Below, in pieces: positions 1 through 64,000 of a DNA stretch of 64,000 nt. Numbering within the stretch: the stretch's first letter is position 1; each line of letters begins with the position of its first letter. Source of the DNA: Casimicrobium huifangae (GTDB lineage: Bacteria > Pseudomonadota > Gammaproteobacteria > Burkholderiales > Casimicrobiaceae). The DNA lies in NCBI RefSeq assembly GCF_009746125.1, contig NZ_CP041352.1:1329847-1393846 (forward strand), given 5' to 3'. Made by a program: the position numbers and the translations under genes. The notes below the pieces were generated by a model, which saw only the letters and a program-made list of their open reading frames with translations, did not search any database and was not told the origin of the DNA.

Positions 1-95
1 GGGATAATAGAGGGCTGACACTGCTTGACAAAGACGTTCTTTTTCCTGCAGTCGCGTCAATTTCCCCGGTGATTTGTGGCGTTGGTGCATGTTGA

Positions 96-1529
<1,434 letters not shown>

Positions 1530-1620
1530 TGGATGCGGCGTCGGTTGCCGGCGCCACCCACCCCATTCGAGCGTGATTTTCGAGTGCCGGTTGATGGCAA
1601 CTTTTTGCTGAAGTGGCGTC

Positions 1621-1714
1621 GGCTTAAGGCCTGAAAGCCAATAATGCCGATTGTCGACTTTCCGATTTTTCGACGGTTAGCCCTTATCAGATGGGACTTA
1701 ATTCGAAAAGCTGC
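1621..1714. repeat. Dispersed intergenic repeat, copy 1
   Basis: Lies in the 333-bp gap between purB and the cytochrome c gene. It shares with four other intergenic stretches (15354-15422, 21071-21162, 40856-40943, 50997-51085) the order GGCTT-AAGGCC, a central GTCGA, a TTAGCCC...ATGGG hairpin-like core and a terminal AAAAGCTG. It is diverged but collinear with them. The rest of the gap holds the cytochrome gene's leader, with a strong GGAGGAGGAG ribosome site at 1850-1859. Confidence 0.6.
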
Positions 1715-1862
1715 TTGAACGACAGATCGCTGCCATGCGCATATGCATAGGGTAATTTTTTCTATCAAGCGGCGTGATTCGAGACCTAGAATCGATCGAG
1801 AAACTGTTCAGTGATTCCCTGCAGTTCCCCATGAACCGGCAACACTCGGAGGAGGAGTCCCC

Positions 1863-2186
1863 ATGAAAAAAACGATACGCGTGACCGCGCTCGCGGCGTC
1901 CGCGCTGACCGTACTGGCGGTGCAGGCGCAATCCGCGCAGGCACCCGTGAGCCAGCACCTGGCGCGCAATCTTGCGGCGCAATGCGCCAACTGCCATGGC
2001 ACCAATGGCCGCAGCGTGGCTGAGGTGCCGTCGCTGGCAGGCCAGAGCGCCGCCGTCCTCGTCAGCAAGATGAAGGACTACAAGGACGGCAAACAGCAGG
2101 CCACCATCATGCATCAGCTCTCGAAGGGGTACACCGATGAGCAGATCGCATTGATCGCCGATTACTACTCGAAACAACCGAAATAA
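1863..2186 (+). CDS. Small c-type cytochrome, probable flavocytochrome c heme subunit
   Basis: A 107-residue exported monoheme cytochrome c. A cleavable signal peptide (KK then a hydrophobic run to about residue 25) is followed by the heme motif CANCH near residues 41-45. A distal methionine in TIMHQLSKG fits the sixth heme ligand, and the C-terminal helix (YTDEQIALIADYYSKQ) is typical of class I cytochromes. It sits 12 bp before a flavoprotein gene of the sulfide-dehydrogenase family, so it is probably the electron-accepting subunit (FccA/SoxE type) that passes electrons from sulfide to the respiratory chain in the periplasm. A purine-rich ribosome site precedes the ATG. The pairing is inferred from context. 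Confidence 0.8.
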   Translation: MKKTIRVTALAASALTVLAVQAQSAQAPVSQHLARNLAAQCANCHGTNGRSVAEVPSLAGQSAAVLVSKMKDYKDGKQQATIMHQLSKGYTDEQIALIADYYSKQPK

Positions 2187-2198
2187 CCGGGGGCGCAC

Positions 2199-3485
2199 AT
2201 GAACACATTCAATCGTCGCGACTTCGTCAAATCCGCCGGTGTCCTGTCGCTGCTGGGTACGTCTGCCATCACTGGTTGCGCCAGCGTGGGCGGTACCGCC
2301 AGACCCAAAGTCGTTGTCGTCGGAGGCGGCTATGGCGGCGCGACGGCCGCCAAGTACATCGCCATGTGGAGCGAGGGCAAGATTGACGTCACCCTGGTCG
2401 AGCGCGGAGAGGCCTTCGTGTCCTGCCCGCTGTCCAACCTGGTGATTGGCGGCTCGAAGCAGATCGGCGACATTTCAGTGTCGTACGACGGCCTCAACAA
2501 ATACGGCATCCGCCGCGTCAAGGGCGAGGCGGTCGGTTTTGATGCCGACAAGAAGACGCTGACGCTGGCCGATGGCACCACGCTGCCCTATGACCGCCTG
2601 ATCCTGTCGCCCGGCATCGACTTCATGCTCGAATCACTACCCGGCCTCGCCTCGGTGGAAGCGCGCAGCAAGGTGCTCGCGGCGTGGAAGGCCGGCCCGG
2701 AGACCATTGCCCTGCGCAAGCAGCTGGTCGACATGAAGGATGGCGGCGTCTATGCGATCCAGATTCCGAAGGCGCCCTACCGTTGCCCGCCAGGGCCGTA
2801 CGAACGCGCCTGCCAGGTGGCGTGGTACTTCCAGCAGGCAAAGCCAAAGTCCAAGGTGTTGATCCTCGACGCCAACGAAGACGTGGTGTCGAAGAAGGGC
2901 CTGTTCATGAAGGCATGGAACGGTCAGTTCAAGGGGCTGGTCGAGTACCGCAACAACCAGGAAATCCAGGACGTTGACGCGAAGACCAATACGCTCAAGA
3001 TGAGCTTTGGTGACGACGTCAAGGCCGACGTGCTGAACGTGCTGCCGCCGATGCGCGCTGGCAATATCGCCACGCAGAACGGTCTCAACAACTCGAACAA
3101 GCGCTGGTGCCAGATTGACTGGCTGACCTATGAGTCCACGGCGGTGAAGAATGTGCACATCCTCGGCGATGCGTTGCAGATCGCGCCGGCCATGCCGAAG
3201 TCGGGGCATATGGCGAACCAGCATGCCAAGGTGTGCGCGGCGGCGGTGATCGCGCTTTTGACCGGCGACGTGGTCAACGCCACGCCAATGGTGGCCAACA
3301 CCTGCTACAGCTTCATCGACGACAAGAATGTTGTGCACGTCGCCTCGGTGCATCGCTACGATGCCGCGCAGAAGACGATGGTGACGGTGGCTGGCTCCGG
3401 TGGCTTGTCGGCCGATGCCAATCGCACTGAAGGCATCTTCGCCAACAGCTGGGCGCGCAACATTTGGGCTGACATGCTCGCCTGA
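2199..3485 (+). CDS. FAD-dependent oxidoreductase, flavocytochrome c sulfide dehydrogenase flavoprotein-like
   Basis: A 428-residue flavoprotein of the FccB/SoxF and sulfide:quinone reductase group. It begins with a twin-arginine signal (NRRDFVKSAG plus hydrophobic stretch) that ends in a lipobox-like GCAS. The dinucleotide-binding motif VVVVGGGYGGATAAKYI follows near residue 39. A CPLSNLV segment supplies a cysteine, and ILGDALQIAPAMPKSGHMANQ is the second FAD-contact region of this family. With the upstream cytochrome it should oxidise sulfide in the periplasm; the Tat system that would export the folded, flavin-loaded protein is encoded at 17.0-18.7 kb. An intrinsic terminator follows. The family is secure; the substrate is inferred. 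Confidence 0.82.
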   Translation: MNTFNRRDFVKSAGVLSLLGTSAITGCASVGGTARPKVVVVGGGYGGATAAKYIAMWSEGKIDVTLVERGEAFVSCPLSNLVIGGSKQIGDISVSYDGLNKYGIRRVKGEAVGFDADKKTLTLADGTTLPYDRLILSPGIDFMLESLPGLASVEARSKVLAAWKAGPETIALRKQLVDMKDGGVYAIQIPKAPYRCPPGPYERACQVAWYFQQAKPKSKVLILDANEDVVSKKGLFMKAWNGQFKGLVEYRNNQEIQDVDAKTNTLKMSFGDDVKADVLNVLPPMRAGNIATQNGLNNSNKRWCQIDWLTYESTAVKNVHILGDALQIAPAMPKSGHMANQHAKVCAAAVIALLTGDVVNATPMVANTCYSFIDDKNVVHVASVHRYDAAQKTMVTVAGSGGLSADANRTEGIFANSWARNIWADMLA

Positions 3486-3505
3486 GCGCAACAACTGTCC
3501 CTGCC

Positions 3506-3536
3506 AAGCCCGCGCACTTTGTGCCCGGGCTTTTTT
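3506..3536 (+). terminator. Intrinsic terminator after the flavocytochrome pair
   Basis: A 12-bp stem (AAGCCCGCGCAC against GTGCCCGGGCTT, one mismatch) with a TTT loop is followed by an uninterrupted T run, 21 bp after the stop codon. Confidence 0.85.
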
Positions 3537-3771
3537 GTTGCGCATTTGCTACATGATTTTCTTGCGGGGACGCCCCGCCGCTGTGGAGCCACAGGCAGCG
3601 TGCGCTGCGCTGCATCGCAATCGCGTTGCCGCTGCGGTGACGTCTGCGCCTGCGCGGGTGGCGACAGCGCACCTCAACTGTCTGCGCAACCTGTTTGAAT
3701 TTGCGGGCTTTTTTCCACGTTCGCCACCTTGCGGAAGTGTTTTTCAATTTGTGCGCTGCGGCGTGCAAAAC

Positions 3772-3816
3772 GCAATTTCACGATATGGAATCTTTCATTC
3801 CGTGAAAACAAATTGC
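3772..3816. promoter_or_regulatory. Interrupted inverted repeat upstream of isocitrate lyase
   Basis: The 443-bp region 3537-3979 has no convincing gene. Around 170-210 bp upstream of aceA, GCAATTTCACG is mirrored by CGTGAAAACAAATTGC, with an inner GGAAT/ATTCC pair. Glyoxylate-shunt genes are normally controlled by carbon source, and AT-rich TTTGCAA-type boxes are bound by short-chain-acyl regulators in other bacteria. That this is an operator is an inference; it could also be a hairpin in a long leader. Confidence 0.4.
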
Positions 3817-3979
3817 AAACCATTGTTTTTGAACGTTTTTTTGTAATTTATTGATGCGCTGTGCGATCGATTCGGATATGCTGCGAAGCAATAACAAGAT
3901 ATTCGTTGGCTTTCCGCTGAGTGGAAACAGGCGGAGCCAGATAAAGAGGATCGAGTTTTAGTCTGAAAGGCAACCCACC

Positions 3980-5326
3980 ATGAGTCAATCCGCATCCGTT
4001 CAAGCCAAGATGGCCGAAGCCGTCGCCGCCCTCGAAAAAGACTGGGCAACCAATCCGCGCTGGAAAGGCATCAAGCGCAACTACAGCGCGGCTGACGTCG
4101 TTCGCCTGCGTGGTACCGCTGCCGTTGAGCACACGCTCGCGAAGAAGGGTTCGGAAAAACTCTGGAACCTGATCAACACCGAGCCGTTCATCAACTCGCT
4201 CGGCGCGCTGACTGGCAATCAGGCCATGCAGCAAGTGAAGGCAGGCCTCAAGGCGATCTACCTCTCTGGCTGGCAAGTCGCGGGCGACGCCAACCTCGCT
4301 GGCGAGATGTATCCGGACCAATCGCTGTATCCGGCCAACTCGGTGCCGTCAGTCGTCCGCCGCATCAACAACACGCTGATGCGTGCCGACCAGATCCAGT
4401 GGATGGAAGGCAAGGACGACGTCGACTACATGGCGCCAATCGTGGCCGATGCCGAAGCCGGTTTTGGCGGCGTGTTGAACGCCTATGAACTGATGAAGGC
4501 GATGATCGATGCCGGCGCGTCGGGCGTGCACTTCGAAGATCAGCTCGCCAGCGTTAAGAAATGCGGCCACATGGGCGGCAAAGTGCTGGTGCCGACGCGT
4601 GAAGCGGTTGAAAAGCTCACCGCCGCCCGCTTTGCGGCGGACGTGATGGGCGTGCCGACTGTGCTGCTGGCGCGCACCGATGCCGAAGCCGCTGACCTGC
4701 TGACCAGCGATGTCGATGAAAATGATCGCCCGCACTGCACCGGCGAGCGCACCATGGAAGGCTTCTACAAGACGAAGCCGGGCTTCGAGCAGGCGCTGTC
4801 GCGCGGCCTCGCTTATGCACCGTACGCTGACCTGATCTGGTGCGAAACCGGCAAACCGGATCTCGAGTTTGCCCGCAAGTTCGCCGAAGGCATTCACAAG
4901 AAGTTCCCGGGCAAGATGCTGTCGTACAACTGCTCGCCGAGCTTCAACTGGAAGAAGAACCTCGACGAATCGACGATTGCCAAGTTCCAGCGCGAACTCG
5001 GTGCGATGGGCTACAAGTACCAGTTCATCACGCTCGCCGGCTTCCACAGCCTGAACTACTCGATGTTCAACCTGGCCCACGGCTACGCGCGCAACAACAT
5101 GAGTGCGTTCGTCGAGCTGCAGGAGGCTGAGTTCGCCGCGGCTGAAAAGGGCTTCACCGCCGTCAAGCATCAGCGCGAAGTGGGCACCGGTTACTTCGAT
5201 GCTGTGACACAAGTGATCCAGGGCGGCCAAAGCTCGACCACGGCGCTGCATGGTTCGACGGAAGACGAACAGTTCTTCGACGACAAGAAGCCGGCCCTCA
5301 AGCTGGCGGTGGGACAAAACGACTAG
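3980..5326 (+). CDS. aceA: Isocitrate lyase
   Basis: Splits isocitrate into glyoxylate and succinate, the first step of the glyoxylate shunt needed for growth on acetate or fatty acids. The 448-residue protein contains the diagnostic KKCGHMGGK loop near residue 193, with the catalytic cysteine. Upstream of it come the metal-binding DAEAGFGG segment and the FEDQ motif, and [13 protein letters not shown] follows. The ATG is preceded by an AAAGG ribosome site. No malate synthase gene is adjacent. The upstream region is long, AT-rich and contains an inverted repeat, consistent with regulated transcription. The next 200 bases hold nothing I recognise before a small-RNA-like transcription unit. Confidence 0.97.
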
Positions 5327-5530
5327 CGAGTCGTTGGGTCAGAACGACTAAACAGTCGATTAGACAAAACGGCCAAAGCGGGACGACTGGCATCTTCGGC
5401 GCAGCAGCTTCGGGTTTCGCAGACCTGAAGCGCGTCGTAGTCATCTGCGTGTCCGCTTGCGTTTTATCGCATGGCTATCGGCTGATACGGGTTATGGCAC
5501 CAAAAAAGTGACAAAAGCACCAGAAAGGGC

Positions 5531-5558
5531 TTGTAACTCTTATAAATGACCCTATAAT
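5531..5558 (+). promoter_or_regulatory. Sigma-70 type promoter of a short transcript
   Basis: TTGTAA at 5531-5536 and a perfect TATAAT at 5553-5558 are separated by 16 bp. The expected start is around 5565-5567, about 60 bases before an intrinsic terminator. No gene lies downstream on this strand until ribBA, which has its own upstream gap. Confidence 0.7.
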
Positions 5559-5565
5559 CGCCCCT

Positions 5566-5629
5566 GATTTCCTCGAGGAGGAGGGAACCCTTCAGCCCGC
5601 GCCGCGTTCACACGCCCGCGGGCTTTTTT
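5566..5629 (+). ncRNA. Candidate small RNA, about 64 nt
   Basis: This transcript is predicted only from a consensus promoter immediately upstream and an intrinsic terminator at its end. It contains the self-complementary TCCTCGAGGA followed by a purine-rich GAGGAGGAGGGA stretch with three GGA triplets, then the terminator hairpin. The purine stretch resembles a ribosome site or CsrA/RsmA-binding triplets, so the RNA could act by titration or by pairing with pyrimidine-rich messages. I see no start codon with a meaningful reading frame in it. It does not match any RNA family I can name. Confidence 0.5.
5594..5629 (+). terminator. Intrinsic terminator
   Basis: AGCCCGCG at 5594-5601 pairs perfectly with CGCGGGCT at 5617-5624 and is followed by a T run. 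It reads only on the plus strand, because the minus strand has no T run after the stem. It therefore does not serve the convergent methyltransferase gene. Confidence 0.8.
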
Positions 5630-5706
5630 CTGCCTGTCGTGCCGGCCTGTCGCGGCGCAATTTGCGGAGACAAGACCGAGCCATTGCTGCGTGCAAGGGC
5701 GCGGAG

Positions 5707-6444
5707 TTACAGCGCCGTCGCGACCGGTGCCAGCGCCTTCAGCCAGCGTTCAAAGGGTAATTTGTAGTCGGCCCGAAGCGCGCGCGCACGAGCCTGTAAG
5801 GCACGCGCATCCAGCGCCGGTAGTGGCGATTTGCTGGCGATGACGGTGACGTTTTCGGTGGCGATAGCTGGCAACAGAACAATGTTGTCCACGCCAAATA
5901 CCGCTCGTAGCCGACGCAGTCCGCCACGGTAGCGTGACACGCTGCTCCACATGTTGGCCACGAATACGCCGTTCTTGCGCAACACACGATGTGCCTCGGC
6001 GTAGAACTCCGCCGATTCGAGTGCGCCCACGCGCCCGCGACCGTCGTAGCAATCAACCCAGATCCAGTCGAAGCTTGATGCTGGCCGCTCGGTGATGACT
6101 TTGGCTGCATCTCCCTGCGTGATACGCACACGGCTATCGTCCTGCGGCAGCGGAAAGGCAGAGTGCGTCAGCGAAATCACGTCGTCACGCAACTCCACGA
6201 TGTCGAGTCGCTTCAGGCTGTCGCTCCAGTTGGCAAGCGCCCAGCGCGGCAAGGAACCTACGCCGAGACCGGCCACATAAACCTGCTTCGGCGGCGGCAC
6301 AAACAGCAGTGCAGCACACATGTCCTGCGCGTAACCCAGCGCCAGTTCGTCCGGGCGGGAGATGCGCATCCTGCCCTGTACCCACTCGGAGCCAAAGTGC
6401 AGGGTGCGAAAGCCCAGGTGTTCCGAGATGAGGAGGTCAGACAT
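5707..6444 (-). CDS. Spermidine-synthase-like methyltransferase-fold protein
   Basis: A 245-residue protein with the Rossmann fold of the spermidine synthase/SAM-methyltransferase group. VAGLGVGSLPRW is the nucleotide-binding glycine loop near residue 58, followed by LDIVELRDDVI with the acidic ribose-binding position. SFDWIWVDCYDGRG is the active-site strand near residue 128, and a VLRKNGVFVANMW segment follows. True spermidine synthases are longer and have an N-terminal beta domain; here only a short N-terminal part precedes the fold, so the substrate is unknown. The gene is transcribed away from ribBA; the 156 bp between them should carry both promoters. Confidence 0.7.
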   Translation of the reverse strand: MSDLLISEHLGFRTLHFGSEWVQGRMRISRPDELALGYAQDMCAALLFVPPPKQVYVAGLGVGSLPRWALANWSDSLKRLDIVELRDDVISLTHSAFPLPQDDSRVRITQGDAAKVITERPASSFDWIWVDCYDGRGRVGALESAEFYAEAHRVLRKNGVFVANMWSSVSRYRGGLRRLRAVFGVDNIVLLPAIATENVTVIASKSPLPALDARALQARARALRADYKLPFERWLKALAPVATAL

Positions 6445-6600
6445 GAGTGGCGCGCGAGCCTGCGACGTGCAAGGATTGGTGAAAAGAGGATTTTGCCCTG
6501 ACTGCCATCGTGGTCGCGTAGCAGCGCGTCTCGCGAAAATCGTGCGGACAAGGCCTAGCCAATAGAATAGAGCCTTCTCTACCCGAGATCGCTCTTTGCC

Positions 6601-7743
6601 ATGACCACTGCCAAACCTTCACTCGCCGCCGTACGCGGCGCTGCGTCACCCGCGCCATCGGTGCTGGCGCCTGTGCCTGAAATCATCGCCGAGCTCAAGG
6701 CTGGCCGAATGGTGATTCTGGTGGACGAAGAAGATCGCGAAAACGAAGGCGATCTGGTGCTGGCAGCAGAGTTCGTCACCCCCGAGGCGATCAACTTCAT
6801 GGCCAAGTACGCGCGCGGCCTGATCTGTCTGACGCTGACGCCCGAACGTTGCCAGCAGTTGAATTTGCCGCTGATGACAGCCAGCAACCGATCCGGGTTC
6901 GGCACTAACTTCACCATGTCAATCGAGGCGGCCGAAGGCGTCTCCAGCGGCATTTCCGCCGCTGACCGGGCGCGTACCGTGCAGGCTGCGGTTGCCTTCA
7001 ATGCCAAGCCTGCCGACATCGTGCAGCCTGGCCACATTTTCCCGGTCATGGCGCAGCCGGGCGGCGTGTTGATGCGGGCAGGGCACACCGAGGCGGGGTG
7101 CGATCTGACGCGCATGGCGGGCCTGACACCAGCGGCTGTCATCTGCGAAGTCATGAAGGACGACGGCACCATGGCACGTCTGCCCGATTTGCTGCTATTC
7201 GCCAGGGAGCACGGCCTCAAGATTGGTGCCATCACCGACCTGATCCAGTATCGCGCCGCGCAGGAAAATCTGGTCGAGTGCGTTGGCGAGCGGCCGTTGC
7301 AGACGGCGCAGGGCGAATTCACGCTGAAGGTTTTCCGCGAAAAGCTCGCCGATGCCACCCATCTGGCCATTGTCAAGGGCACGCCCAGCCGCGAGCAGGA
7401 GACCGTCGTCCGCGTGCATGAGCCGCTGTCCGTGATCGATACGCTCGACGCCAGCGCCGCCGTCCACTCATGGAGCATTCCGAAAGCGCTGGCCCGACTG
7501 CAGCAGGCAGAGGCGGGCGTGCTGGTGCTGCTGCACCGGAGCGAGTCGGCGGCCGATTTGCGTGACCGGGTGCTCAACGCGAAGCCACTCAATGCCCACA
7601 AGGTGGACCTGCGCACCTATGGCATCGGCGCGCAGATCCTGCGTGCGCTCAGTGTGGGCAAGATGCGGCTATTGGCCAAGCCGCGCCGCATGCCATCGAT
7701 GACCGGCTTCGATCTTGAAGTCGTCGCGTACGAAGAATCGTAA
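6601..7743 (+). CDS. ribBA: 3,4-dihydroxy-2-butanone 4-phosphate synthase with degenerate GTP cyclohydrolase II domain
   Basis: The N-terminal half makes the four-carbon precursor of riboflavin from ribulose 5-phosphate. It has the acidic DEEDRENEGDL loop near residue 41, AKYARGLICLTL, and the HTEAGCDL motif. The C-terminal half has the GTP cyclohydrolase II fold, but where the active enzyme has zinc-binding cysteines (ECLTGD...CDC) this protein reads EPLSVIDTLDASAAVHSW and has none. This half is therefore predicted not to open GTP. Such RibB-X proteins occur in other proteobacteria with a separate RibA. No FMN riboswitch is visible upstream. RibH follows after 92 bp. Confidence 0.93.
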   Translation: MTTAKPSLAAVRGAASPAPSVLAPVPEIIAELKAGRMVILVDEEDRENEGDLVLAAEFVTPEAINFMAKYARGLICLTLTPERCQQLNLPLMTASNRSGFGTNFTMSIEAAEGVSSGISAADRARTVQAAVAFNAKPADIVQPGHIFPVMAQPGGVLMRAGHTEAGCDLTRMAGLTPAAVICEVMKDDGTMARLPDLLLFAREHGLKIGAITDLIQYRAAQENLVECVGERPLQTAQGEFTLKVFREKLADATHLAIVKGTPSREQETVVRVHEPLSVIDTLDASAAVHSWSIPKALARLQQAEAGVLVLLHRSESAADLRDRVLNAKPLNAHKVDLRTYGIGAQILRALSVGKMRLLAKPRRMPSMTGFDLEVVAYEES

Positions 7744-7835
7744 CCACCCATATTCGAACGGTCGCCGTGACCGGAACATCAATTTGATTCGCTGGCAGCA
7801 CATTGCCAGCACCCCAACTCGTTAGCAAAACAACC

Positions 7836-8309
7836 ATGGCACTCCAACCTCTCATGAAACTCCGCGGCGCTGGACTGCGAATCGGCGTTGTCACCGCGCG
7901 CTTCAATGCACCCGTGTGCGAAAAGCTGCTCGCCGGCGCCCGCAAGGCGCTGGCCGAAATGGGCGTTGATGCCAACGATGTCGCCGAAGTGACGGTGCCG
8001 GGTGCGCTGGAAATTCCGCTGGCGCTGCAGGCGTTTGCGGCAACCGAGCAGTTCGACGCGCTGGTTGCGCTCGGTTGCGTGATCAAGGGTGACACCTATC
8101 ACTTCGAAGTCGTTTGCAATGAATCTGCGGCGGGCATCACCCGCGTTGGCCTTGACCTCGATGTGGCCATCGGCAATGGGGTGCTGACCACCTATACCGA
8201 CGAGCAGGCCGAGAGCCGTGCCGAGCAGAAGGGCTACGAGGCGGCACAGGCGGCGGTCGAAATGGCGCTGCTGCAGGAATGGACGCACTCGAACTTTGGC
8301 GAGAACTGA
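7836..8309 (+). CDS. ribH: 6,7-dimethyl-8-ribityllumazine synthase
   Basis: Joins the RibB product to the RibD-derived pyrimidine in the penultimate step of riboflavin synthesis and assembles into pentamer-based shells. Family motifs are IGVVTARFN near the start, the VPGALEIPLAL loop around residue 57, and ALGCVIKGDTYHFE with the catalytic histidine. I chose the ATG at 7836 (157 residues, the normal length); an in-frame TTG at 7803 would add 11 residues unlike the family. It ends 15 bp before nusB. Confidence 0.96.
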   Translation: MALQPLMKLRGAGLRIGVVTARFNAPVCEKLLAGARKALAEMGVDANDVAEVTVPGALEIPLALQAFAATEQFDALVALGCVIKGDTYHFEVVCNESAAGITRVGLDLDVAIGNGVLTTYTDEQAESRAEQKGYEAAQAAVEMALLQEWTHSNFGEN

Positions 8310-8324
8310 GCGCCGGAGTTGATG

Positions 8325-8837
8325 ATGAGCGAGAAGCAAGCCGTTACTGCGGCAAAGACCGATAACGAGGCGGCCCCCGCCAAAGCGACAAAACCAAAGT
8401 CGGCGCGGCGCTGGGCACGCGAGTTCGCGGTGCAGGCTCTGTATGAACTGTTTGTCGCGGGGCACGAGGTGGCCGCTGTGCGCCTGCGCACTGAGGGAGA
8501 GCCCGATTTCAAACGGGCCGACAAGGATTTCTTTCGCGAGCTGTGGACCGGGGTGACGACCGATACCGATGCGTTGATCGCCGCTGTGCAGCCGCATGTG
8601 GATCGTCCATTCGAACAGGTCAGCCCGATCGAGCGCAGCATCATCCTGATTGGCGCCTGGGAGCTTCGGCAGCGGCTCGACATTCCGTATCGTGTGGCAA
8701 TCAATGAATCCGTGGAATTGGCCAAGACCTTTGGCGGCACCGACGGCCACAAATGGGTCAATGGGGTGCTCGACAAGCTGGCGCCACTGCTGCGCGCCGA
8801 CGAGGTTGCAGCGGCACCGACGCGCGGCCGGCGCTGA
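8325..8837 (+). CDS. nusB: Transcription antitermination protein NusB
   Basis: NusB binds BoxA RNA with NusE/S10 and promotes processive transcription of rRNA operons. The 170-residue product has the all-helical NusB pattern: RRWAREFAVQALYELFVAG at the N-terminus, VSPIERSIILIGAWELR, then YRVAINESVELAKTFGGTDGHKWVNGVLDKLAP at the C-terminus. It starts with a basic, alanine-rich extension of about 25 residues. A GGAG ribosome site six bases upstream favours the second of two adjacent ATGs. The ribH-nusB order is conserved across proteobacteria. Confidence 0.95.
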   Translation: MSEKQAVTAAKTDNEAAPAKATKPKSARRWAREFAVQALYELFVAGHEVAAVRLRTEGEPDFKRADKDFFRELWTGVTTDTDALIAAVQPHVDRPFEQVSPIERSIILIGAWELRQRLDIPYRVAINESVELAKTFGGTDGHKWVNGVLDKLAPLLRADEVAAAPTRGRR

Positions 8838-8870
8838 ATTCCGCCGCCACTTCCACCTGCGGCGTTCGCG

Positions 8871-9911
8871 ATGACCGAGTTTGAGCTGATCGAACGCTTC
8901 TTCAAACGTCGCAGCCGCACCTCCGTGTTGGGCAATGGCGACGATTGCGCACTGGTGGCGCCGGCACCCGGCAACGTGTTCGCCATCACCACCGACACAC
9001 TGGTGGCCGGGCGTCACTTTCTGCCCTCGATCACGCCTGAGCGACTCGGGCGTCGGGCGGTGCATGTCAATCTGAGCGATCTCGCAGCGATGGGTGCTGC
9101 ACCTCGCTACGCCCTGCTGTCGCTGACCCTGCCCGAGATTGACGAAAGCTGGGTCGCAGCGTTCGCGGCTGGCCTGTGGGCCGCACTCGACGAGTTCGAG
9201 GTCGAACTGGTCGGCGGCAATACCACCCGCGGCCCGATGGCGATCGCGCTGACAGCGCTGGGTGATGTGCCACCCGGTCAGGTGTTGACCCGTACCGGCG
9301 CTTGCCCCGGCGATGAACTTTGGGTCAGTGGACCGGTGGGGGACGCGGGCTGGGCGCTGACAGCGCTGCTGCAGGATGGTGATGGTGCGGGGGAGCTGGT
9401 CATCACCGCGAGTCCCGCGCAGATCGACAAGTACGAGTGCCCGACTGCGCGGGTGGCCCTCGGCCTCGCGCTTAGGGACGTGGCAAGCAGTTGCATTGAC
9501 ATTTCCGACGGTCTGCTCAGTGAGGCGCAACATCTGGCGTCGGCATCCGGCGTCGACATTGACATCGACATCGTGGCGATTCCCACCGGCATCACCGATG
9601 TTGACCGCAGCGATGTCGGGCAGGCAGCGCCGGTGATGAATACGGTTGCTACCGGCAACGAGCGCAATCGCATCTTGCGCGCGCGCCTGGCACAGCATTG
9701 CCTGCTGGCGACGGGTGACACCTACGAGCTGCTGTTTACCGCGCCATCGTCCCGTCACGACGATGTGGTGCGACTGCTGGCGGCGCAGGACTTGGCCGGA
9801 GCGTGTATCGGCCGCGTGACAACCTCCGCCAACAGACCTGCAGTGCGCGTGCTTGACGCACAATCGCGCCTGATGAACATCGAAAGCAAGGGCTGGGATC
9901 ATTTCGCATGA
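8871..9911 (+). CDS. thiL: Thiamine-monophosphate kinase
   Basis: Phosphorylates thiamine monophosphate to the active cofactor thiamine diphosphate. The 346-residue protein begins with MTEFELIERFF, a typical ThiL start. It has GNGDDCALV (Mg/ATP-binding aspartates) near residue 22, NLSDLAAMGA, the VGGNTTRGP glycine segment and the CIDISDGL motif. Its stop codon overlaps the pgpA start by four bases (ATGA), which indicates translational coupling. Confidence 0.96.
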   Translation: MTEFELIERFFKRRSRTSVLGNGDDCALVAPAPGNVFAITTDTLVAGRHFLPSITPERLGRRAVHVNLSDLAAMGAAPRYALLSLTLPEIDESWVAAFAAGLWAALDEFEVELVGGNTTRGPMAIALTALGDVPPGQVLTRTGACPGDELWVSGPVGDAGWALTALLQDGDGAGELVITASPAQIDKYECPTARVALGLALRDVASSCIDISDGLLSEAQHLASASGVDIDIDIVAIPTGITDVDRSDVGQAAPVMNTVATGNERNRILRARLAQHCLLATGDTYELLFTAPSSRHDDVVRLLAAQDLAGACIGRVTTSANRPAVRVLDAQSRLMNIESKGWDHFA

Positions 9912-10408
9912 GTGATGTGGCAACGCAAAGTCGTGAACCTTCGCTGCGTTTCATGCTGTCGCATCCGGCACACGTGATTTCGTTGGGCTTTGGTGCCGGT
10001 CTCGCGCCGTTCGCACCCGGGACGTTTGGCACGCTGCTGGGCCTGTTCGCAGCGCGCTGGCTGCAACCCCTGTTGGGCGACACGCTCTTTTTTGCAGCCC
10101 TGTTCGGCGCCCTGCTTATCGGCACCTGGGCGGCCGGTGTTACCGGGCGCGCATTGGGCGAAAGTGACCATGGCGCCATCGTCTGGGACGAGGTGATCGC
10201 TATGGCGCTGATTACTGCAATGTTGCCCGGCGCCATGTGGAAGCAGGCCTCGGCGTTTCTGCTGTTCCGCTTTTTCGATATCCGCAAACCCGGGCCGGTC
10301 GGCTGGGCTGATCGCAACGTCAAGGGCGCGGTCGGGGTGATGCTGGACGATCTGGTCGCAGCGGCGCTGACGATGTTTGTCATGGCGCTGTGGATTCGTT
10401 TCGTTTGA
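9908..10408 (+). CDS. pgpA: Phosphatidylglycerophosphatase A
   Basis: A 166-residue inner-membrane phosphatase that converts phosphatidylglycerol phosphate to phosphatidylglycerol. It shows the PgpA signature GFGAGLAPFAPGTFGTLLG near residue 34 and the acidic VWDEVIAM segment near residue 95. FRFFDIRKPGPVGW and a C-terminal DDLVAA helix complete it, with several hydrophobic helices. It follows thiL by a 4-bp overlap. Confidence 0.94.
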   Translation: MSDVATQSREPSLRFMLSHPAHVISLGFGAGLAPFAPGTFGTLLGLFAARWLQPLLGDTLFFAALFGALLIGTWAAGVTGRALGESDHGAIVWDEVIAMALITAMLPGAMWKQASAFLLFRFFDIRKPGPVGWADRNVKGAVGVMLDDLVAAALTMFVMALWIRFV

Positions 10409-10418
10409 GGGCACAGCG

Positions 10419-10967
10419 ATGCACGCGTTGTTCGATGAGTGGATCAAGCTGGCGGCACATCTCGGCGAAAACTGCGTGGCGCAGCGGCGGGTGATCGCCG
10501 GTGCCGAGAGTTGCACGGGTGGCCTGATCTCTGCGGTGCTCACCAGCGTCAGCGGTTCGTCGGCCTGGGTGGACCGTGCTTTGGTGACTTACAGCAACGA
10601 GGCCAAGATGGATCTGCTTGGTGTCAATGCGTCAACGCTCGATGCCTTCGGTGCGGTGAGCGAGCAGACGGCGCGTGAAATGGCTTGCGGCGCCTTGCGG
10701 TGCGCCGACCAAAGCAATGCCCCCAACCTGGCTTATTCGGTCACTGGTGTCGCCGGGCCAATCGGCGGTAGCCCTGCCAAACCTGTGGGGATGGTGTGCT
10801 TTGCTTTTGCACTGAGGCCGACCGACGATCCGCAGACGCGGCAGGAAGCAATTTCGGTACGGGCGACGACCCGCCACTTCGCGGGTGACCGCAATGCGGT
10901 GCGTGAGCAGAGCGTCAACTACGTGCTGAGCGAACTGAATCGCATTGTCATTAGCGGGACCGTGTGA
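10419..10967 (+). CDS. pncC: Nicotinamide-nucleotide amidohydrolase (CinA C-terminal domain)
   Basis: A stand-alone CinA C-terminal domain of 182 residues, predicted to deamidate nicotinamide mononucleotide to nicotinic acid mononucleotide in pyridine nucleotide recycling. Diagnostic motifs are AGAESCTGGLISAVLTSV near residue 28, with the catalytic serine, and YSVTGVAGPIGGSPAKPVG near residue 107. The N-terminal molybdopterin-like CinA domain is absent, as in E. coli YgaD. The ATG at 10419 lies 10 bp after pgpA; an upstream in-frame start would overlap pgpA. Confidence 0.93.
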   Translation: MHALFDEWIKLAAHLGENCVAQRRVIAGAESCTGGLISAVLTSVSGSSAWVDRALVTYSNEAKMDLLGVNASTLDAFGAVSEQTAREMACGALRCADQSNAPNLAYSVTGVAGPIGGSPAKPVGMVCFAFALRPTDDPQTRQEAISVRATTRHFAGDRNAVREQSVNYVLSELNRIVISGTV

Positions 10968-11080
10968 GATTGACGACGAAACAGGTCGGTAGACTAATCC
11001 CGCGCGCCGCAGATTGACCCGATACACTGCGAATACCGCCGTCGCTGGCTCTTTCCAAGCTCCACTACGAACGCATCCGC

Positions 11081-11572
11081 ATGAAATGTCCATTTTGCGG
11101 CTCCCTTGATACGCAGGTGATCGACTCACGTGTCTCCGAGACGGGTGACGCCATCCGTCGTCGTCGCAAATGCCTGGCCTGCGACAAGCGTTTCACCACG
11201 TTTGAGACGGTTGAAATGCGCATGCCGCAGGTAGTCAAGAGCAATGGCACACGGCTCGATTTCAACGTCGAAAAAATTCGCACCGGCTTCAACCGCGCGC
11301 TGCACAAGCGCTTTGTGCCCACTGAATTTGTCGATCAGGCGATTGCGCGGATCACTGCCAACATCCACAGCCTCGGCGAACGGGAAATTCCATCGCGCAG
11401 CATCGGCGAAATGGTGATGGCCGAGCTTTACAAGCTCGACAAGGTGGCCTACATCCGTTTCGCATCGGTCTACAAATCGTTTCAGGATGTCGAGGACTTC
11501 CGCTCCGCGTTGCACGAGGTCGAGCGCCCGGCGGCCAAGAAGCCCGCGGCGAAGAAAGCGAAGCATGTTTAG
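11081..11572 (+). CDS. nrdR: Transcriptional repressor NrdR
   Basis: Represses ribonucleotide reductase genes in response to ATP/dATP. The N-terminal zinc ribbon has two cysteine pairs (CPFCGS at residues 3-8 and CLACDKRF near residue 31). The conserved [19 protein letters not shown] lies between them. An ATP-cone domain ([20 protein letters not shown] onward) follows. At 163 residues the length is normal, with a short lysine/alanine tail. Its last eight bases overlap the start of ribD, a common nrdR-ribD coupling. Confidence 0.97.
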
Positions 11573-12659
11573 CGCGACCGACGAAACTTTCATGCGGCGC
11601 GCGCTTGATCTGGCGGCAATGGCAATGAATCACGCCACGCCGAACCCGCGCGTCGGCTGCGTACTGGTGCGGGACCGTCAGGTGATCGCGGAAGGCTTCA
11701 CCCAACGTCCCGGCGAACCGCACGCCGAGGCGCATGCCATCCGCAACGCGCGGGCGAAGGGGCAGGATCTGAGCGGCGCCACTGCCTACATCACGCTCGA
11801 GCCCTGCAATCATTTCGGCAAGACACCGCCCTGCACCGAGGCGCTGATTGGCGCAGGCGTCGGTCGCGTGGTGGCGGCGATGGAAGACCCGAACCCGCGG
11901 GTCAGCGGTACTGGCTTCGAGCGCCTGCGCGAAGCGGGCATCGACGTGCGGGTGGGACTGCTGCAGCAGGATGCCACCGAGCTCAACATCGGCTTCATCA
12001 AGCGCATGGCGACCGGCCTGCCCTGGGTGCGCTGCAAGGTGGCGGCGAGTATTGATGGCCGTACCGGGCTCGCCAACGGTGAATCGAAATGGATCACTGG
12101 CGACGAAGCACGCCGCGACGGCCATCGCTGGCGCGCGCGCGCCTGCGCCGTGCTTACGGGAAGCGGTACGGTCAAGCAGGACAACCCGCAGATGACCGTG
12201 CGCGGCGTCAGCACGCCGCTGCCGTTGCGGCAGCCGTTGCGGGTGGTGTTCGATCACATGGGTGAGCTGAGCCCGCTGGCCAAAGTGCTGCAGGGCGGCG
12301 CGCTGGTCTACTGTTCGGACCACGTTGCCGTCGGTTTGCCGGCCAACGTGGAAGTGGTGCGGCTGCCCGATCCGGCGAATCCAGGCAAGATCGACCTTGC
12401 GGCGACCATGCAGGATCTCGGTACCCGCGGCATCAACGAGCTGCACGTCGAGGCGGGCGCACGCCTGATGGGACCACTGATCGCGGCGGGACTGGTTGAT
12501 GAACTGCTGGTCTATCTGGCGCCGAAACTGCTCGGTCGTGACGCTCGCGAGATGTTCTCGCTGGCGGCGCCGGACAAGCTCGGCGACGCCATCCAGTTTG
12601 ACCTTCATGATGTCAGCCGCGTGGGCGACGATGTGCGCGTACTGTTGCGCAGCAAGTAG
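11565..12659 (+). CDS. ribD: Bifunctional pyrimidine deaminase/reductase RibD
   Basis: Performs the deaminase and reductase steps of riboflavin synthesis. The N-terminal domain has cytidine-deaminase-type zinc ligands in PHAEAHAI near residue 47 and [16 protein letters not shown] near residue 71. The C-terminal reductase domain begins around [14 protein letters not shown] and includes [13 protein letters not shown] and the [18 protein letters not shown]-binding region. The start is the ATG overlapping the nrdR end, giving 364 residues; longer in-frame versions translate nrdR out of frame. ribE follows after 12 bp. Confidence 0.96.
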
Positions 12660-12671
12660 CAAGGCAAAAAA

Positions 12672-13271
12672 ATGTTTACAGGAATCGTGACTGGCCTCGG
12701 CCGCGTGACTGCACACCAACCCATTGGCGACGGCCAGCGCATCACCGTCGCGTGCGGTGACTGGCCGCTCGACGATATCGCGATCGGCGACTCGATCATG
12801 CATTCGGGCTGCTGTCTGACCATCGTCGAGAAAGGCACGGGCGTGTTGCGCTCCGATGTTACGGCGCACACCCTCAGCGTGGTTACCGGGCTCGGGGTGG
12901 GTGCGCTGGTCAACCTTGAAAAATCGCTGACCCTTGCCGACAAACTTGGCGGCCATCTCGTCACTGGCCATGTTGACGCGACGGGCTTGGTGACGAAATG
13001 GCAGAACCTCGCGGAAAGCTGGTTGCTGGAAGTGGAAGTGCCGGCGCATCTCGGCAAGTTCATCGCGCAGAAGGGCTCCGTCACGGTCAACGGGGTGAGC
13101 CTGACGGTTAACGCCGTCGATGACGTCGCCACTGGCACGCGCTTCCAGATCAACGTGATTCCGCACACCTTTCAGGTCACCAATTTCAGCGAACTGAAGC
13201 AGGGTGGCCGGGTGAACGTCGAGATCGACACCATTGCCCGCTACGTTGAGCGCATGACGGCGAGGGCCTGA
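12672..13271 (+). CDS. ribE: Riboflavin synthase alpha chain
   Basis: Catalyses dismutation of two lumazine molecules to riboflavin, completing the pathway begun by ribBA, ribH and ribD nearby. The 199-residue protein consists of two similar beta-barrel halves, as expected. It begins [12 protein letters not shown], repeats the [13 protein letters not shown] motif, and contains [13 protein letters not shown] near residue 137. The C-terminal YVERM helix is of trimerisation type. Confidence 0.97.
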
Positions 13272-13338
13272 AGGCGACCGCGCAGCACCTAGAATCGGTT
13301 TCAACAGTATTCATCGCAAGCGAATCCGGGGATTTTCC

Positions 13339-14526
13339 ATGGCCAACAGCAAAGCCACCTTCAACTGGAGCGATCCGCTCCTGCTCGACCAGCAACTGAC
13401 CGACGACGAGCGCATGGTGCGCGACGCGGCGGCCGCCTATGCGCAGGACAAGCTGCTGCCTCGTGTGACCGAGGCATTCCGCAGCGAACATACTGATCCG
13501 GCGATCTTTCGCGAGATGGGCGAGCTGGGTCTTCTCGGCCCGACGATTCCCGAGCAGTACGGTGGCGCGGGCCTCAACTACGTCTGCTACGGCCTGATCG
13601 CGCGCGAGATTGAGCGCGTCGACTCCGGCTATCGCTCGATGATGAGCGTGCAGAGTTCGCTGGTGATGGTGCCGATCAACGAGTTCGGTTCCGAGGCGCA
13701 GAAGCAGAAATACCTGCCGAAGCTCGCTACCGGCGAATGGATCGGCTGCTTCGGTCTGACCGAGCCGAATCATGGCTCCGACCCGGGCAGCATGATCACC
13801 CGCGCGCGCAGCGTGCCGGGCGGCTTCTCGCTGTCGGGCGCCAAGATGTGGATCTCCAATTCGCCGTTCGCTGATGTTTTCGTCGTATGGGCCAAGAACG
13901 ACGAAGGTCGCATTCGCGGCTTCATTCTCGAAAAGGGCATGAAGGGCCTGTCCGCACCGGCGATCAAGGGCAAGGTTGGTCTGCGTGCATCAACGACTGG
14001 TGAAATCGTGATGGATGAGGTCTTCGTCCCGGCCGAGAACGAGATGCCCGGCGTTGAGGGGCTGAAGGGCCCGTTCACCTGCCTGAATTCGGCTCGCTAC
14101 GGCATCGCCTGGGGTGCGCTGGGCGCCGCCGAAGATTGCTGGCACCGCGCGCGCCTGTACGTGCTTGATCGCAAGCAGTTCGGCCGTCCGCTCGCGGCGA
14201 ACCAGTTGATCCAGAAGAAACTCGCCGACATGCAGACCGAGATCACGCTTGGTTTACAGGGCTGCCTGCGTTTGGGCCGGATGAAGGACGAGGGCAGCGC
14301 CGCCGTTGAAATCACCAGCATCATGAAGCGCAATAGTTGCGGCAAGTCGCTCGATATCGCTCGCCTCGCCCGCGACATGATGGGCGGCAACGGCATCAGC
14401 GACGAATACGGCGTTGCCCGCCACCTGGTCAACCTTGAGGTGGTCAACACCTACGAGGGCACGCACGACATCCATGCCCTCATCCTCGGGCGTGCGCAGA
14501 CCGGTATTGCGGCATTCGCGAACTGA
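13339..14526 (+). CDS. gcdH: Glutaryl-CoA dehydrogenase
   Basis: An FAD enzyme that oxidises and decarboxylates glutaryl-CoA to crotonyl-CoA in lysine, tryptophan and aromatic degradation. The 395-residue sequence has the acyl-CoA dehydrogenase signatures [16 protein letters not shown] and [18 protein letters not shown]. The C-terminal [18 protein letters not shown] carries the catalytic glutamate in the arrangement specific to glutaryl-CoA dehydrogenases. It is preceded by 67 bp after ribE and has its own leader. maiA follows after 55 bp. Confidence 0.93.
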
Positions 14527-14581
14527 GCCCGGACGCGGACGGCAAGCGGCGCGGTCAACAACCTACCTCCCTGGTACCACC

Positions 14582-15229
14582 ATGAAGCTCTACAACTATT
14601 ACCGGTCATCGGCGGCATACCGGGTTCGTATCGCTTTGAACCTCAAAGGGCTGACCTGGCAGCACGTGGGCGTACATCTGCTGAAGGCGCAGCACCGGGC
14701 GCCGGATTACCTGAAGCTCAATCCGGCCGGCCTGGTGCCGACGCTGGTGGCTGACGATGGCGCGGTGCTGACGCAATCGCTCGCGATCATGGAATATCTC
14801 GACGACGCCGGGCTGGGCGACACCTCGCTGTTGCCGAAAGACGCTGTGGATCGTGCGCATGTGCGAGCGCTGGCGCTGGCGTTGGCTTGCGACGTGCATC
14901 CGCTCAACAACGTGCGCGTGCTCAACTACCTGAGCGGTGAGCTGGGTGCGACCAATGAGCAGAAGAACGCCTGGATTGCGCACTGGATCACGATCGGGCT
15001 CGGTGCCTTTGAAAAGACGCTGGAGCAATCGGGCATGAGCGGGCATTTCTGCTTCGACGACATGCCGACGCTGGCCGACTGCGTGCTGGTGCCGCAGGTG
15101 TTTTCGGCACGACGCTTCAACGTCGATGTGTCGAAATATCCGCGCGTTGCCGCGATTGACGCGCTGTGCAACACGTTGCCAGCGTTCATCAGCGCACACC
15201 CGAAGAACCAGCCCGATTTCTCACCTTGA
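14582..15229 (+). CDS. maiA: Maleylacetoacetate isomerase (zeta-class glutathione transferase)
   Basis: Uses glutathione to isomerise maleylacetoacetate to fumarylacetoacetate in tyrosine and homogentisate breakdown. The N-terminal thioredoxin-like domain has the zeta-class SSAAYRVRIALNLKG motif near residue 9 (active-site serine pair), LNPAGLVPTLVADDGAVLTQSLAIMEYLD, and HPLNNVRVLNYL. At 215 residues the length is normal. The ATG at 14582 is chosen; an open extension upstream overlaps gcdH out of frame. No other tyrosine-pathway gene is adjacent. Confidence 0.93.
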   Translation: MKLYNYYRSSAAYRVRIALNLKGLTWQHVGVHLLKAQHRAPDYLKLNPAGLVPTLVADDGAVLTQSLAIMEYLDDAGLGDTSLLPKDAVDRAHVRALALALACDVHPLNNVRVLNYLSGELGATNEQKNAWIAHWITIGLGAFEKTLEQSGMSGHFCFDDMPTLADCVLVPQVFSARRFNVDVSKYPRVAAIDALCNTLPAFISAHPKNQPDFSP

Positions 15230-15353
15230 CCGTGGGAGCCTGGCGGTGACCACTCATGAAGCGGCATCCGGGACTGCGAACGGGGCTTTGGCGGTCATTG
15301 GCTTCCGTGCGAAATGCCCGCTGAACAAGGGCGCAAGCGGTGAATATCGTAAA

Positions 15354-15422
15354 AGTCGATAAATGCTGTTTTATGGTTCTGAGCCCTTTTGGAATGGGCG
15401 TTTCCGGGAAAAGCTGTTGCTG
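15354..15422. repeat. Dispersed intergenic repeat, copy 2
   Basis: Lies between maiA and hisI. GTCGAT, then TTTTATGGTTCTGAGCCC, ATGGGCGTTTC and AAAAGCTGTTGC match the other copies in order and spacing. The GAGCCCTTTTGGAATGGGC section can fold as a short hairpin. Confidence 0.65.
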
Positions 15423-15441
15423 CTGCTGATAGACTGCTCTG

Positions 15442-15879
15442 ATGTCTGATTCCCCTGTTTCCGGTCCTGCCGTGCTCGATGCCCCGATTTCGGCGACGGC
15501 ACTGGCCGAGGTGCGCTTTGACGCGCAGGGCCTGATCCCGGCCATCGCCCAGGACGCCGTGACCAACGAAATCCTGATGGTGGCCTGGATGGACCGCGAT
15601 GCGTTATTGCGTACGCTTTCGACGGGCCGTGCCTGTTACTACTCGCGGTCGCGCCGGTCGGCGTGGATGAAGGGCGAAAGCTCCGGGCATTTGCAGATCC
15701 TGCGCGAGATTCGGATCGACTGCGATGGCGACGTGGTGTTGATGAAAGTGGATCAGCTGGGCGGCATCGCCTGCCACACCGGGCGCCGCAACTGCTTTTT
15801 TCGCAAGCTCGAAAACGGCGGCTGGGTGAACCAGTTTGAACCGGTGAAGTCCGAAGCGGAGATCTACGGTGAGCGCTGA
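15442..15879 (+). CDS. hisI: Phosphoribosyl-AMP cyclohydrolase
   Basis: Third step of histidine synthesis, hydrolysing phosphoribosyl-AMP. The 145-residue protein has the family core [20 protein letters not shown], then [17 protein letters not shown], the metal-binding [22 protein letters not shown] and GRRNCFF with the zinc cysteine. The first 20 residues are a variable extension. It overlaps hisE by 11 bp. The rest of the histidine pathway is not in the window. Confidence 0.96.
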
Positions 15880-16240
15880 TCCGGTAGCGTCCAGCGCAAG
15901 CAGCGCCGACCTGTTTGCCCGCCTGGCGCAGACCATCGCCTCACGCGCCGGCGCCGACCCGGCCAAATCCTACGTCGCCAAACTGATGGCGAAGGCGCCG
16001 GATGCCGCGCTCAAGAAGGTCGGCGAAGAGGCGGCCGAATTCATCATGGCCTGCAAGGACGCAGAACTGGAAGCCAGCGCCGAGGACCGTGAGCGTGTGG
16101 TCGGCGAGGCGGCTGACGTGTGGTTTCATATGCTGGTCGCCATGTCGCGCTACGATGTCGGTGGCGCTGACGTGCTGGCCGAACTGGCGCGGCGCGAGGG
16201 TTTGTCCGGGATTGAAGAGAAGGCCTCGCGGCCCAAATGA
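15869..16240 (+). CDS. hisE: Phosphoribosyl-ATP pyrophosphatase
   Basis: Second step of histidine synthesis, releasing pyrophosphate from phosphoribosyl-ATP. The 123-residue helical MazG-like protein shows [24 protein letters not shown] near residue 31 with the metal-binding EExxE pattern, and [13 protein letters not shown]. The start is a GTG within the end of hisI. HisE is separate here, whereas enterobacteria fuse it to HisI. A MITE begins 6 bp after the stop codon. Confidence 0.95.
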
Positions 16241-16245
16241 CCTTG

Positions 16246-16406
16246 GGAAACGCTGAACAAGTCCCTCACGAGCCGCGCATCGACGGACTCGGGCGGCTGG
16301 CATCGTTGCAAAGCCTCGTCGTAGCCCCGCTACGACTGCGTTTTGCGCCTGGCCATCCATCCCGATCCGCCGCGCGCAGCTTCGCGGGGACTTGTTCAGC
16401 GTTTCC
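16246..16406. mobile_element. 161-bp MITE with perfect 20-bp terminal inverted repeats
   Basis: The left end GGAAACGCTGAACAAGTCCC (16246-16265) is matched exactly by its reverse complement at 16387-16406. Both ends are flanked by the tetranucleotide CTTG (16242-16245 and 16407-16410), a target-site duplication. The inside has no coding capacity. This is the structure of a non-autonomous transposable element; the parent transposase is not in the window. It sits exactly in the gap between hisE and the HIT gene. Confidence 0.85.
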
Positions 16407-16458
16407 CTTGAGCGACGCGGCCTGCGAAACCGTATCGGCAACTAATCCGTAAATCACC

Positions 16459-16821
16459 ATGAGCACCGATAAAGACTGCATCTTCTGCAAGATTGTTCGC
16501 GGCGAAATCCCGTCCAGCAAGGTCTATGAAGACGACGAGGTGCTTGGCTTCAAGGACATTCACCCCTCCGCGCCGGTGCATGTGCTGCTGGTGCCGAAGA
16601 AGCACATTGCGCGGTTGTCGGAGGCGCAGGCCGCAGACCACTCGGTGCTCGGTAAAATGATGCTTGTTGCGCCGCAGGTGGCACGCGAGCAGGGCTCGGT
16701 CGACGGTTTCCGTACCATCATCAACGATGGCCGGGTCGGGCGGCAGGATGTGTTTCACCTGCACATGCACGTGCTGGGCGGCCCCGGGCCGCTCGGGCGC
16801 ATGATGGCGATGGATGAATGA
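16459..16821 (+). CDS. hinT: HIT-family nucleotide-binding hydrolase (HinT type)
   Basis: A 120-residue purine-nucleoside phosphoramidase of the histidine-triad superfamily. DCIFCKIVRGEIPSSKVYEDD at the N-terminus is the typical HinT start. HPSAPVHVLLVPKKHI contributes to the nucleotide pocket, and HLHMHVLGG near residue 98 is the H-x-H-x-H triad. It lies between hisE and the tat genes, as in other betaproteobacteria; a MITE separates it from hisE here. Confidence 0.93.
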   Translation: MSTDKDCIFCKIVRGEIPSSKVYEDDEVLGFKDIHPSAPVHVLLVPKKHIARLSEAQAADHSVLGKMMLVAPQVAREQGSVDGFRTIINDGRVGRQDVFHLHMHVLGGPGPLGRMMAMDE

Positions 16822-16833
16822 TTGACGGCGGCG

Positions 16834-16995
16834 ATGGCAACGTTCTCGCCCTGGCACTGGACGCTGGTGCTGCTGGTCGTGCTGTTTTTGTTTGGTAGCC
16901 AGCAGGCTGCAACGATTAAATGGATGCCACTGGTTGAAGGTGGCGCTGGTTTGTTGATAGCGTGGCTGCTGTTTGCAGCGCTGCGCGGACTTTGA
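16834..16995 (+). CDS. 53-residue TatA-like membrane mini-protein
   Basis: Not previously obvious because it is so short. The frame begins 12 bp after the HIT gene and ends 11 bp before tatA. Of its first 24 residues, 13 are identical to TatA encoded immediately downstream: both have FS-x-WHW, then a VLLVV hydrophobic run ending in the hinge FG. After FG it lacks the KK-rich amphipathic helix of TatA and instead continues into a second hydrophobic segment ([14 protein letters not shown]). It may be a remodelled tatA duplication that modulates the translocase, or a relic. It carries no frameshift. Confidence 0.6.
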
Positions 16996-17006
16996 GGAGT
17001 TGGCTG

Positions 17007-17231
17007 ATGGGTTCGTTCTCGATTTGGCACTGGTTGATCGTGCTGCTGGTCGTCGTGCTGATTTTCGGCACCAAGAAACTGCGCAATGTCGGCAAGGACC
17101 TCGGTGGTGCCGTGAGTGATTTCAAGCAAGGCATGAAGGGCGGCGAAGAGGCCGCCAAGGGCAACGTCGAAAGCAGTGCCCAGGCCGCCCCGCAGGTGCT
17201 CGAAGGCGAAGTCAAGCGCGACAAGGTCTAG
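17007..17231 (+). CDS. tatA: Sec-independent translocase subunit TatA
   Basis: Forms the protein-conducting assembly of the twin-arginine export system. The 74-residue protein has a short periplasmic N-terminus, one membrane helix ([15 protein letters not shown]), the FG hinge and the basic amphipathic helix [21 protein letters not shown] polar, disordered tail follows. A GGAG ribosome site at 16996-16999 supports the ATG at 17007. Substrates in this window include the Rieske protein and the flavocytochrome flavoprotein. Confidence 0.95.
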
Positions 17232-17374
17232 CGCCGATTGGCGCAGGACGAATGACCAATGACGAATGACTTATCTTTTTTCGTCCTAGCGCCGCAGGCG
17301 CGTCGTCATAGCCCGCCGTATGGCGGGCGCCGTCATAGCGGGCCCGGCCCGCGTCGTCCTGTCGCGGAGCGACA
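17229..17374. repeat. Hairpin array A: GTCGTCNTAGC linkers separating different palindromes
   Basis: Fills the tatA-tatB gap. Short conserved linkers (GTCCTAGC, GTCGTCATAGC, GTCATAGC, GTCGTCCT) alternate with non-identical palindromes (GCGCCGCAGGCGC, CCCGCCGTATGGCGGG, GCGGGCCCGGCCCGC, TCGCGGAGCGA). The first unit overlaps the tatA stop codon. The last hairpin contains the GGAG ribosome site of tatB. The same linker occurs in a larger array at 52427-52651. Confidence 0.75.
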
Positions 17375-17376
17375 AG

Positions 17377-17895
17377 ATGTTTGAACTGTCCTTCGGCAAG
17401 ATGATGATCATCGCGGTAGTCGCGCTGATCGTGCTCGGGCCGGAGAAGCTCCCGCGCGTGGCGCGCACGCTCGGGCACCTGCTCGGTCGAGCGCGTAGCT
17501 ACGCCAATCAGGTCAAGCAGGACATCGACCGCGAGATGCAGATGGACGAACTGCGCAAGCTGCAGCAGCAGGCGCAGGACGCCGCGCGCAGTTTCGAGTC
17601 GGCAGTCAACGAGGCAGGACGTAGCGTCGAAGCTGAAGCAGCCAGTGTTCAGGGCAGCGTCAACACGTCGCTCGCCGAAGCCAACGCCGCCGCCACGACA
17701 TCTGTCGAAAACAGCATTGCTCCGGTGCACAACGCCACGCTGACCGCGCAGGATGAAGTGCAGGCGCTCGAAAAGTCCATCGCCGAACAGGCTCAGCCTG
17801 CATCGGCAGCTAACTCGTCCGCTCCGGTGATCACCGCCGAGCAGATGAGCGCCACACTGAATCCATCGGACAACGTCAGCAAGAAAGTTGCCTGA
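17377..17895 (+). CDS. tatB: Sec-independent translocase subunit TatB
   Basis: Works with TatC in recognising twin-arginine precursors. The N-terminus MFELSFGKMMIIAVVALIVL is a membrane helix followed by the TatB signature GPEKLPRVARTLG (TatB has GPE where TatA has GTK). A long charged helix with QMDELRKLQQQAQD and a 70-residue alanine/serine-rich tail complete the 172 residues. The start is the ATG after the hairpin array; upstream in-frame codons translate the array and are excluded. The GGAG ribosome site lies in the last array hairpin. Confidence 0.94.
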   Translation: MFELSFGKMMIIAVVALIVLGPEKLPRVARTLGHLLGRARSYANQVKQDIDREMQMDELRKLQQQAQDAARSFESAVNEAGRSVEAEAASVQGSVNTSLAEANAAATTSVENSIAPVHNATLTAQDEVQALEKSIAEQAQPASAANSSAPVITAEQMSATLNPSDNVSKKVA

Positions 17896-17951
17896 ATCCG
17901 TGCGTTCGAAGTGCCGGTGCGGGACCGCCGCAGCCACCCTGGTGAGACAAC

Positions 17952-17977
17952 GTCGCGGCATGAGTAGCCGCTCCTAC
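17952..17977. repeat. REP-like palindrome
   Basis: Reading the minus strand gives GTAGGAGCGGCT, a short loop, then GCCGCGAC. The same outline occurs at 55404-55425. It sits between tatB and tatC. Confidence 0.5.
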
Positions 17978-17994
17978 CGCTAAGTCCCGCTCTC

Positions 17995-18747
17995 ATGTCC
18001 ACTGATACCCCCCAGGAAACTTTCATCTCGCACCTGATCGAGTTGCGCGAGCGGCTGGTGAAAGCGGTGGTCGCCGTGCTGGTGGCTACCTTTGCGCTGA
18101 TGGCCTGGCCGGGCATGAAAGAGCTGTACTCACTGGTCGCAGCGCCGATGATGCATGCGCTGCCCAATGGCGCCACGATGATCGCGACCGACGTCACCGG
18201 CACCTTCTTCATTCCCTTGAAGGTGACGCTGATGGCGGGTTTCCTGATTTCGCTGCCGGTCGTGCTCTACCAGATGTGGGCCTTCGTGGCGCCGGGGCTC
18301 TACGCGCACGAAAAGAAGATGGCGCTGCCGATCATCGTGTCGTCCACGCTGCTGTTCTTCGCCGGCATGGCGTTCGCCTATTTCGTCGTGTTCCCGTCGA
18401 TCTTCAAGACTTTCGTCAGCTTTACGCCGGTGGGCGTGCAGATGGCGACCGACATCGACAAGTACTGGAGCTTTGCGCTGACCATGTTCATCGCTTTCGG
18501 CATCACGTTCGAGACACCGGTGGTGCTCGCCGTGCTGACGCGCGCCGGCATCGTGACAGTCAGGCAGCTCGCCGAGTTTCGCGGTTATTTCATCGTTGCT
18601 GCGTTCGTGATTGCCGCCGTGGTTACTCCGCCGGACGTGCTGTCGCAGTTGTTCCTTGCGGTGCCACTGGTGGTGCTCTACGAGGTAGGCATCCTCGTCA
18701 GCCGCTTCATTACGCCGCGTACCCGCGCCGACGCTGACAGCGAGTAG
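17995..18747 (+). CDS. tatC: Sec-independent translocase subunit TatC
   Basis: The polytopic receptor that binds the twin-arginine motif. The 250-residue protein begins with ETFISHLIELRERLVKA, the conserved TatC N-terminus. Six hydrophobic helices follow, with FVAPGLYAHEKKMALP, an FSFTP-like loop and AFGITFETPVVLAVLTRAGI. The C-terminus is short and polar. The 99-bp gap after tatB holds a REP-like palindrome. It converges on the protease gene downstream; the 21 bp between them are GC-rich. Confidence 0.96.
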   Translation: MSTDTPQETFISHLIELRERLVKAVVAVLVATFALMAWPGMKELYSLVAAPMMHALPNGATMIATDVTGTFFIPLKVTLMAGFLISLPVVLYQMWAFVAPGLYAHEKKMALPIIVSSTLLFFAGMAFAYFVVFPSIFKTFVSFTPVGVQMATDIDKYWSFALTMFIAFGITFETPVVLAVLTRAGIVTVRQLAEFRGYFIVAAFVIAAVVTPPDVLSQLFLAVPLVVLYEVGILVSRFITPRTRADADSE

Positions 18748-18768
18748 GGCGCGCCGCCCGAAGGCGCG

Positions 18769-19959
18769 TCAGCGGCGCGTCTGCGGTCGGCGACCCAGCG
18801 TGATCTTGAGGTCAATGATTTCACCGTCGCGCAGCACCTTGAGCGGGAGGGTCTGCTCCGGTGACGACATGGCGATGGTGTTGACCGCGTCGCCGCGATC
18901 CGCAGTCGCCCGGCCGTTGATCTCGACGATCACGTCATTCACCCGCAAACCAGCCCGGCTGCCCGGCGCCCCATCGATGACCGCGGCAACGAAGGCGCCC
19001 TTCGATTCTTTCAGCGCCAGCCGCTTCGCGATGTCCGGCGTCACCGAACCGAGATTGGCGCCGATGTAGCCCCGCTTCACTTCGCCGTGGGCGATCAACT
19101 GCTCCATGATCGGTCGCGCGATCGCGGTTGGAATGGCGAAACCGATGCCCGAAAAATCACCGGTGCGGGTGAAGATGCTGGAATTGATGCCCACCAGTTC
19201 GCCCTGGGCGTTGACCAGCGCGCCGCCGGAGTTGCCCTGGTTGATCGCAGCATCGGTCTGGATAAAGCTCTCGAACGGATTGCCGTCGGCAATCTGGGTG
19301 CGGCCCAGCGCGCTGACGATACCCATCGTGACCGTGTTGCCGAACACGCCGAACGGGTTGCCGATCGCGAGCACCACGTCGGCCACCTGCAGTGCCTCGG
19401 AGTTGCCCAGCGCGACCGCCGGGAAGTCACTGCCGTCGATCTTGATCACGGCGAGATCGGTGTCGGGATCGGTGCCGATCAGTCGCGCTGGCAACACCCG
19501 CTTGTCGGCCAGCTCCACCTGAATCTGCTGTGCGCCCTCGACCACGTGGTTGTTGGTGAGGATGAAGCCATCGGCCCGCACGATGACGCCGGAGCCCTCG
19601 CCGAGCAATTGCTGCGCGTTGCTGTTCTGGTCGCGCCCAAAAAAGCGCTGGAACGTGGGGTCGTCCAGCAGCGGGTGGCGGAATTTTTTCTGCGCGCTGG
19701 TAGCGATCTTCACCACCGAGGGCAACGCGCGGCCAGCCGCAGCACTATAGCTGGTGACCGCACCACGCGCCGCCGCAGCGCCGGACGGGGCCGCTGCAGG
19801 CGCAGCAGCGTTCGATGCCGCTGGCAGCGCTGGCGCGAGCGGGGGCGCTGATCCGCCGGCGCGGGCGAGCCATTCTGGCCGCAGCGTGCTGACGGTGAAC
19901 AAAATTGCGACACAGATCGTGCAGACCTGTGCGAAAACGAGCCATAATCGTTTGAGCAT
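18769..19959 (-). CDS. Membrane-anchored HtrA/DegS-like serine protease
   Basis: A 396-residue periplasmic protease anchored by one N-terminal helix (VFAQVCTICVAILFTVSTL) and an alanine/proline-rich linker. The trypsin-like domain contains the triad as TNNHVVEG, DPDTDLAVIKI and QGNSGGALVN with the catalytic serine. GFAIPTAIARPIMEQLI and a single PDZ domain (RGYIGANLGSVTPDIAKRL onward) follow. One PDZ domain plus a membrane anchor matches the DegS/MucD-like type that cleaves anti-sigma factors or misfolded proteins. It is divergent from the Nif3 gene, and a palindrome lies between them. Confidence 0.9.
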   Translation of the reverse strand: MLKRLWLVFAQVCTICVAILFTVSTLRPEWLARAGGSAPPLAPALPAASNAAAPAAAPSGAAAARGAVTSYSAAAGRALPSVVKIATSAQKKFRHPLLDDPTFQRFFGRDQNSNAQQLLGEGSGVIVRADGFILTNNHVVEGAQQIQVELADKRVLPARLIGTDPDTDLAVIKIDGSDFPAVALGNSEALQVADVVLAIGNPFGVFGNTVTMGIVSALGRTQIADGNPFESFIQTDAAINQGNSGGALVNAQGELVGINSSIFTRTGDFSGIGFAIPTAIARPIMEQLIAHGEVKRGYIGANLGSVTPDIAKRLALKESKGAFVAAVIDGAPGSRAGLRVNDVIVEINGRATADRGDAVNTIAMSSPEQTLPLKVLRDGEIIDLKITLGRRPQTRR

Positions 19960-19990
19960 TGCGGTATTCCGGCGGTTCAGGGATCGGGCC

Positions 19991-20025
19991 CTGTTCGCAC
20001 TATTTTCGCGAAAACAGTGTGAGCA
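19991..20025. promoter_or_regulatory. Palindromic operator candidate between degS-like and nif3 genes
   Basis: CACTATTTTCGCGAAAACAGTG at 19998-20019 is a 22-bp palindrome with one mismatched pair. It is flanked by CTG...CAG, which extends the symmetry. It lies 32 bp upstream of the protease start, where a repressor site would be expected. The cognate regulator is unknown. The rest of 19960-20247 is the leader of the plus-strand gene. Confidence 0.45.
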
Positions 20026-20247
20026 GGATCCAGTGATGCGAAGTGAAATTCCGTAGCGGGTAGTTCAGCGTTTCTACGTGACGTGCTGCAAATAAAGTCG
20101 CGGGAGACCAGGCGGGTAGCGGACTACGCAATGGGCGGCGCTGGCAGTCAACGTGTCAGCGGGCCAATCGCGATGCCATTCATTGAGGGGCGAAAGATGC
20201 GTTCGGTGGAATTGCCGAATTTTATTCAACACATCGGGGCTCAGGGT

Positions 20248-21024
20248 GTGACAACGGCGACGGAAAGTTCTGTTCAGCGCGAGCAACTGACGCGCCATCT
20301 CAACGCGTTTCTGGAATGCCAGCGCTTCAAGGACGTCGCGACCAACGGCCTGCAGGTGGCCGGCCGCGAGCGCATTGCCAATATTGTGGTCGGCGTCACC
20401 GCCAACAAGGCGCTGATCGATGCCGCCATCGAGGCCAAGGCTGACGCGGTTATCGTCCATCACGGACTGTTCTGGAAGGGCGACAGCCCGGCGCTGGTCG
20501 GCTATCAACGCGAGCGTGTCGCGGCGCTGCTGGCGCACAAGATCAATCTTTACGCCTATCACCTGCCGCTGGATGTGCACGCAGAGGTTGGCAACAACGC
20601 CTGTCTGGGCCGCCGGCTTGGGCTTTCGCCGACCGGCACCTGCGGCGAAGCCGGGCTGGTGATGCTTGGCCAGCTCGGAGTGAGTGCTGACGTGCGCTGC
20701 ACGGTGCTGGCGGCCTATGTCGCCCGCCATTATGGGCGCCGGGTGACGCTGTTTTCGCATCCTGAGCGGCCGATCAGGACGATTGCGTGGTGCACCGGCG
20801 CCGGCGGGTCATTGCTGGGCGATGCCATTGCGGCGGGGGCCGACGCCTTCATCACCGGCGAAATCAGCGAACAGCATGTGCATCAGGCGCGTGAGTCAAA
20901 CATCACCCTGATCGCCGCGGGCCACCACGCCACCGAGCGTGACGGCGTGGCGGCGCTGGCAGCACATCTGGTGCAGCAGTTCGGCGTGAACTACCAGTTC
21001 ATCGACATCAATTCACCGGTCTGA
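20248..21024 (+). CDS. Nif3-like dinuclear metal centre protein
   Basis: A member of the YbgI/Nif3 family: hexameric toroids with a two-metal site, sometimes called GTP cyclohydrolase I type 2, whose cellular role is not settled. Motifs are FKDVATNGLQVAG near residue 22 and the metal-binding AVIVHHGLFWKGD near residue 69. Further along come YAYHLPLDVHAEVGNN and a GEISEQHVHQA plus HHATERDG C-terminal metal site. I prefer the GTG at 20248 (258 residues, matching the family); in-frame ATGs at 20173 and 20197 would add an atypical N-terminus. Confidence 0.85.
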   Translation: MTTATESSVQREQLTRHLNAFLECQRFKDVATNGLQVAGRERIANIVVGVTANKALIDAAIEAKADAVIVHHGLFWKGDSPALVGYQRERVAALLAHKINLYAYHLPLDVHAEVGNNACLGRRLGLSPTGTCGEAGLVMLGQLGVSADVRCTVLAAYVARHYGRRVTLFSHPERPIRTIAWCTGAGGSLLGDAIAAGADAFITGEISEQHVHQARESNITLIAAGHHATERDGVAALAAHLVQQFGVNYQFIDINSPV

Positions 21025-21070
21025 CCGCACACTGGCGCATTCAGCTTCTTGCTGGAATGCCCATTGGCAT

Positions 21071-21162
21071 TGGGCTCTACTGGCCATTCGCCAATAAGTC
21101 GATAGTGGCGCATTTTGGCGGTTCAGCCCAGCTCGGATGCCGCTAAGCGCGATAAGCTGTTG
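21071..21162. repeat. Dispersed intergenic repeat, copy 3
   Basis: Lies between the convergent nif3 and dehydratase genes. GGGCTCTACTGGCC, GTCGAT, TTTTGGCGGTTCAGCCC and ATAAGCTGTTG align in order with the other copies. It is the most diverged in the AGCCC...GGGC core. Confidence 0.55.
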
Positions 21163-21186
21163 TTGCCTGGGGCGTGTTAACACGCC

Positions 21187-22305
21187 CTAGTTGCCACCCA
21201 CGGTCGCCCGGCGTACGGCCAACCGTTCAACGGCCTGCCAATCCCACTCAATCCCGAGCCCCGGTTGTGCTGACGGAATCGCGAATCCGGCTTCGCTGGC
21301 CATGCCGCAACCTTCGCCCAGCGTCACCGAATCGAGCTGCGGGATGTATTCCACCCACGGCGCGTTCGGCACGGCGGCGCAGAGGCCGACGTGCAACTCC
21401 ATCAGGAAGTGCGGACAGATTGGCACGTTGAAGCTCTCGGCCAGATGCGCACACTTGAGCCAGGGCGTGATGCCGCCGATACGCGCGACGTCGGCCTGGA
21501 TGATTGAGCAGGCGCCGCGCTGCAAATATTCGCGGAAATGTTGCAGGCTGTAGATCGATTCGCCCACCGCAATCGGCAAACTGGTGCTCTGCGCAAGCCG
21601 CTCGTGACCGCCCAAATCTTCTGCAGGCAGCGGTTCCTCGAACCACGCAATATCGAGCGTTTCGTAGTGGTGCGCGCGGCGGATCGCCTCGCCGACCGTG
21701 AAGCACTGGTTGGCGTCGATCATGATTTCGAAGGCGTCGCCGACCGCCTCGCGCACGGCGGTCAGTCGCGCCATGTCCTCGCTGACGTGCGGGCGCCCGA
21801 CCTTGATCTTCACGCCCTTGAATCCGAGCGCCTGCGCCTCGACCGACTGCGTCACCAGCTGTTCGGGCGACAGGTGCAGCCAGCCGCCCTCGGTCGAATA
21901 CATCGCCACCCGCTGCTGTGCGCCGCCCGCCGCCTTGTGCAGCGGCAGACCGGAGCGCCGGCAGCGTGCATCCCAGAGCGCCGTGTCGATCGTCGCCAAC
22001 GCCAGCGCGGTGATCGCACCGACGGCGGTAGCGTGGGTGTGGAAGAACAGGTCTTTCCAGATTGCCTCGATGTCGTCGGCGTCGCGGCCGACCAGCCGGG
22101 GCGCCAGGTGGTCCTGCAGCAGCGCCATGACCGACGAGCCGCCGGTGCCGATCGTGTAGCTGTAGCCCGTCCCCTGCGAACCGTCGTCGCAGGTGATGCG
22201 CACCATTGGCGTCTCCTGCACCACGAACGACTGGATCGCGTCCGAGCGCGGCACGGGCGGCGCCAGGTTGACCTGCCAGAGTTCGACTTGGGTGATGCGC
22301 GGCAT
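21187..22305 (-). CDS. Enolase-superfamily sugar-acid dehydratase (mandelate racemase subgroup)
   Basis: A 372-residue TIM-barrel enzyme that abstracts the proton next to a carboxylate, giving racemisation or dehydration. The Lys-x-Lys base lies in GVKIKVGRP near residue 162. The metal ligands are in MIDANQCF, AWFEEPLP and IAVGES, and the histidine base is in CPHFLME. Because it is the last gene of a TRAP/sugar-acid cluster, dehydration of an aldonate or aldarate is more likely than mandelate chemistry. The exact substrate cannot be read from the sequence. It starts 171 bp downstream of the dctM stop on the same strand. Confidence 0.82.
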   Translation of the reverse strand: MPRITQVELWQVNLAPPVPRSDAIQSFVVQETPMVRITCDDGSQGTGYSYTIGTGGSSVMALLQDHLAPRLVGRDADDIEAIWKDLFFHTHATAVGAITALALATIDTALWDARCRRSGLPLHKAAGGAQQRVAMYSTEGGWLHLSPEQLVTQSVEAQALGFKGVKIKVGRPHVSEDMARLTAVREAVGDAFEIMIDANQCFTVGEAIRRAHHYETLDIAWFEEPLPAEDLGGHERLAQSTSLPIAVGESIYSLQHFREYLQRGACSIIQADVARIGGITPWLKCAHLAESFNVPICPHFLMELHVGLCAAVPNAPWVEYIPQLDSVTLGEGCGMASEAGFAIPSAQPGLGIEWDWQAVERLAVRRATVGGN

Positions 22306-22475
22306 GAGTCCCTCTCAATCAGATACTTCAAGCCGACGTCATTCTCGGCGCAGCCGGGAATCCAGACGGCTGCCATTCAAAGTCAAGTCACCGCGAGTAC
22401 TCGCTCTCGGCATTCTGGATACCCGCCTTCGGCGAGTAGACGGCATTTTGTGAAGGACGAATGTCGCGTCGTTTG

Positions 22476-23870
22476 CTACATCCCCATGTACTTCGGCAAC
22501 CAGAGACTGATCGACGGTATGTAGGTCAGGACGGCCAGACTCAACAGCAGCGGAACCAGCCACGGCAGGATTGCTGCCGTCGTGCGCTCCACGCTCAGCT
22601 TGGCGACGCGCGCGAGCACGAAGAGAACCATGCCCATTGGCGGATGCAGCAGACCGATCATGAGGTTCAACACCATCACCAGCCCAAAGTGAACCGGGTT
22701 GATGCCCAGCTTGAGCACGATTGGTAGCAGGATCGGCACCAGGATCGTGATCGCGGCGGTGGGCTCGAGGAAGCAGCCGACGAACAGCATCAGCACGTTG
22801 GCCAGCAGCAGAAACAGCCAGGGCTCCTTGGTGAACGCGAGCACCCAGTCGGCAATGGCGGCCGTCACGCCGGTGGCAGTCAGCATCCAACCAAAGATCG
22901 ACGCGGCAGCAACGATGAACATGACCGTTGCGGTGGTCTCAACGGTGTCGAGGCAGACCTTCACAAACATCCGCCACGACAGCGTGCGGTACCAGAACAG
23001 GCCCAGCACCATCGCCCATACGCAGGCCGCGATGGCGCCCTCGGTTGGCGTGAAGAGCCCTGTCGTCATGCCGCCGATCAAGAGCACCGGTGTCATGATC
23101 GGCAGCACGGCCTGGAACTTGAACTTCCAGTCGGCGAGGAAGATCACCACGAGGCCCGTGATGACAGTCGCCTGCGCCGGGGCACCCCATTGCACTGCGT
23201 AGTACAGCGCGAGCGGCCACGCGATTACGACGGCTGTCTCAATGAGTGCGCCGCCGAAGCGCGACCAGACGAACTTGATGTCGCCGCCCCAGCCGTTCTT
23301 GTGCGCAAAGTACGCCACCGTGAGCATCATCAGCACCGCCATCAGCACGCCGGGCAGGATGCCCGCGAGGAACAGCGCGCCGACCGACACGTTCGCCATC
23401 ATCGCGTAGATCACGAAGGGCAGCGACGGCGGGATGATCGGGCCGAGCGTCGCTGATGCGGCGGTGACGCCGACCGCGAACTCGGTCGCGTAGCCGTGGT
23501 CCTTCATCGCCTTGATCTCGATGGTGCCCAAGCCCGCCGCGTCGGCGATGGCGGTGCCGCTCATGCCAGCGAAGATCACTGAGCCAAGCACGTTGACATG
23601 CCCGAGTCCGCCCTTGAGCCAGCCGACGAGGGCCAGCGCATAGTTGTAGATGCGGTTGGTGATGCCCGCATTGTTCATCAGATTGCCAGCCAGGATGAAG
23701 AACGGCACGGCGAGCAGCGGAAAGCTGTCGATGCCGCCAATCATGCGGTGCACGACGGTGAAGCCGGGCAGATCGCCGCTGACCAGGATATAGATGAGCG
23801 ACGCGCCGGCCATGGCGATGGCGACCGGTATGCCGGTGCTCATCAGGCCGAGGAAGAAAATTTTCAGCAT
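22476..23870 (-). CDS. dctM: TRAP transporter large permease subunit
   Basis: The 464-residue sodium-coupled permease of a tripartite ATP-independent periplasmic transporter. It has about a dozen hydrophobic helices. Family patterns include FPLLAVPFFILAGNLMN, GMSGTAIADAAGLGTIEIKAM, ASATLGPIIPPSLPFVIYAM and NLMIGLLHPPMGMVLFVLARV. The 170-bp gap to the downstream dehydratase shows no gene. It begins 15 bp after dctQ, in one operon with dctP. Confidence 0.93.
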   Translation of the reverse strand: MLKIFFLGLMSTGIPVAIAMAGASLIYILVSGDLPGFTVVHRMIGGIDSFPLLAVPFFILAGNLMNNAGITNRIYNYALALVGWLKGGLGHVNVLGSVIFAGMSGTAIADAAGLGTIEIKAMKDHGYATEFAVGVTAASATLGPIIPPSLPFVIYAMMANVSVGALFLAGILPGVLMAVLMMLTVAYFAHKNGWGGDIKFVWSRFGGALIETAVVIAWPLALYYAVQWGAPAQATVITGLVVIFLADWKFKFQAVLPIMTPVLLIGGMTTGLFTPTEGAIAACVWAMVLGLFWYRTLSWRMFVKVCLDTVETTATVMFIVAAASIFGWMLTATGVTAAIADWVLAFTKEPWLFLLLANVLMLFVGCFLEPTAAITILVPILLPIVLKLGINPVHFGLVMVLNLMIGLLHPPMGMVLFVLARVAKLSVERTTAAILPWLVPLLLSLAVLTYIPSISLWLPKYMGM

Positions 23871-23885
23871 GGAGGGTTCTGCCGG

Positions 23886-24449
23886 TTAGCGGTCGGCCAT
23901 CGTGGATTCGGGGCGCTCAAGCACGCTGTAGCCGCGTTGCCAGTGCACACGCGTCACCCACACCGAGCGCAGCATCATGCCGACAAAACCGAACAGGCAG
24001 ACACCGTAAACGATGTTCATCGGCAGATCGACGATGGTCATCTTGTAGCTTTCCATCTTCATCATCATCTGCACGGTGAACCAGACCATCGCCGCGAAAA
24101 ATGCGATACGCGCGACGTCAACAAAGGTCGATAGCGTCCGCGCCACGCCGTGCGGCAAGTAGCGATAGAGCAGGTCCACCTGAATGTGATTGTTCTTGGC
24201 TACACCAATCGCGGCACCTACGAACACGGTCCCGATCAGCAGGTAGCGCGCGATCTCCTCAGTCCACGACGCAGAATCGTTGAATGCGTAACGGGTGATG
24301 AACTGGGTGAAGACCACGGCTGCCAGTGTCCAGAACAGCAGCAAGGCAATCCACGCCTCGAACGGCACGTCGTCGAAGGTGACGGCTTCATCGGTGGCGT
24401 GAAACTCGCCATCGTCGCCCATGACCTTGGGGCCGGAATCCAGATCCAT
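23886..24449 (-). CDS. dctQ: TRAP transporter small permease subunit
   Basis: A 187-residue membrane protein with four predicted helices, the DctQ component. The segment FWTLAAVVFTQFITRYAFNDSASWTEEIARYLLI is the family hallmark (R-Y-x-F-N-x-S-x-x-W-x-E-E). A 30-residue acidic cytoplasmic N-terminus precedes the first helix. It lies between dctP and dctM; two hairpins in the 96-bp gap to dctP probably set the ratio of binding protein to permease. Confidence 0.9.
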   Translation of the reverse strand: MDLDSGPKVMGDDGEFHATDEAVTFDDVPFEAWIALLLFWTLAAVVFTQFITRYAFNDSASWTEEIARYLLIGTVFVGAAIGVAKNNHIQVDLLYRYLPHGVARTLSTFVDVARIAFFAAMVWFTVQMMMKMESYKMTIVDLPMNIVYGVCLFGFVGMMLRSVWVTRVHWQRGYSVLERPESTMADR

Positions 24450-24475
24450 GGTGTCTGCTCTCGAATAGTCGGTAA

Positions 24476-24522
24476 GGCGGGCAGTGCCCGCCGTTCGCAA
24501 AGGAGGCGGGCAGCACCCGCCC
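24476..24522. repeat. Two tandem hairpins between dctP and dctQ
   Basis: GGCGGGCAGTGCCCGCC (24476-24492) and GGCGGGCAGCACCCGCCC (24505-24522) are near-identical GC-rich hairpins without a T run. In transporter operons such structures usually protect the 3' end of the binding-protein message; that role is inferred here. Confidence 0.6.
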
Positions 24523-24545
24523 GACGACAGTTGTCCGTGAAAGTG

Positions 24546-25520
24546 CTACTTCGCCGCCTGAATGCGGTCGTAGTCTTTGCGATCAAAGCCCAGTGATTCG
24601 AGCGTGGTGCTCTTCAATACGGCCTGCTGGAAGCCAGCGCGATCCACCTGCACGATGTTGAGGCCCTTCTTCTTGAACTCTTCCACCAGCTCGCCTTCAC
24701 GCTTGATGATTTGCGCGGTGGCGCGGGCGGCAGCCTCGCGGGTGACTTCGGTGAAGATGGCCTTCTCGGCGTCGCTCAACTTGGTCCATACATGCGGCGC
24801 GATCTGCGTGACGAGGCCATCCACGATGTGACCGGTCAGCATGATGTGCTTCTGCACTTCGTAGAACTTCTTGGCCTCGATGGTCGTCAGCGGATTTTCC
24901 TGCGCTTCCACGGTGCCGTTCTGCAGCGCGAGATAAACCTCGGCAAAGGCGATCGGCGTCGGGTTGGCGCCGCATGCCTTCGGCGTGGCCATGTAGACCG
25001 GCACATCCGGCACGCGAATCTTCAGGCCCTTCATGCCTGCGCAATCGTTGAACGGCCGGTTCGAGGTAGTGTGCCGGGCGCCGTAGTAGGTGTAGGCCGT
25101 CATCTGGATGCCGGTCTTGGCGCGATAGCCGTCGACCATTTCCTTGAACACATCACTCTTTGAATAAGCCGCCTGATGCGCGGCATCGCGGAAGATGAAG
25201 GGATAGTAGGCAATGCCCAGCCGCGGATAGCTGCGCGCGGCAAACGATGGGCCGCTGATGATCATGTCCACGGTCCCGAGCGTCATGCCCTGATTGATGT
25301 CCGTTTCCTTGCCGAGCGAGGAGGCCGGGAACACCTGAATGTCGAACTTGCCGTTGGTGCGCTTCTTGATTTCGGCGGCCGCCCATACCGATTCAGTGTG
25401 ATACGGCTCGGACGTCTCATAGACGTGCGCCCACTTGAGCTTGGTCTGGGCGAAGCCGACGGCCGGGGCGATGACGGTGGCTGCGACGAGCGCAGAAGTG
25501 ATGAGCGTGCGGAATTTCAC
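24546..25520 (-). CDS. dctP: TRAP transporter solute-binding protein
   Basis: A 324-residue periplasmic binding protein. A signal peptide ([20 protein letters not shown], then FAQ) is followed by the DctP fold with [30 protein letters not shown] and [13 protein letters not shown]. The [15 protein letters not shown] segment holds the conserved arginine that binds the ligand carboxylate. The start is a GTG with a GGAGG site five bases upstream; the open frame continues far upstream but overlaps the divergent gene. It should bind an organic or sugar acid for uptake by DctQM. Confidence 0.93.
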
Positions 25521-25637
25521 GGAGACCTCCTTGTTGAATGCGGTGAGCGGCGTTCTGAACTCTGTCGGTCTGTGCTTCGCCGCACTGCCGATAGCATAAG
25601 CGATTACGACGCCAGTCATCGTACAAGAGGAGACGGA

Positions 25638-26867
25638 GTGAAACCAAGCAGGATTACCCACATTCGCGCCACGCCGGTGACAGTGCCGCTGCAGGCGCCG
25701 CTGCTGCACAGCAATGGTGCGCACTGGGGGCGCTTCGTCCGTACCATCGTCGAAGTCGAAACTGACGACGGCTACGTCGGCCTCGGCGAATTCGGCGGCG
25801 GTGGCGAGGTCGCCAGCGCCGGGATCGAAAGCCTGATCACCTACCTCAAGGGCCACAACGTTTTCGAGCTGGAGGCGTTGCGCTTCGCCATCTGCAACCC
25901 GACCGCGAGCCTCTACAACAACCGCACGCAGTTGCACGCCGCCATTGAGTTCGCCTGTCTGGACATCATGGGCCAACGCCTGGGCGTGCCGGTGGCCGAG
26001 CTGCTGGGCGGCCGCGTGCGTGAGTCGGTCGAATTTGCGAGCTATCTGTTCTTCCGCCTGCCGAACGACAAGACGGGCGAGGGCGAGGTGCGCACGGCCG
26101 ATCAGCTCGTCGCGCATGCCAAAGCCTTGCAGGCTGAGCACGGCTTCACCGCGCACAAGCTGAAAGGCGGCGTGTACGCGCCCGACTACGAGCTGAACGC
26201 CTATCAGGCTGTGGCTGCCGCTTTGCCGAAGGACCGCTTTCGCTACGACCCGAATTCCGCGTTCTCGCTGGCCGATGCCATCCGCTTCGGGCAGGGCATC
26301 GCGCACATCAACAATGACTACTACGAAGACCCGGTGTTCGGCATGCCGCAGCTTTCACGGCTGCGTGAATTTGTGCGCATCCCGATTGCCACCAACACGG
26401 TCGTGGTGAACTTCGAGCAGCTCGCCATGAACATCACCACGCAGCCGCGCGCAGTGGACGTGGTGCTGCTCGACACCACCTTCTGGGGCGGCATCCGGCC
26501 CTGCATCAAGGCCGCTGCGATTTGCGACACCTTCGGCCTTGGCGTTGCCGTGCACTCCTCGGGCGAGCTCGGCATTCAGCTCGCGACGATGCTGCACATG
26601 GGCGCCGTGGTGCCCAACCTTGGCTACGCGGCCGACGCCCACTACCACCACCTCACCGACGACATCATCGTCGGCGGCAAGATGAAATACGTGAACGGCG
26701 CCATTGCCGTGCCCACCGGGCCGGGGCTTGGCGTCACGCTCAACCGCGACAAGCTGCGCCAGTATCACGAGCTGTTCAGGGAGCTCGGCGGCTACACCTA
26801 CGACCGCGACCCGTCGCGCCCCGGCTGGTATCCACTGGTGCCGAATTCGCGGTGGAAGGCTTCGTGA
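25638..26867 (+). CDS. Enolase-superfamily dehydratase, glucarate-dehydratase-like
   Basis: A 409-residue relative of D-glucarate dehydratase. Matching features are AHKLKGGVY with the lysine base, [10 protein letters not shown] and YYEDPVFG for metal binding. FVRIPIATN is the glucarate-dehydratase-type ATN motif, and [11 protein letters not shown] carries the histidine. It starts with GTG after an AGGAG site and is divergent from dctP, sharing a 117-bp regulatory gap. Its stop overlaps the ligase start (TGATG), so the two are co-translated. The substrate is probably an aldarate or related sugar acid; this is inference. Confidence 0.83.
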
Positions 26868-28447
26868 TGGGTGAAGCGGTCACCGCGCCGGCCTCGCTGA
26901 TTCCGCCCTTCGTCAGTCTGTCCGACCTGATTCACGGTCACGCTCGCGAGCGGCCGGACGCGCTGGCACTGAGCGACGGGCAGCAGTCGCTCACCTATGC
27001 CGCGCTGGACGCGCAGATGGATCGCATAGCGGCTTCGCTGCAGCGCGATGGTCTGCGCGCAGGCGATGTGGTGTCGGTATGCGCTGCCAGCTCGGTGCGT
27101 TATGCACTCGTGTTTGTGGCTGCGTTGCGCGCGGGCATTGTCGTCGCGCCGCTGGCGCCATCGTCAACGGCCGCCAGCTTGTGCTCAATGCTGCACGACG
27201 CCGAGGCGAAGCTGCTGTTTCTGGATGCTCAAGTCGCCGCCTTGCTCGACGCTGCGTCAGACACAGGCGAACAAGCGCCAGCGCGCATCGCGCTCGACGA
27301 CAGCGACGCGGGGCAGCGCTTTGACGAATGGCTGGCCGATGCCGGCAGCGCACCGGCGCCCGTCGAAGTGCAGCCACAACACCCGTTCAACATCATCTAC
27401 TCGTCCGGCACCACCGGCACGCCCAAGGGCATCGTGCAATCACACGCCATGCGCTGGGCCCACATCCAGCGTGGCGTCGCTTATGGCTATGGCCCGGACG
27501 CTGTGACGCTGCTGGCGACGCCGCTCTACTCGAACACTACGCTGGTGTCGTTCTTTCCGACGCTCGGGCTCGGCGGGCAGGTGCATCTGATGGCGAAGTT
27601 CGATGCTGAAAACTACTTGCGCATCGCCGAGCGCATTCGCGCTACGCACACCATGCTGGTGCCGGTTCAGTACCAGCGCATCATGGCGTTGCCGTCGTTC
27701 GGTCAGTTCGACCTGCGATCGTTTCAGGCCAAATTCAGCACCAGTGCGCCGTTCCGCGCGCCACTCAAGGCCGACGTGCTGGCGCGCTGGCCCGGCGGGC
27801 TGATCGAGTTCTACGGCATGACTGAGGGCGGCGGCACCTGCATCCTCGAAGCGCATCTGCACCCGGACAAGCTGCACACCGTCGGCAAGCCGGCCACCAC
27901 CAGCGACATCCGTCTGATCGACGAGAACGACCGTGAGCTGCCGCCGGGTACAACCGATGTGCCCGGCGAAGTGGTTGGCCGCTCGCCGGGAATGATGACC
28001 GGTTATCACCGGCAGGACGCGAAGACACGCGAGGTAGAGTGGTTCGATGTCACCGGCTCGCGCTTCATCCGCACCGGTGACGTAGGCCGCTTTGATGCCG
28101 ACGGCTTTTTGACGCTGGTGGATCGCCGCAAGGACATGATCATCAGCGGTGGCTTCAACATCTACCCGAGCGATCTCGAAGCCGAGCTGCGTGCCCATCC
28201 TGACGTCGCCGATGTAGCGGTCGTCGGCGTGCCGTCGGAGCAGTGGGGCGAAACACCGGTCGCCTATGTGGTGCGCGCGGCGGACGCAAGCTGCGACGCG
28301 CCGACGCTCAAGGCCTGGTACAACGCCCGCGCCGGCAAGACGCAGCGGCTGGCCGACCTGCGCTTCATCGACGAACTGCCGCGCAGCGCCATCGGCAAGG
28401 TGCTCAAGCGTGAGCTGCGCGATCTCTATCTTTCGGCCTCGAACTGA
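26867..28447 (+). CDS. AMP-dependent acyl-CoA synthetase/ligase
   Basis: A 526-residue ANL-superfamily enzyme that activates a carboxylic acid as acyl-AMP and normally transfers it to CoA. It contains the phosphate loop IYSSGTTGTPKG near residue 176, the YGMTEGGG motif and TGDVGRFDADGFLTLVDRRKDMI at the domain hinge. GGFNIYPSDLEAEL follows, and the catalytic lysine is in PRSAIGKVLKREL. It is translationally coupled to the glucarate-dehydratase-like gene. A CoA ligase is not part of the standard hexuronate or glucarate pathways, so its job in the cluster is unclear. Confidence 0.88.
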   Translation: MGEAVTAPASLIPPFVSLSDLIHGHARERPDALALSDGQQSLTYAALDAQMDRIAASLQRDGLRAGDVVSVCAASSVRYALVFVAALRAGIVVAPLAPSSTAASLCSMLHDAEAKLLFLDAQVAALLDAASDTGEQAPARIALDDSDAGQRFDEWLADAGSAPAPVEVQPQHPFNIIYSSGTTGTPKGIVQSHAMRWAHIQRGVAYGYGPDAVTLLATPLYSNTTLVSFFPTLGLGGQVHLMAKFDAENYLRIAERIRATHTMLVPVQYQRIMALPSFGQFDLRSFQAKFSTSAPFRAPLKADVLARWPGGLIEFYGMTEGGGTCILEAHLHPDKLHTVGKPATTSDIRLIDENDRELPPGTTDVPGEVVGRSPGMMTGYHRQDAKTREVEWFDVTGSRFIRTGDVGRFDADGFLTLVDRRKDMIISGGFNIYPSDLEAELRAHPDVADVAVVGVPSEQWGETPVAYVVRAADASCDAPTLKAWYNARAGKTQRLADLRFIDELPRSAIGKVLKRELRDLYLSASN

Positions 28448-28454
28448 GCCTCCC

Positions 28455-29930
28455 ATGCGACTGAATCTTCAATCCCTGTCTTCGCTGCCCGCCACTGTTG
28501 AGCGCCCGAATGCTGCTGTCACCAGCGCGGGGGTCGGCATCGTCCACCTCGGCATCGGCGCCTTTCACCGCGCGCATCAGGCGGTGTACACCGATGACGC
28601 GATGGCGCTGAGCGGTGGTGACTGGGGCATTTGCGGTGTGAGCCTGAAATCGCCGACCGTTCGCGACCAGCTTGCACCGCAGGACGGCCTGTACAGCGTT
28701 CGCACCGTCTCGCGTGCGGGCGACGCGTGGCGAGCCGTGGGCGCAGTGCGCGAGGTGCTGTTCGCGCCGGCGCAGTTGCGGGAGGTGATCGCCCGCATTG
28801 CGCGCGCCGAGACGCAGATCGTGTCGCTGACGGTGACCGAGAAGGGCTATTGCGCCAACGTCGGCAAGCGCGAGCCACTGTGGGATCACCCGGATATCGC
28901 CAATGATCTGGCGCATGCTGACGCGCCGGTCAGCGTGCTCGGCGTGCTGGTGGCTGGGCTGCACGAGCGCTACCGCAAGCGCGGGGCGCCGCTCACCGTG
29001 CTCTGCTGCGACAACCTGCCCGAGAACGGCGCCGTGCTGGAGGCGCTGGTGCATCGCTTCAGCGAGCGCCTGTATCCGCAGATGCTGCCGTGGCTGCGCG
29101 AGAGCGTGCGCTTCCCATCCGCGATGGTGGACCGCATCGTCCCCGCCACCAAAGCGGGCGACCTTGACGATGCCAAGGCTGCGCTCGGTGTGGAAGACCA
29201 CGGCGTAGTGCGCGCCGAGCCGTTCGGGCAATGGGTGATCGAGGATCGCTTTGCCGCTGCGCGCCCGGCATGGGATCGCGTCGGCGTGCAGTTCGTCGCC
29301 GACGTCAAACCGTTCGAGAAGATGAAGCTGCGGCTGCTTAACGGCTCGCACTCGCTGATGGCCTATCTGGGCTATCTCGCAGGCTACGAGACGATCGCCG
29401 AGACGATCAGCGACCCCGCCTTCGAGCACGCGGTGCGCGGGCTGATGCGCGAAGCTGAATCCACGCTCGACCCGGTACCAGGCACTGACCTCGCGGTCTA
29501 TCAGACGCAACTGATCGAGCGCTTCGGTAACCCCGCCAACGGCCACCGCTGCGCGCAGATCGCGATGGACGGCTCACAAAAGATTCCGCAACGCTGGCTC
29601 GCCGTGGCCCGCGAGCGCATGGCCGCAGGGCAGGGCATCGACGCCATCGCGCTCGCCATCGCCGGCTGGATTCGCTACCTGTACGGCAAGGACGAACTCG
29701 ATCAGCCCATCACCATCGCGGACCCGCTCGCAGGCGAATTCGCAGCGATTGCCGCAAAGTACTCCTACGATGCGCTCTCATTCGCCGACGCCGTGTTGCG
29801 TGTAGAAGCCGTATTCGGCGAACTGGGCCGCACGCCGGCGTTTGCGGCGCCCGTGAAGCGGCTGGTCAGCCAGTTGTTCCGGGATGGGGCGCAGGCGACG
29901 GTTGCCGACTTCGGGGCGCGATCAGGCTGA
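28455..29930 (+). CDS. Mannitol dehydrogenase family oxidoreductase, fructuronate-reductase-like
   Basis: A 491-residue polyol/aldonate NAD-dependent dehydrogenase related to UxuB (fructuronate to mannonate) and mannitol dehydrogenases. The N-terminal nucleotide domain contains GIVHLGIGAFHRAHQAVY. The catalytic domain contains KLRLLNGSHSLMAYLGYLAG with the conserved lysine and N-x-x-H. It starts 8 bp after the ligase gene, so it is the third gene of the plus-strand operon. Together with the two dehydratases it suggests conversion of a hexuronate via an aldonate to a keto-deoxy acid. No kinase or aldolase for the later steps is in the window. Confidence 0.87.
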   Translation: MRLNLQSLSSLPATVERPNAAVTSAGVGIVHLGIGAFHRAHQAVYTDDAMALSGGDWGICGVSLKSPTVRDQLAPQDGLYSVRTVSRAGDAWRAVGAVREVLFAPAQLREVIARIARAETQIVSLTVTEKGYCANVGKREPLWDHPDIANDLAHADAPVSVLGVLVAGLHERYRKRGAPLTVLCCDNLPENGAVLEALVHRFSERLYPQMLPWLRESVRFPSAMVDRIVPATKAGDLDDAKAALGVEDHGVVRAEPFGQWVIEDRFAAARPAWDRVGVQFVADVKPFEKMKLRLLNGSHSLMAYLGYLAGYETIAETISDPAFEHAVRGLMREAESTLDPVPGTDLAVYQTQLIERFGNPANGHRCAQIAMDGSQKIPQRWLAVARERMAAGQGIDAIALAIAGWIRYLYGKDELDQPITIADPLAGEFAAIAAKYSYDALSFADAVLRVEAVFGELGRTPAFAAPVKRLVSQLFRDGAQATVADFGARSG

Positions 29931-29994
29931 GCGCTGAACAACCAACGTCACCAGTCGCAGCGACGTACCTTTCCCGACCCCGGTCGTGGCGCCT

Positions 29995-30248
29995 CCGTTC
30001 GTGGTGAGCTTGTCGAACCATGAACCCGTAAGGGGCGTAGGGTGGGTTTCAACCCACCCAAATTGATACCAGCCAAATTTGTTCATCGCAGGATTGTCTG
30101 CGAACGCCACCAGCGCGCTCAATGGCCGCGCGGGGCCAGTCACTTTTGTTCCGACTAACGCGCTTCGCGCATAAGTCTCCACGCTGCTTCGCTGTGCCAA
30201 TCGCGGCAAAAGTAACCGAAAGCGCTCGCCTCGCAGCCCGCTTCATCC
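29995..30248. repeat. Left arm of inverted composite repeat
   Basis: Contains, in order, a REP-like CCGTTCGTGGTGAGCTTGTC, a perfect hairpin GGGTGGGTTTCAACCCACCC (30040-30059) and a 143-bp core (30106-30248) ending GGCAAAAGTAACC...CTTCATCC. The REP and the core recur in reverse orientation at 31566-31769. The remaining part of the 497-bp gap (30249-30427) holds GC-rich repeat-like sequence without a gene. Confidence 0.75.
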
Positions 30249-30427
30249 TGCGGTGCTCGCGTTTCGCGGGATGTGTTGAACGTCGCGCGAATGCTCCGCT
30301 GGCGCTACGCACAGTGCGCGCGACAACGCCTCTTGGATCGCGAAACGCTCCGCTCCTCGACGCGGGCTGACGGGGCGGACGAGCCGAAACAACGCGTACT
30401 TGATATAGGGTCTACGCTAATATCGTG

Positions 30428-31519
30428 ATGAAAGCTCAGCAAATTTGCGGCGACTATATGGTTAGGTATCAGCACGCTCTCGACGGCTATGGCAAAACGG
30501 TGTCGGCAAGATCTATTGCTGGAACCGAAACAAGCGGGGTTCGATATACATGTCTGGGCTGCGCCAATGACTTGGTCGCACGAGTCAACGGTCAACAGCA
30601 TCAACCCCATTTTGCGCACAAGATTCAAGTCGAGTGCAGCGGAGAGACCTATCTTCATCGTCTGGCAAAGCAAGTTTTTGTTGAGACTTATCAGAACTGT
30701 TTAGTTCACGAGACTCCGTTTGAAATCGTTTTGCCCGTTGATCGACGATGTGCGAAATACGCGCCGCTGATCAACAAGCATTGCAGTCTAGGTACAGCGG
30801 ACAAGGCATTCGACCTTACAAACTACTATCGCGAAGTTCGGGTCGAAGCGCGAGATGGCTCGTTTGTTCCCGACGTAACTCTAGTCAGCCAAAAAAATCC
30901 GAACGACAAAATCTATGTAGAAATAGCGGTTACGCATTTTCTGTCCGAAGAAAAAGCCGCGTCATCAAACCGGATTATTGAAATCCCAGTCGAAAATGAA
31001 TCGCATGTCGAACATATTCGCACAGCCAAGTTGACGACGAAGGTGGCATCGTTCCAAGGCTTCGCAGTGTCTACTGATCGCGTCCACGATGACGATTGCA
31101 AATGCGACGGTGAGAACTACTATGTATTTACGGCCTATCTATCCGGCAAAGCTATTCTGCGATTGATGACGCTACGCAGCTTGTTTTCCGAGGTGCGGAA
31201 AGATTCAGAGAAAATCGTTTATACGAATATCTCAAAGGCATCAGACAGATGGCAGGAGGACTTGGACTGGGACGGTCGGCGCTCGAAAGGTCGACCAGAT
31301 CAATCGTCTTGGGATGCAGAGGACCGGGGTGGGCGATTCGTTCAAGAAGTGAAATTGGCAGCCGCGCGTGGAACCTCCGTACGCAACTGTTTTTTGTGTA
31401 AATACCACGGAACCAGCTACGACTTATCGCCTGGCGGCGGAATTTTCTGCAAAACATTCAAGAAGCGGTGCAACTCAAATGAAGCTGCCAGCTGCGAAAG
31501 GTTCAGGCGAGCCGAATAG
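30428..31519 (+). CDS. CoiA-like PD-(D/E)xK nuclease-family protein
   Basis: A 363-residue protein that I place tentatively with competence protein CoiA-type nucleases. The N-terminus has a YTCLGC zinc-knuckle-like pair (C42, C45) followed by QPHFAHK (residues 60-65), the CoiA hallmark. A helix with E73, H77 and K81 (SGETYLHRLAKQ) comes next. The candidate active site is VPDV (148-150) plus VEIAVTH (E165), where an alanine stands at the position that holds Lys in most PD-(D/E)xK enzymes and Gln in CoiA. A cysteine cluster near the C-terminus (CFLCKYHG...CKTFKKRC...C) may bind zinc. Its base composition is visibly AT-richer than all neighbours and it is enclosed by inverted repeats, suggesting acquisition. 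A role in defence or DNA uptake is possible but unproven. Confidence 0.6.
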   Translation: MKAQQICGDYMVRYQHALDGYGKTVSARSIAGTETSGVRYTCLGCANDLVARVNGQQHQPHFAHKIQVECSGETYLHRLAKQVFVETYQNCLVHETPFEIVLPVDRRCAKYAPLINKHCSLGTADKAFDLTNYYREVRVEARDGSFVPDVTLVSQKNPNDKIYVEIAVTHFLSEEKAASSNRIIEIPVENESHVEHIRTAKLTTKVASFQGFAVSTDRVHDDDCKCDGENYYVFTAYLSGKAILRLMTLRSLFSEVRKDSEKIVYTNISKASDRWQEDLDWDGRRSKGRPDQSSWDAEDRGGRFVQEVKLAAARGTSVRNCFLCKYHGTSYDLSPGGGIFCKTFKKRCNSNEAASCERFRRAE

Positions 31520-31565
31520 TGGTTTGAGGTTGGTCGTTGATGCATCGAGAAACGTGAGTATCGCT

Positions 31566-31769
31566 GGATGAAGCCGGCTGCGAGGCGAGCGTTTTTGGTT
31601 ACTGTTGCCGCGATTGAAAAAAGTGACTGACCCCGCGCGGCCTCAGAGCGCGCTGGTGGCTACCGCTGCCCGTGTTCGGAGCGCAAACATCACCCTCTCC
31701 CTAGCCCTCTCCCCTCAAGGGAGAGGGAACCACAAGCGTTCATGGTTCGACAGGCTCACCACGAACGGA
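31566..31769. repeat. Right arm of inverted composite repeat
   Basis: Reverse-orientation counterpart of 29995-30248. GGATGAAGC-GGCTGCGAGGCGAGCG, GGTTACT-TTGCCGCGATT, AAAGTGACTG-CCCCGCGCGGCC and GAGCGCGCTGGTGGC match the left arm with few differences, apart from a missing inner segment of about 50 bp. The REP TTCATGGTTCGACAGGCTCA (31740-31759) also matches. Between core and REP is a different hairpin, CCCTCTCCC...GGGAGAGGG. Confidence 0.75.
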
Positions 31770-31844
31770 AGTGCGCGCCACGAACGCAGGCCAAGCTGCC
31801 AACGGCGAGGCGAACCGCGCACTCGGCGCGCGCAGCAGCCGCAA

Positions 31845-31875
31845 AAACAAAAACCGCCGCAAAAGCGGCGGTTTT
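31845..31875 (-). terminator. Intrinsic terminator of asd
   Basis: On the minus strand a perfect 11-bp stem, AAAACCGCCGC against GCGGCGGTTTT with a TTTT loop, runs into TTTTTGTTTTT, 33 bp after the asd stop codon. Confidence 0.88.
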
Positions 31876-31907
31876 GGCAACGGCAGCCGCGGCTACCGGA
31901 ATGCCTA

Positions 31908-33077
31908 TCAGGCAATATCACCCTGAATAATCCGCAGCATCCGCCGCAGCGGCTCGGCGGCGCCCCACAGCAGCTGGTCGCCAATGGTGAAGGTGCCGAG
32001 GTATTCCGGGCCCATCGCGAGTTTGCGTACGCGGCCGACCGGGATGTTCATGGTGCCCGCGACGTTCTTGGCGGTGAGCTGCGTCTCGGTGGCGACGCGC
32101 TCGTTCGGCACGAACTTGGCCCACGGGTTGTCGTTTTTGATCATGTCCTCGATGTCGGCGAGGGGAACGTCCTTCTTGAGTTTGAAGGTGAGCGATTGCG
32201 AGTGGCAGCGCATCGAGCCGATGCGCACGCAGGTGGAGTCGATCGGGATCTCGGGCGTGCCAAACATCGAGCCCAAGCCCATGATCTTGTTGGTCTCGGC
32301 GCCGCCTTTCCATTCCTCAAGGCTGGTGCCGTCGCCGCGGTCGGCGTCGATCCAGGGGATCAAATTGCCGCCGAGCGGGATGCCGCGGAAGTTGGTGGTC
32401 TCTTCGGGTGTGAAGGCGCGCTGCTTGGCGGTGACCTTGCGGTCGATTTCGAGGATCGCGCTGGCCGGGTCGTCGAGCAGGTCTTTCACCTCAGCGTAGA
32501 GCGCGCCGTATTGCACCAGCAGCTCGCGCATATTGGGCGCGCCGCCGCCGGATGCGGCCTGGTAGGTGGAGGTCTGCATCCATTCGACAAGGCCGGCCTT
32601 GTACAGCGCGCCGACGCCCATCAGCATGCAGCTCACGGTGCAGTTGCCGCCGATCCAGTTGCTGATGCCTTTGCTGAGCGCCGTCTTGATGACCGGCATG
32701 TTGATCGGGTCGAGGATGATGATGGCGTCGTCGTCCATGCGCAGGATCTTCGACGCGTCAATCCAGTGGCCCTTCCAGCCCGCCTCGCGCAGCGGTTTGT
32801 AGATGGCTTTGGTGTAGTCACCACCCTGGCAGGTGATGATGATGTCCATGGTTTTGAGTGCGTTGACGTCATTGCCGTCCCGGAGAATCGGGTCGAATAC
32901 CTTGCAGCCGGTAATCTTCGGCGCCGGTTTGCCGGCGGTGGAAGTGCTGAAAAAGGTGGTTTCAATGGCGTCAAAGTCGCGCTCTTCGCTCATGCGTTGC
33001 ATGAGGACGGAGCCGACCATTCCTCGCCAACCAACGAGACCGACGCGCGGCACGGGTTGCAGGGCAGGCTGGGACAT
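31908..33077 (-). CDS. asd: Aspartate-semialdehyde dehydrogenase
   Basis: Reduces aspartyl phosphate to aspartate semialdehyde, the branch point to lysine, methionine, threonine and diaminopimelate. The 389-residue protein begins RVGLVGWRGMVGSVLMQRM, the NADP-binding loop. The catalytic cysteine is in GGNCTVSCMLMGVGAL near residue 145, and IRIGSMRCHSQS-like residues follow (here CVRIGSMRCHSQSLTFKL). This is the Gram-negative Asd type. The ATG at 33077 is chosen over an extended frame. The downstream pathway genes hom and thrC lie 20 kb away at 52.7-55.4 kb. Confidence 0.95.
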   Translation of the reverse strand: MSQPALQPVPRVGLVGWRGMVGSVLMQRMSEERDFDAIETTFFSTSTAGKPAPKITGCKVFDPILRDGNDVNALKTMDIIITCQGGDYTKAIYKPLREAGWKGHWIDASKILRMDDDAIIILDPINMPVIKTALSKGISNWIGGNCTVSCMLMGVGALYKAGLVEWMQTSTYQAASGGGAPNMRELLVQYGALYAEVKDLLDDPASAILEIDRKVTAKQRAFTPEETTNFRGIPLGGNLIPWIDADRGDGTSLEEWKGGAETNKIMGLGSMFGTPEIPIDSTCVRIGSMRCHSQSLTFKLKKDVPLADIEDMIKNDNPWAKFVPNERVATETQLTAKNVAGTMNIPVGRVRKLAMGPEYLGTFTIGDQLLWGAAEPLRRMLRIIQGDIA

Positions 33078-33211
33078 GATTTCCTCTCGGTGTGGAACGG
33101 GTTTGAAAAATGCTGCAATGCAGCGAACCCGCAAGGATACTGCATTTGCGGGCGATTCGCATGGTATTGCCTGATTTTTCAGCGGCGCCACCGAGGCTGC
33201 CGCCAGTGCGG

Positions 33212-34255
33212 CTAGAGCCGGGTCGCGACCAGCGGCTCGCTGCCGTTCCAGGTGCCGGCCATCGCGTTGCTGGTGAACATCGTCGGGCGAATGAATTGCT
33301 CCAGCGAACCCGTGGCCGTCCACGCGATGTCGATACCGAACGTGGATTCGAACCAGTATCCCCGGCCGTCCGCAGTGTTGGGTGGCGATTTCAGGTTGCC
33401 GGGCTTCGTCTTGCTGTAGGACACCCGGCCGCCTTTGCCGAAGTAGTAGTAATAAACCTTGCCGCGCCAGAGCACGCTCCAGTAGCCAAGCAGGCTGTCG
33501 CTGGCGGTGCCATAGGTGTCACCGGCGTCCCAATGGATCAACGTCACCAGGTTGTGCTCTGCCGTCATCGAGCCGGTCCAGACGCCGCCACCGCGCTCGG
33601 GGCAGTTGGGGTGATTGGCATAGGTGTGCATCGCCATCTTGCCGCCACCCAGATAGATCGTGCTGTGGCCATGCTTGTTGACTGTCTTTGAGAAGATCAG
33701 CACATCACCTTCCTTGAGCAGTCCGGCGTCCATGATGCGCTGGGCGTTGGCCTGATTGGTGAACTTGGCCAGCGTTTTGGTTTCGCTGTGGGCGGTCAGG
33801 CTGTTCAGCAGGTTCGGCACGCTCACGGTGCGCAGGCCGGGCGCGCCGCCGGCGGCAAGGCATTCGGTGACAAAGTGGGCGCAGTCGTTGAGCCCGTTGT
33901 ACGGCGGCGGATTGGTCAATGAGTCGTCACTGCGGTTGTCGTACCAGGACGCCAGCATGATGGCGCCTGGATAGGACGAGGCCTTGCGGTTGCTGAGCAG
34001 TTTGCCGGCGTCGCTGCGCTTGATCAGGTAGAGACCTTCCAGCAGCCAGCGGGTGCGGGTGCCAGCGGTGTCAGGCTTGCTCTGGCCGTCGTAGCCAAGG
34101 AAGGCGCCGGTCCAGTCGGCGGACGACAGCTTGCGTTTGCTGATTTCGTTGGCGATGATCACCGGCTCGTTGGCAAGCCACGCCTTGCCGTCCTTGCAGG
34201 GTTGGTACCAGTAGGTGTTGGCGTAGGAAACGATTGCTGAACGGTCGATAGCCAT
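33212..34255 (-). CDS. Leaderless NlpC/P60-like (putative amidase) protein
   Basis: A 347-residue protein with a papain-like cysteine-hydrolase pattern. NDCAHFVTECLAAGG (cysteine near residue 136) would be the nucleophile. GDVLIFSK and GHSTIYLGGGKMAMHTY supply the expected histidine about 80 residues later. The last 110 residues (Trp/Tyr-rich, GYWSVLWRGKVYYYYFGKGG) look like a beta-rich binding module. No signal peptide is visible after MAIDRSAIVSYANTYW. A GGGAG site six bases upstream supports the ATG at 34255. It could be a peptidoglycan amidase delivered by a secretion system or a cytoplasmic hydrolase; no immunity-type gene is adjacent. Confidence 0.65.
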   Translation of the reverse strand: MAIDRSAIVSYANTYWYQPCKDGKAWLANEPVIIANEISKRKLSSADWTGAFLGYDGQSKPDTAGTRTRWLLEGLYLIKRSDAGKLLSNRKASSYPGAIMLASWYDNRSDDSLTNPPPYNGLNDCAHFVTECLAAGGAPGLRTVSVPNLLNSLTAHSETKTLAKFTNQANAQRIMDAGLLKEGDVLIFSKTVNKHGHSTIYLGGGKMAMHTYANHPNCPERGGGVWTGSMTAEHNLVTLIHWDAGDTYGTASDSLLGYWSVLWRGKVYYYYFGKGGRVSYSKTKPGNLKSPPNTADGRGYWFESTFGIDIAWTATGSLEQFIRPTMFTSNAMAGTWNGSEPLVATRL

Positions 34256-34705
34256 GGCGTACTCCCATGAAACGGCTGGGGCGAAATACCCGGTCGGTGC
34301 TCCTGCTGATAGACGTATCCCGCATCGGGCGGGCGACAGCAACCGGGGGGCGATACAGCTTTGGTCGGAAAAGCCTATTCAATAAGGGCTCAGGGCGGTA
34401 TTCGGCTGAAAGTCGACTGAGCTAGCCCGGTGCGGGCCGTTGGCTATGCCAGCTGGTACGGATCGGACCTGCTGGCGGGTGGCGGCCGGGTGCTCGCAAG
34501 CCGGGCAAAAGCGCCACTGTCGGGCGGTGGCTTCAAAAGCGGTGAGCCGATCAGATAAAATCTTGAGGTTGTCCGGCGCAAGTTGCTCGCGAGAAGCGAT
34601 CGGGGTATGCGCAGTAGGACACGAAGCCTTACATGCGAGCCCTCGCGGCCATAACAACAAGTCTTTTCAAGCCACCAGCCTAGTGCGAAAGCACCCGCAA
34701 ACGCA
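34256..34705. other. 450-bp divergent intergenic region
   Basis: Separates the amidase gene from petA and should carry both promoters. Short open frames on each strand have no ribosome sites or recognisable protein features and I reject them. A SD-like GGGAG for the amidase lies at its left edge. I see no clear -35/-10 pair for petA. Confidence 0.5.
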
Positions 34706-35296
34706 ATGAGCGAACCTGTCAACACATCCAGACGCCGCACCCTGATTGCGGCCACCGCCGTGCCCGGCGCCATCACGGGGGCCGCAGCCGTGGCTCCCTT
34801 TGTGGCGACACTTGCCCCGTCGGAGCGCGCCAAAGCCGCCGGCGCACCGGTCGAGGTCGATATCTCGAACCTGAAGCCGGGCGAGAAGAAGAACGTCGAA
34901 TGGCGTGGCAAGGTCGTGTGGGTGATGAAGCGCACCGCCGAACAGCTCGCGGCGCTGGAAAAAATCCCCGCCTCGCAATTGCAGGACCCGAAATCGGAGA
35001 AGGCCAACCAGCCGGCCTATGTGAATGGCGCCACCCGCTCCATCTCGCCCGATCTGGTGGTGATGGAAGGCGTCTGCACCCATCTCGGATGCTCGCCGAC
35101 CGAGAAGGCAACGCCGGGCGAATTGGGCAATGACTGGCCGGGTGGCTTCTACTGCCCCTGCCACGGCTCCAAGTTCGACTTCGCCGGTCGCGTGTTCACC
35201 GGTTCGCCGGCGCCGCGCAACCTCGACATTCCGCCGCACAAGATTGACGGCACCAAGCTCGTCATTGGCATCGGCCAAGACGGTAAGGAGGCGTAA
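34706..35296 (+). CDS. petA: Ubiquinol-cytochrome c reductase iron-sulfur (Rieske) subunit
   Basis: A 196-residue Rieske protein of the bc1 complex, which takes one electron from ubiquinol and delivers it to cytochrome c1. The N-terminus TSRRTLIAATAVPGAIT is a twin-arginine signal that is retained as the membrane anchor. The 2Fe-2S ligands are in CTHLGCSP near residue 122 and CPCHGSKFD near residue 145, with the disulfide cysteines in place. GSPAPRNLDIPP follows. It starts the petABC operon; petB begins 2 bp after its stop. Confidence 0.97.
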   Translation: MSEPVNTSRRRTLIAATAVPGAITGAAAVAPFVATLAPSERAKAAGAPVEVDISNLKPGEKKNVEWRGKVVWVMKRTAEQLAALEKIPASQLQDPKSEKANQPAYVNGATRSISPDLVVMEGVCTHLGCSPTEKATPGELGNDWPGGFYCPCHGSKFDFAGRVFTGSPAPRNLDIPPHKIDGTKLVIGIGQDGKEA

Positions 35297-35298
35297 TC

Positions 35299-36618
35299 AT
35301 GGCTGGTACTCCTAGCAATCACCCCTCGATGTTCAAGAACCCGGTGCTGAACTGGGTTAATGACCGTTTCCCGCTGACCGCGCTGATCAAGACCTCGGCC
35401 AGCGAATACTACGCACCGAAGAACTTCAACTTCTGGTACTACTTCGGCTCGCTGGCGCTGCTGGTGCTGGTGCTGCAGATCGTCACCGGTATCTTCCTGA
35501 CCATGAACTACAAGCCGGATGCGGCTTACGCGTTCGGGTCGGTCGAGTACATCATGCGCGACGTCGACTACGGTTGGCTCGTTCGCTACATGCACTCCAC
35601 CGGCGCCTCGGCGTTCTTTGTGGTGGTCTACCTGCACATGTGCCGCGGCCTGATGTATGGCAGCTACCGCAAGCCGCGCGAGCTGACCTGGATCTTCGGC
35701 ATGCTGATCTACCTGGCGCTGATGGCCGAAGCCTTCTTCGGTTATCTGCTGCCGTGGGGCCAGATGTCGTTCTGGGGCGCCCAGGTGATCGTCAACATCT
35801 TCTCGGCGATTCCGTTCATCGGGCCGGATCTCGCGGTCTGGATCCGCGGCGACTACGCCATTGGCGACGCCACGCTGAACCGCTTCTTCGCGTTCCATGT
35901 GATCGCGCTGCCGTTGGTGCTGCTGGGTCTGGTCGTGGCGCACTTGATCGCATTGCACGAAACCGGCTCCAACAATCCCGACGGCGTTGAAATCAACGAA
36001 GGCCCGAAGGGCAATCGCTGGTCGAAAGACGCACCGGCCGATGGCATTCCGTTCCATCCGTACTACACCGTCAAGGACATCCTCGGCGTAGTCGTCTTCC
36101 TGATGATCTTCACCGCCGTGGTGTTCTTCATGCCGGAAATGGGCGGCTACTTCCTCGAATACAACAACTTCATCCCGGCCGATCCGCTGAAGACCCCGCC
36201 GCACATCGCGCCGGTCTGGTACTTCACGCCGTATTACTCGATCCTGCGTGCGGTACCGCCGCTGTTCGGCTCGCAGTTCCCGGGCGTGATCGCGATGGGC
36301 CTGTCGGTGATGATCTTCTTTGCGCTGCCGTGGCTTGATCGTGGCGCCGTGAAGTCCATCCGCTACCGTGGCACGCTCTACAAGAGCTACTTCGCGATGT
36401 TCCTGGTCTGCTTCGTGCTGCTCGGGTACCTTGGCGTCAACTCTACCGACGTCTGGGGACAGTTCGGCGACTGGTCGAGCATGCTCGATACCAAGGATCG
36501 CGCGACCTGGGTGGCTCGTGTCTGCACCGTCGGCTACTTTGCCTTCTTCTTCCTGATGCCCTGGTACACCAAGGCCGACAAGACCAAGCCGGTACCGGCT
36601 CGCGTCACTTCGCACTAG
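35299..36618 (+). CDS. petB: Cytochrome b of the bc1 complex
   Basis: A 439-residue polytopic subunit with two b hemes and both quinol sites. Visible landmarks are NFWYYFGSLALLVLVLQIVTG and the heme-ligand histidines in RYMHSTGASAFFVVVYLHM. The second pair comes later, in FHVIALPLVLLGLVVAHLIALH. The Qo-site PEW-type region reads DPLKTPPHIAPVWYF (family PPxxxPEWYF with V in place of E). The C-terminal four-helix part is fused, as in proteobacteria. Confidence 0.97.
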   Translation: MAGTPSNHPSMFKNPVLNWVNDRFPLTALIKTSASEYYAPKNFNFWYYFGSLALLVLVLQIVTGIFLTMNYKPDAAYAFGSVEYIMRDVDYGWLVRYMHSTGASAFFVVVYLHMCRGLMYGSYRKPRELTWIFGMLIYLALMAEAFFGYLLPWGQMSFWGAQVIVNIFSAIPFIGPDLAVWIRGDYAIGDATLNRFFAFHVIALPLVLLGLVVAHLIALHETGSNNPDGVEINEGPKGNRWSKDAPADGIPFHPYYTVKDILGVVVFLMIFTAVVFFMPEMGGYFLEYNNFIPADPLKTPPHIAPVWYFTPYYSILRAVPPLFGSQFPGVIAMGLSVMIFFALPWLDRGAVKSIRYRGTLYKSYFAMFLVCFVLLGYLGVNSTDVWGQFGDWSSMLDTKDRATWVARVCTVGYFAFFFLMPWYTKADKTKPVPARVTSH

Positions 36619-36637
36619 AGGCAGGGAGAAAACAACA

Positions 36638-37492
36638 ATGAAACTGAGAACATTTCTCGCTACGCTCGCGCTGGTCGTCGCTCCGACCGTGGCGCTGGCC
36701 TCGGGTGGCCCCGAGATCAAGTACGTAGGTGTCACTGCCGAACGTACCGACATCGCCTCGTTGCAGCGCGGTGCCCGGCTGTTCGTCAACTACTGTGTCA
36801 ACTGCCACAGCGCGCAATACATGCGCTACAACCGCCTGAAAGACCTCAATCTCACCGAGGATCAGATCAAGCAAAACCTGATGTTCACCACCGACAAGAT
36901 TGGTGACACCATGAAAGCCGCGATCAAGCCGAACGACGCCAAAGAGTGGTTTGGCGCGGTGCCGCCGGACCTGTCGGTGATGGCGCGCAGCTACACGACA
37001 GAAAAACTCGCCGGCTATCTGCGCAGCTTCTACGCCGACGACAATCGCGAAACGGGCTGGAACAATCTGGTGTCACCCAACATCGGCATGCCGCATGTGC
37101 TGAACGAGCTGTCCGGCCCGCAGAAGCTGGTTGAGACGGTGTTCACCGCCGACGGCAAGGAGATCAAGACTGATCACGACGCCGAAGCCCGCGCCAAAGC
37201 CGCGTTTGTCGCTGCCAACACGATGGCTGCCTTCGAGCATCATTCCGAGAAGAAGGATGGCAAGACGGTCAATCACTACGTGGTGAAGACCATCGCCAGC
37301 GCCGGTCCGGGCGCGATGACCGCGCAGCAATACGACGCTGCGGTGGCTGATCTGGTCAACTTCATGGATTACGTTGCCGAGCCGCACAAGGCAAAGCGCA
37401 TTCAGATCGGCATCATTGCCCTGTTCCTGCTTGGCTTCCTGCTTGCCGCTGCCTACGCGCTCAAGAAGGAATACTGGAGCGATGTGCACTAG
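36638..37492 (+). CDS. petC: Cytochrome c1 of the bc1 complex
   Basis: A 284-residue heme protein that passes electrons from the Rieske centre to soluble cytochrome c. It has an N-terminal signal peptide (FLATLALVVAPTVALA), the heme motif CVNCHSAQYMRYNRL near residue 52, and a PPDLSVMARSY segment. A C-terminal membrane anchor (IQIGIIALFLLGFLLAAAYALKK) completes it. It ends the petABC operon, followed by a hairpin at 37552-37574. Confidence 0.97.
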   Translation: MKLRTFLATLALVVAPTVALASGGPEIKYVGVTAERTDIASLQRGARLFVNYCVNCHSAQYMRYNRLKDLNLTEDQIKQNLMFTTDKIGDTMKAAIKPNDAKEWFGAVPPDLSVMARSYTTEKLAGYLRSFYADDNRETGWNNLVSPNIGMPHVLNELSGPQKLVETVFTADGKEIKTDHDAEARAKAAFVAANTMAAFEHHSEKKDGKTVNHYVVKTIASAGPGAMTAQQYDAAVADLVNFMDYVAEPHKAKRIQIGIIALFLLGFLLAAAYALKKEYWSDVH

Positions 37493-37551
37493 GCACATTT
37501 GATCCGCACCGGGCGTTGCGCGCACACTGCGTTGTCGCCCGTGTCACCCGC

Positions 37552-37574
37552 AAGGCAGGCCACAAGCCTGCCTT
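37552..37574 (+). terminator. Probable terminator of petABC
   Basis: A perfect 9-bp stem AAGGCAGGC/GCCTGCCTT with a 5-base loop, 60 bp after petC. The following ATGTCTTTC is only moderately T-rich, so termination may be partial and allow readthrough into sspA. Confidence 0.6.
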
Positions 37575-37663
37575 ATGTCTTTCATAGAACCTGATTTTTC
37601 CGCGGTGCGAAACGTTGACAAGCGTTGCAAGCGTGGCACAGCAAGCAAAGGAAACTCTGCCCC

Positions 37664-38263
37664 ATGATGACCCTGTACTCCGGCACGACCGACCCCTTCA
37701 GCCACCAGTGCCGCATTGTCCTGCACGAAAAGGGCATGGACTTCCAGATCATTGACGTCGACCTCGACCACAAGCCCGAGGATCTGGCAGTGATGAATCC
37801 GTACAACACGGTGCCGGTACTGGTCGAGCGCGACCTGATCCTGCATGAGTCGAACATCATCAACGAATACATCGACGAGCGTTTTCCGCATCCGCAGCTG
37901 ATGCCCGCCGATCCGGCGACGCGCGGCCGCGCACGCCTGTTCCTGCACCGCTTTCACCGCGAAATCTTCGTGCATGTCGAAGAGCTCGAAAAGAAAGCGC
38001 CGAAAAACGCTGACAAGGCACGCGCCTCGATCCGTGATCGCCTGACCGAGATTTCGGTGGTGTTCAACAAGCAGAAGCACATGCTGGGTGACGACTACTC
38101 GATGCTTGACGTTGCGCTGGCGCCGCTCTTGTGGCGCCTCTCGCACTACGAGATCGAACTGCCGAAGACGGCCGCGCCGGTGCTCAAGTACGCCGAGCGC
38201 CTGTTCAGCCGTCAGGGCTTTATCGACGCGCTGACGCCGGCCGAACGCGGCATGCGTCGTTAA
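37664..38263 (+). CDS. sspA: Stringent starvation protein A
   Basis: A glutathione-transferase-fold protein that binds RNA polymerase and alters stress-related transcription. The 199-residue product has a thioredoxin-like N-terminal part with LYSGTTDPFSHQCRIVLHEKG and NPYNTVPVLVERDLILHES. NIINEYIDERFPHPQLMP, a typical SspA signature, follows. An AAAGGA site precedes the ATG at 37664. The petABC-sspA-sspB order is common in betaproteobacteria. Confidence 0.93.
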   Translation: MMTLYSGTTDPFSHQCRIVLHEKGMDFQIIDVDLDHKPEDLAVMNPYNTVPVLVERDLILHESNIINEYIDERFPHPQLMPADPATRGRARLFLHRFHREIFVHVEELEKKAPKNADKARASIRDRLTEISVVFNKQKHMLGDDYSMLDVALAPLLWRLSHYEIELPKTAAPVLKYAERLFSRQGFIDALTPAERGMRR

Positions 38264-38294
38264 GCGCGGCGCACTCGCACAACGCGTCACGTCC

Positions 38295-38750
38295 ATGAGC
38301 GAACAATCCGCCAAGCCTTACCTGGTCCGTGCACTGTACGAATGGTGCGTGGAGCAGGGCTACACGCCGTATCTTGCCGTTCGCGTGAACAGCAAGACGC
38401 GGGTGCCGGCGGCGTTCGTGAAGAACGGCGAAATCGTGCTCAATGTCGGCCCGTTGGCGACCCATCAGTTGAAGATGGACAACGACTGGGTGCTGTTCAA
38501 TGCACGTTTCAATGGCGCCTCGCAAGAGGTTGCAGTTCCGTTCGCTGCGGTGATCGGCATCTTTGCTAAGGAAACCGGCTACGGCATGGGCTTCCAGCCA
38601 ACACTCGACGCAGCAGGTACTGAGTCGACGGAGGCAGCGACCGAAGCCACGACGGACGACAACGGCAGCGCACCAGCCGGGAGCCCCTCCGCGGCTACGA
38701 CGCCAGCGTCCGGCAAAGGCAAAGTCAGTCACCTCAAAGTCGTCAAGTAA
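38295..38750 (+). CDS. sspB: ClpXP protease specificity-enhancing factor SspB
   Basis: An adaptor that binds ssrA-tagged proteins and tethers them to ClpX. The 151-residue protein has the SspB core KPYLVRALYEWCVEQGYTPYL, FVKNGEIVLNVGPLATHQL and FNARFNGASQEVAVPFAAV. A disordered acidic/alanine linker follows, and the ClpX-binding basic tail ends SHLKVVK. It follows sspA by 31 bp. Confidence 0.94.
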   Translation: MSEQSAKPYLVRALYEWCVEQGYTPYLAVRVNSKTRVPAAFVKNGEIVLNVGPLATHQLKMDNDWVLFNARFNGASQEVAVPFAAVIGIFAKETGYGMGFQPTLDAAGTESTEAATEATTDDNGSAPAGSPSAATTPASGKGKVSHLKVVK

Positions 38751-38774
38751 AATTAAGCAAGCAGTTTTCTGCAC

Positions 38775-38849
38775 GCCGATTTAGCTCAGTGGTAGAGCAA
38801 CCGCCTTGTAAGCGGTAGGTCGTCAGTTCAATCCCGACAATCGGCACCA
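38775..38849 (+). tRNA. tRNA-Thr (anticodon TGT)
   Basis: The cloverleaf is complete: acceptor GCCGATT/AATCGGC, D arm GCTC...GAGC, and anticodon stem ACCGC/GCGGT with loop CTTGTAA. Discriminator A and an encoded CCA follow. The T stem reads GTCAG against CCGAC, leaving one A-C mismatch, which is unusual. It lies 24 bp after sspB. Confidence 0.95.
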
Positions 38850-39020
38850 TTCCCCTCGTTCGCTGCGCGCCATGCATGGCTGTCGGTGCGAACGGTTGTT
38901 ACAGGCCAGCGCACGGCCTTTGATGTGCGCGACTGGAGCAGCCGTTTTTTTGACAGGCGTGCTCGTCCGCGTCAGAGGCCCAATCCCATTCCGTGCGGGC
39001 CTCGCTTTAGTTCAAACGAA

Positions 39021-40796
<1,776 letters not shown>

Positions 40797-40855
40797 CGCC
40801 AGCAAGTTAACGGATTCTGCGTGATCAGCTTCCGGCTGAAAGTACAGTTTGATCA

Positions 40856-40943
40856 GGGCTTGAAGGCCGTTTTGATGGAAGTTGATTTCCCATCATTTCG
40901 GCCGTTTAGCCCTTTTGCAATGGGCTTTTCAGCCAAAAGCTGA
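40856..40943. repeat. Dispersed intergenic repeat, copy 4 (clearest copy)
   Basis: GGGCTTGAAGGCC, then GTTGATTT, TTTCGGCCGTTTAGCCC, TTTTGCAATGGGC and TTTTCAGCCAAAAGCTGATG. The outer sequence (ATCAGCTTCCGGCTGAAAG at 40824-40842) is an inverted counterpart of the right end, so this copy has terminal inverted repeats. It lies between rhlE and the convergent VOC gene. Confidence 0.7.
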
Positions 40944-40963
40944 TGGTGAAGCTCAGGCATTGA

Positions 40964-41347
40964 CTATGGTGTCTCTGCCCGTACCTGAAACACATTGCCT
41001 TCGGGATCAACACCGTCGCAAATACGCTCTGAACCCAGTTGCCATTCGCGATCTGGTGGGTTCAGCTCGCCGCCCAGCCGCGCTGCAGTCGCTCGCGCGA
41101 TGGCGATGTCGGCTACCGGAAACACCAGCTTGATGGCGGCTTCCTCGCGGCGTTCGGGCGGAGAGCTGGTCTCGAAGGTGGCGGCGATGTGCGGCGGGAT
41201 GCCGTGTACCACCAGCTCGAAGGCGCCGGTGCCAAGCCGCGCCCAGGTCGGCCCCGCTTCGGTGACCGACAGACCAGCCACGGCTTCATAGAACGCACGC
41301 ATGCGGGCCACGTCCTTGACAAACAGGACGGCGCCGAACTTGTTCAT
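40964..41347 (-). CDS. Glyoxalase/bleomycin-resistance (VOC) superfamily protein
   Basis: A 127-residue vicinal-oxygen-chelate protein made of two beta-alpha-beta-beta-beta modules. It opens with FGAVLFVKDVARMRAFYEAVAGL, the standard VOC start. ARLGTGAFELVVHGIP and a second module ending DPEGNVFQVRAE (metal-ligand position) follow. Substrate unknown. It is convergent with rhlE and followed on the same strand, upstream, by the isochorismatase-like gene 67 bp away. Confidence 0.8.
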   Translation of the reverse strand: MNKFGAVLFVKDVARMRAFYEAVAGLSVTEAGPTWARLGTGAFELVVHGIPPHIAATFETSSPPERREEAAIKLVFPVADIAIARATAARLGGELNPPDREWQLGSERICDGVDPEGNVFQVRAETP

Positions 41348-41414
41348 GACTTCCTCCCTGTCTCGCGTTGTGGGCTGTGGTGGCGACGCGGTGCGTCACG
41401 TCCGATTGCCCTGA

Positions 41415-42095
41415 TCAATCCGGCCTCGGCAACAAGTCCATCACGCGTTGCCGTGTCGACACCGACCCGCACATCTGCGCGACGTACTGCAATGCCATAC
41501 GATGCTCGGGTTCGCTGTAGTCACCCAGCGCGTCGGCGACCATCGTCATCTGGACGTTGCGCATGTAGCCGTCAATGCAGCTCACCATCACGCCATGATG
41601 CGCGAATACACCGCAGACGATGACCTGATCGCGGTTCATCTTGTGCAGCGTCGGTTCCAGTTCAGTGTCAAAGAACGCGCTGTGGCGGGGTTTGTGAATC
41701 ACATATTCGTCCGCCCGGGGCGCCAGCGCATCAATGATTTCGCAATCACGATCAGTCACATGAGCCGCGTTGAGCCCGTCGCCCCAGACGGTGAGCCCAA
41801 GGCCGCGCTCGAAGCGTGACTTCGCACGCTCACCACGGCAGAAAAACACGGGCAGCCGGGCGTTGCGGAACGCGCTCAGCAGGGACGAAACATTCGCCAC
41901 CAGCGGGGCAGGATCGGTGAACAGATCCACCCAGTAGTTCTGCATGTCATGCACCAGCAGTACCACGCGGTCGGCGCTCAGTGGCCAGCTGATCTTGTTG
42001 TACGCGACGCACTCTTCACCGGGTAGCGGGTAGGGCGCGATCGGGTTGCGAGCCAGCGTGCGCTGGGACTGGATGGTGGTGTTGTGTGTCGTCAT
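41415..42095 (-). CDS. Isochorismatase-family hydrolase
   Basis: A 226-residue member of the isochorismatase superfamily, closest in pattern to the EntB/PhzD enzymes that release pyruvate from vinyl-ether substrates. The aspartate is in VLLVHDMQNYW. The lysine is in EYVIHKPRHSAFFDTEL. The third site reads VCGVFAHHGVMVSC, with Ala instead of the nucleophilic Cys of amidase-type relatives, which is the isochorismatase form. There is no aryl-carrier domain. No siderophore or phenazine genes are nearby, so its substrate is open. It is divergent from the SDR gene. Confidence 0.82.
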   Translation of the reverse strand: MTTHNTTIQSQRTLARNPIAPYPLPGEECVAYNKISWPLSADRVVLLVHDMQNYWVDLFTDPAPLVANVSSLLSAFRNARLPVFFCRGERAKSRFERGLGLTVWGDGLNAAHVTDRDCEIIDALAPRADEYVIHKPRHSAFFDTELEPTLHKMNRDQVIVCGVFAHHGVMVSCIDGYMRNVQMTMVADALGDYSEPEHRMALQYVAQMCGSVSTRQRVMDLLPRPD

Positions 42096-42153
42096 GCGGA
42101 CTCCGGGGCGAACATGCACAATACCCGAATCTTTATCTGCGGGCACCCCTCTC

Positions 42154-43005
42154 ATGAACAGCACCAGCGTGTCGTCCCTCTCCGGCCGGGTTGCCCTGAT
42201 TACCGGCGCCAACACCGGCATTGGTCTGGTGACGGCGCGAGAACTGGCGCGACAAGGGGCACATGTGTTCATTGCATGCCGGTCGCAGGAGAAGGGGCGC
42301 GCCGCCGTCGATGACATTCGCGGTGTTGTCGCGGGAGCGCAGGTTGAGTTGTTGCCGGTCGATCTTGGTGATTTTGACTCCGTACGCCGCTGCGCCGCCG
42401 CCTTTCTCGCGCGCAACCTGCCGCTGCATCTGCTGATCAACAATGCCGGCCTTGCCGGCGCGCGTGGCCTCACCACGTCGGGCTTCGAGCTCGCGTTCGG
42501 CACCAATCACATGGGGCACTTTCTGCTCACCGACCTGCTGCTGGAGCGCATCAGAGCCTCGGCGCCAGCGCGCATCATCACCGTGTCCAGCCGCGCTCAC
42601 ACACGAGTGCCCGGCATCGATTTCAACCTGCTTCGGCAACCGACCGCAACTACCAGCGGCATCCGCGAATACGGCGTGTCGAAGCTCGCCAATCTGCTGT
42701 TCAGCGCGGAGCTGGGCCGCCGTCTCGCGGGCAGCGGCGTCACTACCTATGCGCTGCACCCGGGCGTCGTCGCGACTGACGTCTGGCGCGAGTTGCCGTG
42801 GCCGCTGCGCTCGCTCATCAAGCTGTGGATGATCGACGCCGAAGCGGGCGCGCAGACGACGCTGCACTGCGCGGCGTCCGCCGGGGCAGCGGGTGAGACT
42901 GGGTTGTACTACGACAAGTGTCGCGTCAGGACGCCTAGCAGCGCCGGGCAGGATGTGGCGCTGGCGGCGGAACTTTGGCGGCGCAGCGATGACTGGATTG
43001 GTTGA
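42154..43005 (+). CDS. Short-chain dehydrogenase/reductase, retinol-dehydrogenase-like
   Basis: A 283-residue NAD(P)-dependent oxidoreductase. Classical SDR motifs are present: VALITGANTGIGLVTA (cofactor loop), LLINNAGLAGA, a catalytic serine in ITVSSRAH and the Y-x-x-x-K in YGVSKLANLLFS. The LHPGVVATDVWRELPW segment resembles the WW-domain oxidoreductase/retinol dehydrogenase subgroup. Substrate unknown. The start at ATG 42154 is 58 bp from the divergent isochorismatase gene. Confidence 0.87.
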   Translation: MNSTSVSSLSGRVALITGANTGIGLVTARELARQGAHVFIACRSQEKGRAAVDDIRGVVAGAQVELLPVDLGDFDSVRRCAAAFLARNLPLHLLINNAGLAGARGLTTSGFELAFGTNHMGHFLLTDLLLERIRASAPARIITVSSRAHTRVPGIDFNLLRQPTATTSGIREYGVSKLANLLFSAELGRRLAGSGVTTYALHPGVVATDVWRELPWPLRSLIKLWMIDAEAGAQTTLHCAASAGAAGETGLYYDKCRVRTPSSAGQDVALAAELWRRSDDWIG

Positions 43006-43147
43006 GGCTTGCGCGTCAGCTACTGCGACAGGGCGGGACATCCTTATGGATAAATGCGGCGCTTTGCGATAACCTGAAATCGACGCCGCGATTCGCTTCG
43101 AATCAGCTGATCGCGGCGGCAGTCAAGCCATTCTCAGGGGGACTTTC

Positions 43148-44980
43148 ATGGTTTGCATACCAGCCACAAAACGCGTTCGGAGCGCGATTGCGTTTGCAGC
43201 ACGCTGCTTTACTGGCGCGATCACGGTGGCATTCGCCAGCGCAATCGTCAGCGCCCAGACATTCACCATCACCTTCGATGCCGGTGACCCGATCGGCGGT
43301 CTGCCGGTGGGTACCGTGCTGGGCAACCAGTACACCGCGTCGACCGGTGCGACATTTTCGGCCAATGCCTTCAGTGGCGCCGGCGGTCCAGTCGGGAACT
43401 GGGCCACCAATACCGATATGACCGTTGTCAGCAGCGCCGGCACAGACGTCGGAGGACTCGGCATACCGCCGCTGGTCAGCGGCAACCTGCTGCGTTCATT
43501 CAACGGCTGGCTGGGCGAGAATGGCGATGCCAGCATTCGCATGACGCTGTCGCCGCCAGCGCAAAGCTGCAGCGTGACCTTTGGCGGGATAGCGACCCCA
43601 TCGTCCACCCGCCTGCAAGCATTCGACGCCGGCAATACCCTGATTTCTTCAGCCGTCGCGACTGCGGGGAGCGCGGGGCAGCAGACGCTCACTGTCTCGG
43701 GTGTTGGCAATGTCATCGCCTCGGTCGCCATCCTGCCGGGCGATTTCAATGACTGGGTCGGCGTCGACAACATCACTTGCACCCGCGTGGTCGTCGGCCC
43801 GACCAAGCTGGCCATCACTGCGCAACCCACACCTTCTGTGCAGGCGCTGGCGCCATTCAACGTCAGCGTACAGACGCAGAACGCGGCGAATGCGCCAACC
43901 AATGTCACCGCTGCAACCACCGTCAGTGTGGCGATCCAGACGGGTACTGGTGCTCTCACCGGCACGACGTCCTGCAACATTGCTGTGGGCGCCAACAGTT
44001 GCACGATCACGGGCATTGCCAGTAACGCGGTACAGACCGGCCTCGTGCTGCGCGCGACTGCAGTACCCGCGTTGACCGCCGCCGATACCGCGCCCTTCGA
44101 CGTGACGGCCATCCCGCAAACGATCACCGGCTTTGCCCCGGCGTCGCCGGTCGTGTTTGGCGCGGCGCCTGCCACGCTGACGGCAACCGGTGGTGGGTCC
44201 GGCAACGCGGTTGTCTTTGCGACTACGAGTGCGCCTTCGATCTGCACGGTCGCGGGCAACCTGGTGACCTTTGTTGGTGTCGGCACCTGCAACCTGACCG
44301 CCAATCAGGCAGGGGGCGGCAACTACAGCGCAGCGCCGCAGGTCACGGCGAGCATCGTGATTGGCCTCGCTCCGCAAACAATCACTGGCTTTGCCCCGGC
44401 TTCGCCGGTCGTGTTTGGCGCGCCACCCGCAACCTTGACGGCAACGGGTGGCGGCTCTGGCAACCCGGTTGTCTTTGCGACTACGAGTGCACCATCCATC
44501 TGCACAGTCGCCGGCAGCGTGGTGACCTTCGTTGGCGTCGGTACCTGCAACCTGACGGCAAATCAGGCCGCCGGGGGCAACTTTGCGGCTGCGCCGCAGG
44601 TCACGGCGAGTATCGTCATCAACCCGGCCGCGTCGGTCATCACCGGGTTCAACCCGCCGCCGGTGGTGAACCTCGGGACTGGGCCCATCACACTCACGGC
44701 GACTGGTGCGCCGTCAGGCGTGCCGATCGTATTTGCCACGACCAGCGCATCGTCGATCTGCACTGTCAGCGGCAACCAGGTGATTCTGGTCGGCCAGGGC
44801 AACTGCATTCTCACCGCCAATCAGGCGGCGGGCGGCGGCTTCGCGGCGGCCCCGCAGGTCACGGCGACGATGTTGATCATCGCGGCTGCGGCCCAGGTGC
44901 CGGTGCTCGACCTGGGAGCACTTGCGGCGCTGATGGCCTTGCTGGTGGCTACGGGCGCCTGGCTGCGGCGTAAAGCGTAG
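43148..44980 (+). CDS. Exported repeat protein with IPTL-CTERM-type sorting tail
   Basis: A 610-residue surface or secreted protein. A signal peptide spans about residues 1-37 (AIVSAQ cleavage region). An N-terminal domain of about 180 residues rich in Gly/Thr follows (FTITFDAGDPIGGLPVGTVL), like anchor-type jelly-roll domains. Next is a linker domain, then three tandem repeats of about 85 residues beginning PQTITGFAPASPVVFG. The third repeat is diverged. The C-terminus VPVLDLGALAALMALLVATG plus WLRRKA has the motif-helix-Arg layout of IPTL-CTERM sorting signals. Copies 1 and 2 of the repeat are nearly identical in DNA as well (44114-44627). Confidence 0.78.
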   Translation: MVCIPATKRVRSAIAFAARCFTGAITVAFASAIVSAQTFTITFDAGDPIGGLPVGTVLGNQYTASTGATFSANAFSGAGGPVGNWATNTDMTVVSSAGTDVGGLGIPPLVSGNLLRSFNGWLGENGDASIRMTLSPPAQSCSVTFGGIATPSSTRLQAFDAGNTLISSAVATAGSAGQQTLTVSGVGNVIASVAILPGDFNDWVGVDNITCTRVVVGPTKLAITAQPTPSVQALAPFNVSVQTQNAANAPTNVTAATTVSVAIQTGTGALTGTTSCNIAVGANSCTITGIASNAVQTGLVLRATAVPALTAADTAPFDVTAIPQTITGFAPASPVVFGAAPATLTATGGGSGNAVVFATTSAPSICTVAGNLVTFVGVGTCNLTANQAGGGNYSAAPQVTASIVIGLAPQTITGFAPASPVVFGAPPATLTATGGGSGNPVVFATTSAPSICTVAGSVVTFVGVGTCNLTANQAAGGNFAAAPQVTASIVINPAASVITGFNPPPVVNLGTGPITLTATGAPSGVPIVFATTSASSICTVSGNQVILVGQGNCILTANQAAGGGFAAAPQVTATMLIIAAAAQVPVLDLGALAALMALLVATGAWLRRKA

Positions 44981-45015
44981 CAGGGACAGCGCGGAGCGGC
45001 GTGGCGGGTGGGCGC

Positions 45016-45483
45016 CTAGCCGCTGTGCGCGAGCAGGCGATCGAGCAGCGCGCTGAGCTGCTGCTGCTCGGCGCCACTCAAACAACCGAAGATCTCTGCG
45101 TTGCGCTGCGCGATCAGTTGCATCACACGTTGCCAGGCGGCCTTGCCCGGCGCGGTGAGGTTGAGCACCACGCCACGACTATCCGCGTCACTCGTGGTCT
45201 TGCTCACCAATCCGGCGTCCACCAGTGCCTGGGCGGCGCGACTGGCCTGGCCTTTGGTCAGGTGGGCGTGGGCGGCGAGATCATTCACTGACAGCGGCGC
45301 AAAGCTACCGATGGCAGCGAGGCATCGACCATCGCTGATTGACATGCCGGTGTGCTCGGCGTAGGCACGGTTGCTCTGCAGGTCGGTCAGCTTGTGCAGG
45401 CGATGCAGACGCCAGGTGAGTGTTCGATCCAGTGCCGGTTGCGCAGCGGCCGCGCCAGTTGATGTCGTCCGCCGCCGGGTCAT
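45016..45483 (-). CDS. MarR-family transcriptional regulator
   Basis: A 155-residue winged-helix repressor. It carries the MarR pattern with a helical dimer N-terminus, GMSISDGRCLAAIGSFAPLSVNDLAAHAHLTKGQASRAAQALVD as the helix-turn-helix (quoted in outline), and a wing with SDADSRGVVLNLT. A glutamine-rich C-terminal helix (SGAEQQQLSALLDRLL) closes the fold. It is the third gene of an operon behind an FAD monooxygenase and is probably the sensor of that enzyme's substrate, acting on the two palindromes upstream of the operon. It overlaps the DUF2783 gene by 4 bp. Confidence 0.88.
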   Translation of the reverse strand: MTRRRTTSTGAAAAQPALDRTLTWRLHRLHKLTDLQSNRAYAEHTGMSISDGRCLAAIGSFAPLSVNDLAAHAHLTKGQASRAAQALVDAGLVSKTTSDADSRGVVLNLTAPGKAAWQRVMQLIAQRNAEIFGCLSGAEQQQLSALLDRLLAHSG

Positions 45484-45659
45484 GTGTTGCTCAGGCGTTC
45501 AGCCTGTGTGATCTGTGCCAGCGCGGACGCCGCGTCGGGCTGCTCGGCCAGCAGTGATAGCGCAAGCGTCGCCAGCAACAGTGGTGAACGTGTTTCGCCG
45601 GTGCGGGCGATCGCCTCGGCGAGCGCGGTGTAGGTGGTGTCCAGTTCGGCGTGGGTCAT
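45480..45659 (-). CDS. 59-residue DUF2783-type protein
   Basis: A very short gene between the monooxygenase and MarR genes, overlapping both by ATGA junctions, so all three are translationally coupled. The product begins MTHAELDTTYTALAEAIA and continues as amphipathic helix with TRSPLLLATLALSLL. From memory it resembles the DUF2783 proteins that accompany FAD-dependent aromatic hydroxylases in Burkholderiales. Its role is unknown; a helper or subunit of the monooxygenase is a reasonable guess. Confidence 0.7.
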   Translation of the reverse strand: MTHAELDTTYTALAEAIARTGETRSPLLLATLALSLLAEQPDAASALAQITQAERLSNT

Positions 45660-47272
45660 GCGGTTCTCGTAGTCTGCTGCAATGCCTTGTCGATGATGGC
45701 GGCGATGTCGATATCGCGACCATTGCGCCAGCGGCCGAGCACGTAGCCATCCGGACGGATCACGTAAAGCGTGCCGGGCGCGGCCGCGAAGCGCTCGCGC
45801 ATCTGCCCTAGGGTGTCGTGAATGTCGCCGTCGCGAATAGCCACCGTATCGCGAACACTGTAGACGCGGACACCGCCGCTACCTTTGGTGGCGGGTGCGA
45901 TGTCACCGAAGTAGAGCGCCACGAAATGCTGGCCGAACAGTTCGCTCAGATGCTGCGCGCCGCCGGTGGTCTGAATACTTGCCTCGGGCGCTGGCAACCC
46001 GGCATGTGGCCCGCCGTCGAATGCACCGAAGTCTGCGATATTGAGCGGGGAATCGACGTACTCAATCGCGGTTGTCTGCCGTGGGTTGACCAGCGAGCGA
46101 ACGCTGTCGTTCTCCAGCGCCAGCCGCAGCGCCGCTTCGCGCATCAGCCGAAAACCGTAGTTGGGTGGCGCCATGAATTCTGTGCTCTTGGCACCGTAAC
46201 GGATGTTCTCGCGAGCGGCATGGACACGTTCGATGGAGTAACTGTCGAGCAGCGAATCGGCTGCCTCGCCACGCAACACCGCCGCCAGTTTCCACGCCAG
46301 GTTGCCGGCGTCGTCGAGCCCCGAATTGAGCCCGCGCACACCGAAGATGGGCACCAGATGCGCGGCATCGCCGGCAAACAGCACACGGCCGTGGCGATAT
46401 TGCGGCAGCGTCAGGCATTTGGCGTTGTAGATCGAGATCCACAGTGGCTTCCAAGGTGCCGTCTCGCCAATCATGTCGAGATGGCTCTGCACGCGCGGTA
46501 GCACGTTCTCCGGCTTCACCGCCTCGGCCGGATCTTCATCGTCGCGGATCTGGTAGTCGATGCGCCACACGTTGTCCGGCTGCCGGTGCATCAGGATGGT
46601 GGAGCCCGGATTCGACGGCGGATCGAACCACGCCAGCCGCTCCACCGGGCGCGACGTCGCCTGTTCGATATCGACGATCACGTAGCGGCCGTCGTATTGC
46701 ATCCCGCTTAACTGCAGTCCGAGCAATTCGCGCACGGTGCTGCGGCCACCGTCGCAGGCGATTACCCAGTCGGCCTCGATGCGATGCGTGCTGCCGTTGG
46801 CGCTGGTCACCTCGACGGTGTTTCCGTTCCCATGAGGCGTTACGTTGCTGACGCGCGTTGACCAGCGCACATCGACAAGGCCGGTGGCGATTGCCGCGTC
46901 ATGGGCGAATTCCTCGGCGTAATACTGCTGGATATTGACCATTGGCCCGAAGCGCTGAGTCGGCTCTGCGGGCATCTCGAAATGCAGCACTTCGCGGTCA
47001 CGGAAGTAGCTGCGCCCACCCACCCACGAGAGCCCCTTGTCCAGCATCGGCTTGTCGGCGCCAATCCAGCCAAGGATCTCCAGCGAGCGGCGCGACATGC
47101 AGATGGCCCGGCTGCCGTCGCAAAAGCTGCTGTCGGCCTCGATCACGGTCGAGGCAATTCCCTGCTGCGCCAGCAGCGCGGCGACGGTGAGCCCGACGGG
47201 TCCACCGCCGGCGATCAGCACCGGCGTCCGTGCGGGCAGCGGCGATGTCGATGTTGTGGAGGATGACGTCAT
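45656..47272 (-). CDS. FAD-dependent aromatic monooxygenase (MhpA-like)
   Basis: A 538-residue flavoprotein hydroxylase of the class A family. The ADP-binding loop is PVLIAGGGPVGLTVAALLAQ near residue 18. The DG fingerprint is in VIACDGGRSTVRELL near residue 165. VLFAGDAAHLVPIFGVRGLN near residue 290 contacts FAD ribose. A thioredoxin-like C-terminal domain, as in MhpA and phenol hydroxylases, includes VIRPDGYVLGRW. It should hydroxylate a phenolic acid. It leads an operon with DUF2783 and MarR genes and has twin palindromes 52-97 bp upstream. Confidence 0.88.
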   Translation of the reverse strand: MTSSSTTSTSPLPARTPVLIAGGGPVGLTVAALLAQQGIASTVIEADSSFCDGSRAICMSRRSLEILGWIGADKPMLDKGLSWVGGRSYFRDREVLHFEMPAEPTQRFGPMVNIQQYYAEEFAHDAAIATGLVDVRWSTRVSNVTPHGNGNTVEVTSANGSTHRIEADWVIACDGGRSTVRELLGLQLSGMQYDGRYVIVDIEQATSRPVERLAWFDPPSNPGSTILMHRQPDNVWRIDYQIRDDEDPAEAVKPENVLPRVQSHLDMIGETAPWKPLWISIYNAKCLTLPQYRHGRVLFAGDAAHLVPIFGVRGLNSGLDDAGNLAWKLAAVLRGEAADSLLDSYSIERVHAARENIRYGAKSTEFMAPPNYGFRLMREAALRLALENDSVRSLVNPRQTTAIEYVDSPLNIADFGAFDGGPHAGLPAPEASIQTTGGAQHLSELFGQHFVALYFGDIAPATKGSGGVRVYSVRDTVAIRDGDIHDTLGQMRERFAAAPGTLYVIRPDGYVLGRWRNGRDIDIAAIIDKALQQTTRTA

Positions 47273-47323
47273 GGTTCCGCTCCCGGATTCGGTACTGTTT
47301 CAAATCGTCAACAGGACGACAAA

Positions 47324-47369
47324 TAGTTGCGTGCGCAATTATTATTGAAAATAGTTGCGTACGCAACTA
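47324..47369. promoter_or_regulatory. Twin MarR-type operators
   Basis: TAGTTGCGTACGCAACTA at 47352-47369 is a perfect 18-bp palindrome. TAGTTGCGTGCGCAATTA at 47324-47341 is the same site with two changes. Their centres are 28 bp apart, and they lie upstream of the monooxygenase gene. Size and symmetry fit MarR dimers; the regulator encoded in the same operon is the obvious candidate. Confidence 0.75.
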
Positions 47370-47404
47370 AACCGTTTGCTAGTCAGCAGGACTTGCGGGC
47401 TTTA

Positions 47405-47482
47405 GAAGCAATGCAGTGAAGCGCAGCGGAACCGAGGCATATCTCAGGCGAGCACAAGTTGCCCTCGATTTCACTGCGTTGC
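47405..47482. repeat. Imperfect inverted repeat downstream of tRNA-Arg(CCT)
   Basis: GCAATGCAGTGAA is mirrored by TTTCACTGCGTTGC about 50 bases later. On the minus strand this hairpin follows the tRNA gene by about 110 bp and could end or process its transcript, but there is no clear T run. The rest of 47370-47591 shows nothing I recognise. Confidence 0.4.
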
Positions 47483-47591
47483 ATCGAGGCTACGGCTGAC
47501 GGGTGGTCCGCTACCGGCAATAGCCGTCGCGATTGCAGGCGTGTCGTGGGACGCTGCAGGCAGGCGCAGCGGCGTGCGCGAAGGAAGGTGG

Positions 47592-47667
47592 TGGCGCCCC
47601 GGAGACGAATCGAACGTCCGACCTTCCCCTTAGGAGGGGGAAGCTCTATCCACTGAGCTACCGGGGC
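47592..47667 (-). tRNA. tRNA-Arg (anticodon CCT)
   Basis: On the minus strand: acceptor GCCCCGG/CCGGGGC, D arm GCTC...GAGC, and anticodon stem TCCCC/GGGGA with loop CTCCTAA. T arm GGACG TTCGATT CGTCT, discriminator G and an encoded CCA complete it. It reads AGG codons. Confidence 0.96.
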
Positions 47668-47755
47668 GAAGCAGTAATTGTGGCAAAAATGGCCGTGGGG
47701 CACATATCCCGCGTTCGCCGCACTACGGCAAACCACGGTGGCTACACTTCCAGTC

Positions 47756-48814
47756 ATGACTGAGAACGCTGCTGCTGCATCCGTTTCCACGCCGTTGCCG
47801 GCGGCCACGCCTGTGGCGGTGCTGGGCGCTGGCTCTTTCGGCACCGCGCTCGCCATCCAGCTTGCGCGGCGAGGGTCGCGCACCCGGCTCTGGGGGCGCG
47901 ACGTCACGGCCATGCAGGACGCTGAACGTACGCGGCGCAATCCGCGCTATCTGACCGACTGCGAGTTCCCGGCGACGCTGGTCGCCACCGCCGACCTCGA
48001 TGCTGCGCTGCGCGACGCCCAGGACATCATCATCGCGACACCCAGCCATGCCCTGCGCGGCACACTGGAGACGCTGAAACCGCGTCTCGGTGATGGTGAC
48101 GGCGCGCGTCAGGGCGTGGTGATTGCCTGCAAGGGCTTTGAGCCGGGCACCGGCAAGCTGTCACACGAGGTGGCGGCCGATGTGCTCGGGCCGATGCATC
48201 CCTATGCTGTGCTGTCCGGCCCCACCTTTGCCGCAGAGCTGGGCCACGGCCTGCCGACGGCAGTGATCATCGCGTCAAAGGATGCGGCATTCGCAGAGCG
48301 CATTGCGCATCGCCTGAACGGCGGTGGCTTTCGTGCCTACACCGGTAGTGACGTGATCGGCGTCGAACTCGGTGGCGCAGCCAAGAACGTGATCGCCATT
48401 GCTGCCGGCACGTCCGACGGTTTGGGCTTTGGCGCTAACGCACGCAGCCTGCTGATCACCCGCGGCCTTGCCGAAATCCGGCGTCTGGGCGACAAGATGG
48501 GCGCGCAGGCAGAGACGCTGATGGGTCTCGCCGGTCTGGGCGATCTGGTGCTCACTTGCACCGACAACCAGTCGCGCAACCGGCGTATGGGCTTGCTGCT
48601 GGCCAGCGGCAAAAGCGTCGCGGAAGCGACCGCCGAAATCCAGCAGGTGGTGGAAGGCATCAAGGCCGCCCCCGAGGTGCATCGCCTGGCGCAGCGCTAC
48701 GGCGTCGCGATGCCGATCACCGAGGTCGCCTGTGCCGTGATTGACGGCCGCATGACACCGCGCGAGGCGTTTGCCACGCTGGCATCGCGCTCGGTGCGGG
48801 CCGAAGCCAAATGA
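47756..48814 (+). CDS. gpsA: Glycerol-3-phosphate dehydrogenase [NAD(P)+]
   Basis: Makes sn-glycerol 3-phosphate from dihydroxyacetone phosphate for phospholipids. The 352-residue protein has the cofactor loop VAVLGAGSFGTALAIQLARRG, the Q-x-x-x-E type ACKGFEPGTGKLSHEV, SGPTFAAEL, and the catalytic GAAKNVIAIAAGTSDGLGFG near residue 205. GDLVLTCTDNQSRNRRMG follows. The N-terminus has an extra 17-residue Ala/Thr segment. It overlaps pgi by ATGA. The ATG at 47756 is the first good start after the divergent tRNA. Confidence 0.95.
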   Translation: MTENAAAASVSTPLPAATPVAVLGAGSFGTALAIQLARRGSRTRLWGRDVTAMQDAERTRRNPRYLTDCEFPATLVATADLDAALRDAQDIIIATPSHALRGTLETLKPRLGDGDGARQGVVIACKGFEPGTGKLSHEVAADVLGPMHPYAVLSGPTFAAELGHGLPTAVIIASKDAAFAERIAHRLNGGGFRAYTGSDVIGVELGGAAKNVIAIAAGTSDGLGFGANARSLLITRGLAEIRRLGDKMGAQAETLMGLAGLGDLVLTCTDNQSRNRRMGLLLASGKSVAEATAEIQQVVEGIKAAPEVHRLAQRYGVAMPITEVACAVIDGRMTPREAFATLASRSVRAEAK

Positions 48815-50502
48815 GCGCCGCAGCGATGCTTGCAGGGCATCTCAATCCAGCCACCTCCAGTGCCTGGCAGGCGCTGCTCCGCCATGCTGACAGGCAGAAG
48901 GAGACCGGCTTCCGCGTCGCCGGCGCCTTTGCGCTTGACCCGGAGCGCGCCAGCCGTTTCAGTATTGATGCCGCCGGGCTGACGCTGGATTACTCCAAGC
49001 AGCGCATCGACACGCAGACCATGCAACTGCTGCTGGCGCTCGCAGCCGAACGCAACGTGGCGGGCCGCCGCGATGCGATGTTCGCCGGCGAGAAGGTCAA
49101 CACGACCGAGCACCGCGCCGTGCTGCATGTCGCCCTGCGCGAACCGGCGGTTGGCGCGCGGCAACACATCGTTGATGGCGTTGATGTGGTTCCCGCCGTG
49201 CACGCCGAGCTGGCCCGCATGCGCGCGTTCAGCGAGCAGGTACGCGCCGGCGCGTGGCGCGGGCGCACCGGGCAGGCGATCACCGATGTCGTGAACATTG
49301 GCATCGGTGGTTCCGATCTTGGCCCGCAGATGGTGTGCGAGGCGCTGCGACGCGACATCCACCCGCGGCTCAGGACACACTTTGTCTCCAACGTCGATGG
49401 CGGCGATCTTGATCGCGTGCTGGCGGGGCTCAATGCGGCGACGACCCTGTTCATCGTGTCGTCGAAGACGTTCACCACGCAGGAAACGATCATGAACGCC
49501 CGTCGCGCGCGGGAGTGGTTCCTGGCCAGCGGCGCGCAGCAGGCCGATGTTGGCCAGCACTTCGTCGCGGTGACTACCAATCTGCCTGCCGCTGGTGCGT
49601 TCGGCATCGCCAGCACCAATTGCTTCCGCTTCTGGGACTGGGTCGGCGGGCGTTATTCACTGTGGTCGGCAGTCGGCCTGAGCGTGATGATCGCCATCGG
49701 CGGCGATGCCTTTGCTGAGCTGCTTGCAGGCGCGCACGCGATGGACGAACATTTCGTCACCGCGCCACTTGCCAGCAACATGCCCTGTGTGCTGGCGCTG
49801 GTGGGCATCTGGAACGGCAATTTTCTCGGCGCCAGCAGTCTTTGCGTGGCGCCGTATGCGCAGGATTTGCGGCGGTTGCCCGCCTATCTGCAGCAACTTG
49901 AAATGGAGAGCAACGGCAAATCCGTCGCCCTCGACGGCACGCCGCTGGCAACGACGAGTGGCAGTGCCATCTGGGGCGAACCGGGCAGCAACGGGCAGCA
50001 TGCCTACTTCCAGTTGCTGCATCAGGGCACCGGCCTGATGGCGGTGGATTTCATCGCCTCGCTGGCGCTGACCGGGACCTCGCCCGAGCATCATCGTGTG
50101 CTGCTGGCCAACTGCTTTGCGCAGTCGGAAGCGCTGATGTGCGGCAAATCCGCAGACACCGTGCGTGCGGAAATGCGCGCCACCGGCATGGCGGAGGCCG
50201 AGATTGAAGCGCTGGTGCCGCACCGCACCTTCACCGGCAACCGTCCGAGCAACACCATTTTGCTTCCGGAGCTGTCGCCATGCTCGCTGGGCGCGCTGAT
50301 CGCTCTCTACGAGCACAAGGTGTTCGTGCAGGGCGTGATCTGGGGCATCAATTCGTTCGACCAGTGGGGCGTGGAGCTTGGCAAGCAACTGGCGAAAACG
50401 ATTGATACTGAACTTGCTGCAGGCGCCGTTACCGGCGTGCACGATGCGTCAACACAGGCGCTGATGCAGCGGGCGATCGCGGCGATGGCGGATCGCCGCT
50501 AA
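48811..50502 (+). CDS. pgi: Glucose-6-phosphate isomerase
   Basis: Interconverts glucose 6-phosphate and fructose 6-phosphate. The 563-residue protein contains the family signatures DVVNIGIGGSDLGPQM near residue 160 and FIVSSKTFTTQETIMNA near residue 217. GRYSLWSAVGLSVMIAIGG follows. GEPGSNGQHAYFQLLHQGT carries the catalytic glutamate/histidine region near residue 392. It is translationally coupled to gpsA. Confidence 0.96.
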   Translation: MSAAAMLAGHLNPATSSAWQALLRHADRQKETGFRVAGAFALDPERASRFSIDAAGLTLDYSKQRIDTQTMQLLLALAAERNVAGRRDAMFAGEKVNTTEHRAVLHVALREPAVGARQHIVDGVDVVPAVHAELARMRAFSEQVRAGAWRGRTGQAITDVVNIGIGGSDLGPQMVCEALRRDIHPRLRTHFVSNVDGGDLDRVLAGLNAATTLFIVSSKTFTTQETIMNARRAREWFLASGAQQADVGQHFVAVTTNLPAAGAFGIASTNCFRFWDWVGGRYSLWSAVGLSVMIAIGGDAFAELLAGAHAMDEHFVTAPLASNMPCVLALVGIWNGNFLGASSLCVAPYAQDLRRLPAYLQQLEMESNGKSVALDGTPLATTSGSAIWGEPGSNGQHAYFQLLHQGTGLMAVDFIASLALTGTSPEHHRVLLANCFAQSEALMCGKSADTVRAEMRATGMAEAEIEALVPHRTFTGNRPSNTILLPELSPCSLGALIALYEHKVFVQGVIWGINSFDQWGVELGKQLAKTIDTELAAGAVTGVHDASTQALMQRAIAAMADRR

Positions 50503-50522
50503 CGTTCGCCGATCAGCCGGGT

Positions 50523-50900
50523 CTAAGCTTCGAACAGCAACAACGCCGCCACCTGCCGCCCTTCGCCGAGCAGCACGTTGTAGGTGCGGCAGGCAGCGCT
50601 GGTGTCCATCACTTCGTAGCCGATGCGTGCCTCGATCAGCGGGCGCAGGGCGTCGGGCTTGGGGAAGCGCAACGCGCGGCCAGTGCCGATCAGCACGATT
50701 TCGGCGCCCACGTTGGTTGCCTGCGCGATCGCCTCTGAGCTGATCTCGGCAAACGCGGCCACTGGCCACGGCGCGGCAGCTTCGCGGTGCGACAGGCGCA
50801 CGCTCTGGCGATGCTCGACGCCACCCACCGTCACCGACCCGACGGTGTAGGCGGTGATCGCGTATGCGCTTGCAGCCTCGCGCTGAAATTTCATCGCCAT
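50523..50900 (-). CDS. Mth938/DUF498-domain protein
   Basis: A 125-residue protein of the Mth938-like fold (bacterial relatives of mitochondrial complex I assembly factor NDUFAF3). The pattern is a beta-rich first half (YAITAYTVGSVTVGG). IVLIGTGRALRFPKPDALRPLIEARIGYEVMDTSAACRTYNVLL then follows (given in outline), the diagnostic G-T-G-x-x-x-x-F-P and M-x-T-x-A-A-x-R-T-Y-N blocks. Its biochemical role is unknown. It is divergent from alaC and convergent with pgi. Confidence 0.85.
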   Translation of the reverse strand: MAMKFQREAASAYAITAYTVGSVTVGGVEHRQSVRLSHREAAAPWPVAAFAEISSEAIAQATNVGAEIVLIGTGRALRFPKPDALRPLIEARIGYEVMDTSAACRTYNVLLGEGRQVAALLLFEA

Positions 50901-50996
50901 GGGCGCCCGTCTCCTGATGTGTTGCAGTGGTCAGCAGCGAATTATCCGCGAGCATTTGATCGGAGCATCTTGTGGACGAAAAGACCGCTGTATATG

Positions 50997-51085
50997 GGCT
51001 TGAAACGGCAAATGCCAAAAAGTCGACTTTGAGTAAAAAAGTACCCCTGAGCCCAATGAAATAGTCTTTGCAACAAAAAGCTGCT
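50997..51085. repeat. Dispersed intergenic repeat, copy 5
   Basis: GGGCTTGAAACGGCAAATGCC, AAAAGTCGACTTTGAG, CTGAGCCCAATG and CAAAAAGCTGCTG align in order with copies 1-4. It occupies the middle of the 335-bp gap between the DUF498 gene and alaC, so it may lie inside the alaC promoter region. Confidence 0.65.
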
Positions 51086-51160
51086 GTCCCAGTGCACGCT
51101 GTCCAGCCGCCCAATGCTGCGTTGCGGCAAGTCGCTTTTCCCTGTAACATCAATCGCTTA

Positions 51161-51224
51161 GGTGCCCCCTTCGTCTGCCAGATTTCTGTTGGATCGAGGA
51201 GGGGTAAGTTCAAATCCCCGCACC
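51161..51224 (+). promoter_or_regulatory. Structured leader next to the alaC ribosome site
   Basis: GGTGC (51161-51165) can pair with GCACC (51220-51224), enclosing GGGG-TAAGTTCAAAT-CCCC. The same GGGG (51201-51204) could instead pair with CCCC at 51166-51169, so two mutually exclusive folds exist. The structure ends directly at the AGGA ribosome site and 11 bases before the ATG. This suggests translational control; it matches no riboswitch class I know. Confidence 0.4.
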
Positions 51225-51235
51225 AGGATTCTGCG

Positions 51236-52423
51236 ATGCAAACCGAGTTCTCGCGCATCAAGCGCCTTCCCCCTTACGTTTTTGCGATCACCACTGATCT
51301 GAAGATGGCTGCCCGCCGCAAGGGCGAAGACATCATCGATTTCGGCATGGGCAACCCCGACGGCCCCACGCCCAAGCACATCGTCGACAAGCTGGTTGAA
51401 ACCGCGCAACGCGGCGACACCCACGGCTACAGCGTTTCAAAAGGCATCCCGCGTCTGCGCAAGGCCATCGCCAACTGGTATGCCCAGCGCTACGGCGCCT
51501 GGATTGATCCGGAAACTGAAGCCATCGTCACCATCGGCTCGAAAGAGGGCCTCGCGCACCTGATGCTCGCCACGCTGGATCGTGGTGACACCGCACTGGT
51601 GCCGAACCCGAGCTACCCGATCCACATCTACGGCGCGATTATCGCGGGTGCGGACATCCGCAGCGTGCGCATGACCGAAGACGTGGATTTCTTCGAAGAG
51701 ATCGAGCGCGCCATTCGCGAAAGCTTCCCGAAGCCGAAGATGCTGATCCTCGGGTTTCCGTCGAACCCGACTGCCATGTGCGTCGATCTGCCGTTCTTTG
51801 AAAAGATCGTCGCACTGGCCAAAGAGCATGGCATCTGGGTCGTGCATGACCTTGCCTACGCCGACCTCGGCTTCGATGGCTACAAGGCGCCGAGCATCAT
51901 GCAGGTGAAGGGCGCCAAAGAGGTTGCCGTCGAGTTCTTTACCATGAGCAAAAGCTACAACATGGCCGGCTGGCGCGTGGGCTTCATGGTGGGTAATCCG
52001 CATCTGGTCAGCGCGCTCGGCCGCATCAAGGGCTACAACGATTACGGCACTTTCACGCCGATTCAGGTGGCAAGCATCGCCGCGCTTGAAGGCCCGCAGG
52101 ATTGTGTGGAAGAAATCCGCCAGAAATACGAATCTCGTCGCAACGTAATGGTGAAAGGCCTGCATGAAGCGGGCTGGATGGTCGACAACCCGAAGGCCAG
52201 CATGTACATCTGGGCAAAGATTCCCGAGCCGTACATGAAGATGGGCTCGCTGGAGTTCGCCAAAAAACTGCTGGCCGACGCCAAGGTCAGCGTGTCGCCC
52301 GGCATTGGCTTCGGGCAATATGGCGACACCCACGTGCGCTTCGCGCTGATCGAAAATGAAGCGCGCTCCCGTCAGGCGGTGCGCGGTATCAAGGAAATGT
52401 TCAAGAAGGATGGCTTGCTATAG
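51236..52423 (+). CDS. alaC: Alanine-synthesising PLP aminotransferase (AlaC-like)
   Basis: A 395-residue class I/II aminotransferase that makes alanine from pyruvate with glutamate. The fold opens with [40 protein letters not shown] (in outline). Substrate and cofactor motifs are [21 protein letters not shown], the aspartate in [13 protein letters not shown] and the Schiff-base lysine in [15 protein letters not shown] near residue 240. It precedes hom and thrC, an arrangement usual in betaproteobacteria. The ATG at 51236 follows an AGGA site. Confidence 0.93.
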
Positions 52424-52426
52424 CGC

Positions 52427-52651
52427 TGTTGCGCTACAGCAGGACGAGAGGACGACGCTCGCTTCGCTCGCTAGGACGACGGCTTGCTTCGCCGCCTAGG
52501 ACGCAAGGCTTGCGACCAGGATCGTATTCACACACTATGCGAATCAAGAACGCACTCAACATCTGCTCGCGTCCTAGCGCGAAGCGCGTCGTCCTAGCCC
52601 GCGAAGCTGGGCGTCGTCTTAGCGCGTCAGCGCGTCGTCCTCACGGAAATA
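52427..52651. repeat. Hairpin array B: two opposed GTCGTCNTAGC arrays
   Basis: The left half (52441-52529) carries reverse-oriented units, linker CTAGGACGAC after palindromes GCTCGCTTCGCTCGC and GGCTTGCTTCGCCGCC. The right half (52569-52646) carries forward units: GTCCTAGC-GCGAAGCGC, GTCGTCCTAGC-CCGCGAAGCTGGG, GTCGTCTTAGC-GCGTCAGCGC, GTCGTCCT. About 40 bp of non-repeat sequence separates the halves. The whole alaC-hom gap is filled by it. The same linker builds array A in the tat operon. Confidence 0.78.
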
Positions 52652-52655
52652 CCTT

Positions 52656-53978
52656 ATGAAACCTCTCAGAATCGGACTCCTCGGCATCGGCACAGTGGGC
52701 GGCGGCACGTTTGACGTGCTCACCCGCAACGCCGAAGAAATTTCACGTCGCGCCGGGCGTCCGATCACCATTACCCACGTTGCCGACAAGAACACCGCAC
52801 TGGCGAATCAGGTGGTGGCGGGTCGTGCAACGGTGACCGATGATGCTTTCGGCGTGGTGCGCAATCCGGACATTGACGTCGTCGTCGAACTGATCGGCGG
52901 TTACGGCGTTGCCAAGCAACTGATACTGGAAGCCATCAACAATGGCAAGCACGTGGTCACCGCCAACAAGGCACTGCTCGCATTGCATGGCAATGAGATC
53001 TTTGCCGCTGCGCGCGCCAAGGGCGTCATCGTCGCGTTTGAGGCCGCCGTTGCCGGTGGCATTCCGATCATCAAGGCGCTGCGCGAAGGCCTCGTCGCCA
53101 ACCGCATCGAATGGATCGCCGGCATCATCAACGGCACCACCAACTTCATCCTCTCCGAGATGCGCAGCAAGGGCCTCGCCTTTGCTGACGTGCTGAAGGA
53201 AGCGCAGGCCAAGGGCTATGCCGAGGCCGACCCGACGTTTGATATCGAAGGCGTCGATGCAGGTCACAAAATCAGCATCCTTGCGGCGCTGGCGTTTGGC
53301 ATTCCGCTGTCGTTCGACAAGGCCCACGTTGAAGGCATCACCAAAATTGAAGCCATCGACATCCGCTACGCCGAGGAGATGGGCTACCGCATCAAGCTGC
53401 TCGGCATTGCCCGCCGCCGCGGTGATGGCAGTGACGCGGGTTTCGAATTGCGCGTACACCCGACGCTGATCCCGGCCAAGCGACTGATCGCCAATGTCGA
53501 AGGCGTGATGAATGCGGTGCTGGTGAAGGGCGACGCCGTCGGTGCCACGCTGTACTACGGCGCCGGGGCCGGGGCGCAACCTACAGCGTCGGCCGTAATT
53601 GCAGATCTGGTGGATGTCGCGCGACTGATCGACGCCGACGTCAACCATCGTGTGCCCTACCTCGCGTTCCAGCCGGACCGCATCGGCAGTGAGCCGGTGC
53701 TGCCGATTGACGAAGTGGAAACTTCGTACTACCTGCGCCTGCGCGTGGATGACAAGCCGGGTGTGCTGGCCGACATCACGCGCGTGCTCGCGGACAACAA
53801 CATCTCCATCGATGCGATGCTGCAAAAGGAGCCCGCCGAGGGCGAAGCGCAGACCGACATCATTCTGCTCACGCATGAGACGATCGAGAAGAACGTCAAG
53901 CGTGCCATCGCAGCGATTGAGGCGCAGCCGAGTACGCGTGGCAAGATCGTGTTGCTGCGGCTGGAGAATCTGGCGTGA
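52656..53978 (+). CDS. hom: Homoserine dehydrogenase
   Basis: Reduces aspartate semialdehyde to homoserine, feeding threonine and methionine synthesis. The 440-residue protein has the NAD loop IGLLGIGTVGGGTFDVL and the HVVTANKALLALHG segment with the catalytic lysine region. FEAAVAGGIPIIKALREGL, INGTTNFILSEM and EADPTFDIEGVDAGHK (active-site Asp) follow. A C-terminal ACT domain (YYLRLRVDDKPGVLADITRVL) gives threonine feedback control. It overlaps thrC by ATGA. Confidence 0.97.
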   Translation: MKPLRIGLLGIGTVGGGTFDVLTRNAEEISRRAGRPITITHVADKNTALANQVVAGRATVTDDAFGVVRNPDIDVVVELIGGYGVAKQLILEAINNGKHVVTANKALLALHGNEIFAAARAKGVIVAFEAAVAGGIPIIKALREGLVANRIEWIAGIINGTTNFILSEMRSKGLAFADVLKEAQAKGYAEADPTFDIEGVDAGHKISILAALAFGIPLSFDKAHVEGITKIEAIDIRYAEEMGYRIKLLGIARRRGDGSDAGFELRVHPTLIPAKRLIANVEGVMNAVLVKGDAVGATLYYGAGAGAQPTASAVIADLVDVARLIDADVNHRVPYLAFQPDRIGSEPVLPIDEVETSYYLRLRVDDKPGVLADITRVLADNNISIDAMLQKEPAEGEAQTDIILLTHETIEKNVKRAIAAIEAQPSTRGKIVLLRLENLA

Positions 53979-55399
53979 TGCAGTACCTCTCCACCCGCGG
54001 CCACCCGGCGCGACAATCGTTCAGTCAGGTTCTGCTTTCCGGCCTTGCCGAGGACGGCGGCCTGATGCTGCCCGAGACGCTGCCGAAGATCACCGACGCA
54101 GAGCTCACCGCCTGGCGCGCGCTGCCGTATCACGCGCTGGCGCATGCAGTGCTCTCGAAGTTCATCGCGACCGATGACATCGATTCCGCCACGCTGGCCG
54201 CGTTGACGAAGGCGACGTACACGAAGGAAGTGTTCGGCACCGACGACATCACGCCGCTGCGCAAGATTGACGGCTACGCGCCAGGCATGCAGATCGAGGC
54301 CCTGTCGAACGGGCCGACGCTGGCCTTCAAGGACATGGCGATGCAGCTGCTCGGGCGGTTGTTCGAGTTTGAGCTGGGCCGTCGCAACCAGACGCTGAAC
54401 ATCCTTGGCGCTACGAGCGGCGATACCGGCAGCGCGGCGGAATACGCGATGCGCGGGCGCAAGGGCGTCAACGTTTTCATGCTCTCGCCCGCAGGCCGTA
54501 TGAGTGCGTTCCAGCGCGCGCAGATGTACTCGCTGCAGGACGCCAACATCCACAACATCGCGGTGGAAGGCGTGTTCGACGATTGCCAGGACATCGTGAA
54601 GGCGGTGTCGAACGACCTCGCGTTCAAGCGACAGTACAACATCGGCACCGTGAATTCGATCAACTGGGGCCGCATCTCGGCGCAGGTGGTCTACTACGTC
54701 AAGGGCTATCTCGCGGCGACGACGGCGAACGCGCAGAAGGTTTCGTTCGCCGTGCCGTCCGGCAATTTCGGCAACATTCTCGCCGGCCATATCGCCCGCG
54801 AGATGGGCCTGCCGATTGACACACTGGTGCTCGCGACCAACGAGAACAACGTGCTCGCCGAGTTCTTCAATACAGGCGTCTATCGGCCGCGCCCGAGCAA
54901 GGAAACATTCGAGACATCGAGCCCGTCGATGGACATCTCGAAAGCCTCGAACTTCGAGCGCTTCGTCTACCACCTGTTCAACAACGACGCGGCGCGCGTT
55001 GCGGCGCTCTGGCGCGAGGTTGATCAGGGCCGTGCGTTCGACGTGTCGCAGACTGCGGAGTGGAAAGGCCTGCGCGAACGCTTCGGCTTTGTAGCCGGTA
55101 CCAGTACGCACGCCGATCGCCTCGCTACCATCCGCGAGGTGTATGAGAAGACTGGTAGTCTGATCGACACCCACACCGCCGACGCGGTGAAAGTCGCTCG
55201 TCCGCTGGTGAAGCCAGGCGTACCGATGATCGTGCTCGAAACGGCACTGCCGGTAAAGTTTGCCGACACGGTGAAGGACGCCGTGGGCTTTGAGCCGCCG
55301 CTCACTGCCGACCAGCAGGCAATGATGAAGTTGCCGCTGCGCGTGGTGCAGATCGCGCCGGATGTCGAGCGCGTGAAGGCGATCATCGCCGGTCGATAA
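53975..55399 (+). CDS. thrC: Threonine synthase
   Basis: A PLP enzyme that converts O-phosphohomoserine to threonine. The 474-residue protein is the long form: MQYLSTRGHPARQSFSQVLLSGLAEDGGLM at the start (in outline), and the PLP lysine in GPTLAFKDMAMQLLG near residue 117. NILGATSGDTGSAAEYAM is the phosphate-binding loop, and VPSGNFGNILAG follows. Between them lie KRQYNIGTVNSINWGRISAQVVYY elements typical of the family. The homoserine kinase that should act between hom and thrC is not in this window. Confidence 0.96.
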   Translation: MMQYLSTRGHPARQSFSQVLLSGLAEDGGLMLPETLPKITDAELTAWRALPYHALAHAVLSKFIATDDIDSATLAALTKATYTKEVFGTDDITPLRKIDGYAPGMQIEALSNGPTLAFKDMAMQLLGRLFEFELGRRNQTLNILGATSGDTGSAAEYAMRGRKGVNVFMLSPAGRMSAFQRAQMYSLQDANIHNIAVEGVFDDCQDIVKAVSNDLAFKRQYNIGTVNSINWGRISAQVVYYVKGYLAATTANAQKVSFAVPSGNFGNILAGHIAREMGLPIDTLVLATNENNVLAEFFNTGVYRPRPSKETFETSSPSMDISKASNFERFVYHLFNNDAARVAALWREVDQGRAFDVSQTAEWKGLRERFGFVAGTSTHADRLATIREVYEKTGSLIDTHTADAVKVARPLVKPGVPMIVLETALPVKFADTVKDAVGFEPPLTADQQAMMKLPLRVVQIAPDVERVKAIIAGR

Positions 55400-55403
55400 G
55401 TTT

Positions 55404-55476
55404 GCAGGAGCGGCTCCGCCGCGACCCGCGTCGACGCAGGGTAGGGGCGGCGCCGTCTGGGCAGAGCCCCTCCTAC
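55404..55476. repeat. REP-like inverted pair
   Basis: GCAGGAGCGGCTCCGCCGCGAC (55404-55425) has the same outline as 17952-17977. It is followed by GTAGGGGCGGC...GCCCCTCCTAC (55441-55476), a second related palindrome. Together they fill the thrC-to-ABC gap. Confidence 0.55.
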
Positions 55477-55485
55477 AATGCGTGC

Positions 55486-56541
55486 ATGCCCAACTCCCTC
55501 GAAGTCAGCCACCTCAGCCACCGTTATCCGCCGCGCGGTCGCGAGCAGGCGCGGGACACGCTGCACGATGTAAGCTTTCGGGTTGAGGCCGGCCGCGTGG
55601 GCTGCCTGCTCGGGCCATCCGGTTGCGGCAAGACGACACTGCTACGCTGCGTTGCAGGACTGGAACCCACTGGCAACGGCACCATCCGCATCGGCGAGCG
55701 CATCGTGGCGGACGGGCGCACCCACATCGAGCCCGAAGATCGCGGCGTTGGCGTGGTGTTTCAGGACTACGCCTTGTTCCCGCACCTCGACGTTGCCGGC
55801 AACGTCGGTTTCGGGCTCAACAAGCTGGCGTCGCGCGAACGCGATGCGCGCGTGCAGGAGGCGCTGGAACTGGTGCGCCTGCGCGACACCGCGCACGCCT
55901 ATCCGCACGAGCTTTCAGGTGGCCAGCAGCAACGCGTAGCACTGGCCCGCGCGCTGGTGCTTAAGCCCAAACTCGTTCTTTTCGACGAGCCGTTCTCGAA
56001 TCTCGATATCGAAACGCGGCAGCGCCTCTCCGCAGAGGTGCGTGCCTCGCTGTCCGAGGCCCACGCCACGGCGCTGCTGGTGACGCATGATCAGCATGAG
56101 GCCTTCGCGCTGGCCGACGAGATCGGCGTGCTGCGCGATGGTCACCTCGAACAATGGGACACCGCCTACAACCTCTATCACCGGCCGTCGTCCCGCTTCA
56201 TTGCGGATTTTGTGGGCGAGGGGGTGTTCCTGCCCGCGCGCGTTGTCGATGCCGGCTGCCTCGACAGCGAACTTGGCCCGATGGCACTGAGCGAGCTCAC
56301 GACGCGCGCGCCGGGCGACGAAATCGAGCTGCTGCTGCGGCCCGACGATGTGATTCACGATGACGCCAGCACCGCGACGGCAAAGGTCGTTGCCCGCGCA
56401 TTTCGCGGGGCGCAGTTCCTCTACACGCTGGAGCTGCCGAGCGGCCGGCACGTGCTGGCGCTGGTGCCCAGCCACCACAATCACCGCATCGGCGAGGCGA
56501 TCGGCGTTCGCGTCGAGCTGGACCACGTCGTCGCGTTCTGA
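55486..56541 (+). CDS. ABC transporter ATP-binding protein (ferric iron/polyamine-type)
   Basis: A 351-residue ATPase of the CUT1/FbpC/PotA group. The nucleotide-binding domain has LLGPSGCGKTTLLRCVAG (Walker A) near residue 40, the Q loop in GVVFQDYALFPHL, LSGGQQQRVALARAL (signature) and LVLFDEPFSNLD (Walker B). The H loop follows in LLVTHDQHEA. A C-terminal TOBE-like domain of about 110 residues follows SRFIADFVGEGVFLPA. No binding-protein or permease gene is adjacent, so it is either an orphan or pairs with subunits elsewhere. The ATG at 55486 is chosen because the upstream frame reads through a REP element. Confidence 0.88.
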   Translation: MPNSLEVSHLSHRYPPRGREQARDTLHDVSFRVEAGRVGCLLGPSGCGKTTLLRCVAGLEPTGNGTIRIGERIVADGRTHIEPEDRGVGVVFQDYALFPHLDVAGNVGFGLNKLASRERDARVQEALELVRLRDTAHAYPHELSGGQQQRVALARALVLKPKLVLFDEPFSNLDIETRQRLSAEVRASLSEAHATALLVTHDQHEAFALADEIGVLRDGHLEQWDTAYNLYHRPSSRFIADFVGEGVFLPARVVDAGCLDSELGPMALSELTTRAPGDEIELLLRPDDVIHDDASTATAKVVARAFRGAQFLYTLELPSGRHVLALVPSHHNHRIGEAIGVRVELDHVVAF

Positions 56542-56568
56542 CGCCAGGTCGGCTCCGACGCCGTGTTT

Positions 56569-56598
56569 TTGACGGCGGCCCCGCTTTCTGGTTATAAT
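56569..56598 (+). promoter_or_regulatory. Promoter of tRNA-Arg(ACG)
   Basis: TTGACG (56569-56574) and TATAAT (56593-56598) with an 18-bp spacer end 10 bp before the tRNA gene, as expected for a strong stable-RNA promoter. Confidence 0.75.
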
Positions 56599-56608
56599 TC
56601 AAAGCTCA

Positions 56609-56686
56609 GCGGCTGTAGCTCAGTTGGATTAGAGTACTTGGCTACGAACCAAGGGGTCGTGGGTTCAATTCCTGCCAGCCGCGCCA
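56609..56686 (+). tRNA. tRNA-Arg (anticodon ACG)
   Basis: Acceptor GCGGCTG/CAGCCGC, D arm GCTC...GAGT, and anticodon stem CTTGG/CCAAG with loop CTACGAA. T arm with TTCAATT, discriminator G and an encoded CCA complete it. A34 is normally converted to inosine to read CGN codons. tRNA-Arg genes are frequent integrase targets, and an integrative element lies downstream, but I see no second copy of the tRNA 3' end in the window. Confidence 0.95.
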
Positions 56687-56694
56687 TACACACA

Positions 56695-56730
56695 AAGGGT
56701 TAGCAAGTTAATAGCTGCTAACCCTTTTTT
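56695..56730 (+). terminator. Intrinsic terminator of tRNA-Arg(ACG)
   Basis: AAAGGGTTAGCA pairs with TGCTAACCCTTT around a 10-base loop and runs into a T tract, 8 bp after the tRNA. Confidence 0.9.
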
Positions 56731-57093
56731 CATTTCGGCGATCACGATACCTGCCGCGATACCTCTGCAGTTTTGCTGGTAATCGAAGCCCTCGCGCGCG
56801 TACACCTGCGCGGATCGTATGCACTTGGGGCACCCTACACGCATTCGCGCGGTCATGACAGGCGCCTAATGGTGCCGATGCCGAACCCAATGATCCGGCT
56901 AGCCTTTGTTGAACTGACTCAAAACCCTTTGATTCTTCGATTAAGTCTCTGATTTTCAATGGTTTTGTTGCCCTCGCGCGCGTGCCTGTGCGCGGAATCG
57001 GGAAATACGTCGCGGGGATTGAAGGACGTATCGGACATTGCAATGCGCTGATCGAACCCGCAGAATCTAGCCGCCATACCGGAGGCTCTTCAA
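56731..57093. other. 363-bp non-coding gap with an imperfect direct repeat
   Basis: CCCTCGCGCGCGTACACCTG...CGCGGATCG (56789-56817) and CCCTCGCGCGCGTGCCTGTG...CGGAATCG (56971-57000) are near-identical and about 180 bp apart. I find no gene. It is the leader of the exported protein that follows, or possibly scar sequence next to the tRNA. Confidence 0.45.
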
Positions 57094-58317
57094 ATGCGTC
57101 AATTTGTCGCCTGTCTAGCAGCTCTATTCGTCGGGCTCGTGTCTGCGCAACAGGTCTCGGTCGTTGAATACCAGAACACCAGCCTAGACGCCTACTTCAT
57201 CACCGGGCGGGCTGATGAGCAAGCCGTGTTGGATAAGGCGTCCGGGTTCCGCAGAACCGGAATGACGTTCGCTGCGACTCCGGCGTCTACGGGGGCGCTC
57301 CTCGGCAGGCCAAGCGTTTGCCGATACTACATATCCATCCCGTCGCCATTCACCAGTAGCCATTTCTACGGAACCACCGGCGGTGACTGCGAGCTACTCG
57401 CGTCGTTGCTGCCTGTTGGCTTTTCGTATGAAGGACTCGATTTTTCAATCGATAAGTCCACGGCGGCAACGTGCCCCGCTAGCGCGCCGCATCCTGTCTA
57501 CCGTGCGTTTCGTCCGGCGGCAGGGGGAAAGACGCCCAATCACCGCTACGCGACCAGTTTCGACACGTACGCCAGCATGGTGCGACTTGGCTGGACTGGC
57601 GAAGGTATCGTTTTCTGTTCGACGTCTGTGACCGACGTTGCCGGGGCAGCACCGGCAAGTTCAGCGGCCGGATATTGGATCGGGACCACCAATACAAACC
57701 GAAACGTGTTCGCGATCATCTTGCCGTCAGGTGAATCGTGGGTGATGTACACCGACACGGCCGGTCGCAACTTCCTCTCCGGGGTTGTCTACTCGCAGAT
57801 TAGTTGGACCTCTAGCACCTTTGCGAGCAGTAGCGGCGCGCGAGATTTTTCGTTCGAGTTTGCGCGCTACTTCGATGCTGGCGTCAGCGGAACTTATTCC
57901 CAACGCAATCAGATAGCCGGGATGATCTCTTACCCTTCGCTCGGCCAATCAACGTCATTCAACGCGCGCTACAACGCGAACATCGAACTTCAACCAAGTT
58001 TGGGGACGATTGCTGGCGCGTACACCGGCACCGGGATCATGTTGGGTAGTAACACTGCCACAACGGTTTCAATTCAAGCAACCGGGTCCGTGCTCGGCGT
58101 GACTGCGAGCGGATGTTCCTTTACAGGCAGCATCACCCCTGTGAGTGGCGCTAATGCGTACCGTGTGACGGTAGCGACAATATCGAGCGCGCTTTGCGGG
58201 CCGTCGATCACGTTGTCCGGTGGCGCCTACTTTGACGCGCCAAGTCGTTCGTTGAATGTGATTACGTTGGATGCTGGCAGAACAAATGCCTATGTGTTCC
58301 TCGGGACGAAGCAGTGA
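57094..58317 (+). CDS. Exported protein with DUF5648-like N-terminal repeats
   Basis: A 407-residue secreted protein. A signal peptide (MRQFVACLAALFVGLVSAQ) is followed by a region with two to three repeats of the pattern Y-x-x-S/T-x-D-x-Y-F/HFY...GW/GF-x-x-x-G (VVEYQNTSLDAYFITG, SSHFYGTTGGDCELL, PNHRYATSFDTYASM, GWTGEGIVFC). This layout resembles the DUF5648 domain of betaproteobacterial surface proteins. The C-terminal half is Ser/Thr/Gly-rich and beta-like, without recognised motifs. Cysteines occur in pairs, fitting an oxidised periplasmic protein. Whether it belongs to the adjacent integrative element is unclear; it faces the opposite way. Confidence 0.65.
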   Translation: MRQFVACLAALFVGLVSAQQVSVVEYQNTSLDAYFITGRADEQAVLDKASGFRRTGMTFAATPASTGALLGRPSVCRYYISIPSPFTSSHFYGTTGGDCELLASLLPVGFSYEGLDFSIDKSTAATCPASAPHPVYRAFRPAAGGKTPNHRYATSFDTYASMVRLGWTGEGIVFCSTSVTDVAGAAPASSAAGYWIGTTNTNRNVFAIILPSGESWVMYTDTAGRNFLSGVVYSQISWTSSTFASSSGARDFSFEFARYFDAGVSGTYSQRNQIAGMISYPSLGQSTSFNARYNANIELQPSLGTIAGAYTGTGIMLGSNTATTVSIQATGSVLGVTASGCSFTGSITPVSGANAYRVTVATISSALCGPSITLSGGAYFDAPSRSLNVITLDAGRTNAYVFLGTKQ

Positions 58318-58363
58318 TCTAGGTCCTTAAAGAGCAGAAATGCAATTTTTGCGCGGTTCTCCT

Positions 58364-58639
58364 TCAGACCGTTATGGTCGTCACCAAGCGCACACGCATG
58401 TGTACCTTACCGGTCGTCTGAACACTGATTTCCCCGGTTGCGGTGAGCATGTCGCCTTCGCCCAACCGTCGCAGCTCAAGTCCTAGCGCTTCGTCGTTCG
58501 TTTCCATCGTGATTACCTGCGCGCGGTTGCTGGCATCCGGTGCAATCATCGTTGCCGTCGTTAGCGTGGTTACCCTGGGCATAACGATCTGCCACTTCGC
58601 CTTTTCCTTCAGGCGTCCAGAAATCATTGCTGCAATCAT
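58364..58639 (-). CDS. Small protein, possible OB-fold single-strand-binding type
   Basis: A 91-residue protein with no secure family. It opens MIAAMISGRLKEKAKW, and a mid-part ITMETNDEALGLELRRLGEGDMLTATGEI alternates strands and a short helix (in outline). This is compatible with an OB fold such as primosomal or single-strand-binding proteins. Its ATG overlaps the upstream stop (ATGA), so it is coupled to the preceding gene. Its place at the end of a replication cassette fits a DNA-binding accessory role; this is inference. Confidence 0.5.
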   Translation of the reverse strand: MIAAMISGRLKEKAKWQIVMPRVTTLTTATMIAPDASNRAQVITMETNDEALGLELRRLGEGDMLTATGEISVQTTGKVHMRVRLVTTITV

Positions 58640-59073
58640 TGGCGGCCCCCTGACGGCATGCGGCGCGTTTGCTCGTCGCGCTTCCTCCTGACCTGATCTT
58701 GAGCCGCAATCCACGGGGGTAAAACCGCCTGAAATGCCGCCAACGGAGGGCGCGGCGCTTGGCTATTGCGCATAGCCTCCTGAGTGACTTTCTGTGCAAT
58801 TGCAATTTGTGTGCGGAGGTATTCGATGTCGCTGTCCAATTTTTCTGGCGCGATCCATTGCCGCAGCGTCAGCAGCCTGTGCCGATAACCTGGTGAATCA
58901 GCACGCAATGCACACAGGTCAAAAATCAACTTGTCGCAAAGCGTGGCCCGGTCAAGAAAGCCGAGCCAATACTCGTCAGCATCAGGCGTTGGCATGCCTG
59001 ATAGCGCCCGCGTTATCTCTTCGTTCAGCGTGCCCACATGGCGCACGCTTCCCGGTCGTTCAGTCACTTTCAT
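58636..59073 (-). CDS. Hypothetical protein of the integrative element
   Basis: A 145-residue mostly helical protein I do not recognise. It contains a stretch rich in Leu/Arg/Asp (YWLGFLDRATLCDKLIFDL, then YRHRLLTLRQWI) and a basic, polar C-terminus (RRKRDEQTRRMPSGGR). An AAAGGAA site precedes the ATG at 59073. It overlaps both the gene before it (14 bp) and the one after it (4 bp). Confidence 0.55.
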   Translation of the reverse strand: MKVTERPGSVRHVGTLNEEITRALSGMPTPDADEYWLGFLDRATLCDKLIFDLCALRADSPGYRHRLLTLRQWIAPEKLDSDIEYLRTQIAIAQKVTQEAMRNSQAPRPPLAAFQAVLPPWIAAQDQVRRKRDEQTRRMPSGGRQ

Positions 59074-59647
59074 AGCGTTCCTTTCGCTGTTCGTTGTTCG
59101 GTGTGTATGCATGGCGCGAGCGTTCAAAGGCTGCGCAGTTCAAACCGTTGTCGTCTGGTAGCTCGCGGGCGAGCGGCCCGGACGGGGCCAGGTCTGCCCG
59201 CTCATCGCTGGTGCAGTAGCCCGCCGAGCGTCCCGGCGCTATCCGGTGTCGGCAGTTGGCACACTGCCGGGTTGCTTTGATGTGCTCGGCAAGTGCTGCG
59301 CCGTGAGTCTTGACGGTATCGGCCCAGATGTCCGCGACTGTTTCCGGTGTTTCCTCGTGCAGCCGTGCCACGTTGCCGCGTACCTCGATAAAGGCGCCAT
59401 CGCTTGACGACAACGAAATGATGCGTTCTGGCGATAGGCGTTTCAGGTACTGCGGCCATGTGTCAATGGCAGCGGTATCGTTTGCAGCCTGCTCAATGGC
59501 GAGCGCTGCAATCAGTTCGGCCTTGTGATCCCGAACAAAGGCCCGCCATTCGTCATTCAAGCGACTGGCAGGGGAAACCGTCAAACGGTCGCCAGACACT
59601 GCCAGCTCGAAGCCTTGTTCCCGGATGCTTTGGAGTGCGTTAGACAT
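59060..59647 (-). CDS. TubC-N-like domain protein with cysteine cluster
   Basis: A 195-residue protein. The first 50 residues (ALQSIREQGFELAVSGDRLTV, then LNDEWRAFVRDHKAELIAALA) match the outline of TubC N-terminal docking domains, which also occur in plasmid and phage replication proteins. The C-terminal half has four cysteines arranged as a zinc knuckle (CANCRHRI...GYCTSDE...NCAAF). A DNA- or protein-docking role next to the RepA-like ATPase is plausible. Function unknown. Confidence 0.55.
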   Translation of the reverse strand: MSNALQSIREQGFELAVSGDRLTVSPASRLNDEWRAFVRDHKAELIAALAIEQAANDTAAIDTWPQYLKRLSPERIISLSSSDGAFIEVRGNVARLHEETPETVADIWADTVKTHGAALAEHIKATRQCANCRHRIAPGRSAGYCTSDERADLAPSGPLARELPDDNGLNCAAFERSRHAYTPNNEQRKERYESD

Positions 59648-59649
59648 GG

Positions 59650-60855
59650 TCAAAACGTCTCCGCATCGGCGTTAGACTGCGCCGAAGAAACCGAAGAAGC
59701 CGAAGAAACCCGTTCTAAGAAAGCCTGTTTCTTCGGTTTCTTCGTGCCGTTTTCGGTTTCTTCGTGGGCGCTTGGCTGTTGCCAGACCCAGCCGCCGCGC
59801 ATGGAGTCCTTAACCGACTTGATGCCCAAACGCTCGCGAGCGGTGCGGATTGCCGTTGCGCTGTAGCCGTGCTTCTTGGCTTCGTTTATCCCTTGCAGCG
59901 CTGGGCAGGGACCGTTCGACACCAAATCAAGCAAGATGTCGTCGAGACCGCCTTGTGCTTCGTCGTCAACTTCGGGTTCGTAGTCTTCCGCTGATGCCAG
60001 AATGTCCCGCGCCGATCCCTCTATCGGATCGCCAAAAGCAACATATTGTCCGGTTACGCCGTCGGCGATTTCTTTCAGGTTAAGCCCGTAGCGATAGCCT
60101 CCGCCGTCTGGCCCGATGTTGGATTTCGAACGGACTAACAGCCGGTCGAGTTCGCCATCGGCTTTTGAGTCCTTTGCGGTAGCGAGCACCACGCGGGCAA
60201 GCGCCCCGAATGCTTGCGAGCCGATAACTCGCTCTGTCACGTCGCGGCCTGCTGATCCTTTGCCGAAGTGACTGATTCCAAGAATCGCAATATCGTGCGC
60301 CTCAGCAAGGGCAACCCATGGCGCCAGCGCCCGCCTTACTTCCGATGCCTTGTGAGAGTCACCAGCAACAGCCGACACAATCGGGTCAAGCACGATTAGG
60401 CGAACGCCGTCCAGCACAGGCGCGAGCAAGTCGTGATCCATCGCACTGTCAAACAACACTACTTCGCCGTTTTCGTCGGTGCGTCCCTTGATGATGCGAA
60501 CGCGCGACGGATCGCCACCAGCGGCTAGTAAACGGGGTTTCAGCGTGTCGCTGCAGTCATCCTCTGCGCTGATAACCAGCACGTTACCTTGCTGCGCTCT
60601 AGTGCCGTCCGGCCATCGTCCGCCCGTGGTGACGATTGCCGCTAATGTCATCGCAAGCGATGTTTTCCCGGTGCCGGGTGCGCCCGCCAGAATGTGCAGC
60701 TTCCCGCAAGCGAGATATTCAAACCATAGCCAGCGGATCGGCTTCATCTCGATTTCGGCAAACGTCGGCGCCACAATGCGCGGCTGCTTCTTTGCGATGC
60801 CGTCGAGCGCAGATTGCCCACGCTGCACCGATTGCAAATGAACAACGCCGTTCAT
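59650..60855 (-). CDS. RepA-like hexameric ATPase/helicase (AAA_25 type)
   Basis: A 401-residue RecA-fold ATPase like the plasmid RSF1010 RepA replicative helicase. Walker A is in LAGAPGTGKTSLAMTLAAI near residue 58, followed by VLVISAEDDCSDTLKPRLLAAG. The Walker B strand is VRLIVLDPIVSAVAG near residue 138, and ILGISHFGKGSAGRDVTERVIGSQAFGALARVVL follows in outline. The C-terminal 130 residues are a variable, probably winged-helix region (YSATAIRTARERLGIKSVKDSMRGGWVW). It overlaps the primase gene by 4 bp. It probably unwinds the element's origin. Confidence 0.82.
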   Translation of the reverse strand: MNGVVHLQSVQRGQSALDGIAKKQPRIVAPTFAEIEMKPIRWLWFEYLACGKLHILAGAPGTGKTSLAMTLAAIVTTGGRWPDGTRAQQGNVLVISAEDDCSDTLKPRLLAAGGDPSRVRIIKGRTDENGEVVLFDSAMDHDLLAPVLDGVRLIVLDPIVSAVAGDSHKASEVRRALAPWVALAEAHDIAILGISHFGKGSAGRDVTERVIGSQAFGALARVVLATAKDSKADGELDRLLVRSKSNIGPDGGGYRYGLNLKEIADGVTGQYVAFGDPIEGSARDILASAEDYEPEVDDEAQGGLDDILLDLVSNGPCPALQGINEAKKHGYSATAIRTARERLGIKSVKDSMRGGWVWQQPSAHEETENGTKKPKKQAFLERVSSASSVSSAQSNADAETF

Positions 60856-61253
60856 ACTGCCACCTGTGCAGCGCTCAGCACACGGGAAATTGCCAGACCT
60901 AAGCGCTCGTCATCCTCCGACGATAGAGAGCCTTTGCGCATCGTCCCGGCAATGACGCCGATAGTCAGCGCTTCATGTTGGACGGCGCGAAGTACGTCTG
61001 CCGCGCTCCACGGCTTGCGCTGCGGTTTGCCGCTCTCGGTCTTCGGGAAAAGGTCGCTTAGCTCGATGCCGACGGCGCTGGTGATCTCGTGGACACTGCA
61101 ACCGGCAAAACAATGGAGGAGCACTGTCCCGTCTGGCGTTTCCTTGATCGCAAGCGACGGTGATTTATCGTCATGCGCCGGGCAACGTGCAGCCCATTTG
61201 CCCTGACCGGTGGCTCGCACGTTTGAAACGCGGGACAACAGAGCTTCAATCAA
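60852..61253 (-). CDS. CHC2 zinc-finger primase-like protein
   Basis: A 133-residue protein consisting of the zinc-binding domain of DnaG-type and phage primases. AARCPAHDDKSPSLAI and LLHCFAGCSVHEITSAVGI supply the C-x2-H...C-x2-C ligands. The catalytic Toprim part is absent, so it may act with another polymerase or as a regulator, as in satellite elements. The start is uncertain: a TTG at 61253 follows a good GGAGG site, whereas an ATG at 61301 would add 16 residues and overlap the upstream gene further. It overlaps the RepA-like gene. Confidence 0.72.
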   Translation of the reverse strand: MIEALLSRVSNVRATGQGKWAARCPAHDDKSPSLAIKETPDGTVLLHCFAGCSVHEITSAVGIELSDLFPKTESGKPQRKPWSAADVLRAVQHEALTIGVIAGTMRKGSLSSEDDERLGLAISRVLSAAQVAV

Positions 61254-61428
61254 TGGAGCCTCCAATCTCGGCGAGCAGTTCAAGCGCTTCCTGGGTGTCA
61301 TCGAGCGGTCGCCAGACAAGGCCCCAAGTCGCCGTGTAGGATTCGGCACCGTTCGACCCTTTTGAACGCAACAGGCCGAAACCGCGTTGCGCAAAGGCGC
61401 TACGAAGAATTTCGTAACTAGGCTGCAT
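61246..61428 (-). CDS. Small hypothetical protein
   Basis: A 60-residue protein (MQPSYEILRSAFAQRGFGLL, then a region with TWGLVWRPLDDTQEALELL). The AGGAGG site six bases upstream of the ATG at 61428 is strong. Such short proteins commonly precede primase genes in phage-derived elements. No family recognised. It overlaps both neighbours. Confidence 0.6.
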   Translation of the reverse strand: MQPSYEILRSAFAQRGFGLLRSKGSNGAESYTATWGLVWRPLDDTQEALELLAEIGGSID

Positions 61429-61771
61429 ATGCTGCCTCCTGCGCCTCGCCATGGCCGACAATGCCTACCGATGCAACGGCTTGCTCTGTTAGGTGGTCGC
61501 GCAGCACGCGCGCGAGCGCTCTTTGCTCGTACGTGGCAACGTGGATTTCGACGTCATGTCCCTGTGTCCAAGACCACCTATAGACGAGCGGGTTACCTCC
61601 AGGCGCGCACACAATTGCGTCTACGCCTGCGGTCGCTGTCATAGCTTCTGTCGGGTTCGTGAGCAAGACATGCACCACATCCGGCGGGTTGCCGCATATG
61701 ACGCGATCAACGACGTAGTGAGCGAGTGCCGGGAGGGGTTTGCGTGGAAATGTGTTTTCTGTAAAATTCAT
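61418..61771 (-). CDS. Hypothetical protein of the integrative element
   Basis: A 117-residue protein with no recognised domain. The middle alternates hydrophobic strands (VVHVLLTNP, GVDAIVCAPGGNPLVYRW, HDVEIHVATYEQRALARVL), suggesting an alpha/beta fold. The ATG at 61771 was chosen because the frame upstream crosses a plus-strand terminator and the AlpA gene. Its ribosome site is weak. Confidence 0.5.
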   Translation of the reverse strand: MNFTENTFPRKPLPALAHYVVDRVICGNPPDVVHVLLTNPTEAMTATAGVDAIVCAPGGNPLVYRWSWTQGHDVEIHVATYEQRALARVLRDHLTEQAVASVGIVGHGEAQEAAYAA

Positions 61772-61793
61772 CTTTGAAATCAATCTCTTAAGC

Positions 61794-61820
61794 AGCCCGC
61801 CATGCGCGGGCTCTTTTTTT
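61794..61820 (+). terminator. Plus-strand intrinsic terminator inside the element
   Basis: AGCCCGC pairs with GCGGGCT and is followed by CTTTTTTTT. It points against all genes of the element, so it must end a plus-strand transcript. A TTGCGT...TAAAAT pair with a 16-bp spacer at 61740-61767 could start a very short one. Confidence 0.7.
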
Positions 61821-61862
61821 TGTGGTGGGAGCGAAGCGAATAGCTGGCAGGTCTGATGCCCG

Positions 61863-62087
61863 TCATGCTGCGCTGTGCTGGCTAGGGTTCGTGCCGTCGC
61901 GCGCTTCGATCTGCTCTCGGATGTAAGCGGCGATTTCGTCGCTGACCCAAGCAACCGCGCGCCGCGAACCGCCGATACGCACCGGCTGCGGGGCTCGTTT
62001 TTGTTGGACGTTCTTGAGAAAGAGGGCGCGAGACTGTCCGGTGCAGTCAAGCACGCGGGGAAGGCGCCAAAGGGATGGAGTCTGCAT
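61863..62087 (-). CDS. AlpA-family excisionase/regulator
   Basis: A 74-residue winged-helix DNA-binding protein of the AlpA/MerR-like group, which activates integrase genes or directs excision in prophages and satellites. It reads LWRLPRVLDCTGQSRALFLKNVQ, then PQPVRIGGSRRAVAWVSDEIAAYI, the AlpA signature (R-I-G-x-R-x-V-x-W), with an aromatic and acidic tail. The ATG at 62087 follows an AAGGAAG site. Two palindromes lie 55-120 bp upstream. Confidence 0.83.
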   Translation of the reverse strand: MQTPSLWRLPRVLDCTGQSRALFLKNVQQKRAPQPVRIGGSRRAVAWVSDEIAAYIREQIEARDGTNPSQHSAA

Positions 62088-62142
62088 TGTGAGTTCTTCC
62101 TTGTGAGTTAACACGGGGCTTTCGCCCGAAATCCACGTAGGG

Positions 62143-62205
62143 ACACAGAGGTCTCTGCGTGTCAGGAAGAACAATAGGAATTGCAGTGACCGGTGTCACT
62201 GCAAT
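62143..62205. promoter_or_regulatory. Two palindromic operator candidates upstream of alpA
   Basis: ATTGCAGTGAC-CGGT-GTCACTGCAAT (62180-62205) has perfect 11-bp arms. ACACAGAG-GT-CTCTGCGT (62143-62160) has 8-bp arms with one mismatch. Neither is followed by a T run. They sit between the unknown 304-residue gene and alpA and are likely repressor or excisionase sites. Confidence 0.6.
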
Positions 62206-62212
62206 CAATTCA

Positions 62213-63127
62213 TCAATTATTTCTTGCTGCTGCAATAAGGTCTTTGAGGTCTTTTAGACGCGCGAAAGCTTCCGTGAATGCCAGTTTTTCAGCATCGTCT
62301 CGCAACTGCCGACGAGCAGCGCCTTTAGGAAAAGCTGTATTCAGAAAGTAGGAGATGACACTCCCCAAGACGGCCGCTTCCATCGCTGCAAAGTCAGGAG
62401 TCAAAGAAGCGATAGGTCTAATCGGGCGCTCAATACCTTGTTTGTCGAGCGCGCATTGGGTGCCCAGTGATACCGCGTGTCGAACGATTGCGCCGCAGTC
62501 TAAATTGTCTGGCCGCTCCAGGAGCGAGAGGAACTCTTTCAACGCTAGCGGTGCTCGTGCGACCGGGTCCGTTGACAAGCCAATTTGCGCCATGTCTCGC
62601 ACGAATTGGCTGTAGTGGTTGCTGATAGTCCGCTCTGACCTCGCTTGTTTCTCTGCGGCGCTAAAAATCGCGTCTTGGTAGCTTTCACCGTGGACAATGC
62701 GCCGAATCAAAACGTGAACGACAGCTGATTCGTACTCAGGCGAAAGGGACTCGGTGGATGTCCGCTTTCTTGGACGCCCCCGTGCGACTGCTGCCCCATC
62801 AACGTCCATGCCGGTCATCCGTCGAAGCAAGGCTGCTGCGGCGTTCCGATCATCTTGCCCTATCCAGTCATTCTCAAGTCTGTCGGCCAGTTCGCGTATA
62901 GCCTTCCGCTCTGCTGGAGTTGTTCGGATTTGTACCGATTTTTGCCCTGATTTTTCATTCACCACAACATTCGCCTCGTGTTGTCCGATATGAATTCCGC
63001 GCAAGCCGGGCTTGCTTCCCGGGTTTCGCCAGTTACGGCTAGGCGCGGCAACTCGTTCTAATCCCGTTACCGGGGCTGACTCGTTGCTTTCTTGACGAAA
63101 GCTATCTGCACTGTCTCGCCCTTTCAA
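62213..63127 (-). CDS. Hypothetical protein with basic patch (integrative element)
   Basis: Up to 304 residues, mainly helical, no family recognised. Residues 65-110 (QIRTTPAERKAIRELADRLE, ALLRRMTGMDVDG) are charged helices. An AT-hook-like RGRPRKR follows near residue 116, which suggests DNA binding. The C-terminal 100 residues are hydrophobic/helical (MEAAVLGSVISYFLNTAF). The TTG at 63127 is the furthest start. A GTG near 62968, which would drop a low-complexity first 53 residues, is an equally good choice. Encoded between integrase and AlpA. Confidence 0.55.
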   Translation of the reverse strand: MKGRDSADSFRQESNESAPVTGLERVAAPSRNWRNPGSKPGLRGIHIGQHEANVVVNEKSGQKSVQIRTTPAERKAIRELADRLENDWIGQDDRNAAAALLRRMTGMDVDGAAVARGRPRKRTSTESLSPEYESAVVHVLIRRIVHGESYQDAIFSAAEKQARSERTISNHYSQFVRDMAQIGLSTDPVARAPLALKEFLSLLERPDNLDCGAIVRHAVSLGTQCALDKQGIERPIRPIASLTPDFAAMEAAVLGSVISYFLNTAFPKGAARRQLRDDAEKLAFTEAFARLKDLKDLIAAARNN

Positions 63128-63286
63128 GCAACATCGCGCGCGCTGCTGTTCAAGTGTTCTCGAGCGACCATTTTGTTGGCCATGGTGAAAGGTGCCCTTT
63201 CATAGTGGTCAGACGGATTGCAGCGTTCCTGCGCTGATTTCCGTCGCCTTTGCCCTGAATGATCCGCGTCAGGGCTTCGCGGTTTT

Positions 63287-64000
63287 CTATGCCGTTCTCT
63301 TGAATTGCGGCAGCGTGATTACCTGCCCGGTTGTTTCTCCTGACTCGATCCGCTTCAACTCTGCGCCGAGCTTGTCGAATGCGATGACCTGATCCGTCTC
63401 GCGGCGGTCATGGATGTAGACACGACTCATGCGATCAAGCAGCTTGTGATTCAGGCACTCGTTGATTACGTCGCTGCTTACGCCGAGCGATGCCATGAGT
63501 GACGCGGCCGTTCGCCGTAGATCGTGGGCAGTCCATTTGCCACCCGGCATTGCGAGCGCGTCAGCGGCCTTGCTTCGGTTCTTCATCGGTGGCGCTTCCC
63601 GTTGCCGGTCGGAGAGTTGTTTGCCGAAGCTCTTCACGCAGACGGGCTTGTTGCCGGTGCTGTCCGGGAATATCCAGTCGTCGTGCGCCTTCAACTCCGC
63701 GAGTGCCTTGAATTTCTCTAGGGCAAAGTCGCTCAGGTGAATGGTGTGCTCGCGCTGGTTCTTGGTGTCAGGGATGAACCATTCGCGCGTCATGAAGTTC
63801 ACCGTGCCGAATTTCACGTCTTCGGCTTCCGCGACAACCCGCAAAGCTTTGCTGTCGGTCTTGTGGTCAGGCCATACGGCGCCGGTGAGTTCGCCTACCC
63901 GCACACCCGTGGCAAGAATGATCCAGATGCCCAATGCGGTACGGGGCGACAGGTTCGCGCTGGCGATCTTTCCCGGCAGCATTGCGATTTCGTCGCGCGA
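63287..64000 (-). CDS. Tyrosine-type site-specific integrase (5' end beyond window)
   Basis: The last 237 codons of a phage-type integrase; the reading frame is open to the window edge. The catalytic domain shows TGVRVGELTGAVW with the first arginine, a KFGTVNF/TKNQREH region containing the beta-hairpin lysine, and KWTAHDLRRTAASLMASLG with H-x-x-R. ECLNHK supplies the second histidine, and SRVYIHDR the tyrosine nucleophile. It should integrate and excise the element. It is transcribed toward the tRNA-Arg, 6.6 kb away, so the attachment site near the integrase start lies outside the window. Confidence 0.9.
   Translation of the reverse strand, partial: SRDEIAMLPGKIASANLSPRTALGIWIILATGVRVGELTGAVWPDHKTDSKALRVVAEAEDVKFGTVNFMTREWFIPDTKNQREHTIHLSDFALEKFKALAELKAHDDWIFPDSTGNKPVCVKSFGKQLSDRQREAPPMKNRSKAADALAMPGGKWTAHDLRRTAASLMASLGVSSDVINECLNHKLLDRMSRVYIHDRRETDQVIAFDKLGAELKRIESGETTGQVITLPQFKRTA

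Follow-up and report, generated by a model that had tools for sequence, protein, structure and literature searches.

A low-GC gene for a CoiA-like protein in Casimicrobium huifangae is probably the cargo of a non-autonomous gene-cassette unit, here seen in one loaded copy, whose cargo turns over at fixed sites. The gene lies in a 64,000-nt stretch of DNA (hereafter the window) between two facing copies, or arms, of a folded repeat. The anatomy of the unit, the structural conservation and orientation bias of its arms, its empty and loaded states, the cargo differences at the same site and its recurrence in Aeromonas are all matters of observation. More tentatively, we suggest that the unit belongs to a widespread, undescribed cassette system in which facing folded repeats of ~230 nt, empty or loaded, dock single foreign genes—some of them for defence—without a site-specific integrase of their own. 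We found no description of a paired-arm cassette in the literature searched, which left most subscription journals outside its coverage; as far as searched, the paired-arm cassette is undescribed.

The sequence-only reading of the window had picked out a low-GC single gene between inverted composite repeats, and this is what we find. Three inverted repeats enclose the gene (Table 1), and the interior has a GC content of 49.2%, the flanks one of 64.3%. The inside-minus-outside GC difference of -0.151 compares with a mean of 0.002 (SD 0.027, minimum -0.059) for 226 same-size stretches of the window. That reading also spoke of a self-contained cassette. Cassette it is, but its repeats are not particular to the gene; it is one copy of a general paired-repeat cassette.

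The right arm is inverted, faces the left arm and is truncated, lacking most of the central palindrome, while the left arm carries an extra stretch of ~50 nt in the alignment (~30148-30197). The left arm is among the 13 sequences of the covariance model R1 described below and the right arm is not. A third R1 match near the cassette (28791-28954, minus strand) scores just 14.9 bits. Neither inner end of the window copy has a hairpin. The cargo reading frame has 364 codons if it begins at GTG 30425 and 363 if it begins at ATG 30428. The longest reading frame of several homologues starts at the position of window Met12 (ATG 30458), so a real product of 353 residues is possible; judged from the sequences, the true start is likely ATG 30428 or ATG 30458. 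The genes flanking the cassette we take to be of mannitol dehydrogenase and aspartate-semialdehyde dehydrogenase type. The outer short REP-like repeat is multicopy in the genome and probably not confined to the cassette: alone it makes up ~30 of the 51 matches in a repeat search of the own genome. Short repeats of this kind (GTTCGTGGTGAGC type; window 31736-31770 and other copies) frequently lie directly outside arms.

Table 1. Features of the window cassette, in window positions
Feature	Position	Strand	Basis
Left arm	30106..30377	+	Covariance model R1, 167 bits; inverted repeat with right arm; alignment
Left arm make-up: outer hairpin, ACTTTT/AAAAGT hairpin, long quasi-palindrome	30106..30377	+	
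Right arm	31530..31660	-	R1, 51 bits, E 7.5e-15; inverted repeats I1 and I2
Cargo gene, CoiA-like protein	30425..31519	+	ORF; CoiA_N, E 7.6e-6; 23-member alignment A5
CoiA-type N-terminal motif C43-x2-C46, H62-F-x-H65, C71	30551..30637	+	Alignment A5
PD-(D/E)xK-like core P149-D150, E166-x-A168, K177	30869..30955	+	Alignment A5
C-terminal cysteine cluster C322-x2-C325, C342, C357	31388..31495	+	Alignment A5
Outer short repeat, REP-like	29989..30025	+	Inverted repeat I3
Outer short repeat, inverted partner of 29989-30025	31738..31774	-	Inverted repeat I3
Inverted repeat I1	30198-30268/31546-31616		71 nt, 87% complementary
Inverted repeat I2	30106-30147/31619-31660		42 nt, 90% complementary
Inverted repeat I3	29989-30025/31738-31774		37 nt, 92% complementary

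Each arm is a quasi-palindrome of ~230 nt whose stems are kept through compensatory changes. R1 was built from 13 aligned arms, at loci obtained by a DNA search with the left flank, the copies lying in inverted pairs. On the arm alignment A3, 94.4% of 747 cells are paired, compared with 36-45% when the structure is slid by 1-3 columns. Two-sided change occurs in 34 of 58 pairs, against 7-12 when slid and 18.2 (SD 2.3) in shuffles, none of 500 reaching as high. Because the structure and the alignment of A3 share an origin, we made a second alignment with MAFFT from 18 arms of 18 records outside the genus, Variovorax included, on which RNAalifold predicted 35 pairs, 24 of them with two-sided change; this second set is not fully independent, since its arms were found with R1. 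G-U pairs are rare in A3 (25 of ~705 paired cells, 12 of them within one pair), which would fit a palindrome kept at the DNA level better than one kept as RNA. No Rfam 15 family exceeded its threshold at eight loci, and the one match at E <=1, Pseudomon-groES, scored 28.5 bits against a required 50.

In the own genome the arms come in pairs. R1 gave 20 matches at E 0.1, 17 of them above 50 bits; the three weak ones, antisense to stronger arms and overlapping them, were left out. Sixteen of the 17 strong arms make eight face-to-face pairs, and one arm, at 685595, stands alone. The eight interiors measure 554-1158 nt, hold one main reading frame each and have GC content below that of their flanks, and no two of the eight cargos are alike. 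Besides the CoiA-like protein they include an Mrr endonuclease (Mrr_cat, 1.3e-36 in Pfam; type IV enzyme, 2.4e-89 in PADLOC), a macro-domain protein (1.1e-9 in Pfam; weakly DarG-like, 2.2e-7 in PADLOC) and a methyltransferase (4.8e-15 in Pfam). Three cargos have no Pfam family among the seven of eight scanned, a set that includes the CoiA-like protein and leaves out locus L033.

Three other genomes of the genus (G379, G380 and G378) add four more facing pairs, and a G378 cargo matches HSDR_N_2 weakly (1.7e-5). The few defence-type matches among cargos are the CoiA-like, Mrr, HSDR_N_2 and DarG-like macro proteins. The genome G372 is arranged differently: one of its nine neighbouring pairs of arms faces and the remainder are same-strand tandem runs. 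We kept these runs apart from the 12 facing pairs of G000, G379, G380 and G378, and counted the G372 pair at L039 among the loaded interiors below. Same-strand arms at the G372 loci L039, L040, L041 and L052 are spaced 300-500 nt apart.

The arms reach well beyond the genus. They occur in 12 of 40 genomes of the family, the own one included (E 0.01), and, at E 1e-6 and with stricter filters, in 94 of 300 genomes of the order, spread over 49 of 135 genera. Each copy number is a minimum, because only part of the first-look candidates was scored in each genome. One Iodobacter plasmid carries a single arm. Orientation was read from 24 genomes chosen for bearing arms, among the 150 matches listed for them, or 96 once the 54 from one genome, G701, were left out. 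Among these 96, all from other genera, 17 of 19 neighbours less than 5 kb apart lie face to face; of the other two, one is back to back and one a same-strand overlap. G701 bears 94 arms or more. Among its 54 listed matches, 52 share the majority strand of the contig that carries them, and one of its nine listed neighbours within 5 kb faces, so that with G701 the facing count is 18 of 28 listed neighbours (coordinates read by eye). Its strand bias looks as if arm orientation followed replication.

Many seemingly single arms also have a partner. When 20 of the best of them, a set without two that lay close to the end of a contig, were rescanned over ~3.5 kb on each side, ten proved to have a facing partner, one a back-to-back partner and nine none. 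A pair in G416 (L038) was dropped from all counts for its 20-bit score, host-like GC and mirror-image contig, and the pairs L122 and L159 enclose host-like DNA, probably by chance. L159, in G480, encloses a ribonucleotide-reductase-like gene, and near that gene and the arms lies a 401-residue reading frame (5038-6240) whose C-terminal part looks TIR-like by eye.

Facing pairs exist in empty and loaded states. Outside the genus, 27 inner gaps fall into 14 of 70-269 nt, one of 389 nt and 12 of 803-2998 nt. Variovorax paradoxus VAI-C (CP063167.1) has arms at 173493-173712 and 173994-174212, separated by 281 nt, and whole empty units (L115, L116, L162) are dispersed like MITEs. GC content is lower than in the flanks for 24 of 25 loaded interiors (13 in the genus, 12 outside it), L122 being the exception; 18 of the 25 hold a single reading frame of at least 80 residues, and blastp at 1e-4 found no similar pair of cargo proteins among them, at most two proteins being taken from each. 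One 513-residue cargo in G686 (L129, 1607-3145; 41% GC) matches nothing in Pfam or PADLOC, and its middle recalls PD-(D/E)xK nucleases by eye.

In one family, two hairpins are central in short-gap units, and loaded units have hairpins near the inner ends (by eye), so the cargo appears to be situated between the hairpins. In the 23 loaded pairs other than L122 and L159, stems of at least 8 occur at 14 of 46 inner ends. Among shuffled ends the figure is 5 of 920, and none of the 23 middles has such a stem. A candidate loaded-versus-empty pair, L126 and L168, was dropped, as just one flank matched.

At fixed sites the cargo differs between sister species. Both flanks and both arms are conserved together at site A only: there the outer flanks are 87-90% identical to those of the own genome, a facing pair is present in the own genome and in two sister species, and the cargo is, depending on the species, Mrr, a lipoprotein-like reading frame (by eye) or two small reading frames. 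In G371 site A has no arms, and 77 nt separate the two genes. Conservation of both flanks together with a different cargo is seen at sites C, D and E too, with one scoring arm in the sister species. At site B one flank matches between species, and the arms are 61-62% identical compared with 84% for the flank. The arm tree places several arms from different sites of the own genome together, and others with sister-species arms of other sites. Together with the arm and flank identities at site B, the tree indicates that units are replaced or homogenised, and not simply inherited. The G372 stretches that match sites D and E on one flank contain tandem runs and no obvious cargo.

At the window's own site no arm was found in the stretches of ten relatives around the right-hand gene. 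The left-hand gene is recognised beside it in four of the ten, and in three of these the two host genes are 120-485 nt apart. In G379 two other reading frames, without arms, lie between the host genes (L088, 100-1500); by eye they resemble a toxin-antitoxin pair with a P-loop protein.

The same combination of cargo and arms recurs in another lineage. The sequence-only reading had proposed surveying homologues for inverted-repeat flanks. We searched for arms at 41 CoiA-like loci or fragments, with flanks of limited length and Picosynechococcus represented twice; arms were present at one, in Aeromonas salmonicida ATCC 33658, and at none of the rest. The CoiA-like protein of this locus is, at 49%, the nearest relative that we found. 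Between the facing arms, at 5312-5430 on the plus strand (22.5 bits, E 5e-5) and 8864-9098 on the minus strand (19.8 bits, E 3e-4), lie CoiA-like and ATPase-like genes with 33-42% GC against ~60% outside. The two arms are mutually inverted over 116 nt (78%, E 1e-20) and have the same hairpin. CoiA-like cargo in a similar unit of another lineage argues against chance. Aeromonas caviae has a similar arm, present singly.

In the proposed unit, two quasi-palindromic arms of ~230 nt face each other between chromosomal genes. Unloaded, the unit spans ~550 nt, ~100 nt of it between the arms; loaded, it has low-GC foreign DNA in its middle, usually one gene, with short hairpins at the inner ends in some cases. 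Arms and cargo at a given site would be replaced over evolution, and the homology for cassette exchange would come from arms of like sequence, at other places in the genome or on DNA that enters the cell. That exchange might proceed by RecA-type recombination with imported DNA, and new copies may be founded by a recombinase that acts in trans. As the arms are inverted relative to each other, recombination between the two would flip the cargo and not delete it.

The strongest competing idea, which we nevertheless consider unlikely, is that the arms are transposon ends, the whole of arm, gene and arm being moved, in the manner of mobile insertion cassettes, by a transposase that acts in trans. 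Inverted ends, a passenger that is usually a single gene, dispersal through the genome and the existence of an empty site (site A in G371) would all follow from it; a change of cargo at the same site would not, and no transposase was found between arms, either by Pfam (one protein in 16 of 25 loaded interiors) or, for the others, by eye. No target-site duplication was seen at the units. We found no recombinase linked to the arms, and a link to Y1 transposases (RAYT/TIRYT) has no support: in ten genomes, none of the 20 regions covering 22 of 30 Y1 matches has a Y1 gene flanked by arms. One region does have arms, more than 4 kb from the gene, and one other an 11.4-bit match; two arm-bearing genomes have no Y1 match.

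Alternatively, the arms could be passive passengers, because intergenic sites gather other repeats too. On this account REP-like or MITE-like arms collect in intergenic spaces that tolerate foreign genes and take no part in exchange. Other repeats, the short REP-like element among them, do occur in the intergenic stretches with arms, and single arms (nine of 20), the same-strand tandems of G372, the high copy number mostly on one strand in G701 and the MITE-like dispersal of whole empty units (L115, L116, L162) all fit it. What it does not predict is the facing of neighbours (17 of 19, and 10 of 11 on rescanning), the low GC of the enclosed gene-sized stretches (24 of 25) or the recurrence in Aeromonas, and we think it improbable. 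We give still less credence to the idea that the arms are insulators—bidirectional terminators or RNA-processing hairpins shielding host transcription around foreign genes—for which the strong hairpins, including those at the inner ends of cargo (14 of 46 against 5 of 920 shuffled), speak, and against which stand short-gap pairs with no gene to insulate and a scarcity of G-U pairs (25 of ~705) that better fits palindromy of DNA than of RNA.

If the cassette reading is correct, genomes of this order contain small slots of a standard form, in which single foreign genes are taken up and exchanged. Unknown accessory and defence genes could then be traced through the arm sequences, cassette by cassette, and the testable question would arise of what loads an empty slot.

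The cargo in the window appears to be a new member of a known CoiA-like, PD-(D/E)xK-like kind. Pfam CoiA_N scores 25.8 bits against a cut-off of 26.3 (E 7.6e-6), and DUF7828 is also slightly under its cut-off (E 9.9e-5). The protein features named in the sequence-only reading are well conserved in an alignment of 23 proteins, the window's included. In the CoiA-type N-terminus H62, F63 and H65 are invariant and C43, C46 and C71 conserved in at least 90%, a motif that could bind zinc. In the core D150, E166, A168, H171 and K177 are invariant in all 23, so that alanine invariably takes the usual catalytic lysine position (E166-I-A168). Cysteines 109, 120, 227, 322 and 325 are invariant, and 342 and 357, which complete the C-terminal cluster, are each conserved in at least 90%.

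CoiA is described, in the consulted part of the source, as having a PD-EXQ site with arginine where COG4636 has a swapped lysine (PMC1189080). The window family instead has PD-ExA with an invariant K177 in all 23 members, a combination that makes a migrated catalytic lysine plausible, with K177 as the candidate at the swapped position.

The predicted structure is a fair model (pLDDT 80.9, pTM 0.67), and Foldseek returned no match to it at E 0.001. Near the top, all above that threshold, were SfsA (0.09), PfoI (0.32) and EcoRV (at least 0.36), mixed with methyltransferases, which lends the PD-(D/E)xK fold weak support. A confident match to an unrelated fold, named in advance as evidence against the nuclease assignment, did not appear, Foldseek giving no confident match to any fold. 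PADLOC, PHROGs and the PDB sequences gave no match for the window protein, and the sole NCBIfam match was weak and irrelevant.

Homologues are thinly scattered. In a sample of 40 genomes of relatives, the other 39 give no match to the gene at E 0.01, and among 369 genomes of the class, the own one included, two others have matches, both weak and partial. Matches occur in 792 plasmid records, and in four of these a match covers at least 80% of the query (Acinetobacter, Nostoc, Picosynechococcus and Sulfurimonas). Enterobacteriaceae supply most of the 792; in one plasmid, of IncHI1 type (L009), the CoiA-like protein adjoins an ATP-dependent helicase within the transfer region. Genome contigs scanned for CoiA-like relatives yielded 34 loci. 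Among the taxa with homologues are Acinetobacter, Aeromonas, Bacteroidota, cyanobacteria (Nostoc and others) and Desulfobulbaceae. The description of the gene as a proteobacterial solo version was therefore too narrow, given homologues in Bacteroidota, cyanobacteria and others, and some relatives are not solo. The scattered distribution that the sequence-only reading named as support, with defence genes beside some homologues, is what we see, and the loci are not fixed, a fixed locus being the other counter-evidence named.

Some neighbourhoods contain defence-type genes. An Acinetobacter plasmid has HNH, methyltransferase, HNH and CoiA-like genes in a row; in Nostoc MS1 BREX genes are near; and in Picosynechococcus an HNH gene is near, with CRISPR and phosphorothioation genes slightly farther away. 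No named defence system is annotated around the genes of Nostoc linckia and Sulfurimonas. We scanned 87 of 88 selected neighbouring reading frames from 24 loci, the L058 helicase being left out; PADLOC and Pfam tallies contain restriction, helicase, methyltransferase and HNH families, each with few members, beside ordinary metabolic families. Four of ten individually scanned neighbours have a strong match: the one at L057 is an HKD+Snf2 candidate, that at L056 a type I methyltransferase, that at L059 a DrmD-like helicase and that at L061 a type III restriction enzyme. The other six match nothing at 1e-20. The methyltransferase cassette L031 has no more than generic similarity to the methyltransferase-like gene found upstream of the CoiA-like gene in Acinetobacter (L054).

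The window cargo would, we infer, be a nuclease of PD-(D/E)xK fold acting against phages or plasmids. Might it rather be a helper of DNA uptake or recombination, like pneumococcal CoiA? Its CoiA_N similarity points that way, as CoiA is implicated in DNA uptake and recombination in the consulted part of the source (PMC1189080), but we judge this a poor prospect, given a gene absent from the other sampled relatives and scattered over phyla, relatives of which some adjoin restriction genes or helicases, and an active-site variant that departs from PD-EXQ. The CoiA-like proteins gain a family whose active site is unusual and of which some members neighbour restriction and helicase systems.

Several known systems resemble these units. 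Mobile insertion cassettes hold a passenger gene between inverted repeats without a transposase. The window copy too has such a passenger, without a transposase and between inverted repeats. Here, however, the arms are structured quasi-palindromes of ~230 nt, empty units are common and the cargo at the same site varies between sister species. Integron gene cassettes and pdif modules are small exchangeable gene units bounded by recombination sites, a description that also suits the units proposed here; the arms are far longer than such sites, lie on both sides and face each other. TIRtrons, TIR families and REP dimers, as far as the consulted part of the source describes them, share with the arms inverted repeats, some of them self-complementary, and a dimer layout, whereas the gene enclosed in TIRtrons is a Y1 transposase and the genes enclosed here are varied and foreign, with no Y1 link (PMC3733652).

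The cargo, for its part, resembles the CoiA family (COG4469, pfam06054) in its CoiA_N-type N-terminal motif and in a PD...E core with a conserved downstream basic residue at a candidate swapped position; against the consulted descriptions of that family it differs in having ExA and not EXQ, an invariant lysine and not arginine, an added C-terminal cysteine cluster and a scattered distribution, and its Pfam match falls slightly below the cut-off. A CoiA domain is also present among the proteins that functional selection in E. coli recovered for phage defence, according to the consulted part of that report (PMC9519451). That anti-phage system and the role we envisage for the window protein are alike, as described, in placing a CoiA-domain protein in phage defence.
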